Source: Galliscardovia ingluviei (GTDB lineage Bacteria > Actinomycetota > Actinomycetes > Actinomycetales > Bifidobacteriaceae). Taken from it: DNA of 64,000 nt. The notes under the pieces are model-generated. The model did no database searches, was not told the DNA's origin, and saw only the letters and a list, made by a program, of their open reading frames with translations. This document shows positions 1-64,000 of the stretch, piece by piece. The position numbers and the translations under genes are program-made. Positions within the stretch are counted from its first letter, which is position 1. Every line of letters starts with the position of its first letter. Where the stretch lies: positions 402,472 through 466,471 of the forward strand of contig NZ_BMDH01000002.1 of NCBI RefSeq assembly GCF_014635685.1, given 5' to 3'.

Positions 1-1
1 A

Positions 2-1564
2 ATAACCGTCTGGTCGAGTAGGCTTAGCATTCCACTGTGCAATCGTGCCATCGCTTGTATCAAACGTTGGGGATTTGATAATGCGAGTGAAATAACCCCA
101 GTTATATGATGAATCCCTTTTGATGTCGCCAGTTTCTGGGTTAAACCACCAATCCCAGTTTTTCGTATTCATTTGATATCTGGCTTTTGCCATCGACACA
201 TCATTCTTCGGATCGGAGTTGCCCGAAGGGATGTCGCGCCCCCACTGGCGCGCAACGAACGGCCATTGTGTCCCCAATCCCCATACTTCTTCGCCAGAAC
301 CAAAATTAAAACCTGGCGTATTGTAATTTTGCGTCTTAGAAATTGGAGTAAGAGATACAGTCTTTGCCGTAGTAGAAAGCTTAATATTTGTAAACTTCGC
401 ATTCGTGTTTGGAGTCACAACATATGTTTGCACAGTACGACCCACCTCTTTCGCAGCTGGGTCGTTATTCGTAAACGCAGCTTTATTTTCACGCCAATCC
501 TTGTAGTACTTCCAATACTGCTCATCCTCACTTAGAGCATTGAGATTCACACGATTGACGTTAATCTTAGGAATTGCTTTATCGTGAGAGCTATCTGTTT
601 GGAGCTTCCAGCCATCGAGCTTATACTCATTCCACGTATCCTCTCCCATCACTAAGTGTCTATCACGTTTGAGATCGATAGTGATAGTAGTGGATTGTCC
701 CTTTTTCACCCATTGACGACCGAAACTATCAAGCTTATTGTCAGAGGAAATTTTGATGTCGCCGCCATTACCATTTTTCTCATTGTCAGGAATATCATAG
801 GTAATGTATTCAAGATCATTAAGGGAATAGAATTTGGCAAAAAGGTGCTTCTCAAGATCAGTAGAAGTAGCAAGAAGATCTACATATTGCTCATTTGGGA
901 AAGCATTATCAGTATCCTTAGGGTGGATCACATAATAGCTTTGGTTCGTGCCTTTGTTATCTTCAATATTGTCGTAATAGCCAATGCTGTCCACTTCAAT
1001 AGAGCGCTTTTGGTGATTGTCATCCTCTGCTTCATAATACAAGCCGACGAACTGGTACGTAATATCGCCCGCTTTTACTTTTGCATCAGAATTAGGGTAC
1101 GTATCTATTTTTGCAGTGGAATAGGTATAAGCACCGTCATATGTGCCACCTTGGGTATTGATGGTTTTAGTAACATTGCCATCAATGTCAATAGCTACCT
1201 GCTGTAAGCGAATATCAGGTGCCGTTGCCGCATTTGCTTGAGGAAGTGTCGAATAGAATTCACCTACTCCTGGTAGTAACCCCCCGCCTGAGCCGGTTAC
1301 AAATAATGCAAAAGCAAGAATAACGCTCGTCAATGCTGTAATTAGCTTGCCAAAGGTGCTACGTATACGCAATGTATTCGCCTTAACCTTACTTGATACT
1401 GTAAATAATGTAAATACTGTACTGCGGTGAACACTTGATGATGCTTTGTGGCGAACATCTGATGACACTTTGCGATAAGCACCTGATACCAATAGCGCAA
1501 AAGCATGGCGGAGAGAAGCCTTACCATGCTTCCTGCTGCCAGATACGAGATTCCCCTTACTCAT
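2..1564 (-). CDS. Large secreted surface protein, 5' part only (cut by window edge)
   Basis: An open frame without stops runs from an ATG at 1564 to the left edge of the window, giving at least 521 residues; the C-terminus lies outside. The first ~65 residues are basic and Ser/Arg/Lys-rich. They are followed by a hydrophobic stretch (LITALTSVILAFALFVTGSG) that reads as an unusually long-leadered signal peptide or N-terminal membrane anchor. The rest is Asp/Asn/Tyr/Trp-rich and looks extracellular. It contains no domain I can name with confidence. A weak GGGATGTGA-like stretch precedes the ATG. The 5' end of this gene is partly duplicated at 1878-1972. Family unknown; a bifidobacterial adhesin or repeat-containing surface protein is an inference from composition and leader only. 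Confidence 0.75.
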   Translation of the reverse strand, partial: MSKGNLVSGSRKHGKASLRHAFALLVSGAYRKVSSDVRHKASSSVHRSTVFTLFTVSSKVKANTLRIRSTFGKLITALTSVILAFALFVTGSGGGLLPGVGEFYSTLPQANAATAPDIRLQQVAIDIDGNVTKTINTQGGTYDGAYTYSTAKIDTYPNSDAKVKAGDITYQFVGLYYEAEDDNHQKRSIEVDSIGYYDNIEDNKGTNQSYYVIHPKDTDNAFPNEQYVDLLATSTDLEKHLFAKFYSLNDLEYITYDIPDNEKNGNGGDIKISSDNKLDSFGRQWVKKGQSTTITIDLKRDRHLVMGEDTWNEYKLDGWKLQTDSSHDKAIPKINVNRVNLNALSEDEQYWKYYKDWRENKAAFTNNDPAAKEVGRTVQTYVVTPNTNAKFTNIKLSTTAKTVSLTPISKTQNYNTPGFNFGSGEEVWGLGTQWPFVARQWGRDIPSGNSDPKNDVSMAKARYQMNTKNWDWWFNPETGDIKRDSSYNWGYFTRIIKSPTFDTSDGTIAQWNAKPTRPDGY

Positions 1565-1810
1565 AACCTTCACATCCCCTTCTCATGCTTCCCTCATGAG
1601 GCTCTCTACGCTCACAGCTTTTCTCCCCAAACTGCGAACCACCCCTAGTTACCTATGCTCCTCCCCAAAGGAACATGCGCTAACTCACAGTGTACAACAT
1701 TTATATTGTAATCTGTAATCTGACATCTTGTGCGTGTTATGCCGTCTTATGCCAGTTAAGCGCTTTGTGATGTAAGTGAAGCTTATCAAGTGCAGCTTAA
1801 TAAGTACGGC

Positions 1811-1845
1811 TTATGTAAATACGACTTATGTAAATACGACTTATG
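1811..1845. repeat. 15-bp tandem repeat
   Basis: TTATGTAAATACGAC occurs twice in tandem followed by a third partial TTATG. It lies just upstream of the decayed duplicate. Confidence 0.8.
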
Positions 1846-1877
1846 GGCAGAAAAAGGCACGTAGGCAGAAAAACAGA

Positions 1878-1972
1878 AAGCATGGCGACGAGATGTCTTA
1901 CCATGCTTTCTGCTACCAGATACGAGATTCCCCTTACTCGTAACCTTCATATCCCCTTCTCATCTTCCCCTC
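1878..1972 (-). pseudogene. Decayed duplicate of the 5' end of the surface-protein gene
   Basis: This stretch aligns without gaps over about 75 bp to 1501-1575, the start region of the neighbouring surface-protein gene, at an offset of 377 bp. The start codon of the intact gene (CAT on the plus strand at 1562-1564) is CGT here (1939-1941), so ATG has become ACG. The minus-strand frame otherwise still encodes the S-K-G-N-L-V-S-G-S-R-K-H-G-K start before diverging. It reads as the scar of a former tandem paralogue or of a recombination event at this surface locus. Confidence 0.7.
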
Positions 1973-3240
1973 TACATGCGTGTTCCCCAACCCGCAAGTT
2001 TATATCTGCAGTTTCCCTTGTCTGCAGACTTTGCTATCCGTGAGTTCCCAGCTCACAGACCTGTGCTGACAAACTACGTACATCTGTGTCAGCAAATTTC
2101 ATCCCCAACCCGCAAATCTTGTGTGTCCTGTATAGATTTGTTCTATACACCTACCCCTACTATCTGAGCAATTCCTACTGCCCGAACAATTCTCACTGCC
2201 CGAACAATCCTTACTGCCTGAGCAATCAAAAGCCTCAAAATATGTTGCGATATTTCGCGGCAACCCCTGTCTGAATGCTCCAGATAGATGACCTACAAGG
2301 ATCTACAAGTCAATTCGCTTTTTACTTTTCTCTTCTTCCTCTGCATACACTAAAGCACAGCATGCGTATTTGCAAATGCAACATTTCGCTTCCTTGATTC
2401 ATAATTGACACCCTGTCAGCTGCTATTCGTCCGTCACGAGGCCCCACTAATCTACTTCGCATTACATGAGTCATTCTCTGTAGAATGCTGGTTTTGCGTC
2501 GCTGATATCGACATCTTCCCTGCTTCAAAAGTAGCATTTTTGAACATTCTTATGTAAATATTCGCTATTTTCTGCAAGTAAATGTTCTATTTTGTTCTCT
2601 TTTCTTGTATAGAGTTTGATGAAATTTCGTAGAGCAAACCAGCATTCCCTCATATCCAGTGACCGCTTATCTAATTTATCCAGATAAGATTTTCAGCTTA
2701 TTACAAATTACTACCCCTTTCTAAAACAACGATTTTTCAACCTTTTAGTGTTTTCCGTGCGTTCTCCCATACTTTTATTATTAAATTCTCAGGTTATTTT
2801 AAGGTTTCTAACTCGGTAAATTTTCACGTTCTATATTTTGTAAAAATACATCTTTAGCATGCAGGTAGCGAATTTTCCTGACAGAAACTGCAAAATTGTC
2901 AATTTTTACCGTGAAATTTTACTCTTTTATGCAATCAGATGTCGCCCTCGACGCATTTTCAGCCGCTCTTTTTCGCCCAAGTATTTACAATATGTCAATT
3001 TTATAATGTAATGTAATTCACATTTTTATTTAGCCATTTTATGTTATTGCCCAGCATCACACCCACACCCCCTAATGAATTTTTTACCGTCCTGTCACCT
3101 CTCTCAAGTAGCTCACGCACCCTGCACAAACCCACACACTCCATCAAGCAAACCTTGTACCCCTCCCAAGCACCAAGCGACCCTTGTACTCTGCCGAAAC
3201 CTCCTCTTACACTCTACAATCCTCTCACCTTTAACAAAAC
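1973..3240. other. Long gene-poor region, AT-rich in its right half
   Basis: No convincing gene on either strand. The left part holds short direct repeats. The part from about 2540 to 3030 is markedly AT-rich with many T and A runs and could hold a distant promoter for the surface-protein gene, but I cannot assign one. The open frames here are short and unrecognised. Confidence 0.5.
2166..2227. repeat. 18-bp tandem repeat, about 3.4 copies
   Basis: Units of the form GARCAATYCYYACTGCCY follow each other directly (2166, 2184, 2202, partial at 2220). The copies are slightly diverged. No gene is associated. Confidence 0.8.
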
Positions 3241-3241
3241 C

Positions 3242-3446
3242 GGCTACTCCGAAATATCTGATGTTTCAACCCGTACACTTCCCCACCCAAAACCGGCTAG
3301 TGCGAAATATCAGATATTCCAAACCATACGAAACACAGAAACCACACTCAGAAACCCCGCTACTTTGCAATAACAGCTATTCAAAAGCGTACACTTCCCC
3401 ACCCAAAACCCACTACTCCGAAACATCTGATATTCCAACATGTACA
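3242..3446 (+). repeat. Phased palindrome array A (4 units)
   Basis: Four units with palindromic cores start at 3251, 3304, 3367 and 3420, so intervals are 53, 63 and 53 bp. Each unit is a leader like GCTACTTTG, a 16-17-bp dyad core (for example GAAATATCTGATGTTTC) and a trailer like CAAACCGTACA. The linker CTTCCCCACCCAAAACC occurs after units 1 and 3 and again in array B. This array forms the left border of the HTH-PIN pair. Confidence 0.9.
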
Positions 3447-3486
3447 CAACATTATGGTTCTAGATCCATTGGGAATATGCATACCG

Positions 3487-3530
3487 ATTTTGTATTAACC
3501 AGACCACTAACTAGTACGCATAATACATTT
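3487..3530 (+). repeat. Border element, copy 1
   Basis: This 40-odd-bp stretch (TTTTGTATTAACCAGACCA then CTAACTAGTACGC) is repeated at 5127-5169, with about five differences, after array B. A better palindromic relative sits at 5194-5210. It directly follows array A and precedes the promoter region of the HTH gene. Confidence 0.75.
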
Positions 3531-3600
3531 TCAAGCAAAAAGCACTACATAAAGTGTCGTCAAATAAACACAAGCTGAAAAACTAAGAACATACTTGCAT

Positions 3601-3640
3601 ATTGGTCATATTGGACATATACTGGTCAAATTAGTCAGAA
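3601..3640 (+). promoter_or_regulatory. Four iteron-like half sites upstream of the HTH gene
   Basis: TTGGTCATA, TTGGACATA, CTGGTCAAA and TTAGTCAGA follow each other with 9, 11 and 9 bp between equivalent bases, about one helical turn apart. They end directly at the ribosome-binding site (GGAGGA, 3642-3647) of the HTH gene. Closely packed direct repeats next to a small HTH gene are typical of autoregulated antitoxin or excisionase promoters. The operator role is inferred. Confidence 0.6.
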
Positions 3641-3650
3641 TGGAGGAGAA

Positions 3651-4049
3651 ATGAGCATTACACCAATACTTGCGGAACCAATCAGAGCAGACAAACCATT
3701 TATTTTGCAAGGACAAGGAAGAACCTATGAACTAGACTACACTGCTTTTGAAGCAGCACTCCATGCAGCAATAGCTATTTCTGAATTTGAACGCAGCGAA
3801 CCTAATGCCGGACAAGCAATCACAACTGGAGAAGCAGCAAAAATATTAGGTGTTTCTCAGAAAACAGTACAACGCATTCTAGATGCAGGAAAAATCCCCT
3901 ATACACGTAACGGCGAACGAGGCAATCGAATGATGCGAGAACGTGATGTCCTACTATATAAAGCGCAAATGCAACATGATAGAAAACAATCCCTTCACCA
4001 GATGCGAATGATTGCAAAAGACATGAATCTATACGACATAAATAAGTAA
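3651..4049 (+). CDS. Excisionase/MerR-type helix-turn-helix protein, probable antitoxin
   Basis: A 132-residue protein. Residues ~58-105 (ITTGEAAKILGVSQKTVQRI then R-x-x-x-NR and an acidic/Arg wing) match the helix-turn-helix of the excisionase family (HTH_17-like). The N-terminal ~50 residues resemble the N-terminal part of small antitoxins that precede PIN toxins. A clear ribosome-binding site GGAGGAGAA precedes the ATG. The PIN gene starts 127 bp downstream on the same strand, so the two form a likely toxin-antitoxin pair. The four helically spaced repeats directly upstream suggest autoregulation. The whole pair is enclosed by palindrome arrays A and B. The HTH assignment is strong; the antitoxin role is inferred from context. 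Confidence 0.8.
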   Translation: MSITPILAEPIRADKPFILQGQGRTYELDYTAFEAALHAAIAISEFERSEPNAGQAITTGEAAKILGVSQKTVQRILDAGKIPYTRNGERGNRMMRERDVLLYKAQMQHDRKQSLHQMRMIAKDMNLYDINK

Positions 4050-4175
4050 TTGTTTAAGTTAGGAGTGCTCCAGCATAGTCAGCAGTGTGCTACCAACCAG
4101 CGAGCAGAATACCGCCAGCGCAGTTCATAGAACACTAATAGCAGGCGAACCACAGAACACATCAAAGTAGGCATC

Positions 4176-4781
4176 ATGAATCCAAGAGCTTTAGACATTG
4201 GCAAATCTTCACAAATTGAACGAGCCGTACTTGATGCAAATATATTCTTTTCCATGTGGATTCTAGATCCAATCCTTTCAATCGCAGATACAGGACTGTT
4301 TGAACCAGTCTGGTCACAGCAAATTATCAACGAAGTACAACAGCACTTGCCTGATGTCTGGGAAAAAGCTCAAATGACGCAAATCACAAGCTTTCTTACT
4401 GCTATTCAAAAAGCTTTTCCATGGTCCTCGCACGATAACTGGAATCAATATTTAGGAAATTTCATACTTCCGGATCCAAATGACAACCACGTTCTCGCAC
4501 TAGCACTTGCTTCCGATTCATCGATTATCATAACTAATAATATTCGAGACTTTCCAGATAAAGTTTTGCAACCATTAGGCGTTACCGCAGTAACTCCAGA
4601 TGAGTTTTTAACTGCACTACTTAATAGCGATGAGAAAACCGTGGTTGCAACAATACAGGATCTTATCCAAGAAAAGCAATTTCCACCACGGACGTTTTTT
4701 GAAGAGATACGCGGATTACAACACGTAGGACTACACAACTTTGCCAAGCTATTGCAGACTAAATTATCACAGTTCCTTTGA
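4176..4781 (+). CDS. PIN-domain ribonuclease, probable toxin
   Basis: A 201-residue protein with a PIN fold. VLDANIFF (residues ~18-25) supplies the first catalytic Asp. An acidic residue in QQIINEVQQHL and the cluster LPDPNDNHVLALA supply the next metal ligands. IITNNIRDFP matches the last conserved strand of PIN_3-type proteins. PIN toxins of the VapC type cleave RNA. The C-terminal ~55 residues extend beyond the minimal PIN domain. It follows the HTH gene and precedes array B. The partner upstream is excisionase-type, not a classical VapB, a combination seen in actinobacteria. Toxicity is inferred. Confidence 0.82.
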   Translation: MNPRALDIGKSSQIERAVLDANIFFSMWILDPILSIADTGLFEPVWSQQIINEVQQHLPDVWEKAQMTQITSFLTAIQKAFPWSSHDNWNQYLGNFILPDPNDNHVLALALASDSSIIITNNIRDFPDKVLQPLGVTAVTPDEFLTALLNSDEKTVVATIQDLIQEKQFPPRTFFEEIRGLQHVGLHNFAKLLQTKLSQFL

Positions 4782-4817
4782 AAAGGGATATTCTGGAGGA
4801 CGCAGCGCCCGCAAAGT

Positions 4818-5084
4818 GGCTACTTTGCAATAACAGCTATTCAAAGGCGTACACTTCCCCACCCAAAACCCACTACTCCGAAATATCTGATGTTCCAAAC
4901 CATACAAAGCGCAACAGCCACACTCCAAAAACCGCTATTTTGCAATAGCAGGCATTCAAAGACATACACTTCCAAGAAGAAAACTCGCTACTTCGAAACA
5001 TCAGATATTCTAAGCCGTACAGAATAAAGCGATATCAACACATAAAACCGCTAGTACGAAATATCAGATGTTTCAAACCATACA
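4818..5084 (+). repeat. Phased palindrome array B (5 units)
   Basis: Cores start at 4827, 4880, 4942, 4995 and 5058, with intervals of 53, 62, 53 and 63 bp. The units alternate between a GCAATAnCA type and a GAAAYATC type. The first two units and their linker nearly copy the last two units of array A, so the HTH-PIN pair lies between two related repeats in direct orientation. Confidence 0.9.
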
Positions 5085-5126
5085 CAACGTTAAGCTTCTA
5101 AAGCAATCTAGAGGATATCCATACCA

Positions 5127-5215
5127 GTTTTGTATTAACCAGACCAGTAACTAGTTCACGCAATACATTCCAACCCATATTTTTGCATACCGCGAACCAG
5201 TAACTGGTTCATACA
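5127..5215 (+). repeat. Border element copies 2 and 3 with a perfect 17-bp palindrome
   Basis: Copy 2 (5127-5169) matches the element at 3487-3530. Copy 3 (about 5178-5218) contains GAACCAGTAACTGGTTC (5194-5210), a perfect 8+1+8 dyad. The remaining stretch up to the permease gene holds nothing else that I can identify except a possible leader region. Confidence 0.75.
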
Positions 5216-5435
5216 ATACAAAACACCGTATTAGAGCATAAAAATGGAACACAACTGCCCATAAAGGTACACAGTGAGCTAGGCTCTTGCATTAGGAATT
5301 GCGTGCGCAAAGGATTACCACAAAAGTAGGTATTCGCAAGAACGCAGCTTATGAGGTAACGCTCATGAGACAGCACTTATAAGGCAACGCTCATAAGCAT
5401 GAGATAACAGGTCAACGAGGAGCCGCAGGGAACAT

Positions 5436-7070
5436 ATGGCACAGGCATCATCAGGAAACGAAAACGCCAATAGTACAGCAGCAGGCAATGCAGAAGCTAC
5501 AAATACAGCAAATACAACAAGCGCAGCAAATACAAGCAACACTGCAAGCGTGACTAGCAAGACAACCAACAAGCCAGTACACACTACCGATGCGCCAATG
5601 CCACCTTCTCTGCGCAAACAGTTGAAAAATCGCCATATCCAGCTGATTGCATTAGGCGGTGCCATTGGAACCGGCCTTTTCTATGGTTCAAGTGAATCTA
5701 TTGCGCTGGCTGGACCTTCGATTTTGCTGGCCTACCTGCTTGGCGGCGCCATGATTTTCCTGATTGTGCGCGCACTCAGCGAAATGAGTGTGGAAGATCC
5801 AAAAGCCGGCGCATTCAGCTACTACGCCAGCACCTACTGGTCGCGCAGGGCCGGGTTCATTTCAGGCTGGAACTACTGGTTTAACTACATTCTCGTGGCC
5901 ATGGTCGAGCTTGCTGTGGTTGGTTCGTTCGTCAACTACTGGTTCCCGAATATTCCGGCTTGGGCTTCCGCAGCGTTCTTCCTAGTGCTGATTACCGCAA
6001 TGAACCTGTTCGGAGTGAGCAAGTTTGGCGAATTTGAATTCTGGTTTGCCATTATCAAAATTGTTGCAGTACTTGCCATGATTGTTGGAGGCATCGCTGT
6101 AGTTATTATGGGACTTCCAACCGATAGTGGTATTCGCGCGAGCTTTGCAAACTGGTTTACGGTAGGCGGCGGCTTTATGCCACACGGATTGCTCTCCTGG
6201 CAAGCTGCCGCAGATAGCGCTAATGCAGGTGCAAGTGCAGGCGCCGCTGCTGGCTCTTGGTCTGGTTTGCTGATGGCACTGATTGTTGTTATGTTCAGCT
6301 TTGGCGGCACAGAGTTAATCGGCATTACAGCTGGCGAAACGGCAGATCCCCGCCGCACTATTCCAAAGGCAACAAACGGCATTATTTGGCGTATTCTCGT
6401 GTTTTATGTGGTTGCGCTTGGCGTAATTATGGCAGTAGTTCCATGGAATCAGATTGACGGCAACTCCAGTCCGTTTGTGCAAATTTTTGATTCGATTGGC
6501 GTGCATACTGCTGCCGGTATTTTGAATTTCGTATGCTTGACTGCGGTAATGAGCGTATATAATTCCGGCTTGTATTCCAACTCCCGCATGCTCTACTCGC
6601 TCGCCCGGCAGGGTAACGCTCCAGCATATTTGGGCAAGCTCAATAAGCGCGGCGTTCCAGTAGCTGGTGTACTTACTTCCTCTGCTATTACTGTGATTGC
6701 AGTAGTTGTTGTATTCTTATGGCCTGAGTTTGCGTTTAATTATTTAATGAGTATCGCAACGATTGCAGCAGTAATCAACTGGACTATTATTATGATCACG
6801 GAAATGAAGTTCCGCAAAGTTGTTGCAGCGGGGGCTTCCCCAAAGGATTCAGCTCTTGCGGGGCTGAGTGGAGATGCTGCTTTGCAAGCGATTGCGTTTA
6901 AGCTACCGTTTGCAAAAGTAACACCTTGGGTAGTGCTGACATTCCTCGCTCTAATGGTGGCGCTTATGTGCTTCTCTGCGAGTTACCGCATTGCCGTTAT
7001 TGCAGGCATTATTGGGCTTGCTGTGCTGTTTACCGCGTATGCGGCGTCACATCGCAAGCGTGCTCACTGA
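5436..7070 (+). CDS. Amino-acid permease of the APC superfamily (AAT family)
   Basis: A 544-residue membrane protein predicted to import an amino acid by proton symport. The first ~65 residues are a hydrophilic Ala/Thr/Asn-rich cytoplasmic tail. Then RHIQLIALGGAIGTGLFYGS is the hallmark first segment of AAT-family permeases (compare proline, GABA, lysine and aromatic permeases). About twelve hydrophobic segments follow, and GGTELIGITAGETADPRR is the conserved loop after segment 6. Ribosome-binding site GAGGAG lies upstream of the ATG. The low-complexity N-terminus is longer than usual for the family. The 3' end, including the stop codon, has been tandemly duplicated (7060-7115). Substrate cannot be read from sequence alone. 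Confidence 0.9.
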   Translation: MAQASSGNENANSTAAGNAEATNTANTTSAANTSNTASVTSKTTNKPVHTTDAPMPPSLRKQLKNRHIQLIALGGAIGTGLFYGSSESIALAGPSILLAYLLGGAMIFLIVRALSEMSVEDPKAGAFSYYASTYWSRRAGFISGWNYWFNYILVAMVELAVVGSFVNYWFPNIPAWASAAFFLVLITAMNLFGVSKFGEFEFWFAIIKIVAVLAMIVGGIAVVIMGLPTDSGIRASFANWFTVGGGFMPHGLLSWQAAADSANAGASAGAAAGSWSGLLMALIVVMFSFGGTELIGITAGETADPRRTIPKATNGIIWRILVFYVVALGVIMAVVPWNQIDGNSSPFVQIFDSIGVHTAAGILNFVCLTAVMSVYNSGLYSNSRMLYSLARQGNAPAYLGKLNKRGVPVAGVLTSSAITVIAVVVVFLWPEFAFNYLMSIATIAAVINWTIIMITEMKFRKVVAAGASPKDSALAGLSGDAALQAIAFKLPFAKVTPWVVLTFLALMVALMCFSASYRIAVIAGIIGLAVLFTAYAASHRKRAH

Positions 7071-7115
7071 GTTTAGATACTTACTGTGTGCTCACTGAGT
7101 TTAAATATTTACTGT
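7060..7115. repeat. 28-bp tandem duplication over the permease stop codon
   Basis: GTGCTCACTGAGTTTAGATA plus eight more bases (7060-7087) is followed directly by a copy with two changes (7088-7115). The first copy contains the last codons and TGA of the permease gene. Confidence 0.85.
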
Positions 7116-7458
7116 GCAGCATGTCGCTTATTTATTAGGTTACTTGCTGCACGGCTCGGTTCAGCTTAAAGATTCACATAGTGCACATCGTAAACACAAT
7201 ACGGTGTGCACTACTTTGTATCGACTACCAGAAACTCTGGGTAGCAGAGTGTACATCATATTCGTGCATTCATCCGTGCATTTTGCGATTTTTTGTACAT
7301 CCGATGTGCGATTTTTTGTACATTCAATGTACAAGCATCGACTATTTCAGAAATAAATTTATTATTCTATTATGCTTTTTCTTAAAAATGAAGTTATTAT
7401 TATAAAAATATACTTATCAATCAGTTATTATTATTGATTTTTTTTGGAGAAAAGCATT
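7116..7458. other. Intergenic region before the Fic gene
   Basis: No gene seen. It contains a short tandem repeat of TGCGATTTTTTGTACATYC (about 7284-7330) and a strongly AT-rich last 110 bp that should carry the promoter of the Fic gene. Confidence 0.5.
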
Positions 7459-8700
7459 ATGCATTATAAGACCATTACGCAAACCATTCATATGAATGCT
7501 TCGTCTCAGCCACCTACCAGCCAAGCAGAAATAGAATATCAGCGCCGCATATCAAATCCTTCAACCTACATTATTCCGTGCAAGCTTGGCCCACATCAGC
7601 CATTTGTTACCATTTTTCGCGAATTACATACTCTTATTGAGCAGATCTATTTGACTGAAACACCAGTTCGCGAACAATGGAATGCTTTGCCACAAACCGT
7701 CAAGCATGCTTATATCCTTGAGCTTATCAACATAGAAATTGAGAACAGCAATAATATTGAAGGAGTGCACAGCACAAAAGAGGAAATCTCCCTCGCTTTG
7801 CAATCGGCCAGCCTTGGCAAACATACGCGATTTAGTGAGTTCGCAAAACTTTTCTTAAGCATAGCGCAGCAGCATATACCATTCGTGCAATCTCTAGAGG
7901 ACATTCGAGAAATATACGATCAAGTTGTTTCAGAAGAGCTTGCGCCAAACGAGCAACCAGATGGCGAATTATTTAGAGCTAGTCCGGTCAGAATTTTTGA
8001 CGGTACCGGTGAAGTAGTGCATTCCGGAGTATATCCGGAGACAAAAATCCAAACGCTACTAGCACAATGGCTTATGATCACACGTGATACGTCCATTCCT
8101 CCACTAATCCGTGCGGCTTGCTGCCACTATATTTTTGAACATATTCATCCATTCTATGATGGCAACGGCAGAACAGGCCGATTTTTACTTGCTCTACAAC
8201 TTCAATCCGTGCTCTGTTTACCAACGACTTTAAGCCTCAGCTTGCAAATATCACAGGAAAAAGGTAAGTACAGTAAGGCGTTTGATACAGTGCAGCAACC
8301 TCTTAATTGCATGGACCTGTCCTTATTCTGTTATCAGACATTGCAATATATTGCGCATGCTCAACAAGATTTGCTTGAGAATTTAGAGGAAAAGCAGGCT
8401 ATAATCACTATTTTGAGTTCAGAGATTGCATTTTTAGCTACTACCTACCAATTACGGGATTCTGAGCGATTAGTAATACAGACTTTGGCACAGTATTTTG
8501 TGTTAAATTCCGCGCCTGTGGGTGTTTCACGTAAAACATTAGGTGAACAGTTACAGTGGGGCGAGCGCAAATTGGTACATGCATTACAAACACTGGAACG
8601 TGAACAACTGGTTCAACGAGAGAAGCAAAAACCAGCAACGTATCAACTCACCGAGCCAGTACAGCAACGGTTGGCACAATACAAGTTTGCCAATCAGTAA
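7459..8700 (+). CDS. Fic-family AMP-transferase-like protein with N-terminal inhibitory helix
   Basis: A 413-residue protein. I place the start at ATG 7459 because GGAGA lies 9 bp upstream; a TTG at 7444 would overlap that site. HPFYDGNGRTGR (~residue 235) is the Fic catalytic loop HPFx(D/E)GNGRxxR, which transfers AMP or another nucleotide moiety to protein hydroxyls. SNNIEG (~residue 97) matches the inhibitory motif (S/T)xxxE(G/N) in an N-terminal position, which makes this a class II, self-inhibited Fic protein. The C-terminal ~80 residues look like a winged helix (QLQWGERKLVHALQTLEREQLV), common in this subfamily. It stands alone with no separate antitoxin gene. Targets unknown. Confidence 0.9.
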   Translation: MHYKTITQTIHMNASSQPPTSQAEIEYQRRISNPSTYIIPCKLGPHQPFVTIFRELHTLIEQIYLTETPVREQWNALPQTVKHAYILELINIEIENSNNIEGVHSTKEEISLALQSASLGKHTRFSEFAKLFLSIAQQHIPFVQSLEDIREIYDQVVSEELAPNEQPDGELFRASPVRIFDGTGEVVHSGVYPETKIQTLLAQWLMITRDTSIPPLIRAACCHYIFEHIHPFYDGNGRTGRFLLALQLQSVLCLPTTLSLSLQISQEKGKYSKAFDTVQQPLNCMDLSLFCYQTLQYIAHAQQDLLENLEEKQAIITILSSEIAFLATTYQLRDSERLVIQTLAQYFVLNSAPVGVSRKTLGEQLQWGERKLVHALQTLEREQLVQREKQKPATYQLTEPVQQRLAQYKFANQ

Positions 8701-8789
8701 TTTTGGCAAATCGTTAAGTTGCACACCCAGCAAACCGTGCAGTCAGTAAGCCGAATAGTAGGTAAGTTGCGTAGCCAGAAAGTAATGAG

Positions 8790-10193
8790 TTATTGCGCAA
8801 ACAGCGTGCGTGCAATTGTTTGCACTGATGCTTCAATGAGATTGACCGATCGCACAAACACTTCATACTCCTTACCAAACGGATCCTCTACACCCTTCGC
8901 AGAAGCAATAAGTGGACGCAACATTGGCGCCAATCTAATAATCTGAAGCAAACGATCAGCACAACTATTTGTCCATTGCAAACGTTGATCACGCTCGGCG
9001 GCTTGGCATAGCATAGCAAACTCATCAATAAGGAAAATCTTGCGCGCAGCGCGTGGCTCTATATCAATAAGTTCATTCGCCTGACCACGTGAGAAGCACA
9101 ATACCACTGTCGCTTCTTGCAAATCACGAGCTTGTACAAACTGCGAGCGCGAACTAGAGGCATCAATACCGCGCTCCCGCAATAGCTGCACAATCGTCGG
9201 TTCAGCAGGACTACCGTGCATATGACGCAGCAATCCACAGCTGCGAATAATGCAATCAGGTAGCACTTGTGCTGGTAGCGTCATGTCAGTTTGCGCCTGA
9301 TCTAGTTGCCTCTGACTTGGTTGTATCTGGTCAGGTTGTGTCAGATTAGGTTGTATCTGGACAGATAGCGTCTTGGCAGGCAGTCCCTGATCAGATTGCA
9401 CATGCCCTAGTTGCACATGCCCTAGTTGCATCTGGGTTTGCTGGCTGATGCCATCACTCCTCACACCCGAAATGTCATGCGTACCATCGCTTACACGTCT
9501 GCCATATTGTGCAGCCGCATGGCGCAGCATATATTCTCCGGTCACCGAGCGGCAAATATTGCCATGACATACAAAAAGAATCGTTGGAACGGCAGGCTTT
9601 TGTTGCCGCTGTGTAGGTTTCTGAGCAGATTGTTGTTTGGATTGCTGGACAGTTTGTTGAACAGCAGGTTGAGCTGGCTGGTGAATAAACTGCCGTTGGA
9701 CTTGCTGCGTGGACTGCTCATTAGATTGTTGCGTAGTTTGCACCACAGTCTGCTGCACAGAATGCTGTGCAAGTTGTCTCACACTACTGGCATTCATTGC
9801 GGATAAGTTAGCAGCAGAATGACCAGTATTAACTTTGTCTTTGTCGGCTATTGGACGTTGTGACGGAGTTTGTGACGAGGCGTGTGGCCCTGATGCCGAG
9901 CGGGTTGAACTAATCGTCCAACTAACTCCAGCATTACCCATTTGAATTGGAGGAGCCGGAGCTGGAGAAGTTGCAGAACTAGAAGCAGGCAGAGACGCAG
10001 AATCCTTCTGCCTTCGCTCTACAGCCTGCCTAGTGTGACGCCCCCTGCAAGCCCCTTTGTTCGCCGTGCCATCGGCGTTATTACGCACATTTTTACCGTT
10101 ATTACCAACAGCATTATCAATGTTATTACCAGCAGCATGAGCATCTTCGCCAGCACTGCCCCAAAAACTTCTACCCAATCCGACCATAACCAT
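8790..10193 (-). CDS. Low-molecular-weight protein-tyrosine phosphatase with long Gln-rich insertions
   Basis: A 467-residue frame; typical family members have 150-200. The signature ILFVCHGNICRS (Cys about residue 209) is the Cx5R phosphate loop, and DPFGKEY near residue 437 supplies the general acid. Between the loop and the rest of the domain (about 250-311) lies an insertion rich in Gln, Leu, Asp and Pro made of imperfect repeats such as QLGHVQ. The first ~200 residues are disordered, Asn/Ala- then Gln-rich. The enzyme should dephosphorylate phosphotyrosine. The true start may lie downstream of 10193, since no strong ribosome-binding site is visible there. A competing hydrophobic frame overlaps the first ~170 bp. 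Phosphatase fold is clear; activity with such an insertion is uncertain. Confidence 0.8.
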   Translation of the reverse strand: MVMVGLGRSFWGSAGEDAHAAGNNIDNAVGNNGKNVRNNADGTANKGACRGRHTRQAVERRQKDSASLPASSSATSPAPAPPIQMGNAGVSWTISSTRSASGPHASSQTPSQRPIADKDKVNTGHSAANLSAMNASSVRQLAQHSVQQTVVQTTQQSNEQSTQQVQRQFIHQPAQPAVQQTVQQSKQQSAQKPTQRQQKPAVPTILFVCHGNICRSVTGEYMLRHAAAQYGRRVSDGTHDISGVRSDGISQQTQMQLGHVQLGHVQSDQGLPAKTLSVQIQPNLTQPDQIQPSQRQLDQAQTDMTLPAQVLPDCIIRSCGLLRHMHGSPAEPTIVQLLRERGIDASSSRSQFVQARDLQEATVVLCFSRGQANELIDIEPRAARKIFLIDEFAMLCQAAERDQRLQWTNSCADRLLQIIRLAPMLRPLIASAKGVEDPFGKEYEVFVRSVNLIEASVQTIARTLFAQ

Positions 10194-10527
10194 ACTCTAC
10201 AACATGTCCGATAACTATAGAGCTCGTCAAACGCAGTCAGCTTATAACCAAACACATCTAAAACTTGACAGATAATCCACAAAACTGTTCTCTGCTCGTC
10301 AAAACTATGCAAAGTTTTCCATGTCCAATAAACTGCCTATTAGGAAATATCAGATGTTTCAAACTAAACTGCACTACTTTCACACCAGCTTCATCATCAC
10401 CCGTCAATCTCAACGAGATTTAAGACACACAGTAAGTATCTTGATTTGCAAAATACGCAGAGTGTGGTATTCTAGTCAAGTTGCCTAAGCAGTGCATGAT
10501 ATGACAGTTGTGCAAGGCTAACAACAT
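10194..10527. other. Intergenic region with one solitary palindrome unit and a tRNA promoter
   Basis: A single unit of the palindrome family (core GAAATATCAGATGTTTC, 10344-10360) lies here in the same orientation as the arrays. TTGCAA (10446-10451) and TATTCT (10468-10473), 16 bp apart, are a plausible promoter for the tRNA gene about 55 bp further on. Nothing else seen. Confidence 0.6.
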
Positions 10528-10615
10528 GGAGGATTCGCCTAGTGGTCTATGGCGCACGCTTGGAAAGCGTGTTGGGTTCACGCCCTCACGAGTTCGAATC
10601 TCGTATCCTCCGCCA
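10528..10615 (+). tRNA. tRNA-Ser (anticodon GGA)
   Basis: An 88-nt class II tRNA. The acceptor arms GGAGGAT and ATCCTCC pair, the discriminator is G and CCA is encoded. The anticodon loop reads CTTGGAAAG, giving anticodon GGA for Ser (UCC/UCU). A long variable arm follows, and the T arm carries GTTCGAATC. Confidence 0.96.
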
Positions 10616-10617
10616 TC

Positions 10618-10649
10618 AAGGTTTTGAGTTTTCACTCAGAGCCTTTTTT
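10618..10649 (+). terminator. Rho-independent terminator of tRNA-Ser
   Basis: AAGGTTTTGAGT pairs with ACTCAGAGCCTT (two G-U pairs) around a four-base loop and runs directly into TTTTTT. Confidence 0.9.
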
Positions 10650-10773
10650 GTTATATGGAATGCTGGCACTGGAGTATATAGGTTCATAAGCCCACTTACA
10701 TGAATTGTAATGCGCTCAGCGCATTAGAGATATATTTCCCACTAATACGCCAATACATCAAATACGTCAATAC

Positions 10774-10813
10774 ACCAATGCACCAATGCACCAATGCACC
10801 AATCCACCAGTGC
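10774..10813. repeat. 8-bp tandem repeat, five copies
   Basis: ACCAATGC repeats five times; the last two copies carry one change each. It lies just downstream of trmD. Confidence 0.85.
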
Positions 10814-10821
10814 ACACTACA

Positions 10822-11769
10822 CTACCCCCGCGATTTACGCGGATGAGCTAACGATACTTCCCAACCGAGAGACATCAGCAACTTGCGGTCGGCTTTATCA
10901 AGACGGCGGCAATCAAGCTGCTCAATCAAATCTGGGCGAATCGCATTGGTGCGCATAATCGCCTCATCGCGACGATACCGGTCTACTTTGGCGTGATCAC
11001 CACTTATTAGCACTTGCGGCACTGCAATACCACGCCACGTAGTTGGTTTCGTATATGGACGATGCTCCAGCAGCGCATCTCCAGTATAGCTTTCCTCCAC
11101 AATAGACTCAGGATTGCCCATAAACCCTGGAATTAAGCGCACAATCGCCTCAATCATCGCGGAAACAGCGACTTCTCCACCATTCAAGACATAGTCGCCA
11201 ATCGAATATTCGCGCACATCCACGCCCTGCTCAGCATAATATCGTGGCACTCGCGCATCAATACCTTCATATCGTCCACAACCAAATACCAGCTGTTCTG
11301 CGTGTGATAGCTCTGTCGCAGCTTGCTGGTTAAACAATGGTGCAGAAGGATTGGGGAAAATAAGTACCTGCTTAAGTTGAGAAGGCTTGTGACCATGTTC
11401 AAGTTGTGTGGTCGCGATCGCGCTACTCTGCTCTGCGGCACCAACTTCACTGCCATGCTTAGTAGCATGCACACCATACCCCTGTCCTACTGGCAAATCA
11501 TCGTCAAGCGTAAGCTCCACGTTTTCCAACTCGCGCGCAGGGAGCCCCAGTACATCATCCAAACATTGTGCCCAAATTTCAGGCTTCATCACCATGCCAG
11601 CACCGCCACCCACAGGCGTATCATCAACTGTGCGGTGTACGTCATGCGTCCAGTCGCGTAAATTATGCGCAGTGACTTGCAATAATCCCTTATCTTGTGC
11701 CTTACCAAGCAAACTCAAGTTCAAGACATCAAAATATTCTGGAAAAACTGACACAATATCAATGCGCAT
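10822..11769 (-). CDS. trmD: tRNA (guanine-37-N1)-methyltransferase TrmD
   Basis: A 315-residue SPOUT-class enzyme that methylates G37 of tRNAs reading CNN codons, preventing frameshifts. The start is ATG 11769, since AGGAG lies 5 bp upstream; a GTG at 11775 would overlap it. [12 protein letters not shown] and [20 protein letters not shown] are the family N-terminus, and [15 protein letters not shown] is the trefoil-knot cofactor region. An insertion of roughly 45 residues (about 85-130, Gly/His/Gln/Glu-rich) makes it longer than usual. It is the last gene of the run rpsP-khpA-rimM-trmD. Confidence 0.97.
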
Positions 11770-11959
11770 ACACACTCCTACCTTGCTTTGTCTACTTTGT
11801 TCTATTCGTACTACTTACTTATCCTATTTATTTCGCAACCATTGATTATTTTGAGGTCTCTACCTATTCTGCAATACCGCTTATTCTGCATCCCTTGTTT
11901 ATTTCGCGGTCTCTACTTATTTGCAGCTTCTACCTATAGCTTCTACCTATTTACAGTCT

Positions 11960-12682
11960 CTACCTATCCTGCAGCAAACCGTTTGGCGGAGTTAGTACCA
12001 AATACCCTTCTTCCACATCAATTACTGGGATAAACGCATCAACAAATGGCACTAGTGATTCCGCGCCGCTTGGCTCTTGCACTGTAAGCAACCATTGCGC
12101 AGGGGATTCAGTAACATCAATAACCGTACCAGCAACATCATATTCACCCTCAGGCTCAGCAGTATCGTGCGGAATGCGCACCTGCAAATGCATCAATTCT
12201 TCTGCATAAAATCCTTCATCTTCATCTCCAGCACCTTCATCTCCAGCACCATCTTCCTCAATGGCATCGGCATCTACTACATCTTCAAAATCAGTGCTAT
12301 CAGCCAATACATCAGAATCTGCGCCATCAGTAAACTCTGTACCATCAGCAAACTCGCCGCCGGTTTCCGCCCTCAATTCGGAATGTCCTTGACTATCGCC
12401 AGTTCGAGCAATCTCATGATCCGGCTCAACAAACAGTTCCAATCCCTTAAGCGCCTCAGAAGCATTACGATCATCCACACCTTCAAAATGAATAATCCAA
12501 CGTTGCTTGAATTTGCGCGAAGAAGCCACTGTCATACTGCCGCCATTTTGCGTAAGTAGCACCGACCCTGGTGCAAAACGCTGCTCTGGCGAGTCCGTGG
12601 TCACCATCACATTAACTTCGCCTTTAAGCCCCTGTGCACGACCAATACGGCATACTCTCATCAAATCCTGTTGCTGCGCCAT
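11960..12682 (-). CDS. rimM: Ribosome maturation factor RimM with acidic insertion
   Basis: A 240-residue protein that assists maturation of the 30S head and binds S19. I start it at ATG 12682 (MAQQQDLMRVCRIGRAQG) because GGTGG precedes it; an upstream GTG or TTG is less likely. The N-terminal RimM barrel (RVCRIGRAQGLKGEVNV) and the C-terminal PRC-barrel (FVDAFIPVIDVEEGYLVL) are intact. Between them, about residues 105-165, is a strongly Asp/Glu-rich insertion with short GAGDE repeats. Typical RimM proteins have 165-180 residues. It sits between khpA and trmD. About 190 bp between it and trmD contain loose TCTACCTAT repeats. Confidence 0.93.
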   Translation of the reverse strand: MAQQQDLMRVCRIGRAQGLKGEVNVMVTTDSPEQRFAPGSVLLTQNGGSMTVASSRKFKQRWIIHFEGVDDRNASEALKGLELFVEPDHEIARTGDSQGHSELRAETGGEFADGTEFTDGADSDVLADSTDFEDVVDADAIEEDGAGDEGAGDEDEGFYAEELMHLQVRIPHDTAEPEGEYDVAGTVIDVTESPAQWLLTVQEPSGAESLVPFVDAFIPVIDVEEGYLVLTPPNGLLQDR

Positions 12683-12834
12683 AATCCACCAAGTTCGCTT
12701 ACATTCCAACAATAATCCGCAGTTTTATAAACTACTAAAATAACTCTACCAAGTAACACCAGCAATAAATCACTAGCAATAAACTAACGACAATACAACC
12801 CTGATACCAAATTACAAACAGTCAGCAGCTAACG

Positions 12835-12888
12835 ACCAACCGCTAATAGCCGACCACTACTAACCAACCGCTAATAGCCGACCACTAC
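12835..12888. repeat. 28-bp tandem repeat, two copies
   Basis: ACCAACCGCTAATAGCCGAC plus CACTAC occurs at 12835 and again 28 bp later at 12863 with no change. It lies in the 287-bp gap between rimM and khpA. Confidence 0.9.
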
Positions 12889-12969
12889 ATCTACCAATAA
12901 ACCAAAGTAGGTAAAGCGCAAAAGCACCTTACCTACTTCAACATTTCAAACTGGGTTAGCTGTAAATAC

Positions 12970-13200
12970 TTAGCGAACATCCATAATATCTACGCGAACC
13001 TTGTGATCTGCAAGCGCTTGCACCACAGTGCGAATAGCATTCGCAGTTCTACCGCCGCGCCCAATTACACGACCGATATCCTCAGGATTCACGCGCACGC
13101 GCAACAATTCTCCGCGACTATTTTGATGTGACCTAACTTGCACATCGTCCGGAAAATCTACGATATTCTTAATCAAGTGTTCTACAGCTTCGGTGAGCAT
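12970..13200 (-). CDS. khpA: KH-domain RNA-binding protein KhpA
   Basis: A 76-residue single KH domain of the KhpA/YlqC family. VRVNPEDIGRVIGRGGRTAN holds the GxxG loop (GRGG) that contacts RNA. It lies one base downstream of rpsP and upstream of rimM, the usual place in Gram-positive genomes. The protein works with KhpB in other species to bind small RNAs and affect cell division; that role is carried over by family. Confidence 0.95.
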   Translation of the reverse strand: MLTEAVEHLIKNIVDFPDDVQVRSHQNSRGELLRVRVNPEDIGRVIGRGGRTANAIRTVVQALADHKVRVDIMDVR

Positions 13201-13201
13201 C

Positions 13202-13666
13202 TTACTCAGCCTTCTCCTCAGTTGCTTCAGCTTCTGGCTCAGCAGCTTCTGCTTCTGCAGCGGCAGCTTCTTCAGCTTCCTTCTTTGCCTTTGCTTCAGC
13301 TTCAGACTTTGCAGCCTTCAACTTCTGTGCTTCATCAGCAGCAGCGGCTACGCGAGCTTCTGCGTCTGGACCTTCAGCTGCTACCTTCAAAGTACCTTCT
13401 GCGCCTGGCAAGCCCTTGAACTTCTGCCAGTCACCGGTAATCTGCAGGAGCTTCAATACTGGTTCAGTTGGCTGTGCGCCAACGCCCAACCAGTACTGTG
13501 CACGCTCAGAGTTGATCTGAATCAAAGATGGCTGCTTGTTTGGATCGTAAATACCGATCTCTTCAATAGTCTTACCATCGCGTGCCTTGCGTGAATCCAT
13601 GATTGCCACGCGGTAGAACGCATAGTGCTTCTTGCCAAAACGCTTCAGACGAATCTTGGTTGCCAA
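13202..13666 (-). CDS. rpsP: 30S ribosomal protein S16
   Basis: A 154-residue protein beginning [20 protein letters not shown], the S16 signature. The start codon is TTG at 13666, set by AAGGAGA 6-7 bp upstream; no ATG is available. Residues ~95-154 are a long Ala/Glu/Lys tail, a feature of actinobacterial S16 that is long here. First gene of the rpsP-khpA-rimM-trmD run. Confidence 0.97.
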
Positions 13667-13776
13667 AACGGCTCTCCTTATTACTTAGGGTTGCATGCTA
13701 TGCGCACATGTGGGGCATGTTTACATAGTCTGCGCGTCCTCATCTACTCGGGGTGTAGAGGGCGCCACGAGCGATG

Positions 13777-13793
13777 AATAACAGTCTGTTATT
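13777..13793 (-). promoter_or_regulatory. Perfect 17-bp palindrome in the likely rpsP promoter
   Basis: AATAACAGTCTGTTATT is an 8+1+8 dyad about 110 bp upstream of the rpsP start. On the minus strand TTGCAG lies just before it and TATTCA is its right edge, 16 bp apart, so it would fill the spacer of a promoter. Operator function is inferred. Confidence 0.45.
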
Positions 13794-13823
13794 GTACTGC
13801 AATCCCTAGTCAAATGCGAACTG

Positions 13824-14558
13824 TTACTCAACATTCGTCGCAGCTGCATTTTCTACTGCTTCTAGGGTATACACGGCTGTTTCTCCGTAATCTTTTGCCC
13901 GCGTAATTTCCCACCCCTGTGGCTCCTGCGGTTTTGGCGAGCGCGCCGAACGTTCCACAATGATTACGCTATATCTATCAACTACGCCACACTGCACCAA
14001 ATCTGCAAGTAGCGCATTACAAACCTCATCTGATACTGCATATGGAGGATCTATAAATACTACATCGAAAGGCTGGTTGGTCTGCGACCCTGCTGACTTG
14101 TTTGTTTGCTCGTTTACTTGTTTATTAGCCTTGTTAGCTTTATCAGCTTTGTTAGCGTGCACGACTAGATGACTATCTGTCTTTTCATCAGCGCCATCGC
14201 CCCCGAAATTGACAGCATACATTTGCGGAAATTGTTCTGCTTTACCTTTAACGACTTGCGCACTATCATGCGGTTGCCAAGAAGCATGCTTTCGTAATTG
14301 CGCAAACGTAGTTCGTAATATATTTGCTGCCTGACTTGCCATTTCAACAGCAACCAACGAATGCGCACCTCTAGAAAGTGCTTCGATACCGAGCGCGCCA
14401 GAGCCGGCGTAAAGATCTAAAATGCGCGTATTATCAAGCATTCCCATAGATTCTAGGTGGGAGAATACTGCTTCTTTAGTGCGATCAGTTGTCGGACGAG
14501 TACCTTTTGCTGGTACGCGAACTTCAAACCCTTTGAATCTTCCAGAAATAATGCGCAT
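13824..14558 (-). CDS. rsmD: 16S rRNA (guanine-966-N2)-methyltransferase RsmD
   Basis: A 244-residue methyltransferase for m2G966 of 16S rRNA. I choose ATG 14558 (MRIISGRFKGFEVRVP) because homologues begin there; a GTG at 14573 is the alternative. GTRPTTDRTKEAVFSHL, ILDLYAGSGALGIEALSRGA (SAM motif I) and FDVVFIDPPYA (NPPY-type motif IV as DPPY) are all present. Between the SAM site and motif IV lies an insertion of ~45 residues rich in Lys, Ala, Asn and Gln with ADKANK repeats. It lies downstream of recG with array C between them. Confidence 0.95.
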   Translation of the reverse strand: MRIISGRFKGFEVRVPAKGTRPTTDRTKEAVFSHLESMGMLDNTRILDLYAGSGALGIEALSRGAHSLVAVEMASQAANILRTTFAQLRKHASWQPHDSAQVVKGKAEQFPQMYAVNFGGDGADEKTDSHLVVHANKADKANKANKQVNEQTNKSAGSQTNQPFDVVFIDPPYAVSDEVCNALLADLVQCGVVDRYSVIIVERSARSPKPQEPQGWEITRAKDYGETAVYTLEAVENAAATNVE

Positions 14559-14583
14559 GCCTGTATCATACACTACGCAAAAC

Positions 14584-15100
14584 AGCTACTTCGAAATATC
14601 AGATGTTTCAAACCGTACAGAATATCAGCTCATACCAGCCTAAAGTGGCTACTTTGTAATATCAGATATTACAAAACGTACACTCTGCACTGACAGGCAT
14701 GCAAAAACAGCTGGTTTGTAATATCAGATGTTTCGAACCGTACAGAATCCAAGAGCAAAACACAGCAAAGTCGCTAGTTTGCAATAGCAAGTATTCAAAA
14801 GAATACAAAAGACGAGACCCAAGTTAACAAAACCCGCTAGTTTGCAATAGCAACTCTTCCAACATGTACACTTTCCCACACCAATCCAGCCACTCCGCAA
14901 CAGCAACTATTCCAAACAATACAGAATAGAGGTGTCGCACTCCAAAAAACAGCTCATCTGTAATAGCAATTATTCCAAACCGTACACTCTCATATCAAAA
15001 CTCGCTACTTTGAAACATCAGACATTCCAAACCGTACGGAATCTAAGAATGAAATACAGAAAACCGCTAGTTAGGAATAACAACTACTCAAACCAGTACA
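14584..15100 (+). repeat. Phased palindrome array C (9 units)
   Basis: Cores start at 14593, 14656, 14718, 14781, 14844, 14897, 14960, 15012 and 15074, with intervals 63, 62, 63, 63, 53, 63, 52 and 62 bp. The second core GTAATATCAGATATTAC is a perfect dyad. Linkers match those of arrays F and G (for example AAAACACAGCAAAGTCGCTA in F and ACAAAACCCGCTAGTTTGCA in G). The array lies between rsmD and recG and encloses no gene. Confidence 0.92.
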
Positions 15101-15291
15101 TAACACATGCTAAGCACAGCGCATACACTGAACGCACTGCATGCTGAGTACGGTGCATACACTAAGCACACCACATGTTAAGCACAGTGCATACACTGAA
15201 CGCGCTACATGCTAAACATAGCGCACTGCACACACCAAGCACACTGCACACGCACACTAATTGCTAATAACTGGTAACTAATGACTACTCA
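15101..15291. repeat. Degenerate GCATACACTGAACGC-type minisatellite
   Basis: Short diverged repeats built from GCATACACT, GCACACTGCA and AAGCACA fill the space between array C and the recG stop codon. No gene seen. Confidence 0.6.
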
Positions 15292-18195
15292 CTAATTACT
15301 CGTAAGATACTGCTCATTGCCGCGCATAAAATCAAGCACCGCACCGGCAAGCTGTGTAGCATCATGCAATTGCGGATCCTGCTCAATTAACTGCTCCGCA
15401 TACTCACGCGCCTGCCTAATAATCGCAGCGTCTTTAACCACTCTCAGCAGCTTCAACGATGACTGTCCGCCTGATTGCACATCGCCCAGCACATCGCCTG
15501 CGCCTCTGAACTCCAAATCAGCTTGAGCGATCTCAAAACCGTCATTTGAATCATGAATTACTCGCAAACGTTCTTCTGCAGGACTGCCGGCGGGAGCGCG
15601 CGACACCATAAATGCCCAGCTCTTTGTACCCCCTCTGCCCACTCGCCCGCGTAACTGATGCAATTGCGAAAGCCCAAATCTGTCTGCATCAAATATCACT
15701 ATGCAGCTTGCTTGCGGAACATCAATACCAACTTCGATAACGGTAGTTGCCACGAGCACAGGCTTCTGCCCTGCTGCAAACTCTTGCATAACGCGGGTTT
15801 TGGTTTCATCATCATCTCTGCCGGTAAGCGTTGCAAAAGGTACGCCTTGGAATTGTGGGAGTGCTTGCAAACGTTCCGCAATTTCAAATACCGCATGCAT
15901 AGGAGGTAGCTGCGAGCGCGATTCCTGACTATCATCTGAGTCTAATCCCAGCCCGATACCAGTAGCATCTTCTGCAATCTCATCTGAACCTAGCTGTATG
16001 GGTCGCAGGGTTCGGCCCGAGCCATGCTCAGGCTGTGCTCTCTGCCCTACTGCCGCAGTATCTAACTCCGCAATTCCAGCGTCTAATTCACCATCAATCC
16101 CTGTGTCAATACGCGGGCAGATAATGTACGCCCGTTCACCTGCATCAATACGAGCACGAATATGCGCAAACATGCGCCCCATAGTAGCTCCATCCGCCTC
16201 TGGCACAACTACTGTGGTTATAGGTTTGCGACCTCCTGGCAGTTCGGTAAGCCATGAAATATCTAAATCGCCAAACCAGGTCATTGCGGCAGTTCGTGGA
16301 ATTGGCGTGGCTGTCATGACCAGCATATGCGGTGCACGATCGTTCAAATTACGCAATACTTCACGCTGTTGCACGCCAAAACGGTGTTGTTCATCAATTA
16401 CCACTAACGCCAAGTTAGGCGCTTGGAAATGCTGAGAAAAAGCGGCATGCGTAGCCACAATAATACCCGGTTCTCCACTTGCAGCTTGCGCTAAAGCTCG
16501 GCGGCGTTGGGCAAGTTTCAATCCACCAGTGAGCAAAGTGACGGGAATTTGCCCTGAGACTGTAGGTTGGTCTGGGTTTGCTTGCTGATTCAACTCAGAC
16601 TGCTGATTCAACTCAGAACGTTGCTGCAAACCAGACTGCATCCGCGCCAACATCTCCCGTATGGAGTGTGCATGCTGCTCTGCAAGTACTTGCGTTGGCG
16701 CTACCAGCACTGCCTGATATCCACAGCCTACTGCTTGCAGCATTGCCAGGAGTGCAATAATGGTTTTTCCTGAGCCAACCTCACCTTGCAATAGGCGCTG
16801 CATAGGGTGAGTGTTTGCCATATCATGCACAATAGTATCGATAACATTCTGCTGCCCCTGCGTTAATGCAAACGGTAGCGAATTGATGCATGACTGCACA
16901 AGTTTGCAATATAAGTCATCAGTATCCGCGTTGCCGCACTGCCAAGCACTATCTTGTTTGCTGTGCTCTCTAGCTGAAATTAACGCCGTTTGTGCAATAA
17001 GTGCCTCTTCAAAGCGCAATGTTGCTAACGCCTGCATAAACTGTTCGCGCGAATCAGGGTTGTGCATGGCAAGATATGCTTGCGCCCGATGCATAAGTCC
17101 TTCTTTTTGGCGAATTTGCTCAGGAATAATATCTGGAAGCGCGTAGGCTAAATTAGCTGCTGTAATGCGAGGTTCTGCTAGATTGAGAGACTTAGCATCA
17201 GGTTGAGATTTACTTGTTATAGCAGCTGTAGCAACGTCAACATACTCTGACTCTGCACTAGAGTTCATTTTTCCTACACTGGTGTCAGTATTTCCTACAC
17301 TGGTATCAGTATTTCCTATGCTAGTGTCACCATTCCCCGCGCCAGCGTTCTCTTTTCCTACGATCACGTTCGCTTTTCCTGCACTAGTGTCAGCATTACT
17401 TGTGATAGCGTCATCATCCCCTGCAGTAGCATCTGTAGTTCCTGCGCCATATTCAGGTGAAGTTTGCGCTAACAGTTGCAAAGCATTCATAATAACGTCA
17501 TGAATATGCTCAGAAGAAATACGAGCATTCGCATGATAGACTGGCCGCGGACGTGCCAAGCGCGCTAACGCTTGAGCTGGCGAATCTGCCTCAGCCGCTG
17601 CCCCATGCGCGTACCGCGTGACGATAATATCTGGGTGTGTGAATTGCAGTTGATTATTGAATTCAGTCGGCGTTCCTGCAATAACAAGCTGGGTATCAAC
17701 TTGCAGTCTTTTTGCCATCCAGTCGGTATAACCACGATTGCGTGAGAAAAATACCAGTCTTGCACTGCCAACGTTATCAAAAAGCAGTGTTTGTTGACTG
17801 CCACTACTATCGTTTGCAATGCTGCCATCATTGTGTGAAACATCATTGTATGGCGCATCGTTTGCAATGCCGCTACCACCATATGGCATATCTTCATGCG
17901 CCACATCGCCATATGGCATATCATCATGCGGCACATCTTCAACAATGGCTTCTACTCGATTTGGCGAGCGCCCAGAACCTCTGATAACGCGAACATGACG
18001 CACTTGCACCACTGCTGCCATTGGTTCGCCCACTTTTGCAAAGCTCAGCGCATGCACAGGATACGGCTTTGCCACACGGAACGGATAATGTGTTAAGAGG
18101 TCGCGCACTGTTGTAATTCCAAGAGATTTCAGCGCACTCACGCGGCGTTTATTAGTAATAATTGAGGAAAGCGAAGTCCCTAATACAACAGCCAT
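15292..18195 (-). CDS. recG: ATP-dependent DNA helicase RecG
   Basis: A 967-residue helicase that reverses stalled forks and branch-migrates Holliday junctions. The start is set at ATG 18195 (MAVVLGTSLSSIITNKRRVS); further upstream codons read into non-conserved sequence. The wedge/OB domain is N-terminal. GEVGSGKT (Walker A), VVIDEQHRFG (DExH), MTATPIPRT and QLRGRVGRGG (motif VI) are present, as is GAGDVLG near the end. Two insertions set it apart: a MPYGDV/HNDGS-rich stretch in the wedge domain, and a ~75-residue Asn/Asp/Thr/Ser stretch with repeats of IGNTDTSVGNTDTSVG. RecG usually has 690-880 residues. Confidence 0.95.
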   Translation of the reverse strand: MAVVLGTSLSSIITNKRRVSALKSLGITTVRDLLTHYPFRVAKPYPVHALSFAKVGEPMAAVVQVRHVRVIRGSGRSPNRVEAIVEDVPHDDMPYGDVAHEDMPYGGSGIANDAPYNDVSHNDGSIANDSSGSQQTLLFDNVGSARLVFFSRNRGYTDWMAKRLQVDTQLVIAGTPTEFNNQLQFTHPDIIVTRYAHGAAAEADSPAQALARLARPRPVYHANARISSEHIHDVIMNALQLLAQTSPEYGAGTTDATAGDDDAITSNADTSAGKANVIVGKENAGAGNGDTSIGNTDTSVGNTDTSVGKMNSSAESEYVDVATAAITSKSQPDAKSLNLAEPRITAANLAYALPDIIPEQIRQKEGLMHRAQAYLAMHNPDSREQFMQALATLRFEEALIAQTALISAREHSKQDSAWQCGNADTDDLYCKLVQSCINSLPFALTQGQQNVIDTIVHDMANTHPMQRLLQGEVGSGKTIIALLAMLQAVGCGYQAVLVAPTQVLAEQHAHSIREMLARMQSGLQQRSELNQQSELNQQANPDQPTVSGQIPVTLLTGGLKLAQRRRALAQAASGEPGIIVATHAAFSQHFQAPNLALVVIDEQHRFGVQQREVLRNLNDRAPHMLVMTATPIPRTAAMTWFGDLDISWLTELPGGRKPITTVVVPEADGATMGRMFAHIRARIDAGERAYIICPRIDTGIDGELDAGIAELDTAAVGQRAQPEHGSGRTLRPIQLGSDEIAEDATGIGLGLDSDDSQESRSQLPPMHAVFEIAERLQALPQFQGVPFATLTGRDDDETKTRVMQEFAAGQKPVLVATTVIEVGIDVPQASCIVIFDADRFGLSQLHQLRGRVGRGGTKSWAFMVSRAPAGSPAEERLRVIHDSNDGFEIAQADLEFRGAGDVLGDVQSGGQSSLKLLRVVKDAAIIRQAREYAEQLIEQDPQLHDATQLAGAVLDFMRGNEQYLTSN

Positions 18196-18596
18196 GCCCA
18201 CTATTGTACATTGCCTTCCAAAATACATTCTAACCTGCAGCATATCTACAACACATTATGCGGCACACTTACGCCACATCATGCTTCACAATGACTTTTC
18301 ACACAACAGTATGCAAAATGCATCTTCCATCATGCGTGTATCGCGACTAAGTACACAGTCACACTGGCAAGCACACGGTCATATACAAGTACATAGTCAT
18401 ACGCAAGAGTGCGCGAGGAGCTACATTGTAATTATGTAATTGTTGCAATTCCTGCATTCCCGCGTATACATTACATGCACATGCACATACACATACACAT
18501 ATACATCACATGCACATATATCTATACATACGCAGATGTCTTGCTAATCAGCAGTTTGAGCATGACTGCTAATCAACAAGACATAAACGCAGATTA
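18196..18596. other. Intergenic region with CACATG/CACATA microsatellite
   Basis: No gene seen. A run of CACATG and CACATA hexamers lies around 18473-18520, and short TACATAGTCATAC-like repeats lie around 18370-18400. Confidence 0.55.
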
Positions 18597-20006
18597 TTAG
18601 GCTACATCACTTTCAATAGCATCATCCTTAAGCTTATTGGCTTCCTGAATTTCCAGCATGCGTTTATTTGAAAGTTTGTAAGGAATAAGAATGACAATTC
18701 CAGCAATCATAATAATGCCAGGAATTAAATTCACTACCAAGCTTATATTGCTGCGCATTGCCATATCCATTACAACACCCTTATGGTAACCAACCACGCC
18801 AAGCAAGAACATACCAAGCGAACCACCGATTGCCATGCCGGCAGCTACAGAAAGTGATACTGCACCTACCACAGTGCCAGGCATACGACGACCATTGCGA
18901 TAATAATCATATTCAATACAATCAGAACAAGCGGAGAATCCAATAATACTGCCCATCATAGAAACACCGAACATAAAAGTCAGTACACCAATAAGTACCA
19001 CATTGTCATATGGAGTAAAGTGCATAGCAATAAGTATTACGCCTTGCATAATAGAACCAAACATCAAAGCAGTTTTCTTACTGAAATATTTCAAAATAAA
19101 TGGCACAATAAGTGGTGGAATAAACTGACCAGCAGTGAACGCCATTAACATTGGACTTACCAAATCAGGACGCTCCACTGAATAAATGTAATAGTACGTG
19201 CTGATACTGACCCGCCATAGTGTAGCACCTGTTGCAACAAGATTAAAGAGTACAAACCAAAGCAATTGGGAGTTTCGCATCAAAGAGACAAGTGACTCTT
19301 TCACAGTAATTTTTGGAGCATCAGGAGCCACAGCAACATGCTCTTTACAGGCGACAAATGCGAACAGCAGGAATGGAATAGTGGCAATAGCAAAGATCAA
19401 GTTAGTAGTAAAATACCCGCGAGCGCCGTTGCCAAAGAAGAGAATTAACGGCATAGTGATACCTGAAAGCACTAGGCGCCCAACACTTGACCCCATCGAA
19501 CGGTAGGAGTTTAATACCACGCGCTCGTTCATATCAGCACTTATAGTGTTCACTAATGTACCTTTTGCCGTGTCAACCATGGTAAATACCACACTTAAGC
19601 AAATATAGGTAAAACCAGCCCAGAGCACTTTGGTAACTGTGGTATGACCTACTGTAGTAAAAGTGAGTATGCTAAGCACTACAAGGAACGGCAGTCCCCA
19701 TAGCAACCATGGTCTACACAAGCCAAACCTGCTTTTTGTGCGGTCAATAATATTTCCCGCAATAGGGGTACCGACCGATTGAATAATGCGAACGATCAGC
19801 ATCAGTGCTGCAACAATTGCTGGAGCGAGTCCGACCGCATCCGTGTAGTAGAGCCCTAAATATGAGGAAATAATTTCAAAAATCAATATGGTACCAATTT
19901 CAGCAGAAGCATAGCCAAACCTTGGGAACCATTTCTCAACGAGTGGTCGTTTTTGGGCATCATGTTGTTGCTCTGTATCCGCAAGACTTGATATTGCGTT
20001 AGACAT
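18597..20006 (-). CDS. Sugar:cation symporter of the GPH (MelB-like) family
   Basis: A 469-residue membrane protein with about twelve hydrophobic segments. The stretch TPIAGNIIDRTKSRFGLCRP carries the GPH loop signature (D-R-T-x-S-R-x-G-x-x-R-P), and IEYDYYRNGRRMPG is the second conserved cytoplasmic loop. Such carriers import oligosaccharides or glycosides with Na+ or H+. AAGGAAC precedes the ATG. It lies 308 bp downstream of the GH35-like glycosidase on the same strand and opposite an AraC regulator, so it likely imports that enzyme's substrate. Exact sugar unknown. Confidence 0.9.
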   Translation of the reverse strand: MSNAISSLADTEQQHDAQKRPLVEKWFPRFGYASAEIGTILIFEIISSYLGLYYTDAVGLAPAIVAALMLIVRIIQSVGTPIAGNIIDRTKSRFGLCRPWLLWGLPFLVVLSILTFTTVGHTTVTKVLWAGFTYICLSVVFTMVDTAKGTLVNTISADMNERVVLNSYRSMGSSVGRLVLSGITMPLILFFGNGARGYFTTNLIFAIATIPFLLFAFVACKEHVAVAPDAPKITVKESLVSLMRNSQLLWFVLFNLVATGATLWRVSISTYYYIYSVERPDLVSPMLMAFTAGQFIPPLIVPFILKYFSKKTALMFGSIMQGVILIAMHFTPYDNVVLIGVLTFMFGVSMMGSIIGFSACSDCIEYDYYRNGRRMPGTVVGAVSLSVAAGMAIGGSLGMFLLGVVGYHKGVVMDMAMRSNISLVVNLIPGIIMIAGIVILIPYKLSNKRMLEIQEANKLKDDAIESDVA

Positions 20007-20040
20007 GATTGTTCCTTAATAGGTGGATTTTGGTATTTTG

Positions 20041-20109
20041 GCGTAACTGAGCCCTGAGCTCATTGCATCCTGTGCACAATATGAGCTCAAAGCCATAATT
20101 TGATTACGC
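20041..20109 (-). promoter_or_regulatory. Nested hairpin between glycosidase and symporter genes
   Basis: GCGTAA (20041-20046) and TTACGC (20104-20109) enclose an inner stem TGAGCTCATTG / CAATATGAGCTCA (20055-20089). No U-run follows, so it is not a classical terminator. It could set the ratio of glycosidase to symporter mRNA. The rest of the gap holds a short direct repeat of AACACAGCAATCTCT. Confidence 0.45.
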
Positions 20110-20314
20110 GTAGTATGAATTAGAAATAGATAACTTACAAAGACTGCTGTCTATAGACTGCAACCAAGAGACTGAGCAATTTATAAACACAGCAATCTCT
20201 AAACACAGCAATCTCTAAACGCTGCAATCTATAGTCACTGTGCACTGCAATTTACCAACGAAGTAGTTCATTTGAATGCACATAGGTTTTCTCAGACTTA
20301 AAACGAGCGCAAGA

Positions 20315-21859
20315 CTAATACTGATACACGTGTACTAAGTATGAATGCGGCGTCTCTCCCAAGCTGATATCCATTTTTTCATCGCCATTAAGCGTCCTAC
20401 GCTTGCACCACTGACCGTTGACAACTTCGCCTTCTTGTAAACTGAGTAGTTCAGCAGTAGTCGATTGCCAAGGTTTAGTCACAAACGTTATCTTTGCCTC
20501 ACAACCTGTCAGCAAGAATGTATCAGGCGACATTTCAATAACGTTAACGCACCCCAATGCATGTGCTGACTGCCTTGGCGAGTAGGCAATTTGTATATCG
20601 TATGCTTCAAATTGTAGGTATGCGCCGAAATCATACTCGCCATGGCGAATCACCGTTTGCATATGCTTAGTGCCTCGGTATTGCAGGTACAACGGCTCAA
20701 GCTGCTCTAATAGGTGGTTAGTTGCAGCAAGTTTTTGTGCGCTACCGTGAGTATCAAATGCCGAAGGGTCAATATTGAGTGCAATCATTACATCCATTGG
20801 TGGTTGTGCAATGGCGTCAGGGTCAAGACCAAGCTCTTCAATACCGAATGGTGAGAAGCAAATAGCATTCTTGGCAAGGAACGCATAGAGCGCATACGAT
20901 GACGCCACTGCGTCTTTGCGAATCTCTGGAATAAATAGTGGATTACCATCATGTGCATATTCGTCAATAACATCAGCGCAGTATGCCACGTAGATATCTG
21001 GCGCAAGTGTAAACAGTGATGGTGCACATATCTTCCACATCGGATGAACATCTGGCACAGGACCTCCCATTGGATACGAGCCTGGTGTCCAAGGGTATTG
21101 TTTTAACCACGCATTTGCATAGCATGGCAGTTCGTATTGTTTCTGTCCAGCACGAGTAATTTGTTCAACTGCTGTAGCATACGCATATGCCATAAATTGC
21201 TCTTCTGCATCCTCGCCAAAAGCTTCACGCCATGTGCCACTGACACCAAGCTCAAATGCAATATGCGTTGGAACCGCGCTTGCAAACTGTCTGTTGGCTT
21301 CATCACTATAGTCTCTTGCGGAACCAAGTACGCCAATCTCGTTTTCTACTTGCACGGCAATTACTGTCGAGTCTTCTGCATCAACTTCACGCAAATGCTC
21401 CATGAGTACACTAAATGCATGCGCATCTTTCTCCACTGCTTCACCACAAAATGGAGAAATAATATTCATCGGTTTACCGTTGACATCATGCACGCGCCAA
21501 TAGCGTGCCGGCTGCGTTTTCATCCAATGTGGTGTATACATGGATTCACTATTCTTCCATAAACCAAACCATAATAGAATGAGTTTGATATTGTTATCAC
21601 GCGCCTGTTCTAGCAATCCATCCACAAGAGTGAAGTCAAACTGATCCTCCTGTGGCTCTAGTAGCTCCCAATACACTGGCACAATAAGCGAATTTAAGTT
21701 GAGTCCTTGAATCTTTTCCCACACATGCTCTTGCATATACTGAAGATCCGAAGCACTTGAGTTATGAATTTCTCCTGCTCTGCAGAAAAAAGGCTTGTCT
21801 TGTACGTATAGAGTTGGAATGTTGCGCTCATCCTTGGCAATATGTGCAATCGTAGTCAT
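20315..21859 (-). CDS. GH35-like glycosidase (DUF5597-type beta-galactosidase-related)
   Basis: A 514-residue intracellular enzyme (no signal peptide). The start is ATG 21859 because GGAGG lies 5 bp upstream; an ATG at 21871 would precede that site. The TIM-barrel N-terminus (residues ~25-70, ending NSLIVPVYWELLEPQEDQFD) resembles GH35/GH42 families. VQVENEIG supplies the likely acid/base Glu, and LFIPEIRKD the likely nucleophile Glu. The C-terminal domain resembles DUF5597. It should release galactose or a related sugar from an imported oligosaccharide. Its neighbours are a GPH symporter downstream and a divergent AraC regulator. Substrate uncertain. Confidence 0.85.
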   Translation of the reverse strand: MTTIAHIAKDERNIPTLYVQDKPFFCRAGEIHNSSASDLQYMQEHVWEKIQGLNLNSLIVPVYWELLEPQEDQFDFTLVDGLLEQARDNNIKLILLWFGLWKNSESMYTPHWMKTQPARYWRVHDVNGKPMNIISPFCGEAVEKDAHAFSVLMEHLREVDAEDSTVIAVQVENEIGVLGSARDYSDEANRQFASAVPTHIAFELGVSGTWREAFGEDAEEQFMAYAYATAVEQITRAGQKQYELPCYANAWLKQYPWTPGSYPMGGPVPDVHPMWKICAPSLFTLAPDIYVAYCADVIDEYAHDGNPLFIPEIRKDAVASSYALYAFLAKNAICFSPFGIEELGLDPDAIAQPPMDVMIALNIDPSAFDTHGSAQKLAATNHLLEQLEPLYLQYRGTKHMQTVIRHGEYDFGAYLQFEAYDIQIAYSPRQSAHALGCVNVIEMSPDTFLLTGCEAKITFVTKPWQSTTAELLSLQEGEVVNGQWCKRRTLNGDEKMDISLGETPHSYLVHVYQY

Positions 21860-21871
21860 CGATACCTCCAT

Positions 21872-21973
21872 TGGTCGGTAATCACTATGCTACTTTTACA
21901 AACCCTTGCAATCAAACGATTCTTATATTATTATTTTTATATTTATATAATTATTTTAAGGTTGTGAGGAGAT
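21872..21973. promoter_or_regulatory. AT-rich divergent promoter region
   Basis: The ~100 bp between the GH35-like gene and the AraC gene are almost pure A/T in their middle (about 21920-21958) and must hold both promoters. I cannot assign individual -10 and -35 boxes. Confidence 0.5.
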
Positions 21974-22822
21974 ATGCTTGAGTCCCATCAAATTCGACGT
22001 TCCGAATATAAAAAATATCCACTCTACGTCACTGTTATTGGAATGAACTACCTACAAACACCTATCAATCGACCTCACGGCTTAGCTACTGAGCAAATTT
22101 TCGTATGCAAACAAGGCGTGGGTGAACTTATTATTAATGACTCACGCAGCATCATCCAATCAGGAGATTTATTTATTGTGCGTCGATACGAAGATCATAT
22201 TTACCACGCGCTATCACATAATTGGACGCTTGATCTCTTAGGATGCAACGGTTTTATTTGCAAAACCTTAATGGATAAATTTCATATGCAATCCGGAAAA
22301 TACGCGATAGCTGATCAACATGTTTTCACACACTATTTGCAGGAACTTTCATCAATAGGTCTTTCACAACAATTCCGACACGAACAACTCCTACGCAAAT
22401 CGCAGATTCTCTATTTGCTACTAACCGAGCTGTCATTTATTATCAAACCAATTCATGAACACCAAAATACGACCACAAATACTACAGTATCTGCAATTAT
22501 TAGTTTTTTAGAAGAGCATTTTCATGAAAACATTAGTCTACAAGATCTTGGGTCAGCAATACACCGCAGCCCTGAGTATTTATGCTCAATATTTAAAGAA
22601 ACTCAGGAAGAAACAATCATCTCCTATCTCAATAAATTGCGCATATCTCAAGCCCGATTATTATTAGAACGATACCCCGAACGCAGCGTTAGCGAAATAG
22701 GCAAAGCATGTGGTTTTAATTCCGCAAGCTACTTTGGCAAAATTTTCAAACAAATTTGTGGAGTAACCCCGCATCAATATCGTCTTGCCAATGTAACTGA
22801 TATCGATTACATTCAAGAATAG
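21974..22822 (+). CDS. AraC-family transcriptional regulator
   Basis: A 282-residue protein. The N-terminal half is a cupin-like sensor (GVGELIINDSRSIIQSGDLF), and the C-terminal ~100 residues form the two-helix-turn-helix AraC domain (ISLQDLGSAIHRSPEYLCSI and VSEIGKACGFNSASYFGKIF). GAGGAG lies close to the ATG. It is divergent from the GH35-like glycosidase and GPH symporter genes and very likely regulates them in response to a sugar. Confidence 0.93.
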   Translation: MLESHQIRRSEYKKYPLYVTVIGMNYLQTPINRPHGLATEQIFVCKQGVGELIINDSRSIIQSGDLFIVRRYEDHIYHALSHNWTLDLLGCNGFICKTLMDKFHMQSGKYAIADQHVFTHYLQELSSIGLSQQFRHEQLLRKSQILYLLLTELSFIIKPIHEHQNTTTNTTVSAIISFLEEHFHENISLQDLGSAIHRSPEYLCSIFKETQEETIISYLNKLRISQARLLLERYPERSVSEIGKACGFNSASYFGKIFKQICGVTPHQYRLANVTDIDYIQE

Positions 22823-22841
22823 TCACAATAACGCAACATTT

Positions 22842-23072
22842 GTGGCACGAATCCATGAACGAGCAGGACCTGCCATTACTCAAAAAATTCAACATATCGC
22901 ACCGCAGTACGGATTTGTGTTGCGCTTCCCTGATGGTAAGCAGGATGTTACTGGTATCGAATATGAGGACTGGCATTATCGCTATGTAGGGCCTGAAATT
23001 GCCCAATATATGACGGCACAAGGTTGGACACTTGAGGAGCTTGTGTCCAATCTAAACAATCCTGCTCAGTAA
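22842..23072 (+). pseudogene. Remnant of a VanY-type D-Ala-D-Ala carboxypeptidase
   Basis: Only the C-terminal ~75 residues survive. YGFVLRFPDGKQDVTGIEYE followed by DWHYRYVG matches the end of VanY-family peptidases (compare ExWHxRYVG), including the zinc-ligand His. The upstream zinc and catalytic motifs (SxHxxGxAxD) are absent, so the fragment cannot be active. It lies 20 bp after the AraC gene. I read it as a 5'-deleted pseudogene. Confidence 0.75.
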
Positions 23073-23151
23073 TAGCCTTTTATCATGCTTTAACCCTAGG
23101 GTTATAACCCAATGCTTTATAACCCCAAACTTATACGTCAATAAGCAGGCG

Positions 23152-23192
23152 AAAAAAAAATACCCGATGATTCGGATTACCAAACCATCGGG
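23152..23192 (-). terminator. Rho-independent terminator of rpmB
   Basis: On the minus strand CCCGATG and CATCGGG enclose a further six-pair stem (GTTTGG / CCGAAT with wobbles), followed by TA and a run of nine T. It lies 115 bp after the rpmB stop. Confidence 0.88.
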
Positions 23193-23307
23193 CTAACGTT
23201 TGCGCATAGTAAGCGCAATTCGTCTTGGCTTAATTGCGGACTGTTTCTAGACACCTTACTAGATAAGATATCTCACTAAATACCCGCTACCAAGCGACGC
23301 ATCGCGC

Positions 23308-23499
23308 TTAGGCGACGCGCTGCACCTTGCCGGCCTTAAGGCAGGAAGTGCACACGCGCAGACGGACGTTCTGACCGTCAACGTGGGTGTGGACTGACTG
23401 CAGGTTTGGCAAGAAGCGGCGCTTAGTACGAATATGTGAGTGAGACACGGTGTAACCGACTTGCGGTCCCTTGCCGCACACTGCACAACGAGCTGCCAT
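23308..23499 (-). CDS. rpmB: 50S ribosomal protein L28
   Basis: A 63-residue L28. The start is ATG 23499 ([12 protein letters not shown]), with GAGGAG 6 bp upstream; an in-frame extension upstream is not conserved. Two CxxC pairs (CAVC and CTSC) mark it as the zinc-binding form. It stands alone with its own terminator. Confidence 0.97.
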
Positions 23500-23659
23500 G
23501 ATGACTCCTCTTAAACTAACTGCTTTCAAGTCTCCCATGTCTCGCTGGGAACCACTCCAGCTTGACACACAACTAAACCATCATACCGCAAGACCTGACA
23601 TTACGCCACTGTTCAACGCCTATTTGAAACATTTATGTCCATAGCGCAATATGGAACTA

Positions 23660-23750
23660 TGTTGGTGCTGCCTCATAACTTACCCACACTTATCCAGTAT
23701 GAGTGTGTAAGTCAGCATATGTATGATATCCATCGAGCACAGCACCAACA
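23660..23750. repeat. Nested inverted repeat between GH43 gene and rpmB
   Basis: TGTTGGTGCTG (23660-23670) and CAGCACCAACA (23740-23750) are perfect 11-bp inverted arms. Inside, CTTACCCACACT (23679-23690) pairs with AGTGTGTAAG (23702-23711). No U-run follows either way. It lies ~90 bp after the GH43 stop codon. Confidence 0.7.
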
Positions 23751-23840
23751 CATGAGATGAGCTCAAGCATACGCAATGCACTACATAATGCTCATCATAT
23801 TTCAAACACCATGTTCAGTATTACAGATCATGCACAAGCA

Positions 23841-26800
23841 TTATGCACGACCTCTAGCCGATATTAGCGCTATGCCAATAGCAATGGAACACAGCAATAT
23901 TACAGCTATGGCAACAATACTAACGCCAGTTGATGCCAGGGAAGCGTGTGAGGCATGCTGCGACTGCGTATAACCACTTTCGGAGTCATACTGTGTGCCA
24001 TCATGACTATTGTGATTAGCGTCACCATCCTGATCGCCACTATTATCATTTGCATCGCCTGTCTCACCGCTAGGTTGATCGCTCGGATCAGTCTGCGATC
24101 CCTCGTCTTTACCCGGCTCTTCGGTGCTACCACCCGTACCAGTGCTACCATCCGTACCAGTGCTACCGTTACCACCAGCATCCACCTTCTTCAACGCAGC
24201 AAAAGACGTAGTCAAAGCTTGTGCAGCCCTATCGACATCAACCTGCGCAGCACCGTGGTTTTGTAACCGCTCATACTCACTGATTGCAGCAGTACGCGCC
24301 GCCACAAAAGTATCCCAAGAGGTGGCAGTATAACCATCATTCTCAGAACCAATAGTGCCGGCTGCTTGGATAGCTTGAGCAAGTTTCTCACCATCAGCCA
24401 TACGAATGGCACCGACACCTTCATCACTTGGTTTCACTGTTGCAAAATTACCTTGTGCATCAAAATGCAATTCATCAAGAGCAGTTTCTCGATGATATCC
24501 AAGACCGCTATTGAACACACCTAACGGAGTGTAATGACGGTGATACGCCAAAATCCAGCGCTCCTTACCATCAGCATCCGTCACGTGAACATCAGACTGA
24601 TGAGCTGTACCTTGAATGCCAAGCGAACTGTCCTTTTCGATTAATGTTCCTACATAGGTCGTTGGTCCAAAGCTACCATCAGCATTCCGCAGCGAATCAG
24701 AAACACCATAATTGACATGATAATTTGGAGAGCCAGCATCATCACAAGACCATGTCCAATGATACTTGCCATCATGCACACTCACTACCACAGATTCACG
24801 GAAATCACGCAACCCATTAACTCGCTTAACAGTGCCTGGAACAATACTCATCATATCATCGCCAAGCTGCGCAATTGCAGGCGAACCATTACCATACAAA
24901 ATATATGATGTGCCATCAGTATCCGTGAAAATAGACGGATCAATAGCCTGTCCTACGCTCACTCCTTCCATTGAACGAGTCACTAGAGGTTGCTCAGCCG
25001 CCCTATATGGGCCTGCAGGATTATCTGCAACAGCCACGCCAATTGCAGACTCGCCATTAGGGAATTTTGCGCAATAGTAGAAATAGTATTTACCATGCTT
25101 CTTTTCGATAGTTGGCGCCCACGCACTACCGACAGACCATGGAGAAATAGTAGTATTCTCATTACCATCAGTGGTCGGCTGATGATCTCGATTCACATCA
25201 AGAATTACACCCTCATCAGTCCAGTTTTGTAAATCTGGAGAACTGAATGCATGGAAGTAATTCCCCGACCATCCGCTAAATCCATCCGTTGTTGGATAAA
25301 TCCAGAATTTGCCATCAAAATAATCAATATCTGGATCAGCATACTGCCCTGGCAACACTGGATTATTACTTACCGTTGCAGCTTTTAGTGTCCACTGCTC
25401 AGTCTTATCGGAGGCACTAGCATCAGATAATGTAGCAGTTACAGTATGATCCTTGCTCATATCGAGTGGCGTACCATTGTCAAATGGCTTACCGTCAACA
25501 CTAATGGACACACCCTGCCATCCAGCGGTTAAGCTCACAGGAACTGCAGTAATATCTGCACGACGATTAACTGCAGAAGTAATCGTATGCGTCTGTTGAT
25601 CTACTACAGTACGCACAGCACTATGGTTATCCGTTCCACGTAAATCAGCAGCTTGATCAGCAGTTGGCACTGTACCAACAGTTGCTCCCGCAATCATTGG
25701 CGCGTTATCATGCTGCGCAATTTCATCACTGCTTAATGCACGATTCCAAATAGTAATGTTATCAAATGCACCCTTGAAATATGGGTCTGGATAGAGTGAC
25801 TTGCCAAGGAAAGCGTTCAAATCCGTGCCTAACTGAGTTACTGTAATTCCAGTATCCTCATTCTGTGCTGAAAGCACACCATCTACATACACTTTCATGG
25901 TGGTATCATCAAGCACAATTGTCACACAATGCCAAGCGCCATTGCCTGAAAGTCGAGTATTTGCAGCAGCTTCATGCTGGTATGAGTTCGTAGTAATACG
26001 ACTGCCAAGTTCACCAGAATTATTATATTTCAGGAAGTAATACACATTACTGTCTTGACCAAAGGTAAACGTGAACTGATTAGCATTGATTTGACTCGTC
26101 ACATCCATAGCAATAGTCAACTTATTCCTGCGGTCAAATACTTCGCTCGGGAACTGTGCATATGTTCCGTTGGAACCGTCAAGTTGCAGGACTTTGCTCT
26201 GCGGTGAACGCTCCGTTTCCGTAGTATCAGCCGTAACTTTGGCATTGCCGTGGAATACCAAGTCATACTTACCTATAGAATCAGTACCCTTACTATCTTC
26301 AAATGTGTATTGTGCGATTGGTCCAGCACCTTGCTCATCTGGTTCAACAGGAACCACTGGCTTTGCACCATAGGCTTCTAATACAGCAGCTTGTTCATCC
26401 GCAGTTAATGGCATAACCGTTCCATGGCGGAAACGCTGGTCAAAACTGGTGGCAGCTTTAGTGAAGGTCTTCCCTTTTTTGATGTCAGAAAGGCGATCAA
26501 TACTCCATCCAGTATACCCTTGCGAATCTCCCATAACCATCCACTTACCGTTAGGCAGCTGGTATACAGTCAACCCTTCAATATGGTTGGAAAGCCCTGA
26601 ATTACTTGTACCTATTACCGTATCTCCAGTAACAATTGACTTGCCATTGTTGATATCACTATCGCGCTCAACAAGGCGTGTCCACTTCCCATCTAAACTT
26701 GGTGCCGTATCAATAACGGTATACCAGTCAGAGGTTGAGAAGCGGTAATAGTCGCCATCAGCGCCTTGTACAATAGTCGTATCAATAATATTGTGTATAT

Positions 26801-28175
26801 CGGCTGAACTTTGATCGATCCAAATTTGCGGATTGTCAAACGATGTGAAATCTGAAGTATGCGCTTTGTATACTTTCAGCGCTGTTGTATCGCCAGTAGT
26901 GAGATCTCGACTTGCCCAATATACGGCATAATCTTTGGTTTGAGGATCATAGATTGCCTCTGGAGCCCAAGCATTGCCAACCTTGCCTTCAAGACCGGTA
27001 GAGACGAGTTCAGGCTTAGTCCAACTAACTAAATCTTTAGACTTTGCTACGACTAAATACTTGCTCGCATTGATTTGGTCCCAAGAACCTCCGGGCGCAC
27101 TACCTTCAGCGTGCAAGTCTGTACCTAACATTACATACTTGTTGCCTTGGTTATCTGGTTGCTGCAATTTCAAAATATGAGGATCTCGCAGACCTTTAGT
27201 GCCGTTATCGAGCTGCATAATTGGCTTGTTATTATTGAGTTTCTGCCAACTTACGCCGTCTTCACTATAACCAAAGTACACTTTTTCATAATCGGTAGTA
27301 CCAAAATGAAGCCACAAATATCCGTGCGCGTCAATAGGTTCTACTGGGGTTTCAGGTTGCGTTGTATCACCACCTGTATCCGCACCTTTGGCTTCCTCAA
27401 CTACTTCTTCGGCATCAGCTTGTGCAATACTTTGCGCTTCTTGAGCGCTAATAGCTCTGTTATACAGACGCACATTACTTATTGTGCCAGTAAAATTAGC
27501 ATCTTCGTCGTAGGCAGAGTCCCCGATTGCCGTTTTTGAAAAATCTTTCAAATCAGCAAAATTAGCTTGTGATGATGTATTTTGCGCGACCTGCTTACCA
27601 TCAACATAGAGAGTAAGCGTTGATGTGGCACTGCCCTGATTTGGCGCTAGTGTTGCAATAACTGACTGCCAATCTGCCTTAAATGCGCTTGGGGATGAGG
27701 CATTTTGCTCACCTTGCCAATTTGTTTTTGTAATAGTGGCTTTATGATTATTAGTTGAGACAAAAAACTGCCCAGTACCACCATTTTGGCTTGTACCTTT
27801 ACCACCTATATTGAATAGGAAATTATTGCGATTGAGAGCTTGCGAATCTGGCTTCGCTTGTACACTCACCGTTACTGCACTAGCACCTTGTAGCACATCT
27901 GCTGGAAGCGCCACATTAGTGTTACCAGTAAAATTTAGTACTCCTTTACCCCAGTCAGCAACACCACGCACTGTGCCGTTGTGCCCATTACCAGTAGTAT
28001 CTGTAACTGTTGTACCTTTGCCGTCTGCAAAATCATATGCTGCAACCAGACCATCAGTTGGTACTGTGTCAGATTGTGCTGCATATGAATGCAGAGGGCT
28101 CATAATGAATCCAGCTGCAAGCATAGGAAGCGCCGCGAACGCTCCTATGACTGCGTTGATTCTTTTCCCTTTCAT
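23841..28175 (-). CDS. Wall-anchored bifunctional GH43 glycosidase with two catalytic and two LamG-like domains
   Basis: A 1444-residue exported enzyme. The start is ATG 28175, after GGAGGAGGA; a further upstream start is unlikely. Order: signal peptide (1-34), LamG/CBM-like sandwich (~45-235), GH43 domain I (~270-590: LRDPHIL, IDTTIV, IEGLTV carry the Asp, Asp and Glu), second LamG (~600-810), Ig-like region, GH43 domain II (~930-1240: YADPDI, AIDPSIF, FRESVVV), FIVAR-like helical domain (~1270-1340), Asp/Ser/Gly-rich wall spacer, and a LASTG sorting signal with membrane segment and RGRA tail. GH43 enzymes remove arabinose or xylose from arabinan and arabinoxylan. It heads a cluster of related genes. 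Confidence 0.93.
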   Translation of the reverse strand: MKGKRINAVIGAFAALPMLAAGFIMSPLHSYAAQSDTVPTDGLVAAYDFADGKGTTVTDTTGNGHNGTVRGVADWGKGVLNFTGNTNVALPADVLQGASAVTVSVQAKPDSQALNRNNFLFNIGGKGTSQNGGTGQFFVSTNNHKATITKTNWQGEQNASSPSAFKADWQSVIATLAPNQGSATSTLTLYVDGKQVAQNTSSQANFADLKDFSKTAIGDSAYDEDANFTGTISNVRLYNRAISAQEAQSIAQADAEEVVEEAKGADTGGDTTQPETPVEPIDAHGYLWLHFGTTDYEKVYFGYSEDGVSWQKLNNNKPIMQLDNGTKGLRDPHILKLQQPDNQGNKYVMLGTDLHAEGSAPGGSWDQINASKYLVVAKSKDLVSWTKPELVSTGLEGKVGNAWAPEAIYDPQTKDYAVYWASRDLTTGDTTALKVYKAHTSDFTSFDNPQIWIDQSSADIHNIIDTTIVQGADGDYYRFSTSDWYTVIDTAPSLDGKWTRLVERDSDINNGKSIVTGDTVIGTSNSGLSNHIEGLTVYQLPNGKWMVMGDSQGYTGWSIDRLSDIKKGKTFTKAATSFDQRFRHGTVMPLTADEQAAVLEAYGAKPVVPVEPDEQGAGPIAQYTFEDSKGTDSIGKYDLVFHGNAKVTADTTETERSPQSKVLQLDGSNGTYAQFPSEVFDRRNKLTIAMDVTSQINANQFTFTFGQDSNVYYFLKYNNSGELGSRITTNSYQHEAAANTRLSGNGAWHCVTIVLDDTTMKVYVDGVLSAQNEDTGITVTQLGTDLNAFLGKSLYPDPYFKGAFDNITIWNRALSSDEIAQHDNAPMIAGATVGTVPTADQAADLRGTDNHSAVRTVVDQQTHTITSAVNRRADITAVPVSLTAGWQGVSISVDGKPFDNGTPLDMSKDHTVTATLSDASASDKTEQWTLKAATVSNNPVLPGQYADPDIDYFDGKFWIYPTTDGFSGWSGNYFHAFSSPDLQNWTDEGVILDVNRDHQPTTDGNENTTISPWSVGSAWAPTIEKKHGKYYFYYCAKFPNGESAIGVAVADNPAGPYRAAEQPLVTRSMEGVSVGQAIDPSIFTDTDGTSYILYGNGSPAIAQLGDDMMSIVPGTVKRVNGLRDFRESVVVSVHDGKYHWTWSCDDAGSPNYHVNYGVSDSLRNADGSFGPTTYVGTLIEKDSSLGIQGTAHQSDVHVTDADGKERWILAYHRHYTPLGVFNSGLGYHRETALDELHFDAQGNFATVKPSDEGVGAIRMADGEKLAQAIQAAGTIGSENDGYTATSWDTFVAARTAAISEYERLQNHGAAQVDVDRAAQALTTSFAALKKVDAGGNGSTGTDGSTGTGGSTEEPGKDEGSQTDPSDQPSGETGDANDNSGDQDGDANHNSHDGTQYDSESGYTQSQHASHASLASTGVSIVAIAVILLCSIAIGIALISARGRA

Positions 28176-28268
28176 GTTCCTCCTCCATTGGATAGGGATA
28201 AGCAATGCAGAGTGCGTAGCATATACCCGCACACTCTGTTTTGCATACTACGTTGTAGCTCTTTAATG

Positions 28269-29138
28269 CTACTGAATGCGACGCCTGCGCGCAAACACCA
28301 AAACCCCTGCAAACAATGCAATGGTTGCGATAACAATCACATTGCCTACGTGGACGCCAGTAGCTGCGAGGGGACCGAATTCAGACTTAGATTCAGCAGC
28401 AGAACCAGATTGAGCAGTAGCAGAATCATGAGATTCATCGACACCCTGATGTTCATCAGGCTGCCCAACAGGATCCATCTGCGTATCCTCATCTTTACCC
28501 TGGTCTGCAGGATCAGTATTGCCACCAGACTGCTCTGTATTATCCCCAGGCTGCTCAGTATTATCACCAGGCTGCTCAGTATTATCACCAGGCTCGGCAG
28601 TAACAACCTTCACCTTGAGTGTCACAGGTAGCGTTGGATTGAGCTCTTCTTGCAAACTCATATCAAAGATCGGGTAGTCAGCAGCCCAATGCACACGACG
28701 CACAAACATATCTCGACCGGTGGCATTAGTGGACCCAAGATGCTGGTCAGCATACGCATGGAATACGTAAATTTGATTCCCATCTTCGTCCTCACTCTAC
28801 ATACCGTGGACAGTACCCAACTGCATCTTGCCATTGAAAGGACCTGACTTTTGGATTGGATAATTCAGTTGTATAAGTAATTCCTACACCAGATCCGGAG
28901 AACATTAAATACAGTTTGCCATTATGCAAAGTGACATTAGTCCCCTCAGCAATGGTGACATTCCAAGGATATTCTGGAGTAACAATACGCACTGGGTAGC
29001 TTGTTGTGCTGGCTGAGCTTGAGCATCTTGACCAATCATAATTTGTGCCGCACCAAATTGCGAAGTTGACGATGTATTCGACACTTTACCAGAGCCATCG
29101 TCGCTGGAAAAAGTATAAGAGACTAGGGGATCAGGCAT
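28269..29138 (-). pseudogene. Decayed wall-anchored GH43 gene
   Basis: Starting at ATG 29138 (after GAGGAGG), the frame reads MPDPLVSYTFSS, then shifts near 28990 into VRIVTPEYPWNVTIAEGTN and on to GKLYLMFSGSGVGITYTT. A deletion with frameshift near 28875 joins this to LNYPIQKSGPFNGKMQLG. An in-frame TAG replaces the Trp of the conserved GHGMWSEDEDGN motif (~28795), after which QIYVFHAYADQ and RDMFVRRVHWAADYPIFD continue. The wall spacer with PGDNTEQ repeats and the LAATG sorting signal with RRRRIQ tail are intact. Most of the N-terminal catalytic domain is missing. The surviving parts identify a GH43 arabinofuranosidase-type protein. Confidence 0.85.
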
Positions 29139-29173
29139 GGACACCTCCTCGTTTCCAATTTGCCGATCAATTT

Positions 29174-29280
29174 GAGGAGGTAGTATGCAATTGCATAGTC
29201 AAATAAGGGTAGTGCATTGGTCACCGATCCTCAGCACTACCCTTACGAGACGATTTCCATATACGATGCACTACCTCCTC
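29174..29280. repeat. Double nested inverted repeat upstream of the GH43 pseudogene
   Basis: GAGGAGGTAGT (29174-29184) pairs with ACTACCTCCTC (29270-29280). Inside, TAAGGGTAGTGC (29204-29215) pairs with GCACTACCCTTA (29234-29245). All arms are perfect. The structure lies 36 bp upstream of the pseudogene start. It may be a leader structure or a small mobile-element relic. Confidence 0.8.
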
Positions 29281-29788
29281 ATTTGTGTATTCGAACTCAT
29301 ATAGGTTTCCTTATACGTTGATCAAATACCCTTAGCACATGGATATGGACGAGCCTCAAGAATAATCTCTGGCCCCATCGCTATTATCCAATTTGCGAAC
29401 ATTCCAACTAAGCGTAGCAATCCCCAGATCCTACTTCCTTGTATGTTGGCGCAAGCCGCGAATCCTGCATCAACATTGTGAACGCTCACAAATCTTGTTA
29501 TATTGTAACATTTTCAGAATTAAAACACTGCACTGTTATCATTTCGTTATCAATAGACCGTTCAAACATTATTGCGCTCACATAACGCACGTGTATTTAC
29601 GTGAATCTTGCTCAATCGAACGAGAGCGCGCTCATAACACCAAGAAATACCAGTATAGAAAACCCTGTAATAGATTACATACACTCTATGCAGACCTATT
29701 ACAGAGTTGCCAGTTACTTTGAGAGGCAAGCATTAGTGCCCATACTGCTCAATTGAGCATTTTTGCTGCAAACTACTGATGTAGGCTA
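29281..29788. other. Intergenic region without a recognised gene
   Basis: A minus-strand open stretch around 29340-29490 would encode a peptide containing GLLRLVGMFANWIIA and GPEIILEARPYP with no evident start; I do not recognise it and it may be a relic. The rest shows nothing. Confidence 0.4.
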
Positions 29789-32700
29789 CTACTGCTGCAC
29801 AGCACGCTTGCGCAGTAGCTGCATTGCAATACCAATGCCAGCAAGCGCCACCATCGCAACTACAACAACAGCAACAGCACTACCAGTCGAAGCAAGCGGA
29901 CCAAACTCAGACTGCGACTGAGCCCCAGACTGACGATCATCACCACCAGCTTGCACACCAGACTGAGAACCACTCTGATCGCCAGACTGCGCATCATCCT
30001 TACCAGGCTCAACAGGATCCGTCTGAGTACCATCATCCTTACCAGGCTCAACAGGATCAGTCTGCGTACCCTCATCGGTTGTTGACGCAGTTACTTGCAA
30101 AGCATATTCAGCTTGCGCACCATTGCCCGTATCTGTAGCCACCACACGGTGAGCTCCCACAGCAGTATCAACTGGAATCGTCACATTAGCGAGTGTCGCC
30201 ACACCGTCCTGATTAGCCTCAGCTTCGCCCAGCAACGCTGGTTCTGAATGCAACTCAAACTTCACCTTATGCCCCGGTACAAAGCCACTTGCACGAAGCG
30301 TCACAGCTTCACCTTGCTTCACAGACTGCACCTGAGTGGCAGAACCTGTATCTTCATCTGGCTTTACCACAATAACTGAAGGAGTTGGAAGTGTAATAGT
30401 AACTTTTACTTCAACTGGCATACGAGAATCATCCTGTGCTACACCTTTAACTGTGTACTCGCCTGCGGTTATTGGAGCCTTTTCCCACACTACAGGCACG
30501 TCTTCTTCACTACCATCAACATGTGTGATATGAGCAGTCTCAGGAAGTACAACGTCTTTGCCTTCAGTAGTATTCACAGGGTCAAAAGCAACGACGGACT
30601 GTACAGCTACACTAGGCGCCATTGCTTCCAATACTTTCTGATATTGAGCACGGGTAACAGGGATTACCGTACCATGACGTGGCTTGCCACCATCAGTGTT
30701 CACAGGGAAGTTTGCTTCTGGCATCTTATTGCCAATAACAGTCCATGCTCCCTGTGCAATATCATTAGTAGCCATTGGCACATAGTGGTTTGGCCCACCA
30801 TGATAATTTGGCTGATCCACAAATAAGTAATACTGATAACCGTTTACATCACCCTTATTCGCAGGAAACAGTGAAGGACCCTCACCAGCAGAGAACACAC
30901 CACCATAACCATTAGGCTGACCATCGCCTATATTGACAGCCACTTCGCTCCATGCAGAATCCTGTAATGCAGTAGCATAATCTTTGATACCGGCACCACC
31001 AATGCTTGCTACAAGATCCTTGGATTTTTCTTGGCGCAACTTCATTACTTTCTCATCTTTATAGACGCGATAGTAAGTATCGCCTTGCTTTTGCACAGTC
31101 ACATCGATAGAACCTGATCCATCACCACCACGACGATCCACATCAATCCAAGTCTTAGGCTCAGAGAAAGTAATGAAATCCTTAGTGGTGGCATACATCA
31201 TGCGGTTATACGTTGGTTTCGTACGCACAGACAACGAGTTATCTTCTGTATCATACAGATTAGAAGCCCAATACACCACATATTCACCAAGCTCGTCGTC
31301 CCAATATGCTTCAGGAGCCCAAGTATTACCTGCATAATCAGAGCTCACTTTAACATGACGTTCGTTTGACCAATTCACCAAATCATTGGATTCCCAAATT
31401 TCAATATACTTGGAACCATTGCGCTGAGCACCATTAAAGCTTCCAGTACGACCTGAAATCTTCAAATCAGTAGCCAGCATATAGAACTTGTCACCGTTAT
31501 GCGACTTCATAATAAATGGATCGCGCAAACCTTGCTCACCGAGTGTGGATGTGAACATTGGAGTTCCGCCATTGAGGGTATTCCAGTCAAGTGCATTATT
31601 TCCCTTAGACGCTGCAAGACTAATTTTTTCGCCACCTACACCTTCACCGGTGAAGAATGCCCAAATATAGGCTTCACTTTCCGACTGCTCGCTCGGTAGC
31701 GGAGCAATAGTAAGCGTGTAATCCTTGGTCAATGTTGTATCGCCATGTTGCACAGTTGCTGTCAGTACCACAGTATCTGCCTGAGAACCAGCAGCTGGAC
31801 GATCTACTACTACTGACTTGGTATCAGCATCGAAACCGTCGGCGACAGTAGCATGTGCAACACTACCAGGTTTTTTAACGCTCCATGTAATTGTAGAGCC
31901 TTGCTCACCTGTTGCCGGAAGCACTAAATTACTACGTACATCGTTTGGTTCGTATAGCGTAATTGCATCTAAATCAGCTTTTGCATCCTCTGCATCGGAT
32001 GGGATATGTGGAACATTTACGGTATATGTTTTGGACAAATCCCCGCTTGTTGCAGTGAGCGTAACTACTGCATCCTTTTGCCCCACAGCTGGGCGGGTTA
32101 CTTTCACAGTGCCATTTTCGTCGATAGCAATCGCTGCATTATTTGACTTCCATGTCACTGGCACACCATTGCTTGAAGTTAGTACCGTGAAATCTTCTGT
32201 TGCAGTCTGCGGAATATTCATTGTGGCAATAGCATCTTGTACTGCTGCCTCAGTGCTATCGACAATCTTTATATTATCAATAGTGCCCTTGAAATATTCT
32301 CCGTTGCCCCAGTTGGCTCGACCAACTTGTAATATGCCGCCAGACTCGCCTAGTATTTTGGTGAGCTGATGCGTGGTATCAATTGGAACGCGACGATTGA
32401 CTAATTGCCCATCGATATACAGTGATGTTGCTTCATCAGTTACTGTAACATCAACATGTTTCCAACCAGAGCGCACGCCGTCTTTAGCAGCACCCATATC
32501 ATTACGGGCACCAGAGTTGTTATATCGCTCAAAATAAACATGACCCTCAGTATCAAGGAAGCCAATATAATGCTCGAATTGATATTTCTGTGCATTGCTA
32601 TTTGAAGCTGCAAAAAGCGACCACCCCAAATTGCCATTTGCTTTTGTATCAGGATTGGCATCGTAGGAAATGGTAATAGCATGCTTACCCTTAAACACTG

Positions 32701-33031
32701 CACTACCATCAGTATTCTTGACATCAAGCCAGAAATTATTACTGATACGTGCAGCTTGAGTACCATCATTACCGTCTGCAATAGCAGCAGCACCGTGAAT
32801 AGTTGCTGTTGTCTTACCTGAGGTTATAGCACCTGTAGCACCATTACTTACATCATTAAAATTGAGATCCACTAATGTTGGACCAGCTTTGTAATCATCG
32901 AGTGTGGGCGCAGTTGCTTCTGCTGAAAAAGCAGATGGTGCAAGTAATAGGCCAGCAGCAAGCGTCGATGCCGCCGCGAATACGCCAACTCCTGCACGCA
33001 ATGCATGCGCACCATGATATTGACTAGACAT
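29789..33031 (-). CDS. Wall-anchored GH43 glycosidase with LamG and Ig-like domains
   Basis: A 1080-residue exported enzyme. The start is ATG 33031 after GAGGGAG; an upstream ATG at 33094 is less likely. Order: signal peptide (~1-38), LamG-like domain (~45-240), two atrophied bacterial Ig-like repeats (~250-440), GH43 catalytic domain (~450-770; QGLRDPFIM, SIDVTVQ and GEGPSLF contain the Asp, Asp and Glu), Big_4-like module (~780-840), a further Ig-like module, a spacer with twice TQTDPVEPGKDD, and a LASTG signal with RKRAVQQ tail. It should act on arabinose- or xylose-substituted glycans at the cell surface. It is related to the next gene upstream over catalytic and anchor regions. Confidence 0.92.
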   Translation of the reverse strand: MSSQYHGAHALRAGVGVFAAASTLAAGLLLAPSAFSAEATAPTLDDYKAGPTLVDLNFNDVSNGATGAITSGKTTATIHGAAAIADGNDGTQAARISNNFWLDVKNTDGSAVFKGKHAITISYDANPDTKANGNLGWSLFAASNSNAQKYQFEHYIGFLDTEGHVYFERYNNSGARNDMGAAKDGVRSGWKHVDVTVTDEATSLYIDGQLVNRRVPIDTTHQLTKILGESGGILQVGRANWGNGEYFKGTIDNIKIVDSTEAAVQDAIATMNIPQTATEDFTVLTSSNGVPVTWKSNNAAIAIDENGTVKVTRPAVGQKDAVVTLTATSGDLSKTYTVNVPHIPSDAEDAKADLDAITLYEPNDVRSNLVLPATGEQGSTITWSVKKPGSVAHATVADGFDADTKSVVVDRPAAGSQADTVVLTATVQHGDTTLTKDYTLTIAPLPSEQSESEAYIWAFFTGEGVGGEKISLAASKGNNALDWNTLNGGTPMFTSTLGEQGLRDPFIMKSHNGDKFYMLATDLKISGRTGSFNGAQRNGSKYIEIWESNDLVNWSNERHVKVSSDYAGNTWAPEAYWDDELGEYVVYWASNLYDTEDNSLSVRTKPTYNRMMYATTKDFITFSEPKTWIDVDRRGGDGSGSIDVTVQKQGDTYYRVYKDEKVMKLRQEKSKDLVASIGGAGIKDYATALQDSAWSEVAVNIGDGQPNGYGGVFSAGEGPSLFPANKGDVNGYQYYLFVDQPNYHGGPNHYVPMATNDIAQGAWTVIGNKMPEANFPVNTDGGKPRHGTVIPVTRAQYQKVLEAMAPSVAVQSVVAFDPVNTTEGKDVVLPETAHITHVDGSEEDVPVVWEKAPITAGEYTVKGVAQDDSRMPVEVKVTITLPTPSVIVVKPDEDTGSATQVQSVKQGEAVTLRASGFVPGHKVKFELHSEPALLGEAEANQDGVATLANVTIPVDTAVGAHRVVATDTGNGAQAEYALQVTASTTDEGTQTDPVEPGKDDGTQTDPVEPGKDDAQSGDQSGSQSGVQAGGDDRQSGAQSQSEFGPLASTGSAVAVVVVAMVALAGIGIAMQLLRKRAVQQ

Positions 33032-33148
33032 GAGACTCCCTCGTCTAAGTAGTTTTCGCCTAAATGGTTTTCGTCTAAATAGTTGTATAGACACTGACTC
33101 AGCATTACATAAGTATTAACTGTTAACAGGAAAGTATGCTGACATATA

Positions 33149-33204
33149 CTCTCTTACCATGCCGCAACTCACGCAAATAGTCGTCGTGTGCACGGCAAGA
33201 GAGT
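33149..33204. repeat. Inverted repeat between two GH43 genes
   Basis: ACTCTCTT (33149-33156) and AAGAGAGT (33197-33204) are perfect arms, extended by GCCG/CGGC with a small bulge. It lies 20 bp after the stop of the upstream GH43 gene and may stabilise its 3' end. No U-run. Confidence 0.5.
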
Positions 33205-33223
33205 AGAGACGTATTGAGAGTGC

Positions 33224-36200
33224 TTATCGTACTCGCTTGCGCAGTAGCTGCATTGCAATACCAACGCCAGCAAGCGCCACCATCGCAACTACAACAACAG
33301 CAACTACACTACCAGTCGAAGCAAGCGGACCAAACTCAGACTGTGACTGAGCCCCAGCCTGCGCACCAGAACCATGACCATCAAAAGCATGATCACCATC
33401 ACCAGCCTGCGCATCATCCTTACCAGCATCATGAGAACCAGCCGGATCACTTGGATCCGTCTGAGCACCATCGTCCTTACCAGGCTGCTCAGTATTGCCG
33501 CTATCGCCTTTATCTGGCACACTCACTTCAAGGCTACTCTCAGATGCCTTCACCAAGCCATCAGTATAGCCATCATACGCAGCATGTACTGCAACCTTCT
33601 TGCCAGCTAGTGATGCAGGAAGCATTGCTGTAGCTACACCTTGCTCATTAAGAGCAACTGTCTCGCTCCAACCATCCGCACTAAACACTACATTGCCAGC
33701 TACGGTTCCCTTATCAGCAGCGGCAACAGTAGCAGTAATTTGCTGACCATCAGCGATAACTGTTGTTGTCGAATCTACTGCATCAATAGTTGTTGGGTTC
33801 TCAGCAGACCAGCGATGCATATTAGTAGCAACAGCTGCAGGAACATTAACAAAAGCACCGTGACGCTTAGGAGTTGGCATGCCATTGTCGAATACATAAC
33901 CAGTTACACCAGGACCTGCAACTTTTTGCGTATGCCATCCTTCGGTGAGAGATAAACGATTATTCCAATTATGAGAAGCAATATCAGATTCGCTAGTCAT
34001 ATATGGTTGATAACCGCTAGAATCCGCCATAATCACCATGGCATCACCCTTAGCGTTCTGATTTGGGTCCCCTGCGTTGAGCTTAATTGCCTCTGGGCCT
34101 TCAAAAGGCAAAATCTTCTCATCTAGTAACTGCCAAGAAGTTTCTGGATCATTGTTTGGAGAAGTTTGCGTAGTTGGTGCAGTCAGCACCTTAGAACGCT
34201 CCAAGAATGTAGACTTGCCGGTTTTTATATACTCGCCAGCAGCACCACTTTCTTCGTTCTTTGTTAAACGATAGTAATAATCACCAATCTTAAATACTGT
34301 GGAATCAATACGTGAGTAACCAGTATCCTGCCACTGTACTGTTGGTTCAGTAAACGTACGGAAATCACGAGTAATCACATAGCGCAATTCGTTGTACGCA
34401 TAACCGTTCTTTCCAGTAGTAGCCTCCGTGCGCGTATTATCCGTATATTCACGAGTGGAGAAGAATACAACATATGCGCCTAAAGAATCATCCCAAAAAG
34501 CTTCTGGAGCCCAAGTCATACCAGCATTGTCATCATTTACTTTGATGCCAAAATCACCATCTTCTGCATTGGTACGTACCCAGTTCACCATATCAGTTGA
34601 TTCCCACGCCTCAATCTTTAAGGAACCATACTGCTGATTTTGACCCCATCCTTGAGAAGACACCTTCAAATCAGTAGCAATCATATAGAATTTGTCGCCA
34701 TCCTTAGACTTTAATACATACGGATCGCGCAAACCTTTAGTATCAGATTTCGACACAATAACAGGATTACCATTATTAATTTGAGAGAAGGAGAAGAAGT
34801 TATTGCCGTCAGTCGCAGACTCGTAGAGTGCCTCGCCAACCTTGCCACCATCAGAAGCAGCATCAGAAAGGAAGGTTACTGCCGCATAAGCACCATCTGG
34901 AACAGCTCGCGTATGCTCAAGTACAGTAACTTCAATGTCCTTAGAACGCGTGACATCTCCAGCAGTAACTGTTGCTGTTAGTGTAGTTTTTGCATTACCC
35001 TTGCCATATGCAGGACGCGTAACAACACCAGCACCTTCAAATGGATCGGCAGCACCAACAGCAGGTGCTTTATAGTCCGTTTTAGTTCCGGAAATTAGTT
35101 GTTCATTAGCAGATTTCCACGTGATAGATGTATTGTGCTTACCGTGGGCAACTAATGGTAAATTCTCAGAAGTGGTGGTTTTTACTTGGGAAATAGCTTT
35201 ATCCAGATCAACTTGTGCTCGCGTAGCATCATCAAGATCTTTAACTGTTACTGCTACACTTGCAGATTTACCGCCCAGTTTGGTGGTTGCAGTAATAGTG
35301 GCTACACCAGGAGCGACTGCAGTAAGCGTTCCATTATCAACCGTTACAACATTAGGATCAGATGACTTCCACTGTACAGAAGTATCATAAGCGTCCTCTG
35401 GACTTACTGTTGCAGTTAATTTTGCAGTCTCATCAACAGGTAGCGTAAGTTTGCCATCCACAACACCTTCGCCGGAAAGTGATACTGATTGTGGTTCGCT
35501 GATATTGATATCCGCTCCCTTATAGAAGCGAATATCGTCCATAGCGCCATCCCAATTCTTGTCATCACTGCCATATGGAGACTTTCCAATGTATGCAACA
35601 GTGTTGCCAATATCTGAAACAGTAAGTGTAGTATCTGGGTTGAAACCTACTAGCTGACCATCGCGGTACACCGCCATCTTGGTGCCATCAACAGCAAGTT
35701 TCCAGTTGTGCCAGATATTATTGTTATTGGAAACATCGGTATAGCCAATACCGTGTTCATTATTCCACATATTATCTGAGATAATCATGCGGAAGTTCGT
35801 GGTACTCATGTAGTACGCCAAATACTTCGATTTGTCTTTTCCAACTGCAAATGTGAAGTGATGGCGATCATCATCATGGCGTGATTTTGCAGTGAACTCC
35901 ATAGTGAATGAGTTGCCCAAATCTGCAAAAAGACTATCAGGAAGCTGAGCGTATTGACTGCCGCCGCGTAGGCTAAGCGCCTCGTTATTATTGCGGTCCC
36001 CATATTTTTCAACTTTGGCGCCGCCTTGCAAGGTAATATCGTAATGTCCGGTAGTATCTTTCGTACTTCCGCCGGTGAAATCATAGCTTGCCACCAATTG
36101 TGGTTGCGAAGTCGTGTCAGATGCCGCGACATCTGATTCATTTGCTGCAAGAGCAGTTGGCACACCTGCACATACAGCAAGTAGTGTCGCTGCGGAAACG

Positions 36201-36316
36201 GCTGAAGCTAGTGCGGTTTTCGCATACTGTTTTTTCGTTCCATGATTCGGAGACGCCGCATACGTTCCTGATTCTTTGTACTCAGGACGCATACCTGTGC
36301 CTACACCTGTGCTCAT
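33224..36316 (-). CDS. Wall-anchored GH43 glycosidase with LamG and Big_2 domains
   Basis: A 1030-residue exported enzyme; GAGGAGG precedes ATG 36316. Order: a long N-region and hydrophobic signal segment (TALASAVSAATLLAVCAGVP), LamG-like domain (~75-260), Big_2 Ig-like module (~270-360), atrophied Ig module, GH43 domain (~470-790; KGLRDPYVL, RIDSTVFK, FEGPEAI), another Ig-like module with VDSTTTVIADGQQITATV, an Asp/His/Gly-rich spacer, and a LASTG signal with RKRVR tail. The anchor segment is almost identical to that of the next gene, suggesting recent duplication or gene conversion. First gene of the GH43 series. Confidence 0.92.
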   Translation of the reverse strand: MSTGVGTGMRPEYKESGTYAASPNHGTKKQYAKTALASAVSAATLLAVCAGVPTALAANESDVAASDTTSQPQLVASYDFTGGSTKDTTGHYDITLQGGAKVEKYGDRNNNEALSLRGGSQYAQLPDSLFADLGNSFTMEFTAKSRHDDDRHHFTFAVGKDKSKYLAYYMSTTNFRMIISDNMWNNEHGIGYTDVSNNNNIWHNWKLAVDGTKMAVYRDGQLVGFNPDTTLTVSDIGNTVAYIGKSPYGSDDKNWDGAMDDIRFYKGADINISEPQSVSLSGEGVVDGKLTLPVDETAKLTATVSPEDAYDTSVQWKSSDPNVVTVDNGTLTAVAPGVATITATTKLGGKSASVAVTVKDLDDATRAQVDLDKAISQVKTTTSENLPLVAHGKHNTSITWKSANEQLISGTKTDYKAPAVGAADPFEGAGVVTRPAYGKGNAKTTLTATVTAGDVTRSKDIEVTVLEHTRAVPDGAYAAVTFLSDAASDGGKVGEALYESATDGNNFFSFSQINNGNPVIVSKSDTKGLRDPYVLKSKDGDKFYMIATDLKVSSQGWGQNQQYGSLKIEAWESTDMVNWVRTNAEDGDFGIKVNDDNAGMTWAPEAFWDDSLGAYVVFFSTREYTDNTRTEATTGKNGYAYNELRYVITRDFRTFTEPTVQWQDTGYSRIDSTVFKIGDYYYRLTKNEESGAAGEYIKTGKSTFLERSKVLTAPTTQTSPNNDPETSWQLLDEKILPFEGPEAIKLNAGDPNQNAKGDAMVIMADSSGYQPYMTSESDIASHNWNNRLSLTEGWHTQKVAGPGVTGYVFDNGMPTPKRHGAFVNVPAAVATNMHRWSAENPTTIDAVDSTTTVIADGQQITATVAAADKGTVAGNVVFSADGWSETVALNEQGVATAMLPASLAGKKVAVHAAYDGYTDGLVKASESSLEVSVPDKGDSGNTEQPGKDDGAQTDPSDPAGSHDAGKDDAQAGDGDHAFDGHGSGAQAGAQSQSEFGPLASTGSVVAVVVVAMVALAGVGIAMQLLRKRVR

Positions 36317-36680
36317 AAGACATCCTCCTCAATGTCCTCTCCTGCCGACATTGGCAGGTTTGCTCGCACGCACTTTCGTATCTGCCTTTTGGCTGCTATA
36401 CCCTAACGTAGATACTTGGTTGCCGTACCGCGAAGTTGGCAACTTCTAGTTTGCGCACTTATATGTGTAGTAAGTCTCACTTCTACTTGCATGTATTATC
36501 ATTCACTGAGCTTGACGCTCGAATGAATTATCAAACAACTTTTGCGTAAAACCTAGGTTATTAGCAGATACTAGGTTTGCCGCAAACTGTCTTTATTGCG
36601 TAGTTGTGAGGGCTCACAATATATGTGTTCAAGTATATGTTAGCGTAACCAAAAATTCCAATTGCGTGTTCATATTGTTA
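36317..36680. other. Promoter region of the GH43 series with operator-like dyads
   Basis: GAAGTTGGCAACTTC (36432-36446) is a perfect 7+1+7 palindrome ~115 bp upstream of the first GH43 gene. A pair ACCTAGGTT / ACTAGGTTT lies around 36550-36580. No sugar regulator is encoded next to the GH43 cluster, so these dyads are the only visible regulatory hint. Confidence 0.4.
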
Positions 36681-38159
36681 TTATTTTGTGCTACTGCGCA
36701 ATGCGTGCTTCAAGTCACGGTTCACAAAACGCTCACGAAGCATACAGAACGTGCCAAATACTACAAACCATACTATGGCAGCAATTGCAGAACCTCGCGT
36801 ATCAGACGCCAAAAACAGCGTAATAAACACAAATACGAAGAACGCTATCGCCAGTGTATTAGTAACTTTCCAAGCAGGCATCACGAAACCATCCGGCATA
36901 AAATCAGCACTCTGGCGATACTTGCGATGTGCCAACATGGTGAGCACATAAATACCAATCACCACCGAACTTGACGCCGAAGCAAAGAGCACAAACGCAC
37001 TATGAATCTGCGGAAAAGCGTTAATCACAGGAGAGAGCAAAATCACGGCTCCAGAAGCAATAATGGCACGGCTTGGCACCTGATTCTTAGAAATAACGCC
37101 CAGTTTACGCATAGTTACACTCGGAGAATCCAATGCCAACTGATACAAGTGTCGCCCTGTAGAATACAACAGCGAATTTAATGCAGAAGAAGCCGCAGTA
37201 ATAACTACAAAAAATACCAGAGCTGCAGCCCAATCAAGACCTGCGTATTTGAATACCATAATGAACGGGGAAGCAAAAGAACCATCAGCGTTCGGCTGGA
37301 AATTGCGCCATGGCACGATAACCATAATAGCGGCGAGCGCACCCACGTAGAAAATCAGTACGCGCACAATAATTTCGTTAATCGCTTTTGGCAGTACTTT
37401 ACGCGGGTTTTCTGTTTCTGAGACGGTAACCCCAATGAACTCAATCATTTGGTAGGCGAAAAACACCATCTGGAAGCTCATCAGGAATGCCATCCATCCG
37501 TTTGGTGCCAACTGGAAGCCGTCAATAATATTATGAATACTTACCGTGCCGGCAGGAGAAACCACGTCAGAACCAGTGACACGTACTTCAGGGTAGTGGT
37601 AATGAATAACTAGCATTACCACGGCAGTGACAATCATGCCAACAATAAGCGTAATTTTGATCATGGCAAACCAAAATTCTGCTTCACCAAATACTTTAAC
37701 TGCAATGAGATTAATGCTGATCAGCGCGAGTAGAAAACACAGTTCAATCAGCCATTTATAGCCACTTACATCAATACCAAATGTTGAGAAGAATGTGACA
37801 AAATATGTAGAAACTGCTGTAATTTCAGTCATTCCAAGCAGAACTAAGGCAATCCAATATGTCCAACCTGCGAAATGCCCCCAGCCGTGGCCGAGGTAGC
37901 GCGTGATGAAATTGATGAAGGTATGCTGGCTTGGGTCTTTATACATCAGCTCACCAATGGCGCGCATCAGCAGGAACATCATAAAGCCCACCACAATGTA
38001 CACCAAAATAATACTTGGGCCGGTGAGCGCAATAGATTTGCCCGATCCTAGGAACAGTCCGGTACCAATCGTGCCACCAATAGCAATAAATTGCACATGC
38101 CTGTTGGTCAGCCCACGGCTCATTTCGTTAGAAGCATCGAGCTCATCAACGTCTTGCAT
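36681..38159 (-). CDS. Amino-acid permease of the AAT family
   Basis: A 492-residue membrane protein. RHVQFIAIGGTIGTGLFLGS is the AAT-family first segment, and IEFIGVTVSETENPRKVLPK the conserved loop. About twelve hydrophobic segments. AAGGAG precedes ATG 38159. It is related to the permease at 5436-7070 but lacks the low-complexity N-terminus. Family members of this sequence type include D-serine/D-alanine/glycine and proline carriers; the substrate is not determined. Confidence 0.92.
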   Translation of the reverse strand: MQDVDELDASNEMSRGLTNRHVQFIAIGGTIGTGLFLGSGKSIALTGPSIILVYIVVGFMMFLLMRAIGELMYKDPSQHTFINFITRYLGHGWGHFAGWTYWIALVLLGMTEITAVSTYFVTFFSTFGIDVSGYKWLIELCFLLALISINLIAVKVFGEAEFWFAMIKITLIVGMIVTAVVMLVIHYHYPEVRVTGSDVVSPAGTVSIHNIIDGFQLAPNGWMAFLMSFQMVFFAYQMIEFIGVTVSETENPRKVLPKAINEIIVRVLIFYVGALAAIMVIVPWRNFQPNADGSFASPFIMVFKYAGLDWAAALVFFVVITAASSALNSLLYSTGRHLYQLALDSPSVTMRKLGVISKNQVPSRAIIASGAVILLSPVINAFPQIHSAFVLFASASSSVVIGIYVLTMLAHRKYRQSADFMPDGFVMPAWKVTNTLAIAFFVFVFITLFLASDTRGSAIAAIVWFVVFGTFCMLRERFVNRDLKHALRSSTK

Positions 38160-38169
38160 GGTACTCCTT

Positions 38170-38310
38170 GCTATTTGGTGTGCGTTATGTGCTATGCGTT
38201 TACACTATGCGCCATGTGCTGTATAACATATGCTATGCGCCGTATGCTACGCAATGGTTTGCTACGCGCCATACGCTATACGCCGTATGCTACGCGCCAT
38301 GTGTATGTTG
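38170..38310. repeat. Degenerate TATGCTACGCGCC minisatellite
   Basis: About ten diverged units of 11-14 bp (TATGCGCCATG, TATGCTACGCGCC, CATACGCTATACGCC) lie upstream of the permease. The rest of the gap to 38519 shows nothing else. Confidence 0.7.
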
Positions 38311-38519
38311 CACATTATCTACCACAATCTACCATGCCGCCGTCATAAGCTCACATCAATGCTCATACACAGTATGATTTTACTCAAATAGCAATACCGC
38401 ATTTACACAATGGCGACTGAAAGTTGAAACCCCCAGCCGCCATATGTGCGTATGCATACTTACTAATGCTTGATTCTGTTATTATTGCTACTGTTGCTGC
38501 GATTGTTATTGCTATCTAT

Positions 38520-40400
38520 TTACTGAGCGATCCACACCGTAGTATCTTGCGGCAACTTGCCGTCTTCCGTAAGGTCGTCAGAAGTGAGCAGCACCTTACC
38601 CTCAGGCAAATCAACTGGATCTGCGCCAAAATTAGTCATAACAACCCAACCACTAGGGCGCTTATACGCAATAACACCACCAAAGTTGCCATCAGCTCCA
38701 TCACGTTTGCCAGAATTGCGATCCTCAGGAAGCCATTCAAGCGTGTGATCAGCAGGCATTAACTCATGGCGCAACTGCAAAGCGCGACGGTACAGATTTA
38801 GCATTGAGCTATCGTCTGTGTCCTCTCTATCAGCAGCAAAATCAGCAAACCATGCTGGCTGCGGCAAATGGGCTGGCTCAGCCGACTGCCCAACCTGCTG
38901 CTCACTGACACCCGCGCCGAGAGTTTTCACTACAGGAGAGAAACCAAAGGATGCAGTGTGCTCATTATCTTCACTCTTCCATGGCAATGGCACGCGGCAA
39001 CCATCACGACCCTTGGAAATGCTGGCACGTTCGGTATTAAATGCCGTCGGATCTTCGAGCTGATCCCATGGAATATCAGGAACTTCAAATAAACCAAGTT
39101 CTTCACCCTGATACAAGTATGTAGAACCAGGCAAACCCAGTTCCAGCATAATGGCTGCGCGAGCGCGCTTGGTACCAAGCTCACGATCCTCCACATACGT
39201 GGTGCCACCGCGCAAAATCCAATCGTTTGCAAGCTGATGATGTGTGCGGGAAGCAATTTGAGGCAAACCATAGCGGCTGGCATGACGAGGAATATCATGA
39301 TTGCTCATTACCCAAGTTGCTGTAGAACCAGATCGCTTGGACGCAGCCAAACCCTCTTCAATAGCCTTATGTATGTCATCGCGCACCCAATTATGCTTGG
39401 CATATTCAAAGTTAAAGACCTGTCCAAGTTCATCATCACTTGCATACAAGTACTGGCGAGCAGGATTGACCCACGCTTCCGCAACGGCAAAACGTGGAGG
39501 ATTGTACTCATTGAAGAGCTTGCGCCACGTGTGGTAGATTTCATGGACTTCGTTGCGGTCGAAAAGCGGATGACTGCCGTCAGCTGGAAGCACTGCCGAG
39601 GAAGTGTTAAAATCGTCGAGGTCATCACGGTTTAAGTCCTTGGCAAGTCCGTGAGCTACGTCTACGCGGAAGCCATCAACGCCATGATCGCACCAGAAAC
39701 GCAAGGTTTTAAGGAAGTCCTCGCGCACTTCTGGATTCTCCCAATTCCAATCAGGCTGTTCTTTTGCAAACATGTGCAAATACCACTGACCGTCTGGCAC
39801 TCGAGTCCATGCTGGGCCACCAAAAATAGAATCCCAGTTCGTTGGCGGTAATTCGCCGTGCTCTCCTCTACCATCACGGAAAATGTAGCGGTTACGCGCA
39901 GCTGACCCCGGCTCCGAAGCAAGTGCTTGCTTAAACCAAGGGTGCAGGTTGGAGCTGTGATTTGGCACGATATCAACAACAACTCGAATATGAGCTGCAT
40001 GCGCCGTCTCTACCATCTTGTCGAAATCGTCCATTGTGCCCAACTTAGGGTCCACATTGCGATAATCATCCACATCATAACCACCATCAGCAAGCTGCGA
40101 TGGGTAGAACGGGCTGAGCCAAATAGCATCTACTCCCAGCTTTGCCAAATACGGAATCTTTGAAGTGACACCTGCAATATCACCCAATCCAGAACCAGTC
40201 GTATCAGCAAAGGAGCGCGGATACACCTGATATACCACGGCATGTTGCCACCATACCTTTGGATCAGCAACTGCACCTGTGCCACTTACCTGCTTAGCCT
40301 GCTGATCTTGCTGAGATTGCTGGATTTGTTGGGATTGCTGAGGTTCTTCTGCTTGCTGAGAGTTTGTTGCTTCTTGTGCAGGGTTGGTTATTTGAGTCAT
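38520..40400 (-). CDS. GH13 alpha-glucosidase (oligo-1,6-glucosidase type)
   Basis: A 626-residue cytoplasmic enzyme; GAGGAGC precedes ATG 40400. The first ~45 residues are Gln-rich low complexity. Then WWQHAVVYQVYPRSFADTTG begins the GH13 barrel. GFRVDVAHG (~243, nucleophile Asp), FAVAEAWV (~306, acid/base Glu) and SNHDIPRH (~367) are the catalytic motifs. DIVPNHSS is region I. The sequence resembles bifidobacterial GH13_30/31 alpha-glucosidases (aglA/aglB). It hydrolyses alpha-linked glucose oligosaccharides such as isomalto-oligosaccharides, maltose or sucrose derivatives. Exact specificity cannot be set by eye. Confidence 0.93.
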   Translation of the reverse strand: MTQITNPAQEATNSQQAEEPQQSQQIQQSQQDQQAKQVSGTGAVADPKVWWQHAVVYQVYPRSFADTTGSGLGDIAGVTSKIPYLAKLGVDAIWLSPFYPSQLADGGYDVDDYRNVDPKLGTMDDFDKMVETAHAAHIRVVVDIVPNHSSNLHPWFKQALASEPGSAARNRYIFRDGRGEHGELPPTNWDSIFGGPAWTRVPDGQWYLHMFAKEQPDWNWENPEVREDFLKTLRFWCDHGVDGFRVDVAHGLAKDLNRDDLDDFNTSSAVLPADGSHPLFDRNEVHEIYHTWRKLFNEYNPPRFAVAEAWVNPARQYLYASDDELGQVFNFEYAKHNWVRDDIHKAIEEGLAASKRSGSTATWVMSNHDIPRHASRYGLPQIASRTHHQLANDWILRGGTTYVEDRELGTKRARAAIMLELGLPGSTYLYQGEELGLFEVPDIPWDQLEDPTAFNTERASISKGRDGCRVPLPWKSEDNEHTASFGFSPVVKTLGAGVSEQQVGQSAEPAHLPQPAWFADFAADREDTDDSSMLNLYRRALQLRHELMPADHTLEWLPEDRNSGKRDGADGNFGGVIAYKRPSGWVVMTNFGADPVDLPEGKVLLTSDDLTEDGKLPQDTTVWIAQ

Positions 40401-40636
40401 TGCAGCTCCTCATAACGGCGTTGTTATCATTGTCATGTTGGCGCCAATTACCACATTCCTACTTATGCAGCCTGTAGGTGCGCTTACCCTCAAACACCAC
40501 CCTACTATCCACATTTGTATCAATGCCAGCAATCGCTTACCGACAGGTTGCGCAAACGCTTGCGCAATGCTGGTGACTAGTATACTGCAAATTCTTGCGC
40601 TGCGCAATTTATTTTTTTCGGATCTGTATATAAAAT

Positions 40637-40940
40637 AGCTACTTTGAAATATCTGATGTTTCAAACTGTACGGAATCCAAGAACAAAACGCAGCAAACTC
40701 ACTAGTTTGCAATAGCAACTATTCCTGAACGTACGTTCCGTCATAAAAACCCGCTACATTGAAACATCAGATATTTGAAACAGTACAGAATAGGGGCTGT
40801 AACCACGGTGAAGTCGCCACTTTGAAACATCAGATATTCCAAACCATACAAAATGGGAAGGTAGAACGCACAATTGAGGTTTCGAGCTATACAAAAAATT
40901 GGGAGGTAAAACACGAGGATGATATTCCAAACTGTACAAA
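40637..40940 (+). repeat. Phased palindrome array D (4 clear, 2 degenerate units)
   Basis: Clear cores start at 40646, 40709, 40761 and 40824 (intervals 63, 52, 63 bp). Two right half-units follow (TTTCGAGCTATACA near 40880, GATATTCCAAACTGTACA near 40921), with poorer spacing. It lies between the alpha-glucosidase and sortase genes and encloses no gene. Confidence 0.88.
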
Positions 40941-41002
40941 CTTGGAAGGTAGAACGCATGGATGAGGCAAAAGCGTAAAACATCGCCCCAAGTCATGCTC
41001 AA

Positions 41003-42106
41003 TCACTCGGCACGGTGCAACGCACGCCCAACGGCGCTCTTACTCCTACGACGCCTCTTACGTAAATACAGCAACACGAACAGCGTAAAAAGCAGCCATA
41101 CCACAAGCACACTTGCAATAAGCACGCGCTCAGGATGTGATTGCGGCATCGAAGCAGGATCTGGCGCAGGTTCAGGCATACTCACCCGCTCACCGGTCAC
41201 TAGTAGGCGTTTGTTATTCACACCATATGGCGTGCACGTGAGCAATGTCACTTGGTCTTTGCCTGCGTCAATACCAAAATGACTGAAATCATCAGGCTCA
41301 ATCACTTCAATACTGCGCACTTGATAGGCAAGCGTCTCGCCAAGCACTTGAATATAGAAAAAGTCGCCAATTTTACCTTCTCGCAGCGAAAGTCGGTCAA
41401 ACATCAAGCGATCATACCCCGTATGTGCGCTAATTACCGCATGTGTATTGACGCCACCTACTGGCAGCGAAGTGCCATATAAATGCCCAGCTCCCGCCGA
41501 CAGCACTTCATTACCCGTGCCATGACGAATCGGCAAGTTAATCCCTAAACGCGGGTATTGGATTGTTGCCATAATGCCATCGTCTGGAATATCAAGCATT
41601 TTCTGGTAGCGCGTATCTTTTTCGGATGCTGAATCACTTGAGCCGCTCCAAGGGTCTTGCACTTCACCAATAGCTTTGGCTCCGTCACGGTACAAGTCTT
41701 GGTTGTATTGACGCGCCTCCTGTAAGGCGACATCACCGCTTGGAGGCTTAAGCGCTTGCACTGCTTGGGCATGGCTATCTGCTTGTTCATGCGACTGATA
41801 CGTGTTGATCACCATGAATAAGAACGGCAGTGTGGCAAATAAAATGCCAATACCCACAAATACTAAACCGATGATCAGCGATTTTGGCAGCTTCTTCTTG
41901 CCGGATTCACTTGCCTTGTTAGATTTACTCGATTTGCCAGATTTGCTTGCCTTGTCTGATTTGCCCACCTTGTTTGGGTTGGTATGTTTATCTTGGTTGG
42001 CTGAATTATCCAGCTTGACTGAGTTGCTCGGTTCGTTCTGCTCGAACAACTTAGCCGGTTTGTCTGCAGTTGATGCGCTCTTCATAGTTTTAGTCTCTTG
42101 CACCAT
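41003..42106 (-). CDS. Class C (pilin-polymerising) sortase
   Basis: A 367-residue membrane-bound transpeptidase. The first ~70 residues are a Lys/Ser-rich cytoplasmic tail with SGKSSKSNKAS-like repeats. A membrane segment follows (~75-100). VQDPWSG is the lid motif (DPW) typical of class C. ISAHTGY holds the catalytic His, LLTCTPYGVN the Cys and NKRLLVTGER the Arg. A second membrane segment and Arg-rich tail end the protein. It lies 6 bp after the tip-adhesin gene. It should polymerise the backbone pilin and attach the tip protein. Confidence 0.96.
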   Translation of the reverse strand: MVQETKTMKSASTADKPAKLFEQNEPSNSVKLDNSANQDKHTNPNKVGKSDKASKSGKSSKSNKASESGKKKLPKSLIIGLVFVGIGILFATLPFLFMVINTYQSHEQADSHAQAVQALKPPSGDVALQEARQYNQDLYRDGAKAIGEVQDPWSGSSDSASEKDTRYQKMLDIPDDGIMATIQYPRLGINLPIRHGTGNEVLSAGAGHLYGTSLPVGGVNTHAVISAHTGYDRLMFDRLSLREGKIGDFFYIQVLGETLAYQVRSIEVIEPDDFSHFGIDAGKDQVTLLTCTPYGVNNKRLLVTGERVSMPEPAPDPASMPQSHPERVLIASVLVVWLLFTLFVLLYLRKRRRRSKSAVGRALHRAE

Positions 42107-42112
42107 GTGCCT

Positions 42113-45100
42113 CTAGTGTTCTTTACGCAGCAAGAGTGCCAGCATATTCATAACTGCCAGCAGCAGCACACTAACAATTGCCAAAGCCCACAAACCAAAA
42201 CCGGTATGCGGCATGGAAGCAAGCCACGGCTTTTCGGGGGTTACGCCTGCGTCAAGATGGTCTTGCTCGGTATGCGTATCGGTAAGTGAAGCGTATACCG
42301 TGGCATAACCGTAGGTGTCTGGATTCGTGGATGCGTCAGAGTCTCGGTCTGTAGCTGTATCAAGCGTAGGATTGCTGTCGTTCATATCCTCTTTTGTGAA
42401 CTCCGAACGGTAGACCGGCTCAAAACGTACCGAGTATTTCTTCGGCTGATCAGCAGTGCCTACTTCAAGATTGGTGAACTCATAGTGACCATTAGCGTCA
42501 GTGGTCGTGACGTAGCCTGGCATTTCGTTACCGTCTTGGTCAAGTAAATACACTTTCTGCCCTGCAATCATTGGCTCGTTTTCATCACGCACGCCATTCT
42601 TATCGTTATCTCGCCACATCACGCCGGAAATCTTACCAAGAATAGGCTCGGTAGTATACGGGTTAATCTTCAAGCCCACTTGGTCACAGGAATCTTCCGC
42701 ATTAGTCGCAAAAGAGTGCTCTTTATCTACGCTATTTACATCAGTGCCTGTTAAGCACACGTTGTATGTGGTATTGTTTTTCACCACTGTATTGCCGGTA
42801 ATATCGCGCGTGTTCTCGTTCAGATTTGCGTCCTTTGGCTCCTTTGGCAAGGTAACTTGCGCTCCACGCGCACTTGGCACACCTTCCCACTGGCTACGAC
42901 CTGCAGCAGCATCAGGAGCCATGGCATATGGAGTAAGTGTGGAACTGAACCATGCCTGATTATAAGCCTTTTGCACATCGTTTGTGCGCATAACCGTACC
43001 CTGCATATGCCAGACAATGCGCCCACCAGGATTGACAGTAAATGGCACAGTGTATGTGCGCGTCACCTCCGAACCGGTAGTAGTCTCTGCAGTAGTCTCT
43101 GATGTTGGAGTCGTTGGCTGTGCAGTAGGATCGACAGGTGGTGTGGTTGGCTGCACATATCCTTTCATAATGATTGGTGTGGCCTGCTTATTTGTTTTCA
43201 TTCCATTTGCAAGCTGACCAGACGCATTATTGCCCAGTCCTACTCCATTGCCGTCAGCTGTTACAGCTGCGATGGTGGTCACCCCCTCTGAAGCGGTCAC
43301 TTTACCACCCAACGCCCAATGAGAACGGCTTAACGCACTTGAAACGCTTAATGCAGTAATCTGATATTCCTTATCAAATACTTTAATCGGTGTGAGCTGT
43401 GGATCTGATGCGGCTGTACCAAGCTGTCCGCGGAGGTTTGAACCCCAGCCATACACATCGCCACTTGGAGTAATCACCACAGCATTAGCATCAGAAGCAT
43501 AAATACTGTCAGCCGTTACTCCATCAACTTTGTAGAACTGCTTTTTCCTACTTCCGATAGTCTCATCACTGCTATCTTTATACCCTAAACCAAGCTGACC
43601 AAAACCATTCGCACCCGTAGAATACACATTCCCTGAAGTATCAATATAGTATTCAGCACGCTCACCAGCAGCAATATCCTTGGCGATTACGCCTTGCACT
43701 TGCGCTGGCACGTTACTTCCACCACCTGACAAAGAAACTGCTTCACGACCTAGCTGACCGTACTCGTTAAAACCAAAGTTCCAAACATGTCCATTTTCAG
43801 TTAGCGCAATACTATGCGCATCTCCCGAATGCACTGTCGTAAACTTTTCGTCATCAGATACATTAATTACTTTTCCAATACCCATGAGCACGCTGGTACC
43901 TACACCACGACCGAGTGCGTCACCCCAGTTAGAGCCCCAGCTCCACATATGTCCTTGATCATCAATAGCGATAGTTGAGTTATATTTTGATGTAATGTAT
44001 CGCCATTTCATGTCTTTCGCAGGGTTAGTATCAGAAACTGGCTGTCCGTTTTGCGTGAACTGAATTAGCTGTGGTGTTTCAAGAAAAGCGAGAGAACCGT
44101 CATTAGGAGTGTTAATACTATCTTGATCACCCCATCGAATAAGGCTGTTGTCTGACTGCCGTTGAGTTGTCTGCTTCGAATTGAATTCGAGGGGCGCGCC
44201 AGTAATTCTCCAACTCTTGTTGTCTCCCCAGCCCCACAAACGACCATACTCGTCAATAGCGAAAGAGTGGTTCTCACCAGCCGCTATCTGCTTGAATTTC
44301 AGATCAGGGTTGGTTGAGTCAATTATCAAGCGCTTTGGCGTAGTAATTCCAACAGTAGTGCCATCACCTAATTCATACTGGGAGTTGTCTCCTGCACCCC
44401 ATACATGACCCTCTTCATCTAGGGCAAGAGTGTGATCATAGCCGCTATCTACTTGTGTGAAATTAACCTTCTTATTAGTGTCTTCCGTCTCCACACCAAC
44501 AGTAGCGCTCACATGCTGTACAAGCGAGCTCATTCGGTCATTCAACACCGACTCTGTGCCCGCAGGAATTGGCTCTGTGCCTTTGTTTTCTACAACTACA
44601 TCCCAATTGACCACGCATTTAGCGTCGTCGCAGTTCAGGCTTTGCTGCGTCTTGTTCAGTGTCACTTTTGGATCTGGCTTCACATAGCCAAAATCTACTT
44701 TCTTCTGTGCTGTCGATACCGGCAATCCAATCATGCCTGAACTATCGCTGGTCGCATCACCCACGGCTTTCCACGAGCGTGTCGTGTCTACATCTAACTG
44801 CTGGTTGTAGTAAGTACGGCTCTTGGTTTGCACGCCCGGAAACGCTGTAGTACCTGTTACTTCACAGGAGGTTTGCGCATTATCAGAGCATTCATTACGG
44901 ATTACTTCTACTGCATAATTACCAGAGTGCAGCTCTGTAAACTTATAGTGCCCTTGAGCATCTGTCAGCTGAGTAGCAATCGGCGTATCACTTGCCTTAC
45001 TGCCGTCAGTATTAAGCTTGTACAGACTCACTTTGACACCAGAAATCAGCTCTTCAGTTGGATTTCCTTGGCTATCTTTGTTGATGGAAGTCGAGCGGTC

Positions 45101-48100
45101 TTGATCCCACCACAGCGTGCCTTCAATACTCGAAGCCACAATCTCTGCTTGTGCAGGGAATGGCACCGTTGGCGCAGGCTTATCAGCAGGAAGCTCTTGA
45201 CTATAGCGTGCTTTGCCGAGCCACATCACGTACTTATCGCCAGAATGGTTCGGCTTATCTTTATCAATCGACACATAGACTTTACCTACAGAAGAAGCTA
45301 CCTGATAATCAGGATGATCAGGATCAGTTTTTTCAAAATCCGTAGTCAGTTTTAACGCCGTTACGCGCGGTGCACTGCCGTACTTTACTGTCAGCTTATC
45401 CCATGTGAGCCATGTGAAATCTTTCGGATCCTCACTGTAGACGTTATCAACAGCGTAGAGTACTTCAGTATTAGTGGACTCTTTCGTTGCAAGCTCTACA
45501 GGCTTCGTCATCACCGTGCCACCCTGATATGAAGAATAATCACCAGGGTATTCATTCCACTGCCCGTCAAGACCTTTACAGCCTTCTGCAGTTTGTGACG
45601 CGACAGGATCGCAGCCTTTACCGCGCATTGCACGATCGTCTTTGCCAGCATTATCTCCACTAGTCGGCACATCTGCACCAGAGTTTGGCATACGCAAGAC
45701 AGTTGTCATCGTGCCGCTACGCCCTGTACCGGAAGCTGCTAAATTAAACTTAAATGCTACATCTTCTGTAATTTCCACTACCGGGGTTACTGGATTAAGT
45801 ACAGCGCCCTGACGCCAGTCATCACTTACAGCAAAAGTTTCCGCAGTAGCTGCCGCACTGGCAGTTTGTGCAGTCACAGCATCGTGTGCATCAGTATCGA
45901 CCGTCATCGATGCGGTAGCGCCAATATAGCCAGACGCAGTATTAGAAACTCGCGCACTCCAAAGCAGTGGCTCAAACTTTGCTGTACCTGCTGATGAAAC
46001 TTCCGGCGTAATTTTGCCTTGCGCAGGCGTAAAGTACATAACATCTTGCAGCTCGCCTTTTTCGTTCTTTTCTTGGCGTACTTCCATTTTCCAGAACGAC
46101 GAACTTGAAACCGGATCAACCAAACCATCTGGCAGCGGAATACGAAGTGTTGGCAGCATAGAAGTGCCTGCAAGCATAACACTCTTGACTGAGAGATACT
46201 GATTATCTGGTTTTTGCAACGATTCCTTTGTTGCGCCCTCTTTCGGAGTAGCAATCACATTGTAGGTAACAGTGTCTCCCGGAGCACCAGTACCCGTACG
46301 CTCAGTACCATCAGGAGCTTTAATTTTCAGCCCCATGGAAATTTCCGCAGCAATTGGACGCGGTTTCGTCACCCAAATACTCTGCGCCATGCAGCGCGTC
46401 ATAGCTTTCTGATTATCTGCGCTAGTTGGGTCTGGCTGCGTCCATCCGAGACGATAGCGGTCTGAAATTGTGCCGTCACCTTCCGAGGACCCACTATTAT
46501 TCGGCTGGTTTGCTTTTGCCACAAACGACACGGTAATCAGCGGTGCTCCATCACCCCACTGCAAGTCTCCGTCTGCGTTCTTAAACACTACGCGAATACC
46601 ACGTACTGATGTATCGCCAGCGTTAGGAGTGCCTTTTACCCATTGAGGCTCAGTAAAGCTCGTATCACATTGTTTATCGGCATTCGGCTTTGCATCTGTG
46701 GTGTAGTACACTGTGTATTTACTTGGGTCAATAACGGTTTGACCTTGTTTGATAATTAATGCACCATCATAGATTTGCTCATTTTGCGCCCACATATCTT
46801 GCATAGTGAACGGGGTGCCGAGAATTGGACGGTTGGCTTCTGGCCTGGATGGATCTGCAGAAAGTACTGTACGCACTTGCGCACCTTGAGCAACAACGTC
46901 CGTCTCACCAATCTTTTCACGAGTTGAGATTTCTCCTGCAGCTTGGTCAAAGAATCGATTCTCATCCTCAAATGCCGTTTTACCAGAGGTATACGGACGG
47001 AAAAGCATTTTAGCACCAGGAGCCTTGCCATTGCCCAACACTGTTACCAGTGCTTGTGACCAGTCATTATTGGCAAATGGATAGCCCTTGAGTGCGCTCG
47101 TTTCAGGGTTCGCTGTATTATAGGTTTCTTTTTCACCAAGTCCAGGTTCGCCGCCTGTGCCCATATTCAGCATACGGGTTGTGCCGTCGCCAGTGTCAGC
47201 TGCAGAAAACGCTTCTTTATCGGGAAACAGCTGGATCTTCCATGCGTAGCTTTTACTATCGCTTGGATCCTCTTTATTGGCATAATCTTGATAATGATCT
47301 TTGCTAATCGTCCACTTGAGGCGTGCATTGCCAGAAATCTTCGGCAAGTCAATCTGACCATTAGCATCAGCTTTACCAATCTGCTGCGCTTTATCCGTAA
47401 TTTCATTGCCTTCGTCGTCAATAGGCACAATGCTCCACACTGTATCAGTCGGGAATTCGCTTACATTAGCTTTGCCCCACCATTCACCTTTAGTAGAGGC
47501 ACCATGACTTGACCACCCCGGATAGCCGAGTGGATTAATAGTCACATCAAAATATCCAGAAAGATCCTGACCAGCCGACCATTGCGGACGGCGCTCAGAA
47601 CCAGTTAAACCATAATCTTGAATCGTTAAATCAGCAGCTGGGGCAGAGACAACCGTTACAGGGGCAGTTTTCTGTTCAAAACTCTGACCGTCGTTAACCC
47701 ACTCGCCTTGCTTGTTCTTTGCTACGCGCTCCACAATCAACGTTGCTTGGTTGTCTGGGCGCACTGTGCCGACAGTATCTTTACCCACCAAAAACAGTGT
47801 GCGATCCATAGTTTCTACAGCGCCCGTGCCGATAGTAAACACACACGAACCATCTGGCTGTGCTTCTGCTTTCACCTGAGCACCATCGTAGCAAAACGAA
47901 GTATCACCCATCAGCCACGGTGCCTTACTTAAATCCCAGCGCACACGCACACTACGCGCACCAGCTGCAGTAAAACGCAATGAAAGGTTATTTACTACGA
48001 AGTCGCCGCTAGCAACAATACCATCGTTCGGCGTGTTATCGCCCGGCTCAAAGCCATTCTGCGCATTGACGAATGTTTGGTTATCTGTGCCATGACCCGT

Positions 48101-48262
48101 TCCATCGCTGACTTTGTTCATCGTAGCGGTGGCATACGCAGACTTCTGCGTTGCGGCTTGAGCTTCGTGACGAGCCGCTCCAAATACGATAATGCCGCTA
48201 CACAGGCATGCTAATGCTGCGAGTGAAGCGAAAATATTTCGTATAAAACGAGTCCGGCTCAT
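42113..48262 (-). CDS. Giant pilus tip adhesin with RCC1 beta-propeller
   Basis: A 2049-residue exported protein. Signal peptide ~1-36; long N-terminal adhesive region (~40-1040); SdrD_B/CnaB-like module (~1044-1140, IEGTLWWDQDRS); first half of a DUF11-like sandwich (~1205-1260, VTLNKTQQSL); seven RCC1 repeats (~1268-1697, blades such as VWNFGFNEYGQLG, VYGWGSNLRGQLG); second half of the sandwich (GGRIVWHMQGTV); a second SdrD_B module (~1874-1940, ISGVMWRDNDKNGVRDENEP); and sorting signal MPHTG with membrane segment and RKEH tail. Position between backbone pilin and sortase C marks it as tip or minor pilin. RCC1 propellers are protein- or chromatin-binding in eukaryotes; here they may bind host ligands. 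Confidence 0.92.
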   Translation of the reverse strand: MSRTRFIRNIFASLAALACLCSGIIVFGAARHEAQAATQKSAYATATMNKVSDGTGHGTDNQTFVNAQNGFEPGDNTPNDGIVASGDFVVNNLSLRFTAAGARSVRVRWDLSKAPWLMGDTSFCYDGAQVKAEAQPDGSCVFTIGTGAVETMDRTLFLVGKDTVGTVRPDNQATLIVERVAKNKQGEWVNDGQSFEQKTAPVTVVSAPAADLTIQDYGLTGSERRPQWSAGQDLSGYFDVTINPLGYPGWSSHGASTKGEWWGKANVSEFPTDTVWSIVPIDDEGNEITDKAQQIGKADANGQIDLPKISGNARLKWTISKDHYQDYANKEDPSDSKSYAWKIQLFPDKEAFSAADTGDGTTRMLNMGTGGEPGLGEKETYNTANPETSALKGYPFANNDWSQALVTVLGNGKAPGAKMLFRPYTSGKTAFEDENRFFDQAAGEISTREKIGETDVVAQGAQVRTVLSADPSRPEANRPILGTPFTMQDMWAQNEQIYDGALIIKQGQTVIDPSKYTVYYTTDAKPNADKQCDTSFTEPQWVKGTPNAGDTSVRGIRVVFKNADGDLQWGDGAPLITVSFVAKANQPNNSGSSEGDGTISDRYRLGWTQPDPTSADNQKAMTRCMAQSIWVTKPRPIAAEISMGLKIKAPDGTERTGTGAPGDTVTYNVIATPKEGATKESLQKPDNQYLSVKSVMLAGTSMLPTLRIPLPDGLVDPVSSSSFWKMEVRQEKNEKGELQDVMYFTPAQGKITPEVSSAGTAKFEPLLWSARVSNTASGYIGATASMTVDTDAHDAVTAQTASAAATAETFAVSDDWRQGAVLNPVTPVVEITEDVAFKFNLAASGTGRSGTMTTVLRMPNSGADVPTSGDNAGKDDRAMRGKGCDPVASQTAEGCKGLDGQWNEYPGDYSSYQGGTVMTKPVELATKESTNTEVLYAVDNVYSEDPKDFTWLTWDKLTVKYGSAPRVTALKLTTDFEKTDPDHPDYQVASSVGKVYVSIDKDKPNHSGDKYVMWLGKARYSQELPADKPAPTVPFPAQAEIVASSIEGTLWWDQDRSTSINKDSQGNPTEELISGVKVSLYKLNTDGSKASDTPIATQLTDAQGHYKFTELHSGNYAVEVIRNECSDNAQTSCEVTGTTAFPGVQTKSRTYYNQQLDVDTTRSWKAVGDATSDSSGMIGLPVSTAQKKVDFGYVKPDPKVTLNKTQQSLNCDDAKCVVNWDVVVENKGTEPIPAGTESVLNDRMSSLVQHVSATVGVETEDTNKKVNFTQVDSGYDHTLALDEEGHVWGAGDNSQYELGDGTTVGITTPKRLIIDSTNPDLKFKQIAAGENHSFAIDEYGRLWGWGDNKSWRITGAPLEFNSKQTTQRQSDNSLIRWGDQDSINTPNDGSLAFLETPQLIQFTQNGQPVSDTNPAKDMKWRYITSKYNSTIAIDDQGHMWSWGSNWGDALGRGVGTSVLMGIGKVINVSDDEKFTTVHSGDAHSIALTENGHVWNFGFNEYGQLGREAVSLSGGGSNVPAQVQGVIAKDIAAGERAEYYIDTSGNVYSTGANGFGQLGLGYKDSSDETIGSRKKQFYKVDGVTADSIYASDANAVVITPSGDVYGWGSNLRGQLGTAASDPQLTPIKVFDKEYQITALSVSSALSRSHWALGGKVTASEGVTTIAAVTADGNGVGLGNNASGQLANGMKTNKQATPIIMKGYVQPTTPPVDPTAQPTTPTSETTAETTTGSEVTRTYTVPFTVNPGGRIVWHMQGTVMRTNDVQKAYNQAWFSSTLTPYAMAPDAAAGRSQWEGVPSARGAQVTLPKEPKDANLNENTRDITGNTVVKNNTTYNVCLTGTDVNSVDKEHSFATNAEDSCDQVGLKINPYTTEPILGKISGVMWRDNDKNGVRDENEPMIAGQKVYLLDQDGNEMPGYVTTTDANGHYEFTNLEVGTADQPKKYSVRFEPVYRSEFTKEDMNDSNPTLDTATDRDSDASTNPDTYGYATVYASLTDTHTEQDHLDAGVTPEKPWLASMPHTGFGLWALAIVSVLLLAVMNMLALLLRKEH

Positions 48263-48640
48263 TGAAGTTCCTTATTGTAGATACGTGTTCTGCAAATTTA
48301 GGTTTGGTACGTAGGACAGTCCTATGCATGCTGCTGTTTGCAGTAAACCGCTAATAGCGTAGATAGTTCTGCTGGTACAGATAGTTATGCAGGCAGTGCA
48401 AACTATGCATGCAGGTAGTGCAGATTGAGATTTTGCTAATTAGTTTATCGGCTAATCAGTTAATCAGTTGCCAGACGCAGAGACACCACACAGCAATGCC
48501 ACATGAGGAAAGCGTAAACATAGCATGATCACTGCCTTCCTGCACGAGCATTACTGTGCGGTCAACCTGATATTTGGGAGAGTAAGTGTTCACAATCATT
48601 GCACCTGTACGTGGTATTCACCTACTCAGTACAATGCAGC
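48263..48640. other. Gap between pilin and tip-adhesin genes
   Basis: No gene. A direct repeat ATGCAGGYAGTGCA occurs at about 48389 and 48410, and GTTAATCAGTT-like repeats near 48450-48470. No clear terminator. Confidence 0.45.
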
Positions 48641-50497
48641 TTACTCCTGCTCCTGACGACGTGAACGCCATACCAAGATGAAGCCAGCGCTGATGAACAG
48701 TACAGCCATTACTGCGTAAATAGCCAACCAAGCAGCACCAGTCTTAGGCATCTGCATCAAATTGCGCGGATTCTTCACTGTGGCATTATCATTAGCAACA
48801 GTTACCAAGTTATTGCTATCGCCATTATCGCCTGCAATAGTTGATACAGATGCTGCGCCAGTCGTATCCGAAGGCTCTGGAGCTGTTACTCTCAAAGTCG
48901 TAGTAAATTCTGGCAGGAACAAATTGCCACCGGCAAATGGGGAATCTGTTTCCTTCACGATGTAGCTGCCAGGAGCCAGACCAGTAATCGTGAACTTACC
49001 GCCTTGAGGGCTTGTGAGCTTATTATCAGCAACCAGATTGCGATTTGCTTGTTCCTCGTCCGCATCAGCCAAGCGATAGGTGTCATTTACAGTATCAGCA
49101 ACAAACTTCAACGGCTTTGTAGTATCAGTACTCTTGAAGATCTGGAACTTTGCGCCAGCAAGTGCGTGTGATTCCATATCGTTCTTGGTGATGGAGAACT
49201 GGCCGGTATACACCTTTACCGTATCATCTGGAGACTTCTCTAAATCGTTGGAATCATTTGGGTTATGAGAGTACTGCACATTTGCGGAGTTAGGGTTACC
49301 GGTGCTGTTGATAACGGCATCCTTAGTGAGATAAGCAGTGTATGTTACTACAATCTTTGCTCCCACAGAGAATAGCCCCTTGAACTTATCGTTCTGCACC
49401 AAATCTGAAGTGCCGTCTGACTTTGGAGCAAAAATCCATTCTACAGACTTTGAACCATCTTGAGCAGCAGTAGTTGCAGCATTAACCTTATAAGATTCAT
49501 CAGCAACAAGCGGAGTATTTCCAACTACTACGCTCTTCGTTGCACCAAACTTGAGCCCCTTAGAGAGGTTATCAGCAATCTTGAGTACAAAATGATCGTA
49601 ACCAGTCCAGTTTGGCACAGTAGTTGACAAGGTGAATGTCAGCTCATCACCAATGGATGCTGTTGTTGCATCAGCAGGCTTGTTTTCGGAGTCAAGAACC
49701 TTCTTTTCCAGAGTAGACTGGCTGACCTTGTACTCAACGCTACCGAGTGTATATTCCTGGTCGTTCGTTGAATCCTTGAGTGTTGTCAGCAAGGTCTCGC
49801 CATCATAAATGCCAGTGCCATTGAACATTGGAATTGATGCCTTATCAGCTGCAGGTGTATCAGTGGTATTCTCCGCTGTACCAGTAGTTGCTGGAGTCTT
49901 ATTCCAAATGACATATGCACCTGGAATAACCGTTGCCGTAGCGCTCTTATTGTCAGAACCAATAGTCATATCGTAGGTAGTACCAGCAGTTGGGGCTGAG
50001 ATCTTATTTAACTCAGCAACCAAGTTTGTCAGGAACGCGCGCAAGTTTGGCTGAGCAGGATTATCGTCGGCATATGGGTACTTTGAAGCCTGAAGTAGGT
50101 TCGAGATAACCCAAGGCATTGGATTTGTTGCATCATATGCCACTGGATTAGAGTTAGTAGTAGCGATGCCTGCATTCTTAATAGCATCAGCGACAGCAGT
50201 AGCATACCCAGAAGTAGTAGTCACGTCCACACCGAGCAGCTGCGATCCATCACTCTTAGCAGCAACATAATCTGCCAAACGATAAGCTGTAAATTGGTGT
50301 CCTTGGATGGATTCATTTGCTGTCAACTTGAGTTCGACTGCTTTGCTCAAATCGTCAGCACTAATTGCATGCGTCGCAGGTGCTGTGCCAGCATCTTCTG
50401 CATGAGCAAGTGAAGCTCCAGCAAACGGCATAATGCAAGCCATGGTAAACACAGCTACAAGTGCCGCAAGCGCTTGTTTTACTCTTGTGCGAGCCAT
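48641..50497 (-). CDS. Major (backbone) pilin, SpaA/FimA type
   Basis: A 618-residue exported protein. Signal peptide ~1-33 (LAALVAVFTMACIMPFAGAS). SpaA/Cna-type beta-sandwich domains with candidate isopeptide lysines (TLEKKV, SITKND). GSYIVKETDSP (~512) is the E-box that stabilises the isopeptide and is typical of backbone pilins. The sorting signal is MPKTG (~584), followed by a membrane segment and RSRRQEQE tail. GAAGGGG precedes the ATG. First gene of the pilus operon. Upstream lie a possible promoter (TTGCTT and CATAAT, 18 bp apart) and the 11-bp C tract. Confidence 0.95.
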   Translation of the reverse strand: MARTRVKQALAALVAVFTMACIMPFAGASLAHAEDAGTAPATHAISADDLSKAVELKLTANESIQGHQFTAYRLADYVAAKSDGSQLLGVDVTTTSGYATAVADAIKNAGIATTNSNPVAYDATNPMPWVISNLLQASKYPYADDNPAQPNLRAFLTNLVAELNKISAPTAGTTYDMTIGSDNKSATATVIPGAYVIWNKTPATTGTAENTTDTPAADKASIPMFNGTGIYDGETLLTTLKDSTNDQEYTLGSVEYKVSQSTLEKKVLDSENKPADATTASIGDELTFTLSTTVPNWTGYDHFVLKIADNLSKGLKFGATKSVVVGNTPLVADESYKVNAATTAAQDGSKSVEWIFAPKSDGTSDLVQNDKFKGLFSVGAKIVVTYTAYLTKDAVINSTGNPNSANVQYSHNPNDSNDLEKSPDDTVKVYTGQFSITKNDMESHALAGAKFQIFKSTDTTKPLKFVADTVNDTYRLADADEEQANRNLVADNKLTSPQGGKFTITGLAPGSYIVKETDSPFAGGNLFLPEFTTTLRVTAPEPSDTTGAASVSTIAGDNGDSNNLVTVANDNATVKNPRNLMQMPKTGAAWLAIYAVMAVLFISAGFILVWRSRRQEQE

Positions 50498-50714
50498 AAT
50501 AGCCCCTTCCCAAATATCAGTTATATCAACAGTTTCGCAATCCTACGCTACCCATCCCCCTAAGTAGCAGAAAATAGCACACTATAAAATATTATTCTAT
50601 ACCAATTATGCTCAACCTCTATACATAAAAGCAAACTATTTTCCTGTAAGAACAACACTTTTCCACTATACGAATATTGGACATAGTTTTTGTATAGGAT
50701 CGCTTAGTTGTACT

Positions 50715-50725
50715 CCCCCCCCCCC
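50715..50725. repeat. Poly-C (poly-G on minus) tract of 11 bp upstream of the pilus operon
   Basis: Eleven consecutive C lie 218 bp upstream of the pilin start and 212 bp upstream of the divergent antiporter start. Homopolymer G/C runs of this length slip during replication, and poly-G tracts are known to switch pili on and off in bifidobacteria. Here the run is not inside the pilin frame, so a promoter-type effect or an upstream short frame would be needed. Confidence 0.85.
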
Positions 50726-50936
50726 GAAATTCGTGTATTTATATATCAACACGCTTATTCACAGACTCATCCGCAGACGCACCACCAGCCGAACAGCAAC
50801 CACGCTCCACGCACACGGCAAACACCTATATCAACCACATGCATGCCAAGCGCATCCCTACTACACGCCCCGCATCCCTACCACACACCAACCGCTGATT
50901 CAACAGCACTCCATACCCAAGCCCATAATAGGCACT

Positions 50937-52733
50937 ATGACTGCTGATTTGCTTTCACTCACTATTGCCATGCTGATAGCAGTACTCAGCCCAATTATTG
51001 CCAAAATCATTCCCGGCAATGTTGTGCCACAAACTGTACTGCTACTCGTCGCCGGCTCCATCCTTGGTCCGCATATGCTCGGCGTTATCACTCTCAGCCC
51101 AGCAGTAGAGCTACTAAGTGAACTTGGCCTCGCATTTTTATTCCTGCTCGCAGGCTACGAAATCAACCCCCAGCAAATCACCGGACATCAAGGCAGAATC
51201 GGCCTTACCACATGGCTTATCACTCTTGCCATTGCCGCAGCAGCAGTCACTTTTATCCCATTTTTCGGTGCAAACGGGCTTGGCAGCATCGCCACAATGA
51301 TCGCGCTCACCACCACAGCACTTGGCACGCTAATGCCCATCCTTAAAGAACGCAGATTAGAAGGAACGCCCGTTGGCAATGCTGTTATTGCTTACGGCAC
51401 CTGGGGCGAACTCGGGCCAGTGTTTGCCATGGCAATCCTACTTTCCTCACGTTCAGGTTGGAAAACATTTGCAATTCTGGCTCTTTTTGCAGCAATCTGC
51501 ATACTTGCGGCAGCCCTACCAATCAAGGCACGCAAAGCCGGCACCGCGGTCTACCGCTTCCTCACCTCCAACGCCAACACTTCCTCGCAAACCCTTATGC
51601 GCCTGACAGTATTTATGCTGATCGGACTAATTACACTTTCTAAACTATTTGACTTAGACGTTGTGCTCGGCGCATTTGCAGCAGGCTTTATTTTGCGATT
51701 CGTCAGCCCAGATGGCGTGCATACTCTTGAATTGAAGCTAGAAGGCGTCTCTTACGGCTTTCTCATTCCTATTTTCTTCATTGTTTCAGGCGCAGATATT
51801 GATATTTCTGCGGTTGCTGGCAATCCTGCACTGCTTATCGCGTTTATTGTTGCACTACTCTTAATTCGCGCAATACCAGTATTTCTTGCTATGACACTTG
51901 ATTGCAAAGCCAATCCAATGTCCGCATATCATCGCATTACTGTTGCTATTTACTGCACAACTGCTTTGCCAATTATTGTTGCTGTAACCAGTGTGGCGAC
52001 CGCTGCCGGCACTATGAGCCAGGCAACTGCTTCTACGCTGGTTGCTGCAGGCGCGGTAACCGTGTTTCTTATGCCATTGCTTGGCAGCATCACTTACCGT
52101 ATTGCAGAAATGCATCCTGTCGAGGCAGTGCGTGAAATTGCGCGTGCTGAGCGAGAGATTCGTACTATGCGAGGGTGGCAAGCTACAGGCACGCAAACTG
52201 CAAATATGCAAACTACAGATATGCAAACTGCCGAATTGATTCAGACTGCCACAGCCGCGCAAACTGCTGACACCACGCAACCTACCACTATGCAATCTGC
52301 TTCTACGCCTACTACTACGGTGCAACCAGTAGCCACACAATTAGCGCAGGCAACGGCAGCACTTTCAGCCCAAACTGAATTAGTAAAGCAAGCAGAAGCA
52401 GCAACCACAGATGGCGCTAAGCTGGATAGCACCGAAACCAAGCAAGCGCATTCCCCATTACTCGCGCCGCACCTTTCCCTTGATGCTTTGAGTGCACATA
52501 CGCCGCTTGCCCCGCATGATTGGCATGAGGTTGTGCGCGCTCACTGGGCTATTCGCCAGCATATCCTGCACGGTACTCCACTACCTACTGAGTTATCTGA
52601 CCATATGACGTATACGCAGCATATGCTGGTTGAAGCTGCACGCGAGCGCCGCCAACGACTTATGGAGCTTGGTATTAATCCAGATGAGCTTGGGGCACAT
52701 TTACCCGCGCATTATAAGTATCCGAAGCAGTAG
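50937..52733 (+). CDS. Cation/proton antiporter (CPA2, KefB-like) with disordered tail
   Basis: A 598-residue membrane protein. I start it at ATG 50937 (MTADLLSLTIAMLIAVL); the open frame reaches back to 50733 but that part is Thr/His/Pro-rich and lacks a good start. Residues ~1-395 form about twelve membrane segments of the Na+/H+ exchanger fold (FLLAGYEINPQQI, LTTTALGTLMPIL, LDVVLGAFAAGFILRF). The C-terminal ~200 residues are cytoplasmic and contain a Thr/Gln/Ala-rich repeat region (QTANMQTTDMQTAEL). It exchanges Na+ or K+ for H+. Divergent from the pilus operon. Confidence 0.88.
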   Translation: MTADLLSLTIAMLIAVLSPIIAKIIPGNVVPQTVLLLVAGSILGPHMLGVITLSPAVELLSELGLAFLFLLAGYEINPQQITGHQGRIGLTTWLITLAIAAAAVTFIPFFGANGLGSIATMIALTTTALGTLMPILKERRLEGTPVGNAVIAYGTWGELGPVFAMAILLSSRSGWKTFAILALFAAICILAAALPIKARKAGTAVYRFLTSNANTSSQTLMRLTVFMLIGLITLSKLFDLDVVLGAFAAGFILRFVSPDGVHTLELKLEGVSYGFLIPIFFIVSGADIDISAVAGNPALLIAFIVALLLIRAIPVFLAMTLDCKANPMSAYHRITVAIYCTTALPIIVAVTSVATAAGTMSQATASTLVAAGAVTVFLMPLLGSITYRIAEMHPVEAVREIARAEREIRTMRGWQATGTQTANMQTTDMQTAELIQTATAAQTADTTQPTTMQSASTPTTTVQPVATQLAQATAALSAQTELVKQAEAATTDGAKLDSTETKQAHSPLLAPHLSLDALSAHTPLAPHDWHEVVRAHWAIRQHILHGTPLPTELSDHMTYTQHMLVEAARERRQRLMELGINPDELGAHLPAHYKYPKQ

Positions 52734-53061
52734 TAAGCACTCTTTCTGAAGATCTAGCGTCAAAAAAACCCGCTATCCCAGACCAGTAACTATTCATTCG
52801 CATGCACGTTTCATATCGAAGTGGACGCATCGAAATATTAAATGTTTCAGAACATACAGAAGGAGTGTAGCTGCAGATACACAAACTGCCCTATAAAACA
52901 GATATGCAAACACTAGATATGCGTAAGGCGTACCACGAGGGCACGCCTTACCGTGTTCGAAAATAGGTCAATCACCGACTTGCAAATATCGCCTTACAAA
53001 AAGCAAGCCCCAAACCGCTGCATTACACTGCAATACGTTGCACATATACTGCATTGCGCTG
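52734..53061. other. Intergenic region with one degenerate palindrome unit and a hairpin
   Basis: A border-element fragment (CAGACCAGTAACTATTCA, ~52780-52797) is followed by a degenerate solitary unit (GAAATATTAAATGTTTC, 52832-52848). GTAAGGCGT (52923-52931) and ACGCCTTAC (52943-52951) form a perfect 9-bp stem without U-run, perhaps a shared terminator-like structure for the converging genes. Confidence 0.6.
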
Positions 53062-55653
53062 CTATGCGAGTGCGTCATACAGGAAATCACGCTGTAGTAG
53101 CAAGAGGTTCTGCGCAACAGTTGGATCATTAGTCATGTGCGTAATTCCAGTAAGCGGCAACACCGTATGCTCTTTGCCAGCAGCCAGCAACGCTTGAGAA
53201 AGACGCAGCGTATGAGCCACAGTCACATTGTCATCAGCAAACCCGTGAATTAACATCAACTTACTACGCAACTTGCGCGCATCGTTAATCAAGCTATTGT
53301 CCTCATAAACCGCAGGATCTAAGCCCAAATACCGCTCAGTGTAATGTGTATCATAGAGCATCCAATCCGTCGGAGGAGCGCCAGCACACGCCGCACGGAA
53401 TACATCAGACGCACGCAATACTGCCAAAGCAGACAAGTATCCGCCATACGACCATCCCATAATAGCCACGCGACCCATATCTGGCTGCGGAATTTGCACC
53501 GCTGCAGCGTGACGCGATTTGCCGCTACGATGCCCGCCAAGCTCTGCACGCAACTGTTCAAGCGCCGGACCAAGAGCTTTTACACCAGCTACCTGATCAG
53601 CCAGCGTTACCTCAGCAAAAGCATCCTTAATCGCATAATCCCAGTGCGGGCCGCGAGCACCAGTACCATGCCCGTCAATACTCACTACGATGAAGCCCTG
53701 ATCTGCCCACCACTGCGAATCAGCATACATGGCGAGGCTAAACATAACTTCGCGATGCATTGGACCACCATATGGGCGTAGCAATACTGGCAGCTGCTTA
53801 CTTGCAGCATACTTACTTCCTGCAGATGGCAGTGTAATTGCCGCACACAGCTTATCCTCGCCTAAATGCACTAGATGCGTGTTTGGCTCAAAGCCCAGTT
53901 CTGCAGAATTATCAGTAAGCATTGCAGGCTGGTAGTCCTTATATGTGTGCGTTACGGAAACACGAGTGCTATCCATGGTGCGCTGAGTAAGTACCATGCC
54001 TTGGCTTGCACAAGTCGCTGTTGCCACACCCTGCTCTTGAGAAAGTACAGTATATGAGGCATTGGCAGCATATGCAGTTTGTTCAGATTCCGTGTATTGA
54101 ATGACGCCATCATGCTGGCTCACGCTATTGCGCGCCAAATCATGCTTGGCAGTATCGCGCTTTGGTAAGCTCTGCACCTGCTGTGGCATAGCAAAGCGTA
54201 CTACTGCAACACCGCGTGAATCACGTGTAGCCCTTGCAATAACTGCCTTATCGCTGACTTGCAGTACTTCAAGAATTTGCCAACCAGCTGGCGAAATAAA
54301 CGTACCATTGGCATGCAGACGCACAGTATCCGCGTTCATATCCACGTATGCATTTACTAATACACCAGACTCAGTAAGCGCCGGCACTCCATGAATTAAA
54401 TCCATCCATGGACCTTGATGCTGTTCTTCGAGCACTGTAGTTGTAATCTGATTTGCATTAGCAGCAGCACCTGTAGTATCACAGCCAGTCCCTTTTGCAG
54501 TATTTTCAGCACTCTCACTGCGTTTACCAGCTAGATCAACCTCAAGAATTTGCGTAATATTTTGCTCACGGTTTTGCACTTGGATCACTGGCTGCTGACC
54601 GCGCGTCCATGAAAGCGCAGCCATATATTCAAAGGCTTTCCTATCCCAAATAATTTCAGGAAGCTCCTCTAATACCAGTTCTTGGCTATTAACCTGCTGC
54701 AAATCCACGTAATACAACTGCACATCAGCATTGGCAGTAAGCGCTCGCGGATAGCGTGTAGCACGCGGCGCCTGGTCAGGGTGCGCCGGGTCCGTAATCC
54801 ACCATACTGGCTCTGGAGACTCGTCCGTGCGTTCAATAATCAGGCTTTGTGAATCGGGAGCCCACCAGAAGCCCTCGTAGCGATCCATTTCTTCGCCGGC
54901 AGCAAATTCAGCAAGACCTACTTGTACGCTGTTTTGTGCATTCGCAGTAGCACACATGCAGGCAATGTGATCAGCATATTGCGTTTTACTATTAGAGCGG
55001 CGAGTATGGCCTCTTCCCGCTGTTTTAGTGCTTCTACCAAGTTCCAAAATCACGACGCTTTTGCCAGTTGAATACGCCAAAAGTTTGCCATCTGGGGAAA
55101 TAGTTGGCATAAGAATTGGTGCTGGCAATACCGGTTCTGCCTGTATTAATCGCGTGTTTGACTGCTCAGGCTGCGTAGTATCCAAGTCAGTAAGCCAAAT
55201 ATTGCCATCTAATACAAATGCAATACGCTTACCGTCAGCACTGAGTGAATATGAAACTATACCGGCAGCAGACTCTCTTGCACGTTCACGGCGAGCACGC
55301 TCTTGCTCAGGAATATCTTCTTTATTGCGTTCACCGACCTGTTGCATCAAGGTATGCGGGTCAGCAAGCAAGGTTTCGTGATGCTCTCCGTTGGCATCAA
55401 ACCAGCTCGCCCACAGCGCAGTTTGTGTATCCTCAGCACCACTTGAACGCAAAAATACGGCAAAAGTACCATCGCCTATTGTAGTTGCCGATCGCGGCGC
55501 ACCGAGCGTAAACCGCATTGTTTGGGCTTTGCGAATTGGGTAGGTAGCAATTGCTTCTTGTTCAACATGCTGGGATTGTGCAAAATGCTGCCCGCGCATA
55601 TGAGATTGAGCATGACGCGAATGCTCTACATGCTGAGTTGACTGAGATGACAA
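53062..55653 (-). CDS. S9-family serine peptidase (dipeptidyl-peptidase IV type)
   Basis: An 863-residue cytoplasmic enzyme. The start is TTG 55653, since AGGAG lies 5 bp upstream and no nearby ATG fits. The N-terminal ~580 residues form the beta-propeller (LSADGKRIAFVLDGNIWLTD, TISPDGKLLAYSTG). The C-terminal alpha/beta hydrolase carries GWSYGGYLSALA (nucleophile Ser ~733), HGFADDNV (Asp ~805) and GITHMTND (His ~838). Such enzymes cleave X-Pro or X-Ala dipeptides from peptide N-termini and help use host or milk peptides. A Gln/His-rich N-terminus of ~30 residues is unusual. It stands alone. Confidence 0.94.
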   Translation of the reverse strand: MSSQSTQHVEHSRHAQSHMRGQHFAQSQHVEQEAIATYPIRKAQTMRFTLGAPRSATTIGDGTFAVFLRSSGAEDTQTALWASWFDANGEHHETLLADPHTLMQQVGERNKEDIPEQERARRERARESAAGIVSYSLSADGKRIAFVLDGNIWLTDLDTTQPEQSNTRLIQAEPVLPAPILMPTISPDGKLLAYSTGKSVVILELGRSTKTAGRGHTRRSNSKTQYADHIACMCATANAQNSVQVGLAEFAAGEEMDRYEGFWWAPDSQSLIIERTDESPEPVWWITDPAHPDQAPRATRYPRALTANADVQLYYVDLQQVNSQELVLEELPEIIWDRKAFEYMAALSWTRGQQPVIQVQNREQNITQILEVDLAGKRSESAENTAKGTGCDTTGAAANANQITTTVLEEQHQGPWMDLIHGVPALTESGVLVNAYVDMNADTVRLHANGTFISPAGWQILEVLQVSDKAVIARATRDSRGVAVVRFAMPQQVQSLPKRDTAKHDLARNSVSQHDGVIQYTESEQTAYAANASYTVLSQEQGVATATCASQGMVLTQRTMDSTRVSVTHTYKDYQPAMLTDNSAELGFEPNTHLVHLGEDKLCAAITLPSAGSKYAASKQLPVLLRPYGGPMHREVMFSLAMYADSQWWADQGFIVVSIDGHGTGARGPHWDYAIKDAFAEVTLADQVAGVKALGPALEQLRAELGGHRSGKSRHAAAVQIPQPDMGRVAIMGWSYGGYLSALAVLRASDVFRAACAGAPPTDWMLYDTHYTERYLGLDPAVYEDNSLINDARKLRSKLMLIHGFADDNVTVAHTLRLSQALLAAGKEHTVLPLTGITHMTNDPTVAQNLLLLQRDFLYDALA

Positions 55654-55818
55654 CGTTGCTCCTCGTTTTATGATCTACTCAAGTTAGGTATTTATAGCCA
55701 CTGGACTATCGCATCGGTATGCGTATCCGCACGACCGATTACACACTCACACTACCTTAGTCGTAGTTTGTGTTTTTGTGTATCCGAAGGTTCAAGAACT
55801 TGCAATTTTTCCAAATTC

Positions 55819-55864
55819 AAAAAGGCGCGACTCGAAGTAAATAACACCTCGAAGTCACGCCTTT
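55819..55864 (-). terminator. Rho-independent terminator of the first ilvC
   Basis: On the minus strand AAAGGCGTGAC pairs with GTCGCGCCTTT (one wobble) and ends in TTTTT. The loop includes GAGGTGTTATTTACTTCGA, which is nearly shared with the terminator of the second ilvC. Confidence 0.88.
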
Positions 55865-55963
55865 ATTATTTATTACGATTTACTTTACTTATTACGATTT
55901 ATGCTTTTGCTAGTAACCGTGCGATTTGCTAGCTACACCGTAACAATTGCGTTTAATCTGCAA

Positions 55964-57019
55964 TTACTCCTGCACCTGAGCGCGAGCAATCTTACCGGTG
56001 AAGGAATTAGCTTCATCAGCATCAGCCACACCCTGATTATTCCAAGAGAACATCGCACGCAGCTTAGGACCTACAGTCTCGATGCGCTCGTTGGAGTACT
56101 TCTCCTGCAGTTCCTTGAAGTGTGGAGCACCTGCATCCTGATCGTCGATGAATTCCTTAGCGAAGGAACCATCCTGAATGCGCTTCAAGTGGTACTGCAT
56201 GCGCTCGCGGCAGCTTTCATCGATAACAGTGTTCACATAGTCGCCGTACTGTGCGGTATCAGAGCAAGACCAGCGAGCCTTGTTCAAACCACCCTCATTC
56301 ATGAGGTCAACGAGCATCTTGAGCTCGTGGCAAACCTCGAAGTAAGCGATTTCTGGCTGATAACCAGCGTCGGTCAATACTTCAAAGCCCATTTCTACGA
56401 GCTTGTTCACGCCGCCCATCAGCACGTTCTGCTCGCCGAAGAGATCAGTCTCAGTCTCTTCCTTGAACGTGGTCTTAATAGCACCTGCACGAAGCGCACC
56501 CAAAGCCTTAGCATAAGCGAGAGTAATATCCCAGCCGTCACCGCGTGGGTCTTGCTCTACTGCCACCACCACAGGGACACCACGGCCAGCAGCATACTCA
56601 CGACGCACAATATGACCAGGACCCTTAGGAGCCACCATGAATACAGGGTGGTCTTCGCTTGGCTTGATATAGCCATAATGAATATTAAAACCATGAGCAA
56701 ACGCAAGAGCAGCACCTGGCTTAATATTTGGCTCAATGTCATTTGCCCAGATAGTGCGCTGATACTGATCTGGTGCCAAAATCATGATGATATCTGCTTC
56801 GGCAGTGGCATCAGCAACAGACTTAACTTCCAAGCCCTGTTCCTTAGCGAATTCAACAGACTTTGAAGTTGGACGCAAACCAACAACTACATCCACACCA
56901 GAATCACGCAAATTCAACGCATGGGCATGACCCTGAGAACCGTAGCCAATAATTGCGACCTTCTTGCCGTCGAGTACAGAGAGATCACCATCGTTTTCAT
57001 ACCAGATTTGTGCAGCCAT
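55964..57019 (-). CDS. ilvC: Ketol-acid reductoisomerase, copy 1
   Basis: A 351-residue class I enzyme that converts acetolactate or acetohydroxybutyrate to the dihydroxy acids of valine, leucine and isoleucine synthesis. The start is ATG 57019 ([19 protein letters not shown]) after AGGAG; an in-frame extension to 57136 is not conserved. [17 protein letters not shown] is the NADPH-binding Rossmann loop, and the knotted C-terminal domain holds the Mg ligands ([17 protein letters not shown]). It has the same length as the copy at 59679 and shares long identical blocks, with diverged segments between them. Confidence 0.97.
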
Positions 57020-57356
57020 TGCCGGCACTCCTTTTCTTTCAGCGCTTTCTAGCACTATCTTGCAGCCGTTGGCATTGCGGGCGTTGCCACATGCGTAGGC
57101 TGCCATTTCGAGGGGCTTAGCGATTGTGTCGCTCAAACTTGGGTCTATCCTATCTATATTGCGGCAAAATCGCGCAGTCGTTCCACAACGTGGGCGTTCT
57201 TTTTAGTTTTGTTCATCGTCGAACATTACTTTCGCTATTTTACACGCTTTTACAGCATATTGTGCACGCACACACCCTGCTGATTGTCTCATACTTTGAA
57301 ACACCTGCTATTCATAACGATCCCCCCTGTTCGCAAAATCCCCGCTCTCTACAAAT

Positions 57357-57677
57357 GGCTACTTCGAAACATCAGATATTCAAATGCGTACGTTTGTCCT
57401 ACAAAACCCGCTACTTCGAAATATCAGATGTTTCGAGCCGTACAGAATCCAAGAGCAAAACACAGCAAAGTCGCTAGTTTGCAATAGCAACTCTTCCAAC
57501 ATGTATACTTCCCCACACCAATCCAGCTACTCCGCAACAGCAACTATTCAAAAGAGTACAGAATGCAAGCTTCAAGTTGACAAAAGTCGCTAGTTTAGAA
57601 CATCAACTCTTCAAATGCGTACGTTTGTCCTACAAAAACCGCTACTTCGAAATATCAGATGTTTCGAACCACACAGA
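57357..57677 (+). repeat. Phased palindrome array F (6 units)
   Basis: Cores start at 57366, 57418, 57481, 57534, 57597 and 57649, with intervals 52, 63, 53, 63 and 52 bp. A possible worn unit lies at 57298. The linker order is the same as in array G and parts recur in array C. The array forms the left border of the AbiEi-like gene. Confidence 0.92.
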
Positions 57678-57769
57678 ATCCAAGAACAAAACACAATGTC
57701 AAACAACAAAACACTATAGAAATCACGAATAAGAGCCCAATTACTCAAACGAAGCTGCAAATACCATAC

Positions 57770-57802
57770 TTATCCACACAACGAACACCATGCTTGTCCA
57801 CA
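57770..57802. promoter_or_regulatory. Two DnaA-box-like sequences
   Basis: TTATCCACA (57770-57778, consensus DnaA box) and TTGTCCACA (57794-57802, one change) lie 24 bp apart in the same direction, 50-80 bp before the AbiEi-like gene. They might regulate this gene; they are too few for an origin. Confidence 0.4.
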
Positions 57803-57851
57803 ATTACCAAACAGCTTTACCTACTTAACACAACAATTGTACAGTTCAGCT

Positions 57852-58799
57852 ATGTTACGAGATTCTTTACTTAACCAAGTCATCGATTACCAGCAACAAT
57901 CACTGTGTCTGAAAGCACGAACACAAGGCGAGCAACGAGCGCTTGCCTATCTATGCAAAAAGGGACTACTTATATCGCCATTCCCAACTTATTACATTAC
58001 TCAAGAACATTGGGACATACTTACTCATTTTGAACGTATACGATACATTGCCAATACTTACGCCTGCACACATCAAGACTGCATATTTACAGGGTTAACC
58101 GCCGCTGATTTCTATCAAATAGACCACATGCATAGTAGCCACCACAACATTCCAATTAATGTGCTCAGCCGAACTAACACCACAAAGAAGCTTAATAAAC
58201 CTATACAACGCTTCTATTGCGCAGATCCTAGGTTCCAAACTATTCAGGGACTAAGAATAGCACCAATCGAACGCACCATTGTTGACTGTTGCAACTACCT
58301 GCCACTAAGAGAAGCACTACCAATTATCGACAGCGCGGTTCGGCAAGGAATAAGCATTGCAGACCTGCAACATTATTGCAATACGCTACGCAGAGATTGT
58401 AGTCAGACTCTCCACGCTCTACGGTATGCGAATCCGAAAAGCGAGAATGGAGGAGAATCATTTTGCAGGGGAACTTTTATTGAAGCAGGGCTGGAAGTAC
58501 CTTCGATTCAAGTGACGTTTAAAATATATAACATGTCTTTTCGAGTTGATTTTGCATGGTATAGTGCGTCTGGACGAATTGTTGCTGGCGAGCTGGATGG
58601 AGAAGAGAAATACGTTAATCCGTCAATGACTCAGGGGAAATCTATCTCTGCAATAGTGCAAGATGAGCGAGAACGTGAGAATTTACTCAGCAAATGCGGC
58701 ATTAGCAATATTTTCCGTTTCACATTTCAGGATGCACTGCAGAGACAGCCACTGATTAAAAAGGCAGTGCAGGCTGGCGTACAAAAAGCAGTGTACTGA
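57852..58799 (+). CDS. AbiEi-like antitoxin-domain protein, orphan
   Basis: A 315-residue protein. The start is ATG 57852 (MLRDSLLNQVIDYQQQ); a TTG 15 bp upstream is possible and no clear ribosome-binding site is visible. The N-terminal half has the layout of actinobacterial proteins with an AbiEi-type winged-helix domain (LAYLCKKGLLISPFPTYYIT, then FTGLTAADFY, then IAPIERTIVDCC). The C-terminal part (VDFAWYSASGRIVAGELDGE then a Tyr and R-x-R-E-N-L-L) resembles a DUF559/Vsr-like endonuclease fold. AbiEi antitoxins usually partner a nucleotidyltransferase toxin AbiEii; none is present here. The gene is enclosed by arrays F and G, themselves between two ilvC copies. Confidence 0.65.
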   Translation: MLRDSLLNQVIDYQQQSLCLKARTQGEQRALAYLCKKGLLISPFPTYYITQEHWDILTHFERIRYIANTYACTHQDCIFTGLTAADFYQIDHMHSSHHNIPINVLSRTNTTKKLNKPIQRFYCADPRFQTIQGLRIAPIERTIVDCCNYLPLREALPIIDSAVRQGISIADLQHYCNTLRRDCSQTLHALRYANPKSENGGESFCRGTFIEAGLEVPSIQVTFKIYNMSFRVDFAWYSASGRIVAGELDGEEKYVNPSMTQGKSISAIVQDERERENLLSKCGISNIFRFTFQDALQRQPLIKKAVQAGVQKAVY

Positions 58800-59059
58800 A
58801 GCACCGAATCAGTATATACCTAGCGTTTATGAAAAGGCATGCATACGAGTGTGATTGTTTACAAAGTGTGAGTGGCAAGCTCAGCTAATGGCAAGAGTGG
58901 GTGTTGTTGATGAAGAGCCAGGTTTGCTGGTAGAAATGAGTGAATACGCATAATAGTGGACGACTACTCTTGCAAATATAGAAAAATAATACAGGGAGTA
59001 TTACGACATTCGTGTCTTATGGACAATATTTATGCATCTACTCTTTTAAGCAGCAAAAT
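58800..59059. other. Region after the AbiEi-like gene
   Basis: No gene or clear signal seen before array G. Confidence 0.4.
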
Positions 59060-59378
59060 GGCTAATACGGAATAGCAACTCTTCCAACATATACGCTTGC
59101 CCCACAAAAGTCGCTAGTTTGCAATAGCAAGTATTCAAAAGAATACAAAAAACGAGATCCAAGTTAACAAAACCCGCTAGTTTGCAATAGCAACTCTTCC
59201 AACATGTACACTTCCCCACACCAATCCAGCTACTCCGCAACAGCAACTATTCAAAAGAGTACAGAATGCAAGCTTCAAGTTGACAAAAGTCGCTAGTTTG
59301 GAACATCAACTATTCAAATGCGTACGTTTGTCCTACAAAAACCGCTACTTTGAAACATCAGATATTCCAAACCCCACA
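59060..59378 (+). repeat. Phased palindrome array G (6 units)
   Basis: Cores start at 59069, 59121, 59184, 59237, 59300 and 59352, with intervals 52, 63, 53, 63 and 52 bp, identical to the spacing pattern of array F. Linkers match F and C. Right after it comes a short run of AACACAACGCAAACC-type repeats (59382-59460). Confidence 0.92.
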
Positions 59379-59501
59379 AAACACAACGCAAACCCCACAA
59401 AACACAATGCAAACCGTATAAAACACAATCCGAACCACACAAAACACAACGCAGAACAACAAAGCGCAGTATAAATGCACAGGTAAATACTGTAAACGCA
59501 C

Positions 59502-59546
59502 AAAAGCGTGACCCGAAGTGAATAACACCTCAAAGTCACGCCTTTT
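59502..59546 (-). terminator. Rho-independent terminator of the second ilvC
   Basis: On the minus strand AAAAGGCGTGAC pairs with GTCACGCTTTT, with the loop containing GAGGTGTTATTCACTTCG, as in the terminator of copy 1. Confidence 0.85.
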
Positions 59547-59678
59547 AACTGCACTTAGCAAAGTACCTTGCTTCTACCGATAAAGTACTTATAAGCTACG
59601 CACAAAGCGCTCTCGCACTCTTTGCGCTCTTTACACTCTTTGCGCTCTTTACACTCTTGCGCTCTCGTAATCTTGCAA

Positions 59679-60734
59679 TTACTCCTGTACCTGAGCGCGA
59701 GCAATCTTGCCGGTGAAGGAGTTAGCTTCATCAGCATCAGCCACACCCTGATTATTCCAAGAGAACATCGCACGCAGCTTAGGACCTACAGTCTCAAGAT
59801 GAGGATGAGAGTACTCTTCCTGCAGCTTCTTGAACTTTGGCGCACCAGCTGCCTGATCATCCATAAATTCCTTAGCGAAAGAACCATCCTGAATACGCTT
59901 GAGCTGATAACGCATGCGCTCCTTGGTTTCTTCAGTAATTACTGTTGAAGTGTAATCGCCATACTGTGCGGTATCAGAGCAAGACCAGCGAGCCTTGTTC
60001 AAACCACCCTCGTTTGCCAGATCAACCAGCATCTTCAATTCATGGAATACTTCAAAGTAGGCGATTTCTGGCTGGTAGCCTGCTTCGGTCAGCACATCAA
60101 AACCAGCCTCGCACAAGTGATTGATACCGCCCATCAGCACGTCCTGTTCACCGAAGAGATCAGTCTCAGTCTCTTCCTTGAACGTGGTCTTAATAGCACC
60201 CGCACGAAGCGCACCCAAAGCCTTAGCATATGCCAGTGTTGTTGCCCAAGCATCACCACGAGGGTCTTGCTCTACTGCCACCACCACAGGTACGCCGCGA
60301 CCAGCAGCATACTCACGACGCACAATATGACCAGGACCCTTAGGAGCCACCATAAATACAGGGTGATCTTCACCAGGCTTGATATAACCATAATGAATAT
60401 TAAAACCATGAGCAAACGCAAGAGCCGCACCTGGCTTCAAATTTGGCGCTACTTCTTCGTTGTATACCTTAGCTTGGTACTGATCTGGAAGCAGGATCAT
60501 TACGATATCAGCATCTGCTACTGCCTCGGCTACTGGCTTTACGGTAAGGCCCTGCTCCTTGGCAAATTCAACAGACTTTGAAGTTGGACGCAAACCAACA
60601 ACTACATCCACACCAGAATCACGCAAATTCAGCGCATGCGCATGACCCTGAGAACCATAACCCAAAATTGCAACTGTTTTTCCATCGAGTACTGAAAGAT
60701 CTGCGTCATCGTCATACCACAATGTTGCTGCCAT
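59679..60734 (-). CDS. ilvC: Ketol-acid reductoisomerase, copy 2
   Basis: A 351-residue class I enzyme, the paralogue of the copy at 55964. The start is ATG 60734 ([19 protein letters not shown]) after AGGGG. The same NADPH loop [17 protein letters not shown] and Mg ligands are present. Differences cluster in ~85-125, ~205-215 and ~270-320, while the NADPH loop to residue ~60, the central block around [20 protein letters not shown] and the last ~35 residues are identical. The two copies may differ in regulation or cofactor use, as in other bifidobacteria. ACTAGTAATT repeats lie just upstream (60766-60790). Confidence 0.97.
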
Positions 60735-60946
60735 TTGGCACCCCTTAATATTATTCATTTTGTAATTAACTAGTAATTCACTAGTAATCAACTCTCCATA
60801 ACCGGCTTAACTACCGGCACTTCTGTGTTCAGTTATGCAATATTGAGTTATACGTTTATATATAGGGACTTACTGAATAGGGAATAAACTTTGTAATACT
60901 GAGAAAGTGGTACCCAGTAAATACATTACTGAGTAAGCGTTGAGCA

Positions 60947-62314
60947 TTACTTAGTAAAATCAGTATCCTTGGTTTCTCGGCAAGTCAGTACGGAAATCAG
61001 GCAGCACACAGCCATAACGCCTAAATACAGGCCGACAGCGCGCACACCCCAGTGCGACGAAAGCCATGTTGCGATAGTTGGCACAAATGCAGCACCAACA
61101 ATTGCCGCCAAGTTATAGCCAATGCCAGAACCCGAGTAGCGCACATTCGCGTCAAATAGCTCAGGAAGTACAGCGCCGATTGGACCGAAAGCAATACCCA
61201 TCAGCATGAAGCCTACGCACAGGAAGGTCATCACAGCGAGCACATCATGCTTGCCTTCGCCCATAAGCAAGTAAGGGAAAGCGAATGCAAACACAACCAG
61301 TGCGACAGAAGAGAACGTCAGCACGCGGCGACGACCATACTTATCTGCAAGCAAGCAGCCTACAACGATGAAAAGTGCGAATACACAGATAGCAACCATC
61401 AGCATCAGCAGGTACTCCTGATTGGTGAAACCTAATCCGCCGCCACCCTGCTCAGTGCTCTTAGTGCCGTATGCCAATGACCATGTTGCCAGTGTGTAGA
61501 ACAGCGTGTAAGTAACAGCCACAAGGAATGTTGCTTGCAAAACCTGACGCCAGCTCTTGCGGAATACCTCAACCAGTGGTGCCTTAACCACTTCATCACG
61601 CTCCTGAGCCATGCGGAAAATTGGAGTTTCTTCCATATGCACACGAACTACAAGACCGATAATTACGAGCACGGAGCTCAGTAAGAATGGTACGCGCCAG
61701 CCCCAGCTGAGCATGGCGGCGTCATCATTAAACGCCTCAAGTAAGAAGAATGTGCCGTTAGAGAGGAAGAAACCGATAGGGGCGCCGAGTTCAGGGAATG
61801 AACCATAGAGTGCGCGCTTATTGGCAGGGGCGTTTTCGGTAGCTACCAGAGCAGCTCCAGACCATTCGCCTCCCAAGCCAATACCTTGCACAAAACGGCA
61901 TAAACACAGCAACGCAACTGCTGCCAAGCCCCACTGGTTATATCCAGGAATGCAGCCGATAAGGAATGTGGCAACACCCATGGTGAGCAAGCTGACTACC
62001 AATGTGGTTTTGCGACCAAGCCTGTCGCCAAAATGACCGAAAATCAGTGAGCCGACAGGGCGTGCGATAAAGGCCACAGCAAAGGTCACCAAGCTCAGCA
62101 GCAATGCAACTGTTGGGTTCGTAGTATCCGAAAAGAATACGTGTGGGAAATAGTTTGCTGCTGCCGTGCCGTAGGCATAAAAGTCATAGAATTCAATAGC
62201 CGTGCCCACCATCGAAGCCGCGATTACGGTTTTTACTGAATCGCGAACCATGGTTGAAGCATGCTGCACGCTATTGGAAACGCTTCCGAATGCCGATTCT
62301 TCTACTGCTGTCAT
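60947..62314 (-). CDS. MHS-family MFS transporter (metabolite:H+ symporter)
   Basis: A 455-residue membrane protein with about twelve segments. The start is ATG 62314 (MTAVEESAFGSVSN) after GAGGAG. GTAIEFYDFYAYGTAAA opens segment 1 as in the ShiA/ProP/KgtP group. FGHFGDRLGRKTTL is the MFS loop 2-3 signature, and RFVQGIGLGGEWSGAALVATEN the MHS signature. Substrates in this family are organic acids, betaines or dicarboxylates. It is downstream of a structured leader with an Ile/Leu-containing peptide and next to ilvC, so a branched-chain keto or hydroxy acid is a possible substrate (inference). Confidence 0.9.
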   Translation of the reverse strand: MTAVEESAFGSVSNSVQHASTMVRDSVKTVIAASMVGTAIEFYDFYAYGTAAANYFPHVFFSDTTNPTVALLLSLVTFAVAFIARPVGSLIFGHFGDRLGRKTTLVVSLLTMGVATFLIGCIPGYNQWGLAAVALLCLCRFVQGIGLGGEWSGAALVATENAPANKRALYGSFPELGAPIGFFLSNGTFFLLEAFNDDAAMLSWGWRVPFLLSSVLVIIGLVVRVHMEETPIFRMAQERDEVVKAPLVEVFRKSWRQVLQATFLVAVTYTLFYTLATWSLAYGTKSTEQGGGGLGFTNQEYLLMLMVAICVFALFIVVGCLLADKYGRRRVLTFSSVALVVFAFAFPYLLMGEGKHDVLAVMTFLCVGFMLMGIAFGPIGAVLPELFDANVRYSGSGIGYNLAAIVGAAFVPTIATWLSSHWGVRAVGLYLGVMAVCCLISVLTCRETKDTDFTK

Positions 62315-62691
62315 TCCTACTCTCCTCAAGTAGAGTGCGCCTGTAACGTGCTTGCATTTGCAATTACAAGCCACTTACAGTATTTCGCATAGATTTACGT
62401 ATAGTTTTGCTCACTATGAGCGCTTTGCTATGCGTATTGCTATGCATTTGTACTTATGCATTAGTTGCTTTATGAGTTTTAGGGGTTGTGCAATGTGTTA
62501 TGTAATGAAGCATCATCTCGAGTACAACGAAACTCCACACATGCACATATGCGCTACAAGTATTGGTGTCTCTTGTGTTGCCGATGTATCGAACCATCTG
62601 TAGCACAAAACATCCGAGCTGCGCGAGCGCCCTATTCGCGACTAATGCACTCTCTAGCAGTGTGACTTTGGAATCCCTTTTGGGGAGCTAT
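62315..62691. other. Gap between attenuator and MHS transporter
   Basis: No gene seen on either strand; nothing clearly recognisable except low-complexity GCATAG/TGCATAAG stretches near 62400-62460. Confidence 0.4.
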
Positions 62692-62720
62692 GTAAAAAGC
62701 CTTACCGCTTGGCAAGGCTT
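62692..62720 (-). terminator. Rho-independent terminator or attenuator after the leader peptide
   Basis: On the minus strand AAGCCTTGCCAAGCGGTAAG then GCTTTTTAC folds into AAGCCTT / AAGGCTT with inner CC/GG pairs and ends in TTTTT. GGCAGGG ~30 bases upstream can pair with CCTTGCC of the left arm (seven pairs, one wobble), giving a possible antiterminator. Confidence 0.75.
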
Positions 62721-62768
62721 GAAATTCAACTCGAGCCCTGCCTGTTGGCGAGCTCGGTGTATGCCGAA

Positions 62769-62837
62769 TTAGTCCGCCAACGAGAGCGGAATAATAATTC
62801 GTGCAACCTGCTTGGTGTACTGCGTCATTCCGTTCAT
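62769..62837 (-). CDS. 22-residue leader peptide with Ile triplet
   Basis: Too short for normal gene calling but preceded by a very strong ribosome-binding site AAAGGAGG 7 bp before ATG 62837. It reads MNGMTQYTKQVA then RIIIPLSLAD and stops at TAA. Three successive Ile codons (ATT ATT ATT) plus two Leu codons lie close to the stop. GUUGGCG in its last codons can pair with CGCCAAC downstream, and the terminator follows 48 bases after the stop. This is the layout of a ribosome-mediated attenuator for branched-chain amino acids. The first downstream gene on this strand is the MHS transporter, ~380 bp further. Role inferred. Confidence 0.65.
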   Translation of the reverse strand: MNGMTQYTKQVARIIIPLSLAD

Positions 62838-62863
62838 GGCGAACCTCCTTTCGGCTAAGCCTT

Positions 62864-62915
62864 CGTGGGTGCTTCCCACGTGAAACACAATAGGACGGAG
62901 ACTACCTAAGCACCC
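62864..62915 (-). promoter_or_regulatory. Two mutually exclusive hairpins in the leader RNA
   Basis: In minus-strand RNA, GGGUGCUU (62915-62908) can pair with AAGCACCC (62874-62867). The same AAGCACCC is also the loop and right arm of a second hairpin, CGUGGG (62880-62875) with CCCACG (62869-62864). Both cannot form together. The structure ends ~16 bases before the leader peptide's ribosome-binding site, so it may control access to it. No known riboswitch class recognised. Confidence 0.5.
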
Positions 62916-62931
62916 CTATCACGTCCACTAT

Positions 62932-62985
62932 GTGAAACGTTTGACGTGAGGAGTTTATTCTTATCTCACATGCAGTGTTACACAA
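62932..62985 (-). promoter_or_regulatory. Promoter and LacI-type operator of the leader transcript
   Basis: TTGTGT (62985-62980) and TAAGAA (62963-62958) are 16 bp apart on the minus strand. Just after the likely start point is GTGAAACGTTTGAC (62932-62945) with the central palindrome AAACGTTT, the pattern of LacI/CcpA-type operators. The divergent LacI-type gene at 63211 is the obvious candidate regulator. Confidence 0.55.
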
Positions 62986-63134
62986 TACCATCGCCGAAAA
63001 TGCCAATGTTGGAAAAAAGACTTATGCGCATTACACTGTATAACGTTGTTTGCAGTCGCATATGTCGGCAGTTTTAGATGCCACAACATGCAGTTTGCAA
63101 ACGCAGATGTTTGCACGGTATAACTGCATAACTA

Positions 63135-63163
63135 TTGCATAACTTGCTTACTACTGCTGATAA
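63135..63163 (+). promoter_or_regulatory. Promoter of the LacI-type gene
   Basis: TTGCAT (63135-63140) and TGATAA (63158-63163) are 17 bp apart, ~47 bp before the start codon. Confidence 0.45.
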
Positions 63164-63210
63164 CTACACACTATTGGGCTTATTAGGATTATTTACGCAG
63201 GGCGGAGACT

Positions 63211-64000
63211 ATGGTTACTCTTGACGACATTGCGAAAGAAGTTGGCGTATCAAAGGTAACTGTTTCTAATGCACTCCGAGGCAAAGCCAATGTTTCCAAA
63301 GAAATGACAGCTCGCATCACCCAAGTAGCGCGTTCAATGCACTATCGCATTGGCGCCAGAAGTGTGGCTGCACGAAACCTCAAAACACAAAACGAGCAAA
63401 CACAAGGACCAGTTAGCATTATTGCTCCTTCCAACTCTGATATATGGACTGCTGAATTTGTGCAACATTGCGTGAACGCTTGCACTCAGGCGCAGCGCCA
63501 AGTATTTGTGCAATATGTCGATGCACAGGCTGAGTTTGAGCTTGAACAGTTGGCAAATCAAGTTGCTGATGGCATGATTATTGCCCATCCGACATTGCCG
63601 GACGCCACATTACAGCAGCTTGTGTTGCATCGCCCAACCGTGTGCATTGACCGTTTGGCAGGAGGGCGTGATGCCGATGCTGTGCTGACCGACTCTGATA
63701 GAGGTATGCAGAATGGCATTGAATATTTGGTTTCTAGTGGCAAAAGAAAAATTTTAATTATCGATCAGCCAGATCTGCAAGAACATCAAAACCAGCAGAA
63801 CTTTCCAGATTTGCAAAAACCACAAGAGCCGCAAACACAGAGCACAGAACAGCACCGGCAAGTGAACGAACAAGAACAGGCTCAGAGCATGCGCTTTTCT
63901 GCACTACTGCATGAACGTAAACTCAGCGCCTTACATACTTTGGAGGAGCTTGGTATTCCAACAGATGCTAGCAGTGTGATTACTGTCGAGCAAACACGCG
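63211..64000 (+). CDS. LacI-family transcriptional regulator, 5' part (cut by window edge)
   Basis: At least 263 residues. GGCGGAG precedes ATG 63211. VTLDDIAKEVGVSKVTVSNA is the LacI helix-turn-helix, followed by the hinge (RGKANVSKEMTARI). The periplasmic-binding-like sensor domain begins at ~70 (GPVSIIAPSNSD). An insertion of about 45 residues rich in Gln, Glu and Pro (~190-230) interrupts it. It is divergent from the MHS transporter with a LacI-type operator between them and probably regulates that leader and its own gene. The C-terminus lies outside the window. Confidence 0.93.
   Translation, partial: MVTLDDIAKEVGVSKVTVSNALRGKANVSKEMTARITQVARSMHYRIGARSVAARNLKTQNEQTQGPVSIIAPSNSDIWTAEFVQHCVNACTQAQRQVFVQYVDAQAEFELEQLANQVADGMIIAHPTLPDATLQQLVLHRPTVCIDRLAGGRDADAVLTDSDRGMQNGIEYLVSSGKRKILIIDQPDLQEHQNQQNFPDLQKPQEPQTQSTEQHRQVNEQEQAQSMRFSALLHERKLSALHTLEELGIPTDASSVITVEQTR

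Follow-up and report, generated by a model that had tools for sequence, protein, structure and literature searches.

The locus studied here raises the question of why a 22-codon reading frame with three isoleucine codons, followed by an intrinsic terminator, stands before a transporter gene that is in turn followed by ilvC. The element occupies positions 62692-62837, minus strand, of the window, by which we mean the whole analysed stretch of 64,000 nt from Galliscardovia ingluviei (assembly GCF_014635685.1, contig NZ_BMDH01000002.1, forward strand 402,472-466,471). An earlier note on this DNA had proposed an attenuator with an Ile/Leu leader peptide, a terminator and an antiterminator. We consider it very probable (roughly 85%) that the transporter-ilvC unit of bifidobacteria is controlled by this element, acting as a translation-coupled transcription attenuator for which charged isoleucyl-tRNA is the sensed signal. 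The general scheme of the note was thus supported by comparison with relatives, but the note had overlooked a hairpin (2:3, below) that the logic of the switch needs.

The leader and the genes behind it

The leader and the two genes that follow it in the window were as follows.

62844-62851, minus strand: ribosome-binding site of the leader, AAAGGAGG, from sequence
62769-62837, minus strand: leader peptide frame of 22 codons, MNGMTQYTKQVARIIIPLSLAD, with the ATG at 62837 and the stop codon TAA at 62771-62769
62790-62801, minus strand: CGA ATT ATT ATT, an Arg codon with the Ile control codons behind it (core CGAATTATTA)
60947-62374, minus strand: MHS-type MFS transporter (Pfam Sugar_tr/MFS_1), the first gene
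59679-60791, minus strand: ilvC, ketol-acid reductoisomerase, the second gene (NF004017, 513.5 bits against a cutoff of 336)

The 22-codon frame and its good ribosome-binding site were present in the sequence as first described, the latter at 62851-62844. The peptide stretch RIIIPLSL was also there, although it did not lie directly at the stop codon, since AD intervenes. The transporter frame was listed from 62374, and an ATG at 62314 was the more likely start because many homologs matched from about residue 21. Against TIGR00883 (metabolite/H+ symporter) the protein scored 419.1 bits, below the cutoff of 443.45. The terminator ended about 380 nt before this likely ATG, which left room for another promoter. 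The ilvC gene, whose product acts in isoleucine synthesis, began about 0.2 kb behind the transporter; no terminator-like structure was found in the 219-nt gap between them, and this AT-rich gap could hold a promoter as well.

Two ilvC genes were present in the window, both facing the same way (55964-57136 and 59679-60791), and the leader was upstream only of the latter. Between them was a plus-strand gene (57837-58799) with no NCBIfam or Pfam match. The ilvB gene of the same genome was located on another contig, and no short frame rich in branched-chain amino acid codons with a ribosome-binding site was seen upstream of it (the Shine-Dalgarno match was judged by eye). Scans of the window itself added little. 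Namely, a simple terminator scan did not list the terminator of the leader, the same simple scan found no sigma-70 consensus promoter, and an Rfam scan at gathering thresholds returned a tRNA (10528-10612) and no T-box or riboswitch.

Conservation of the leader in Bifidobacteriaceae

In a first draw of 59 genomes, the core CGAATTATTA was upstream of all 15 close transporter orthologs (at least 74% identity, the window's own included), and a covariance model was built from 11 of those 15 loci. Two larger searches were run with stricter filters, under which weak matches were lost: the model matched in 118 of 189 Bifidobacteriaceae genomes (113 of 161 among the good-quality ones), and an order-wide draw of 396 genomes gave 23 matches, all 23 within Bifidobacteriaceae. 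Positive genomes mostly had one copy, and five had two. The genome of the window had one; a second copy was suggested only by a weak partial match (E = 1.2) and was rejected.

A close transporter ortholog (E <= 1e-180) was encoded by 119 of the 189 genomes, and in all 119 either the element or its 10-nt core was upstream. In 113 of them the model match adjoined the transporter by coordinates. The other six (G014, G023, G029, G034, G202 and G203) were recognised by the core alone and had diverged leaders; the frames of G202 and G203 were checked by script. Model matches without a close transporter ortholog were found in G067, where the transporter ran off the contig end, in G072 and G113, and by chance in G010. 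No leader, transporter or ilvC was found with the matches in G203 and G010 or with the second match in G103 (E about 0.008), and these were set aside as chance; the real leader of G203 was elsewhere, before its transporter.

The model matches corresponded to 123 places, of which 111 were fetched with flanks, and after three were dropped 108 leaders were counted. Eight of the 12 places outside the flank set were read afterwards and all had the core; G190, G191, G192 and G194 were judged on coordinates alone. Leader-like C-terminal ends were found in the 108 loci and, additionally, in 38 of 39 loci from named records, which overlap with the other genomes and are not independent of them. All 38 were labelled as Bifidobacterium in their records. 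The exception, labelled as a Streptococcaceae MAG, had a transporter 63% identical and no core.

The peptide was conserved precisely where isoleucine would be read. Of the three codons that follow Arg, at least two encoded Ile in every one of the 108 leaders, and the core CGAATTATTA was exact in 104, the remaining four each being one base off. The C-terminal ends read R-I-I-I in 62 leaders, R-I-I-S in 39, R-I-M-I in 3, R-I-I-N in 3 and R-M-I-I in 1. The stop codon followed the Arg codon at a distance of 30 nt in 101 leaders and of 27 nt in 7. The N-terminus was freely variable, and the frames, measured from the leftmost start, had from 18 to at most 82 codons. By loose criteria, a short, putatively translated frame with a start, a ribosome-binding site and a stop before the switch was present in all 108; a start with a Shine-Dalgarno match of at least 5 nt occurred in the leader frame of 78, as compared with 1 and 3 for the other two frames. 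As the earlier note had suggested looking for, both the peptide and the pairing described below were conserved in relatives.

Codon usage at the control positions differed from that in the transporter genes. ATT was used for 263 of the 278 Ile control codons, and Ile codons in the transporter genes of the same loci were 8% ATT and 91% ATC. RNA pairing or slow decoding could explain this preference. In genus g7 the leaders were long and had many Ile and Val codons, as seen by script for G202 and G203 and by eye for G014 and G029. Judged by eye, the design had changed in genera g7 and g16 (L014, L015, L016 and L017): either the peptides were long and rich in Ile and Val, or the switch had two helices, with GCCUCGCAGG able to pair with the terminator hairpin's left arm.

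The gene content behind the leader was also stable. The transporter followed by ilvC stood behind 98 of the 108 leaders, the transporter alone behind 4 (one of them at a contig end), ilvC alone behind 3 and an SBF/BASS-family transporter behind 3; thus ilvC followed directly or after the transporter in 101 loci, and ilvB in none. The earlier note had regarded a transporter next to ilvC as atypical for such an attenuator, and it turned out to be the usual arrangement. Since the leader was placed directly before ilvC in three loci, the element appears to be an ilv attenuator whose unit includes a transporter gene. In two genomes, G179 (L140/L168) and G180 (L143/L164), the transporter and ilvC were 5 to 9 kb apart and a leader copy preceded each.

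The three loci with a transporter of the sodium/bile-acid symporter (SBF/BASS) family, each with a complete leader, were from G113 (L137), G173 (L158) and G072 (L161), and G072 and G113 lacked a close ortholog of the MHS transporter. Two of these proteins matched Pfam PF01758 and the third was 97% identical; this Pfam family differs from that of the MHS transporter. An SBF/BASS gene was present in 82 of the 189 genomes (E <= 1e-30), but the leader was rejected as a general feature of these genes: among 20 fetched loci, 3 had it, 14 were read and lacked it, and 3 were unread since the start was not located by script. The SBF/BASS gene of the window's own genome had no core upstream. The leader was likewise rejected as general to the MHS transporter family, because copies 51-58% identical in G007, G002, G020, G018 and the window's own genome lacked the upstream core; relatives in genus g2 (51-53% identical, L019-L021) had no core upstream either.

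The best matches of the SBF/BASS protein among solved structures were 3zux and 3zuy, followed by the set 8oyf/8oyg. According to the accessible part of the report on the latter, this Neisseria meningitidis transporter bound pantoate and not ketopantoate (PMC10645422), and the accessible part of another report describes reduction of ketopantoate to pantoate by the IlvC of Bacillus subtilis (PMC11487621). These pantoate findings can be taken as leads to a transporter substrate and not as evidence for one. A tentative idea, which we hold to be possible but rather doubtful, is that the leader defines a small isoleucine regulon in which two unrelated and uncharacterised transporters (MHS, and SBF/BASS in three genomes) carry compounds that IlvC makes or uses. 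If it were true, the compounds might be branched hydroxy or keto acids or pantoate, and isoleucine would govern how bifidobacteria salvage or exchange intermediates of the pathway. The leader before an unrelated transporter in three genomes is, in any case, a lead to what both transporters carry.

One further feature was noted upstream of the leader.

62923-62937, no strand assigned: palindrome GTCCAC-TAT-GTGAAA (minus-strand TTTCACATAGTGGAC), a candidate operator

The pattern [CT]CACNNNGTG[GA] was present within 330 nt upstream of 74 of the 108 leaders and in 1.5% of mononucleotide shuffles. In those 74 leaders, the GTTCACATAGTGAAC-like palindrome was 125-198 nt upstream of the Arg codon. A stricter pattern occurred at three places in the window's own genome, which equalled the count for a reversed-pattern control, and one of the other two places was, when read, inside a coding frame. 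By eye, similar palindromes stood before several SBF/BASS genes without a leader, and one transcription factor may control both the leader loci and the SBF/BASS genes. A LacI-type regulator gene (63211-63999, cut by the window end) adjoined the leader region and was divergent from it.

Alternative RNA pairings and ribosome position

Five numbered RNA regions in the window copy could form the alternative pairings 1:2, 2:3, 3:4 and 4:5.

62775-62781, minus strand: region 1, GUUGGCG, inside the last leader codons
62744-62750, minus strand: region 2, CGCCAAC, which pairs with region 1 (ON) or region 3 (OFF)
62734-62742, minus strand: region 3, GGCAGGGCU, the antiterminator strand
62711-62720, minus strand: region 4, AAGCCUUGCC, the left arm of the terminator and the partner of region 3
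62697-62706, minus strand: region 5, GGUAAGGCUU, which closes the terminator and is followed by U's
62763-62804, minus strand: H1, leader hairpin of GCACGAAUUA (62804-62795) with UAAUUCGGC (62771-62763)
62733-62755, minus strand: H2, anti-antiterminator 2:3 of GAGCUCGCC with GGCAGGGCUC, that is, region 2 and its flank against region 3
62692-62720, minus strand: H3, intrinsic terminator of AAGCCUUGCC and GGUAAGGCUU (62720-62697) with its U tail

Both pairings named in the earlier note were present: GUUGGCG with CGCCAAC (62781-62775 with 62750-62744), and GGCAGGG (from 62742) with CCUUGCC in the left arm of the terminator, the latter with one G-U pair. Two hairpins had been missed, namely 2:3, which hides the antiterminator strand, and H1. 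The latter would be expected in an untranslated leader, where the Ile codons would pair with the stop region. Stretches of 178 nt and 113 nt folded better than their shuffles (z = -5.5 and z = -6.5, with 0 of 200 as good in both cases). The leader:region-2 duplex (1:2) of the window, taken alone, was only a little better than its shuffles (z = -1.4), and the z value of this duplex was below -2 in 85 of the 108 leaders.

Conservation of the helices was assessed in an alignment, A3, of 79 of the 108 leaders; it left out 4 without a terminator, 21 that were divergent or had a distant terminator or a long linker, and 4 identical ones. The terminator helix was paired in 98.4% of cells, with 34 double-changed cells as compared with 8.9 in shuffles (0/500) and 4 pairs with double changes as compared with 1.7 (0/500). 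The 1:2 helix was paired in 94.0%, and versions slid along the sequence paired in only 32-58%. It had 18 double-changed cells as compared with 7.7 in shuffles (0/500), but the number of its pairs with double changes was 3, as in shuffles (342/500 as high), so its covariation is good rather than strong support. In a divergent clade, region 1 was CCAUCGGCG and region 2 was CGCCGAUGG; both were altered and the pairing was kept. The 3:4 pairing held in 87.7% of cells (34-52% for slid versions) and the 2:3 helix in 91.1%, far above slid controls. Covariation of 2:3 and 3:4 in A3 was not beyond shuffles, as one might expect because each strand must fit two partners. H1 was paired in 96.1% of cells, hardly varied and had no covariation in A3; its constancy says little because the same bases encode the Ile codons, and it was absent from the predicted folds of L014 and L016. 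By script, a terminator was located between the leader and the first gene for 104 of the 108 leaders, five of these terminators being far off, and was not located for 4. Among the leaders with missing or distant terminators were the ilvC-side copies of G179 and G180, where the nearest one found was about 200 nt further on.

To place a ribosome on the leader, we set its leading edge 13 nt downstream of the first nucleotide of the codon in the A site, a value known from E. coli toeprints. The untranslated window fold started 40 nt before the Arg codon, and full-length folds used the free RNA through the terminator. In these equilibrium folds, terminator pairing in the window copy was predicted to be 0.96 when the leader was untranslated and 0.65 with Arg in the A site; it fell to 0.23 with the first Ile codon (Ile1) and 0.22 with the second (Ile2), and was 0.93 with the third codon after Arg, 0.96 and 0.95 at the two Leu codons, and 0.95 at the stop. 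If the RNA was free from a point 14-20 nt after the first base of the Arg codon, the pairing was at most 0.34. With the ribosome at Ile1, the minimum-energy fold was the ON state (1:2 and 3:4), at -38.6 kcal/mol as compared with -37.6 kcal/mol for OFF. Among 300 dinucleotide shuffles of the sequence in between, just one switched as well as the window copy did. By this measure, an effect of ribosome position is predicted for the window copy.

The same calculations were made for 99 of the 108 leaders, with the exclusion of 4 in which no terminator was found and 5 with a distant one. By the full-length measure, terminator pairing was lower by more than 0.3 at Ile1/Ile2 than at the stop in 13 leaders and showed the reverse in 7; the full-length equilibrium switch of the window copy does not generalise to relatives. 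A second measure asked how far region 4 pairs with upstream RNA while region 5 is still to be transcribed. Its median was 0.77 at Ile2 and 0.59 at the stop, and it differed by more than 0.3 in 33 of the 99 leaders as compared with 15% of 165 shuffled controls; the window copy showed almost no change (0.89 at Ile2, 0.84 at the stop). A third measure considered region 3 hidden before region 4 is made. Its medians were 0.26 at Arg, 0.12 at Ile1 and 0.58 at Ile2, and then 0.72-0.75 at the positions from the third codon onward, among them the Leu codons and the stop (0.75). The values at Ile2 and at the stop were more than 0.3 apart in 42 of the 99 leaders, 2 of them the wrong way. In the window copy this effect was weak (Arg 0.55, Ile1 0.73, Ile2 0.82, stop 0.90). 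The region-3 measure is the most general of the three and is nearer to the order of events. All three agree on Ile1, less so on Ile2, and none points to Leu.

Leucine was accordingly rejected as the main signal. When the ribosome stands on the Leu codons, it covers region 1 and leaves the same fold as a ribosome at the stop, and for this reason isoleucine, not leucine, is the predicted signal. Thus, the isoleucine part of the proposed Ile/Leu leader was retained as a prediction and the leucine part was not.

Proposed mechanism and its relation to known systems

In the mechanism that we propose, the 22-codon leader would be translated as soon as RNA polymerase transcribes it. When isoleucine is plentiful, the ribosome would reach the stop codon and cover region 1, so that 2:3 would form and 4:5 would terminate transcription. 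An untranslated leader would likewise adopt 2:3 and the terminator, because H1 would hide region 1. Under isoleucine shortage, the ribosome would wait with Ile1 or Ile2 in the A site and its leading edge just before region 1. Region 1 would then take region 2, and region 3, thus freed, would capture region 4 and allow read-through into the transporter and ilvC. Comparison among relatives shows the conserved parts of this scheme (the peptide, its Ile codons, the terminator, the alternative pairings and the gene context), and the effect of ribosome position is computed for the window copy. We infer that the leader is translated, that the ribosome stalls on it, that read-through follows, that ilvC is co-transcribed and that Ile-tRNA is the signal.

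How far the regulation would extend is a separate matter. The leader might regulate the transporter only, or mainly block read-through from upstream, with ilvC on its own promoter. The gaps of 197-586 nt before ilvC, AT-rich in the window, and the separate leader of ilvC in G179 and G180 are in favour of this, but terminator-like structures were found in just 3 of 98 such gaps, the transporter-ilvC order is very frequent, and some leaders directly precede ilvC. We regard this reading as unlikely. Alternatively, the nascent peptide itself could arrest the ribosome, perhaps together with a small-molecule ligand, such that the RNA switch reads the stall and not uncharged Ile-tRNA. The Arg codon was CGA in 108 of 108 leaders, also in relatives without the H1 pairing, which speaks for this; however, this constancy is partly by construction because the core anchored the search and the count. 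Moreover, the C-terminal end R-I-I-x-P-S-S-L-A-D was very constant in most leaders, yet H1 and 1:2 pairing constrain much of the same sequence as RNA. Six of the 108 leaders had no Pro between Arg and the stop, the control positions could hold I, S, N or M, with two or more Ile always kept, and the long Ile/Val-rich leaders of genus g7 would be expected of codon sensing. An arrest peptide thus appears improbable to us. A metabolite-binding riboswitch or a T-box with an incidental reading frame would explain why a strong and conserved structure precedes metabolic genes. It was rejected because there was no Rfam match at threshold in the window apart from the one tRNA; in addition, the start and ribosome-binding site were kept in the leader frame though its length varied, and the conserved part was within and just after the Ile codons. 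We give this last explanation hardly any weight.

If the isoleucine attenuator operates as proposed, an uncharacterised MHS transporter gains a functional link to branched-chain metabolism. Bifidobacteria are major gut bacteria, and a family-wide leader offers a ready test of isoleucine sensing in them; another possible use is as a native expression element that responds to isoleucine.

The control-codon logic is that of the enterobacterial trp, his and ilv attenuators, in which the position of the ribosome on the control codons picks the terminator or the antiterminator, and termination of an untranslated leader is shared with them as well. In contrast to those systems, the bifidobacterial leader has an extra segment, such that a freed region 1 would act indirectly by removing 2:3, and two or three Ile codons would do the sensing rather than a long run. 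The mechanism is of a known kind, and for its place, the bifidobacterial transporter-ilvC unit, no description was found; among the papers that searches of open-access literature brought up, with subscription papers mostly outside this scope, none described in its title or abstract an amino-acid attenuator for bifidobacterial ilv genes.

Candidate leaders of ilvB, leuA and leuS in Actinobacteria were reported by Seliverstov et al. in 2005 (PMC1262725). As far as the accessible text of that survey goes, those candidates resemble the present leader in having Ile, Val and Leu codons, with terminators for ilvB and leuS, and the ilvB candidates came from Corynebacterium, Mycobacterium and Streptomyces. 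For Bifidobacterium longum the same text lists only a cysteine leader of cbs and, inside a transposase gene, a LEU-like element; it gives no ilv leader for this species, and the word transporter is absent from it (PMC1262725).

The closest described parallel that we found is the ilvBNC attenuator, or ilvB-II motif, of Corynebacterium, which, according to the accessible parts of two reports, has a leader peptide with branched-chain amino acid codons, a terminator and an antiterminator (PMC10272879, PMC11857589). Both are actinobacterial leaders that join branched-chain codons to a terminator/antiterminator pair in the control, predicted in the bifidobacterial case, of branched-chain amino acid synthesis, and the 2025 model for Corynebacterium, in the part accessible, also includes an anti-antiterminator hairpin, like 2:3 here. 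On the same partial basis, the two differ in several respects. The peptide of C. glutamicum (MTIIRLVVVTARRLP) has Ile, Val and Leu codons, and the bifidobacterial peptide and RNA are different; the first gene is ilvB in Corynebacterium, whereas here the genes are the transporter and ilvC; and the Corynebacterium leader starts one base from the transcript start, whereas the bifidobacterial one has an ordinary ribosome-binding site.
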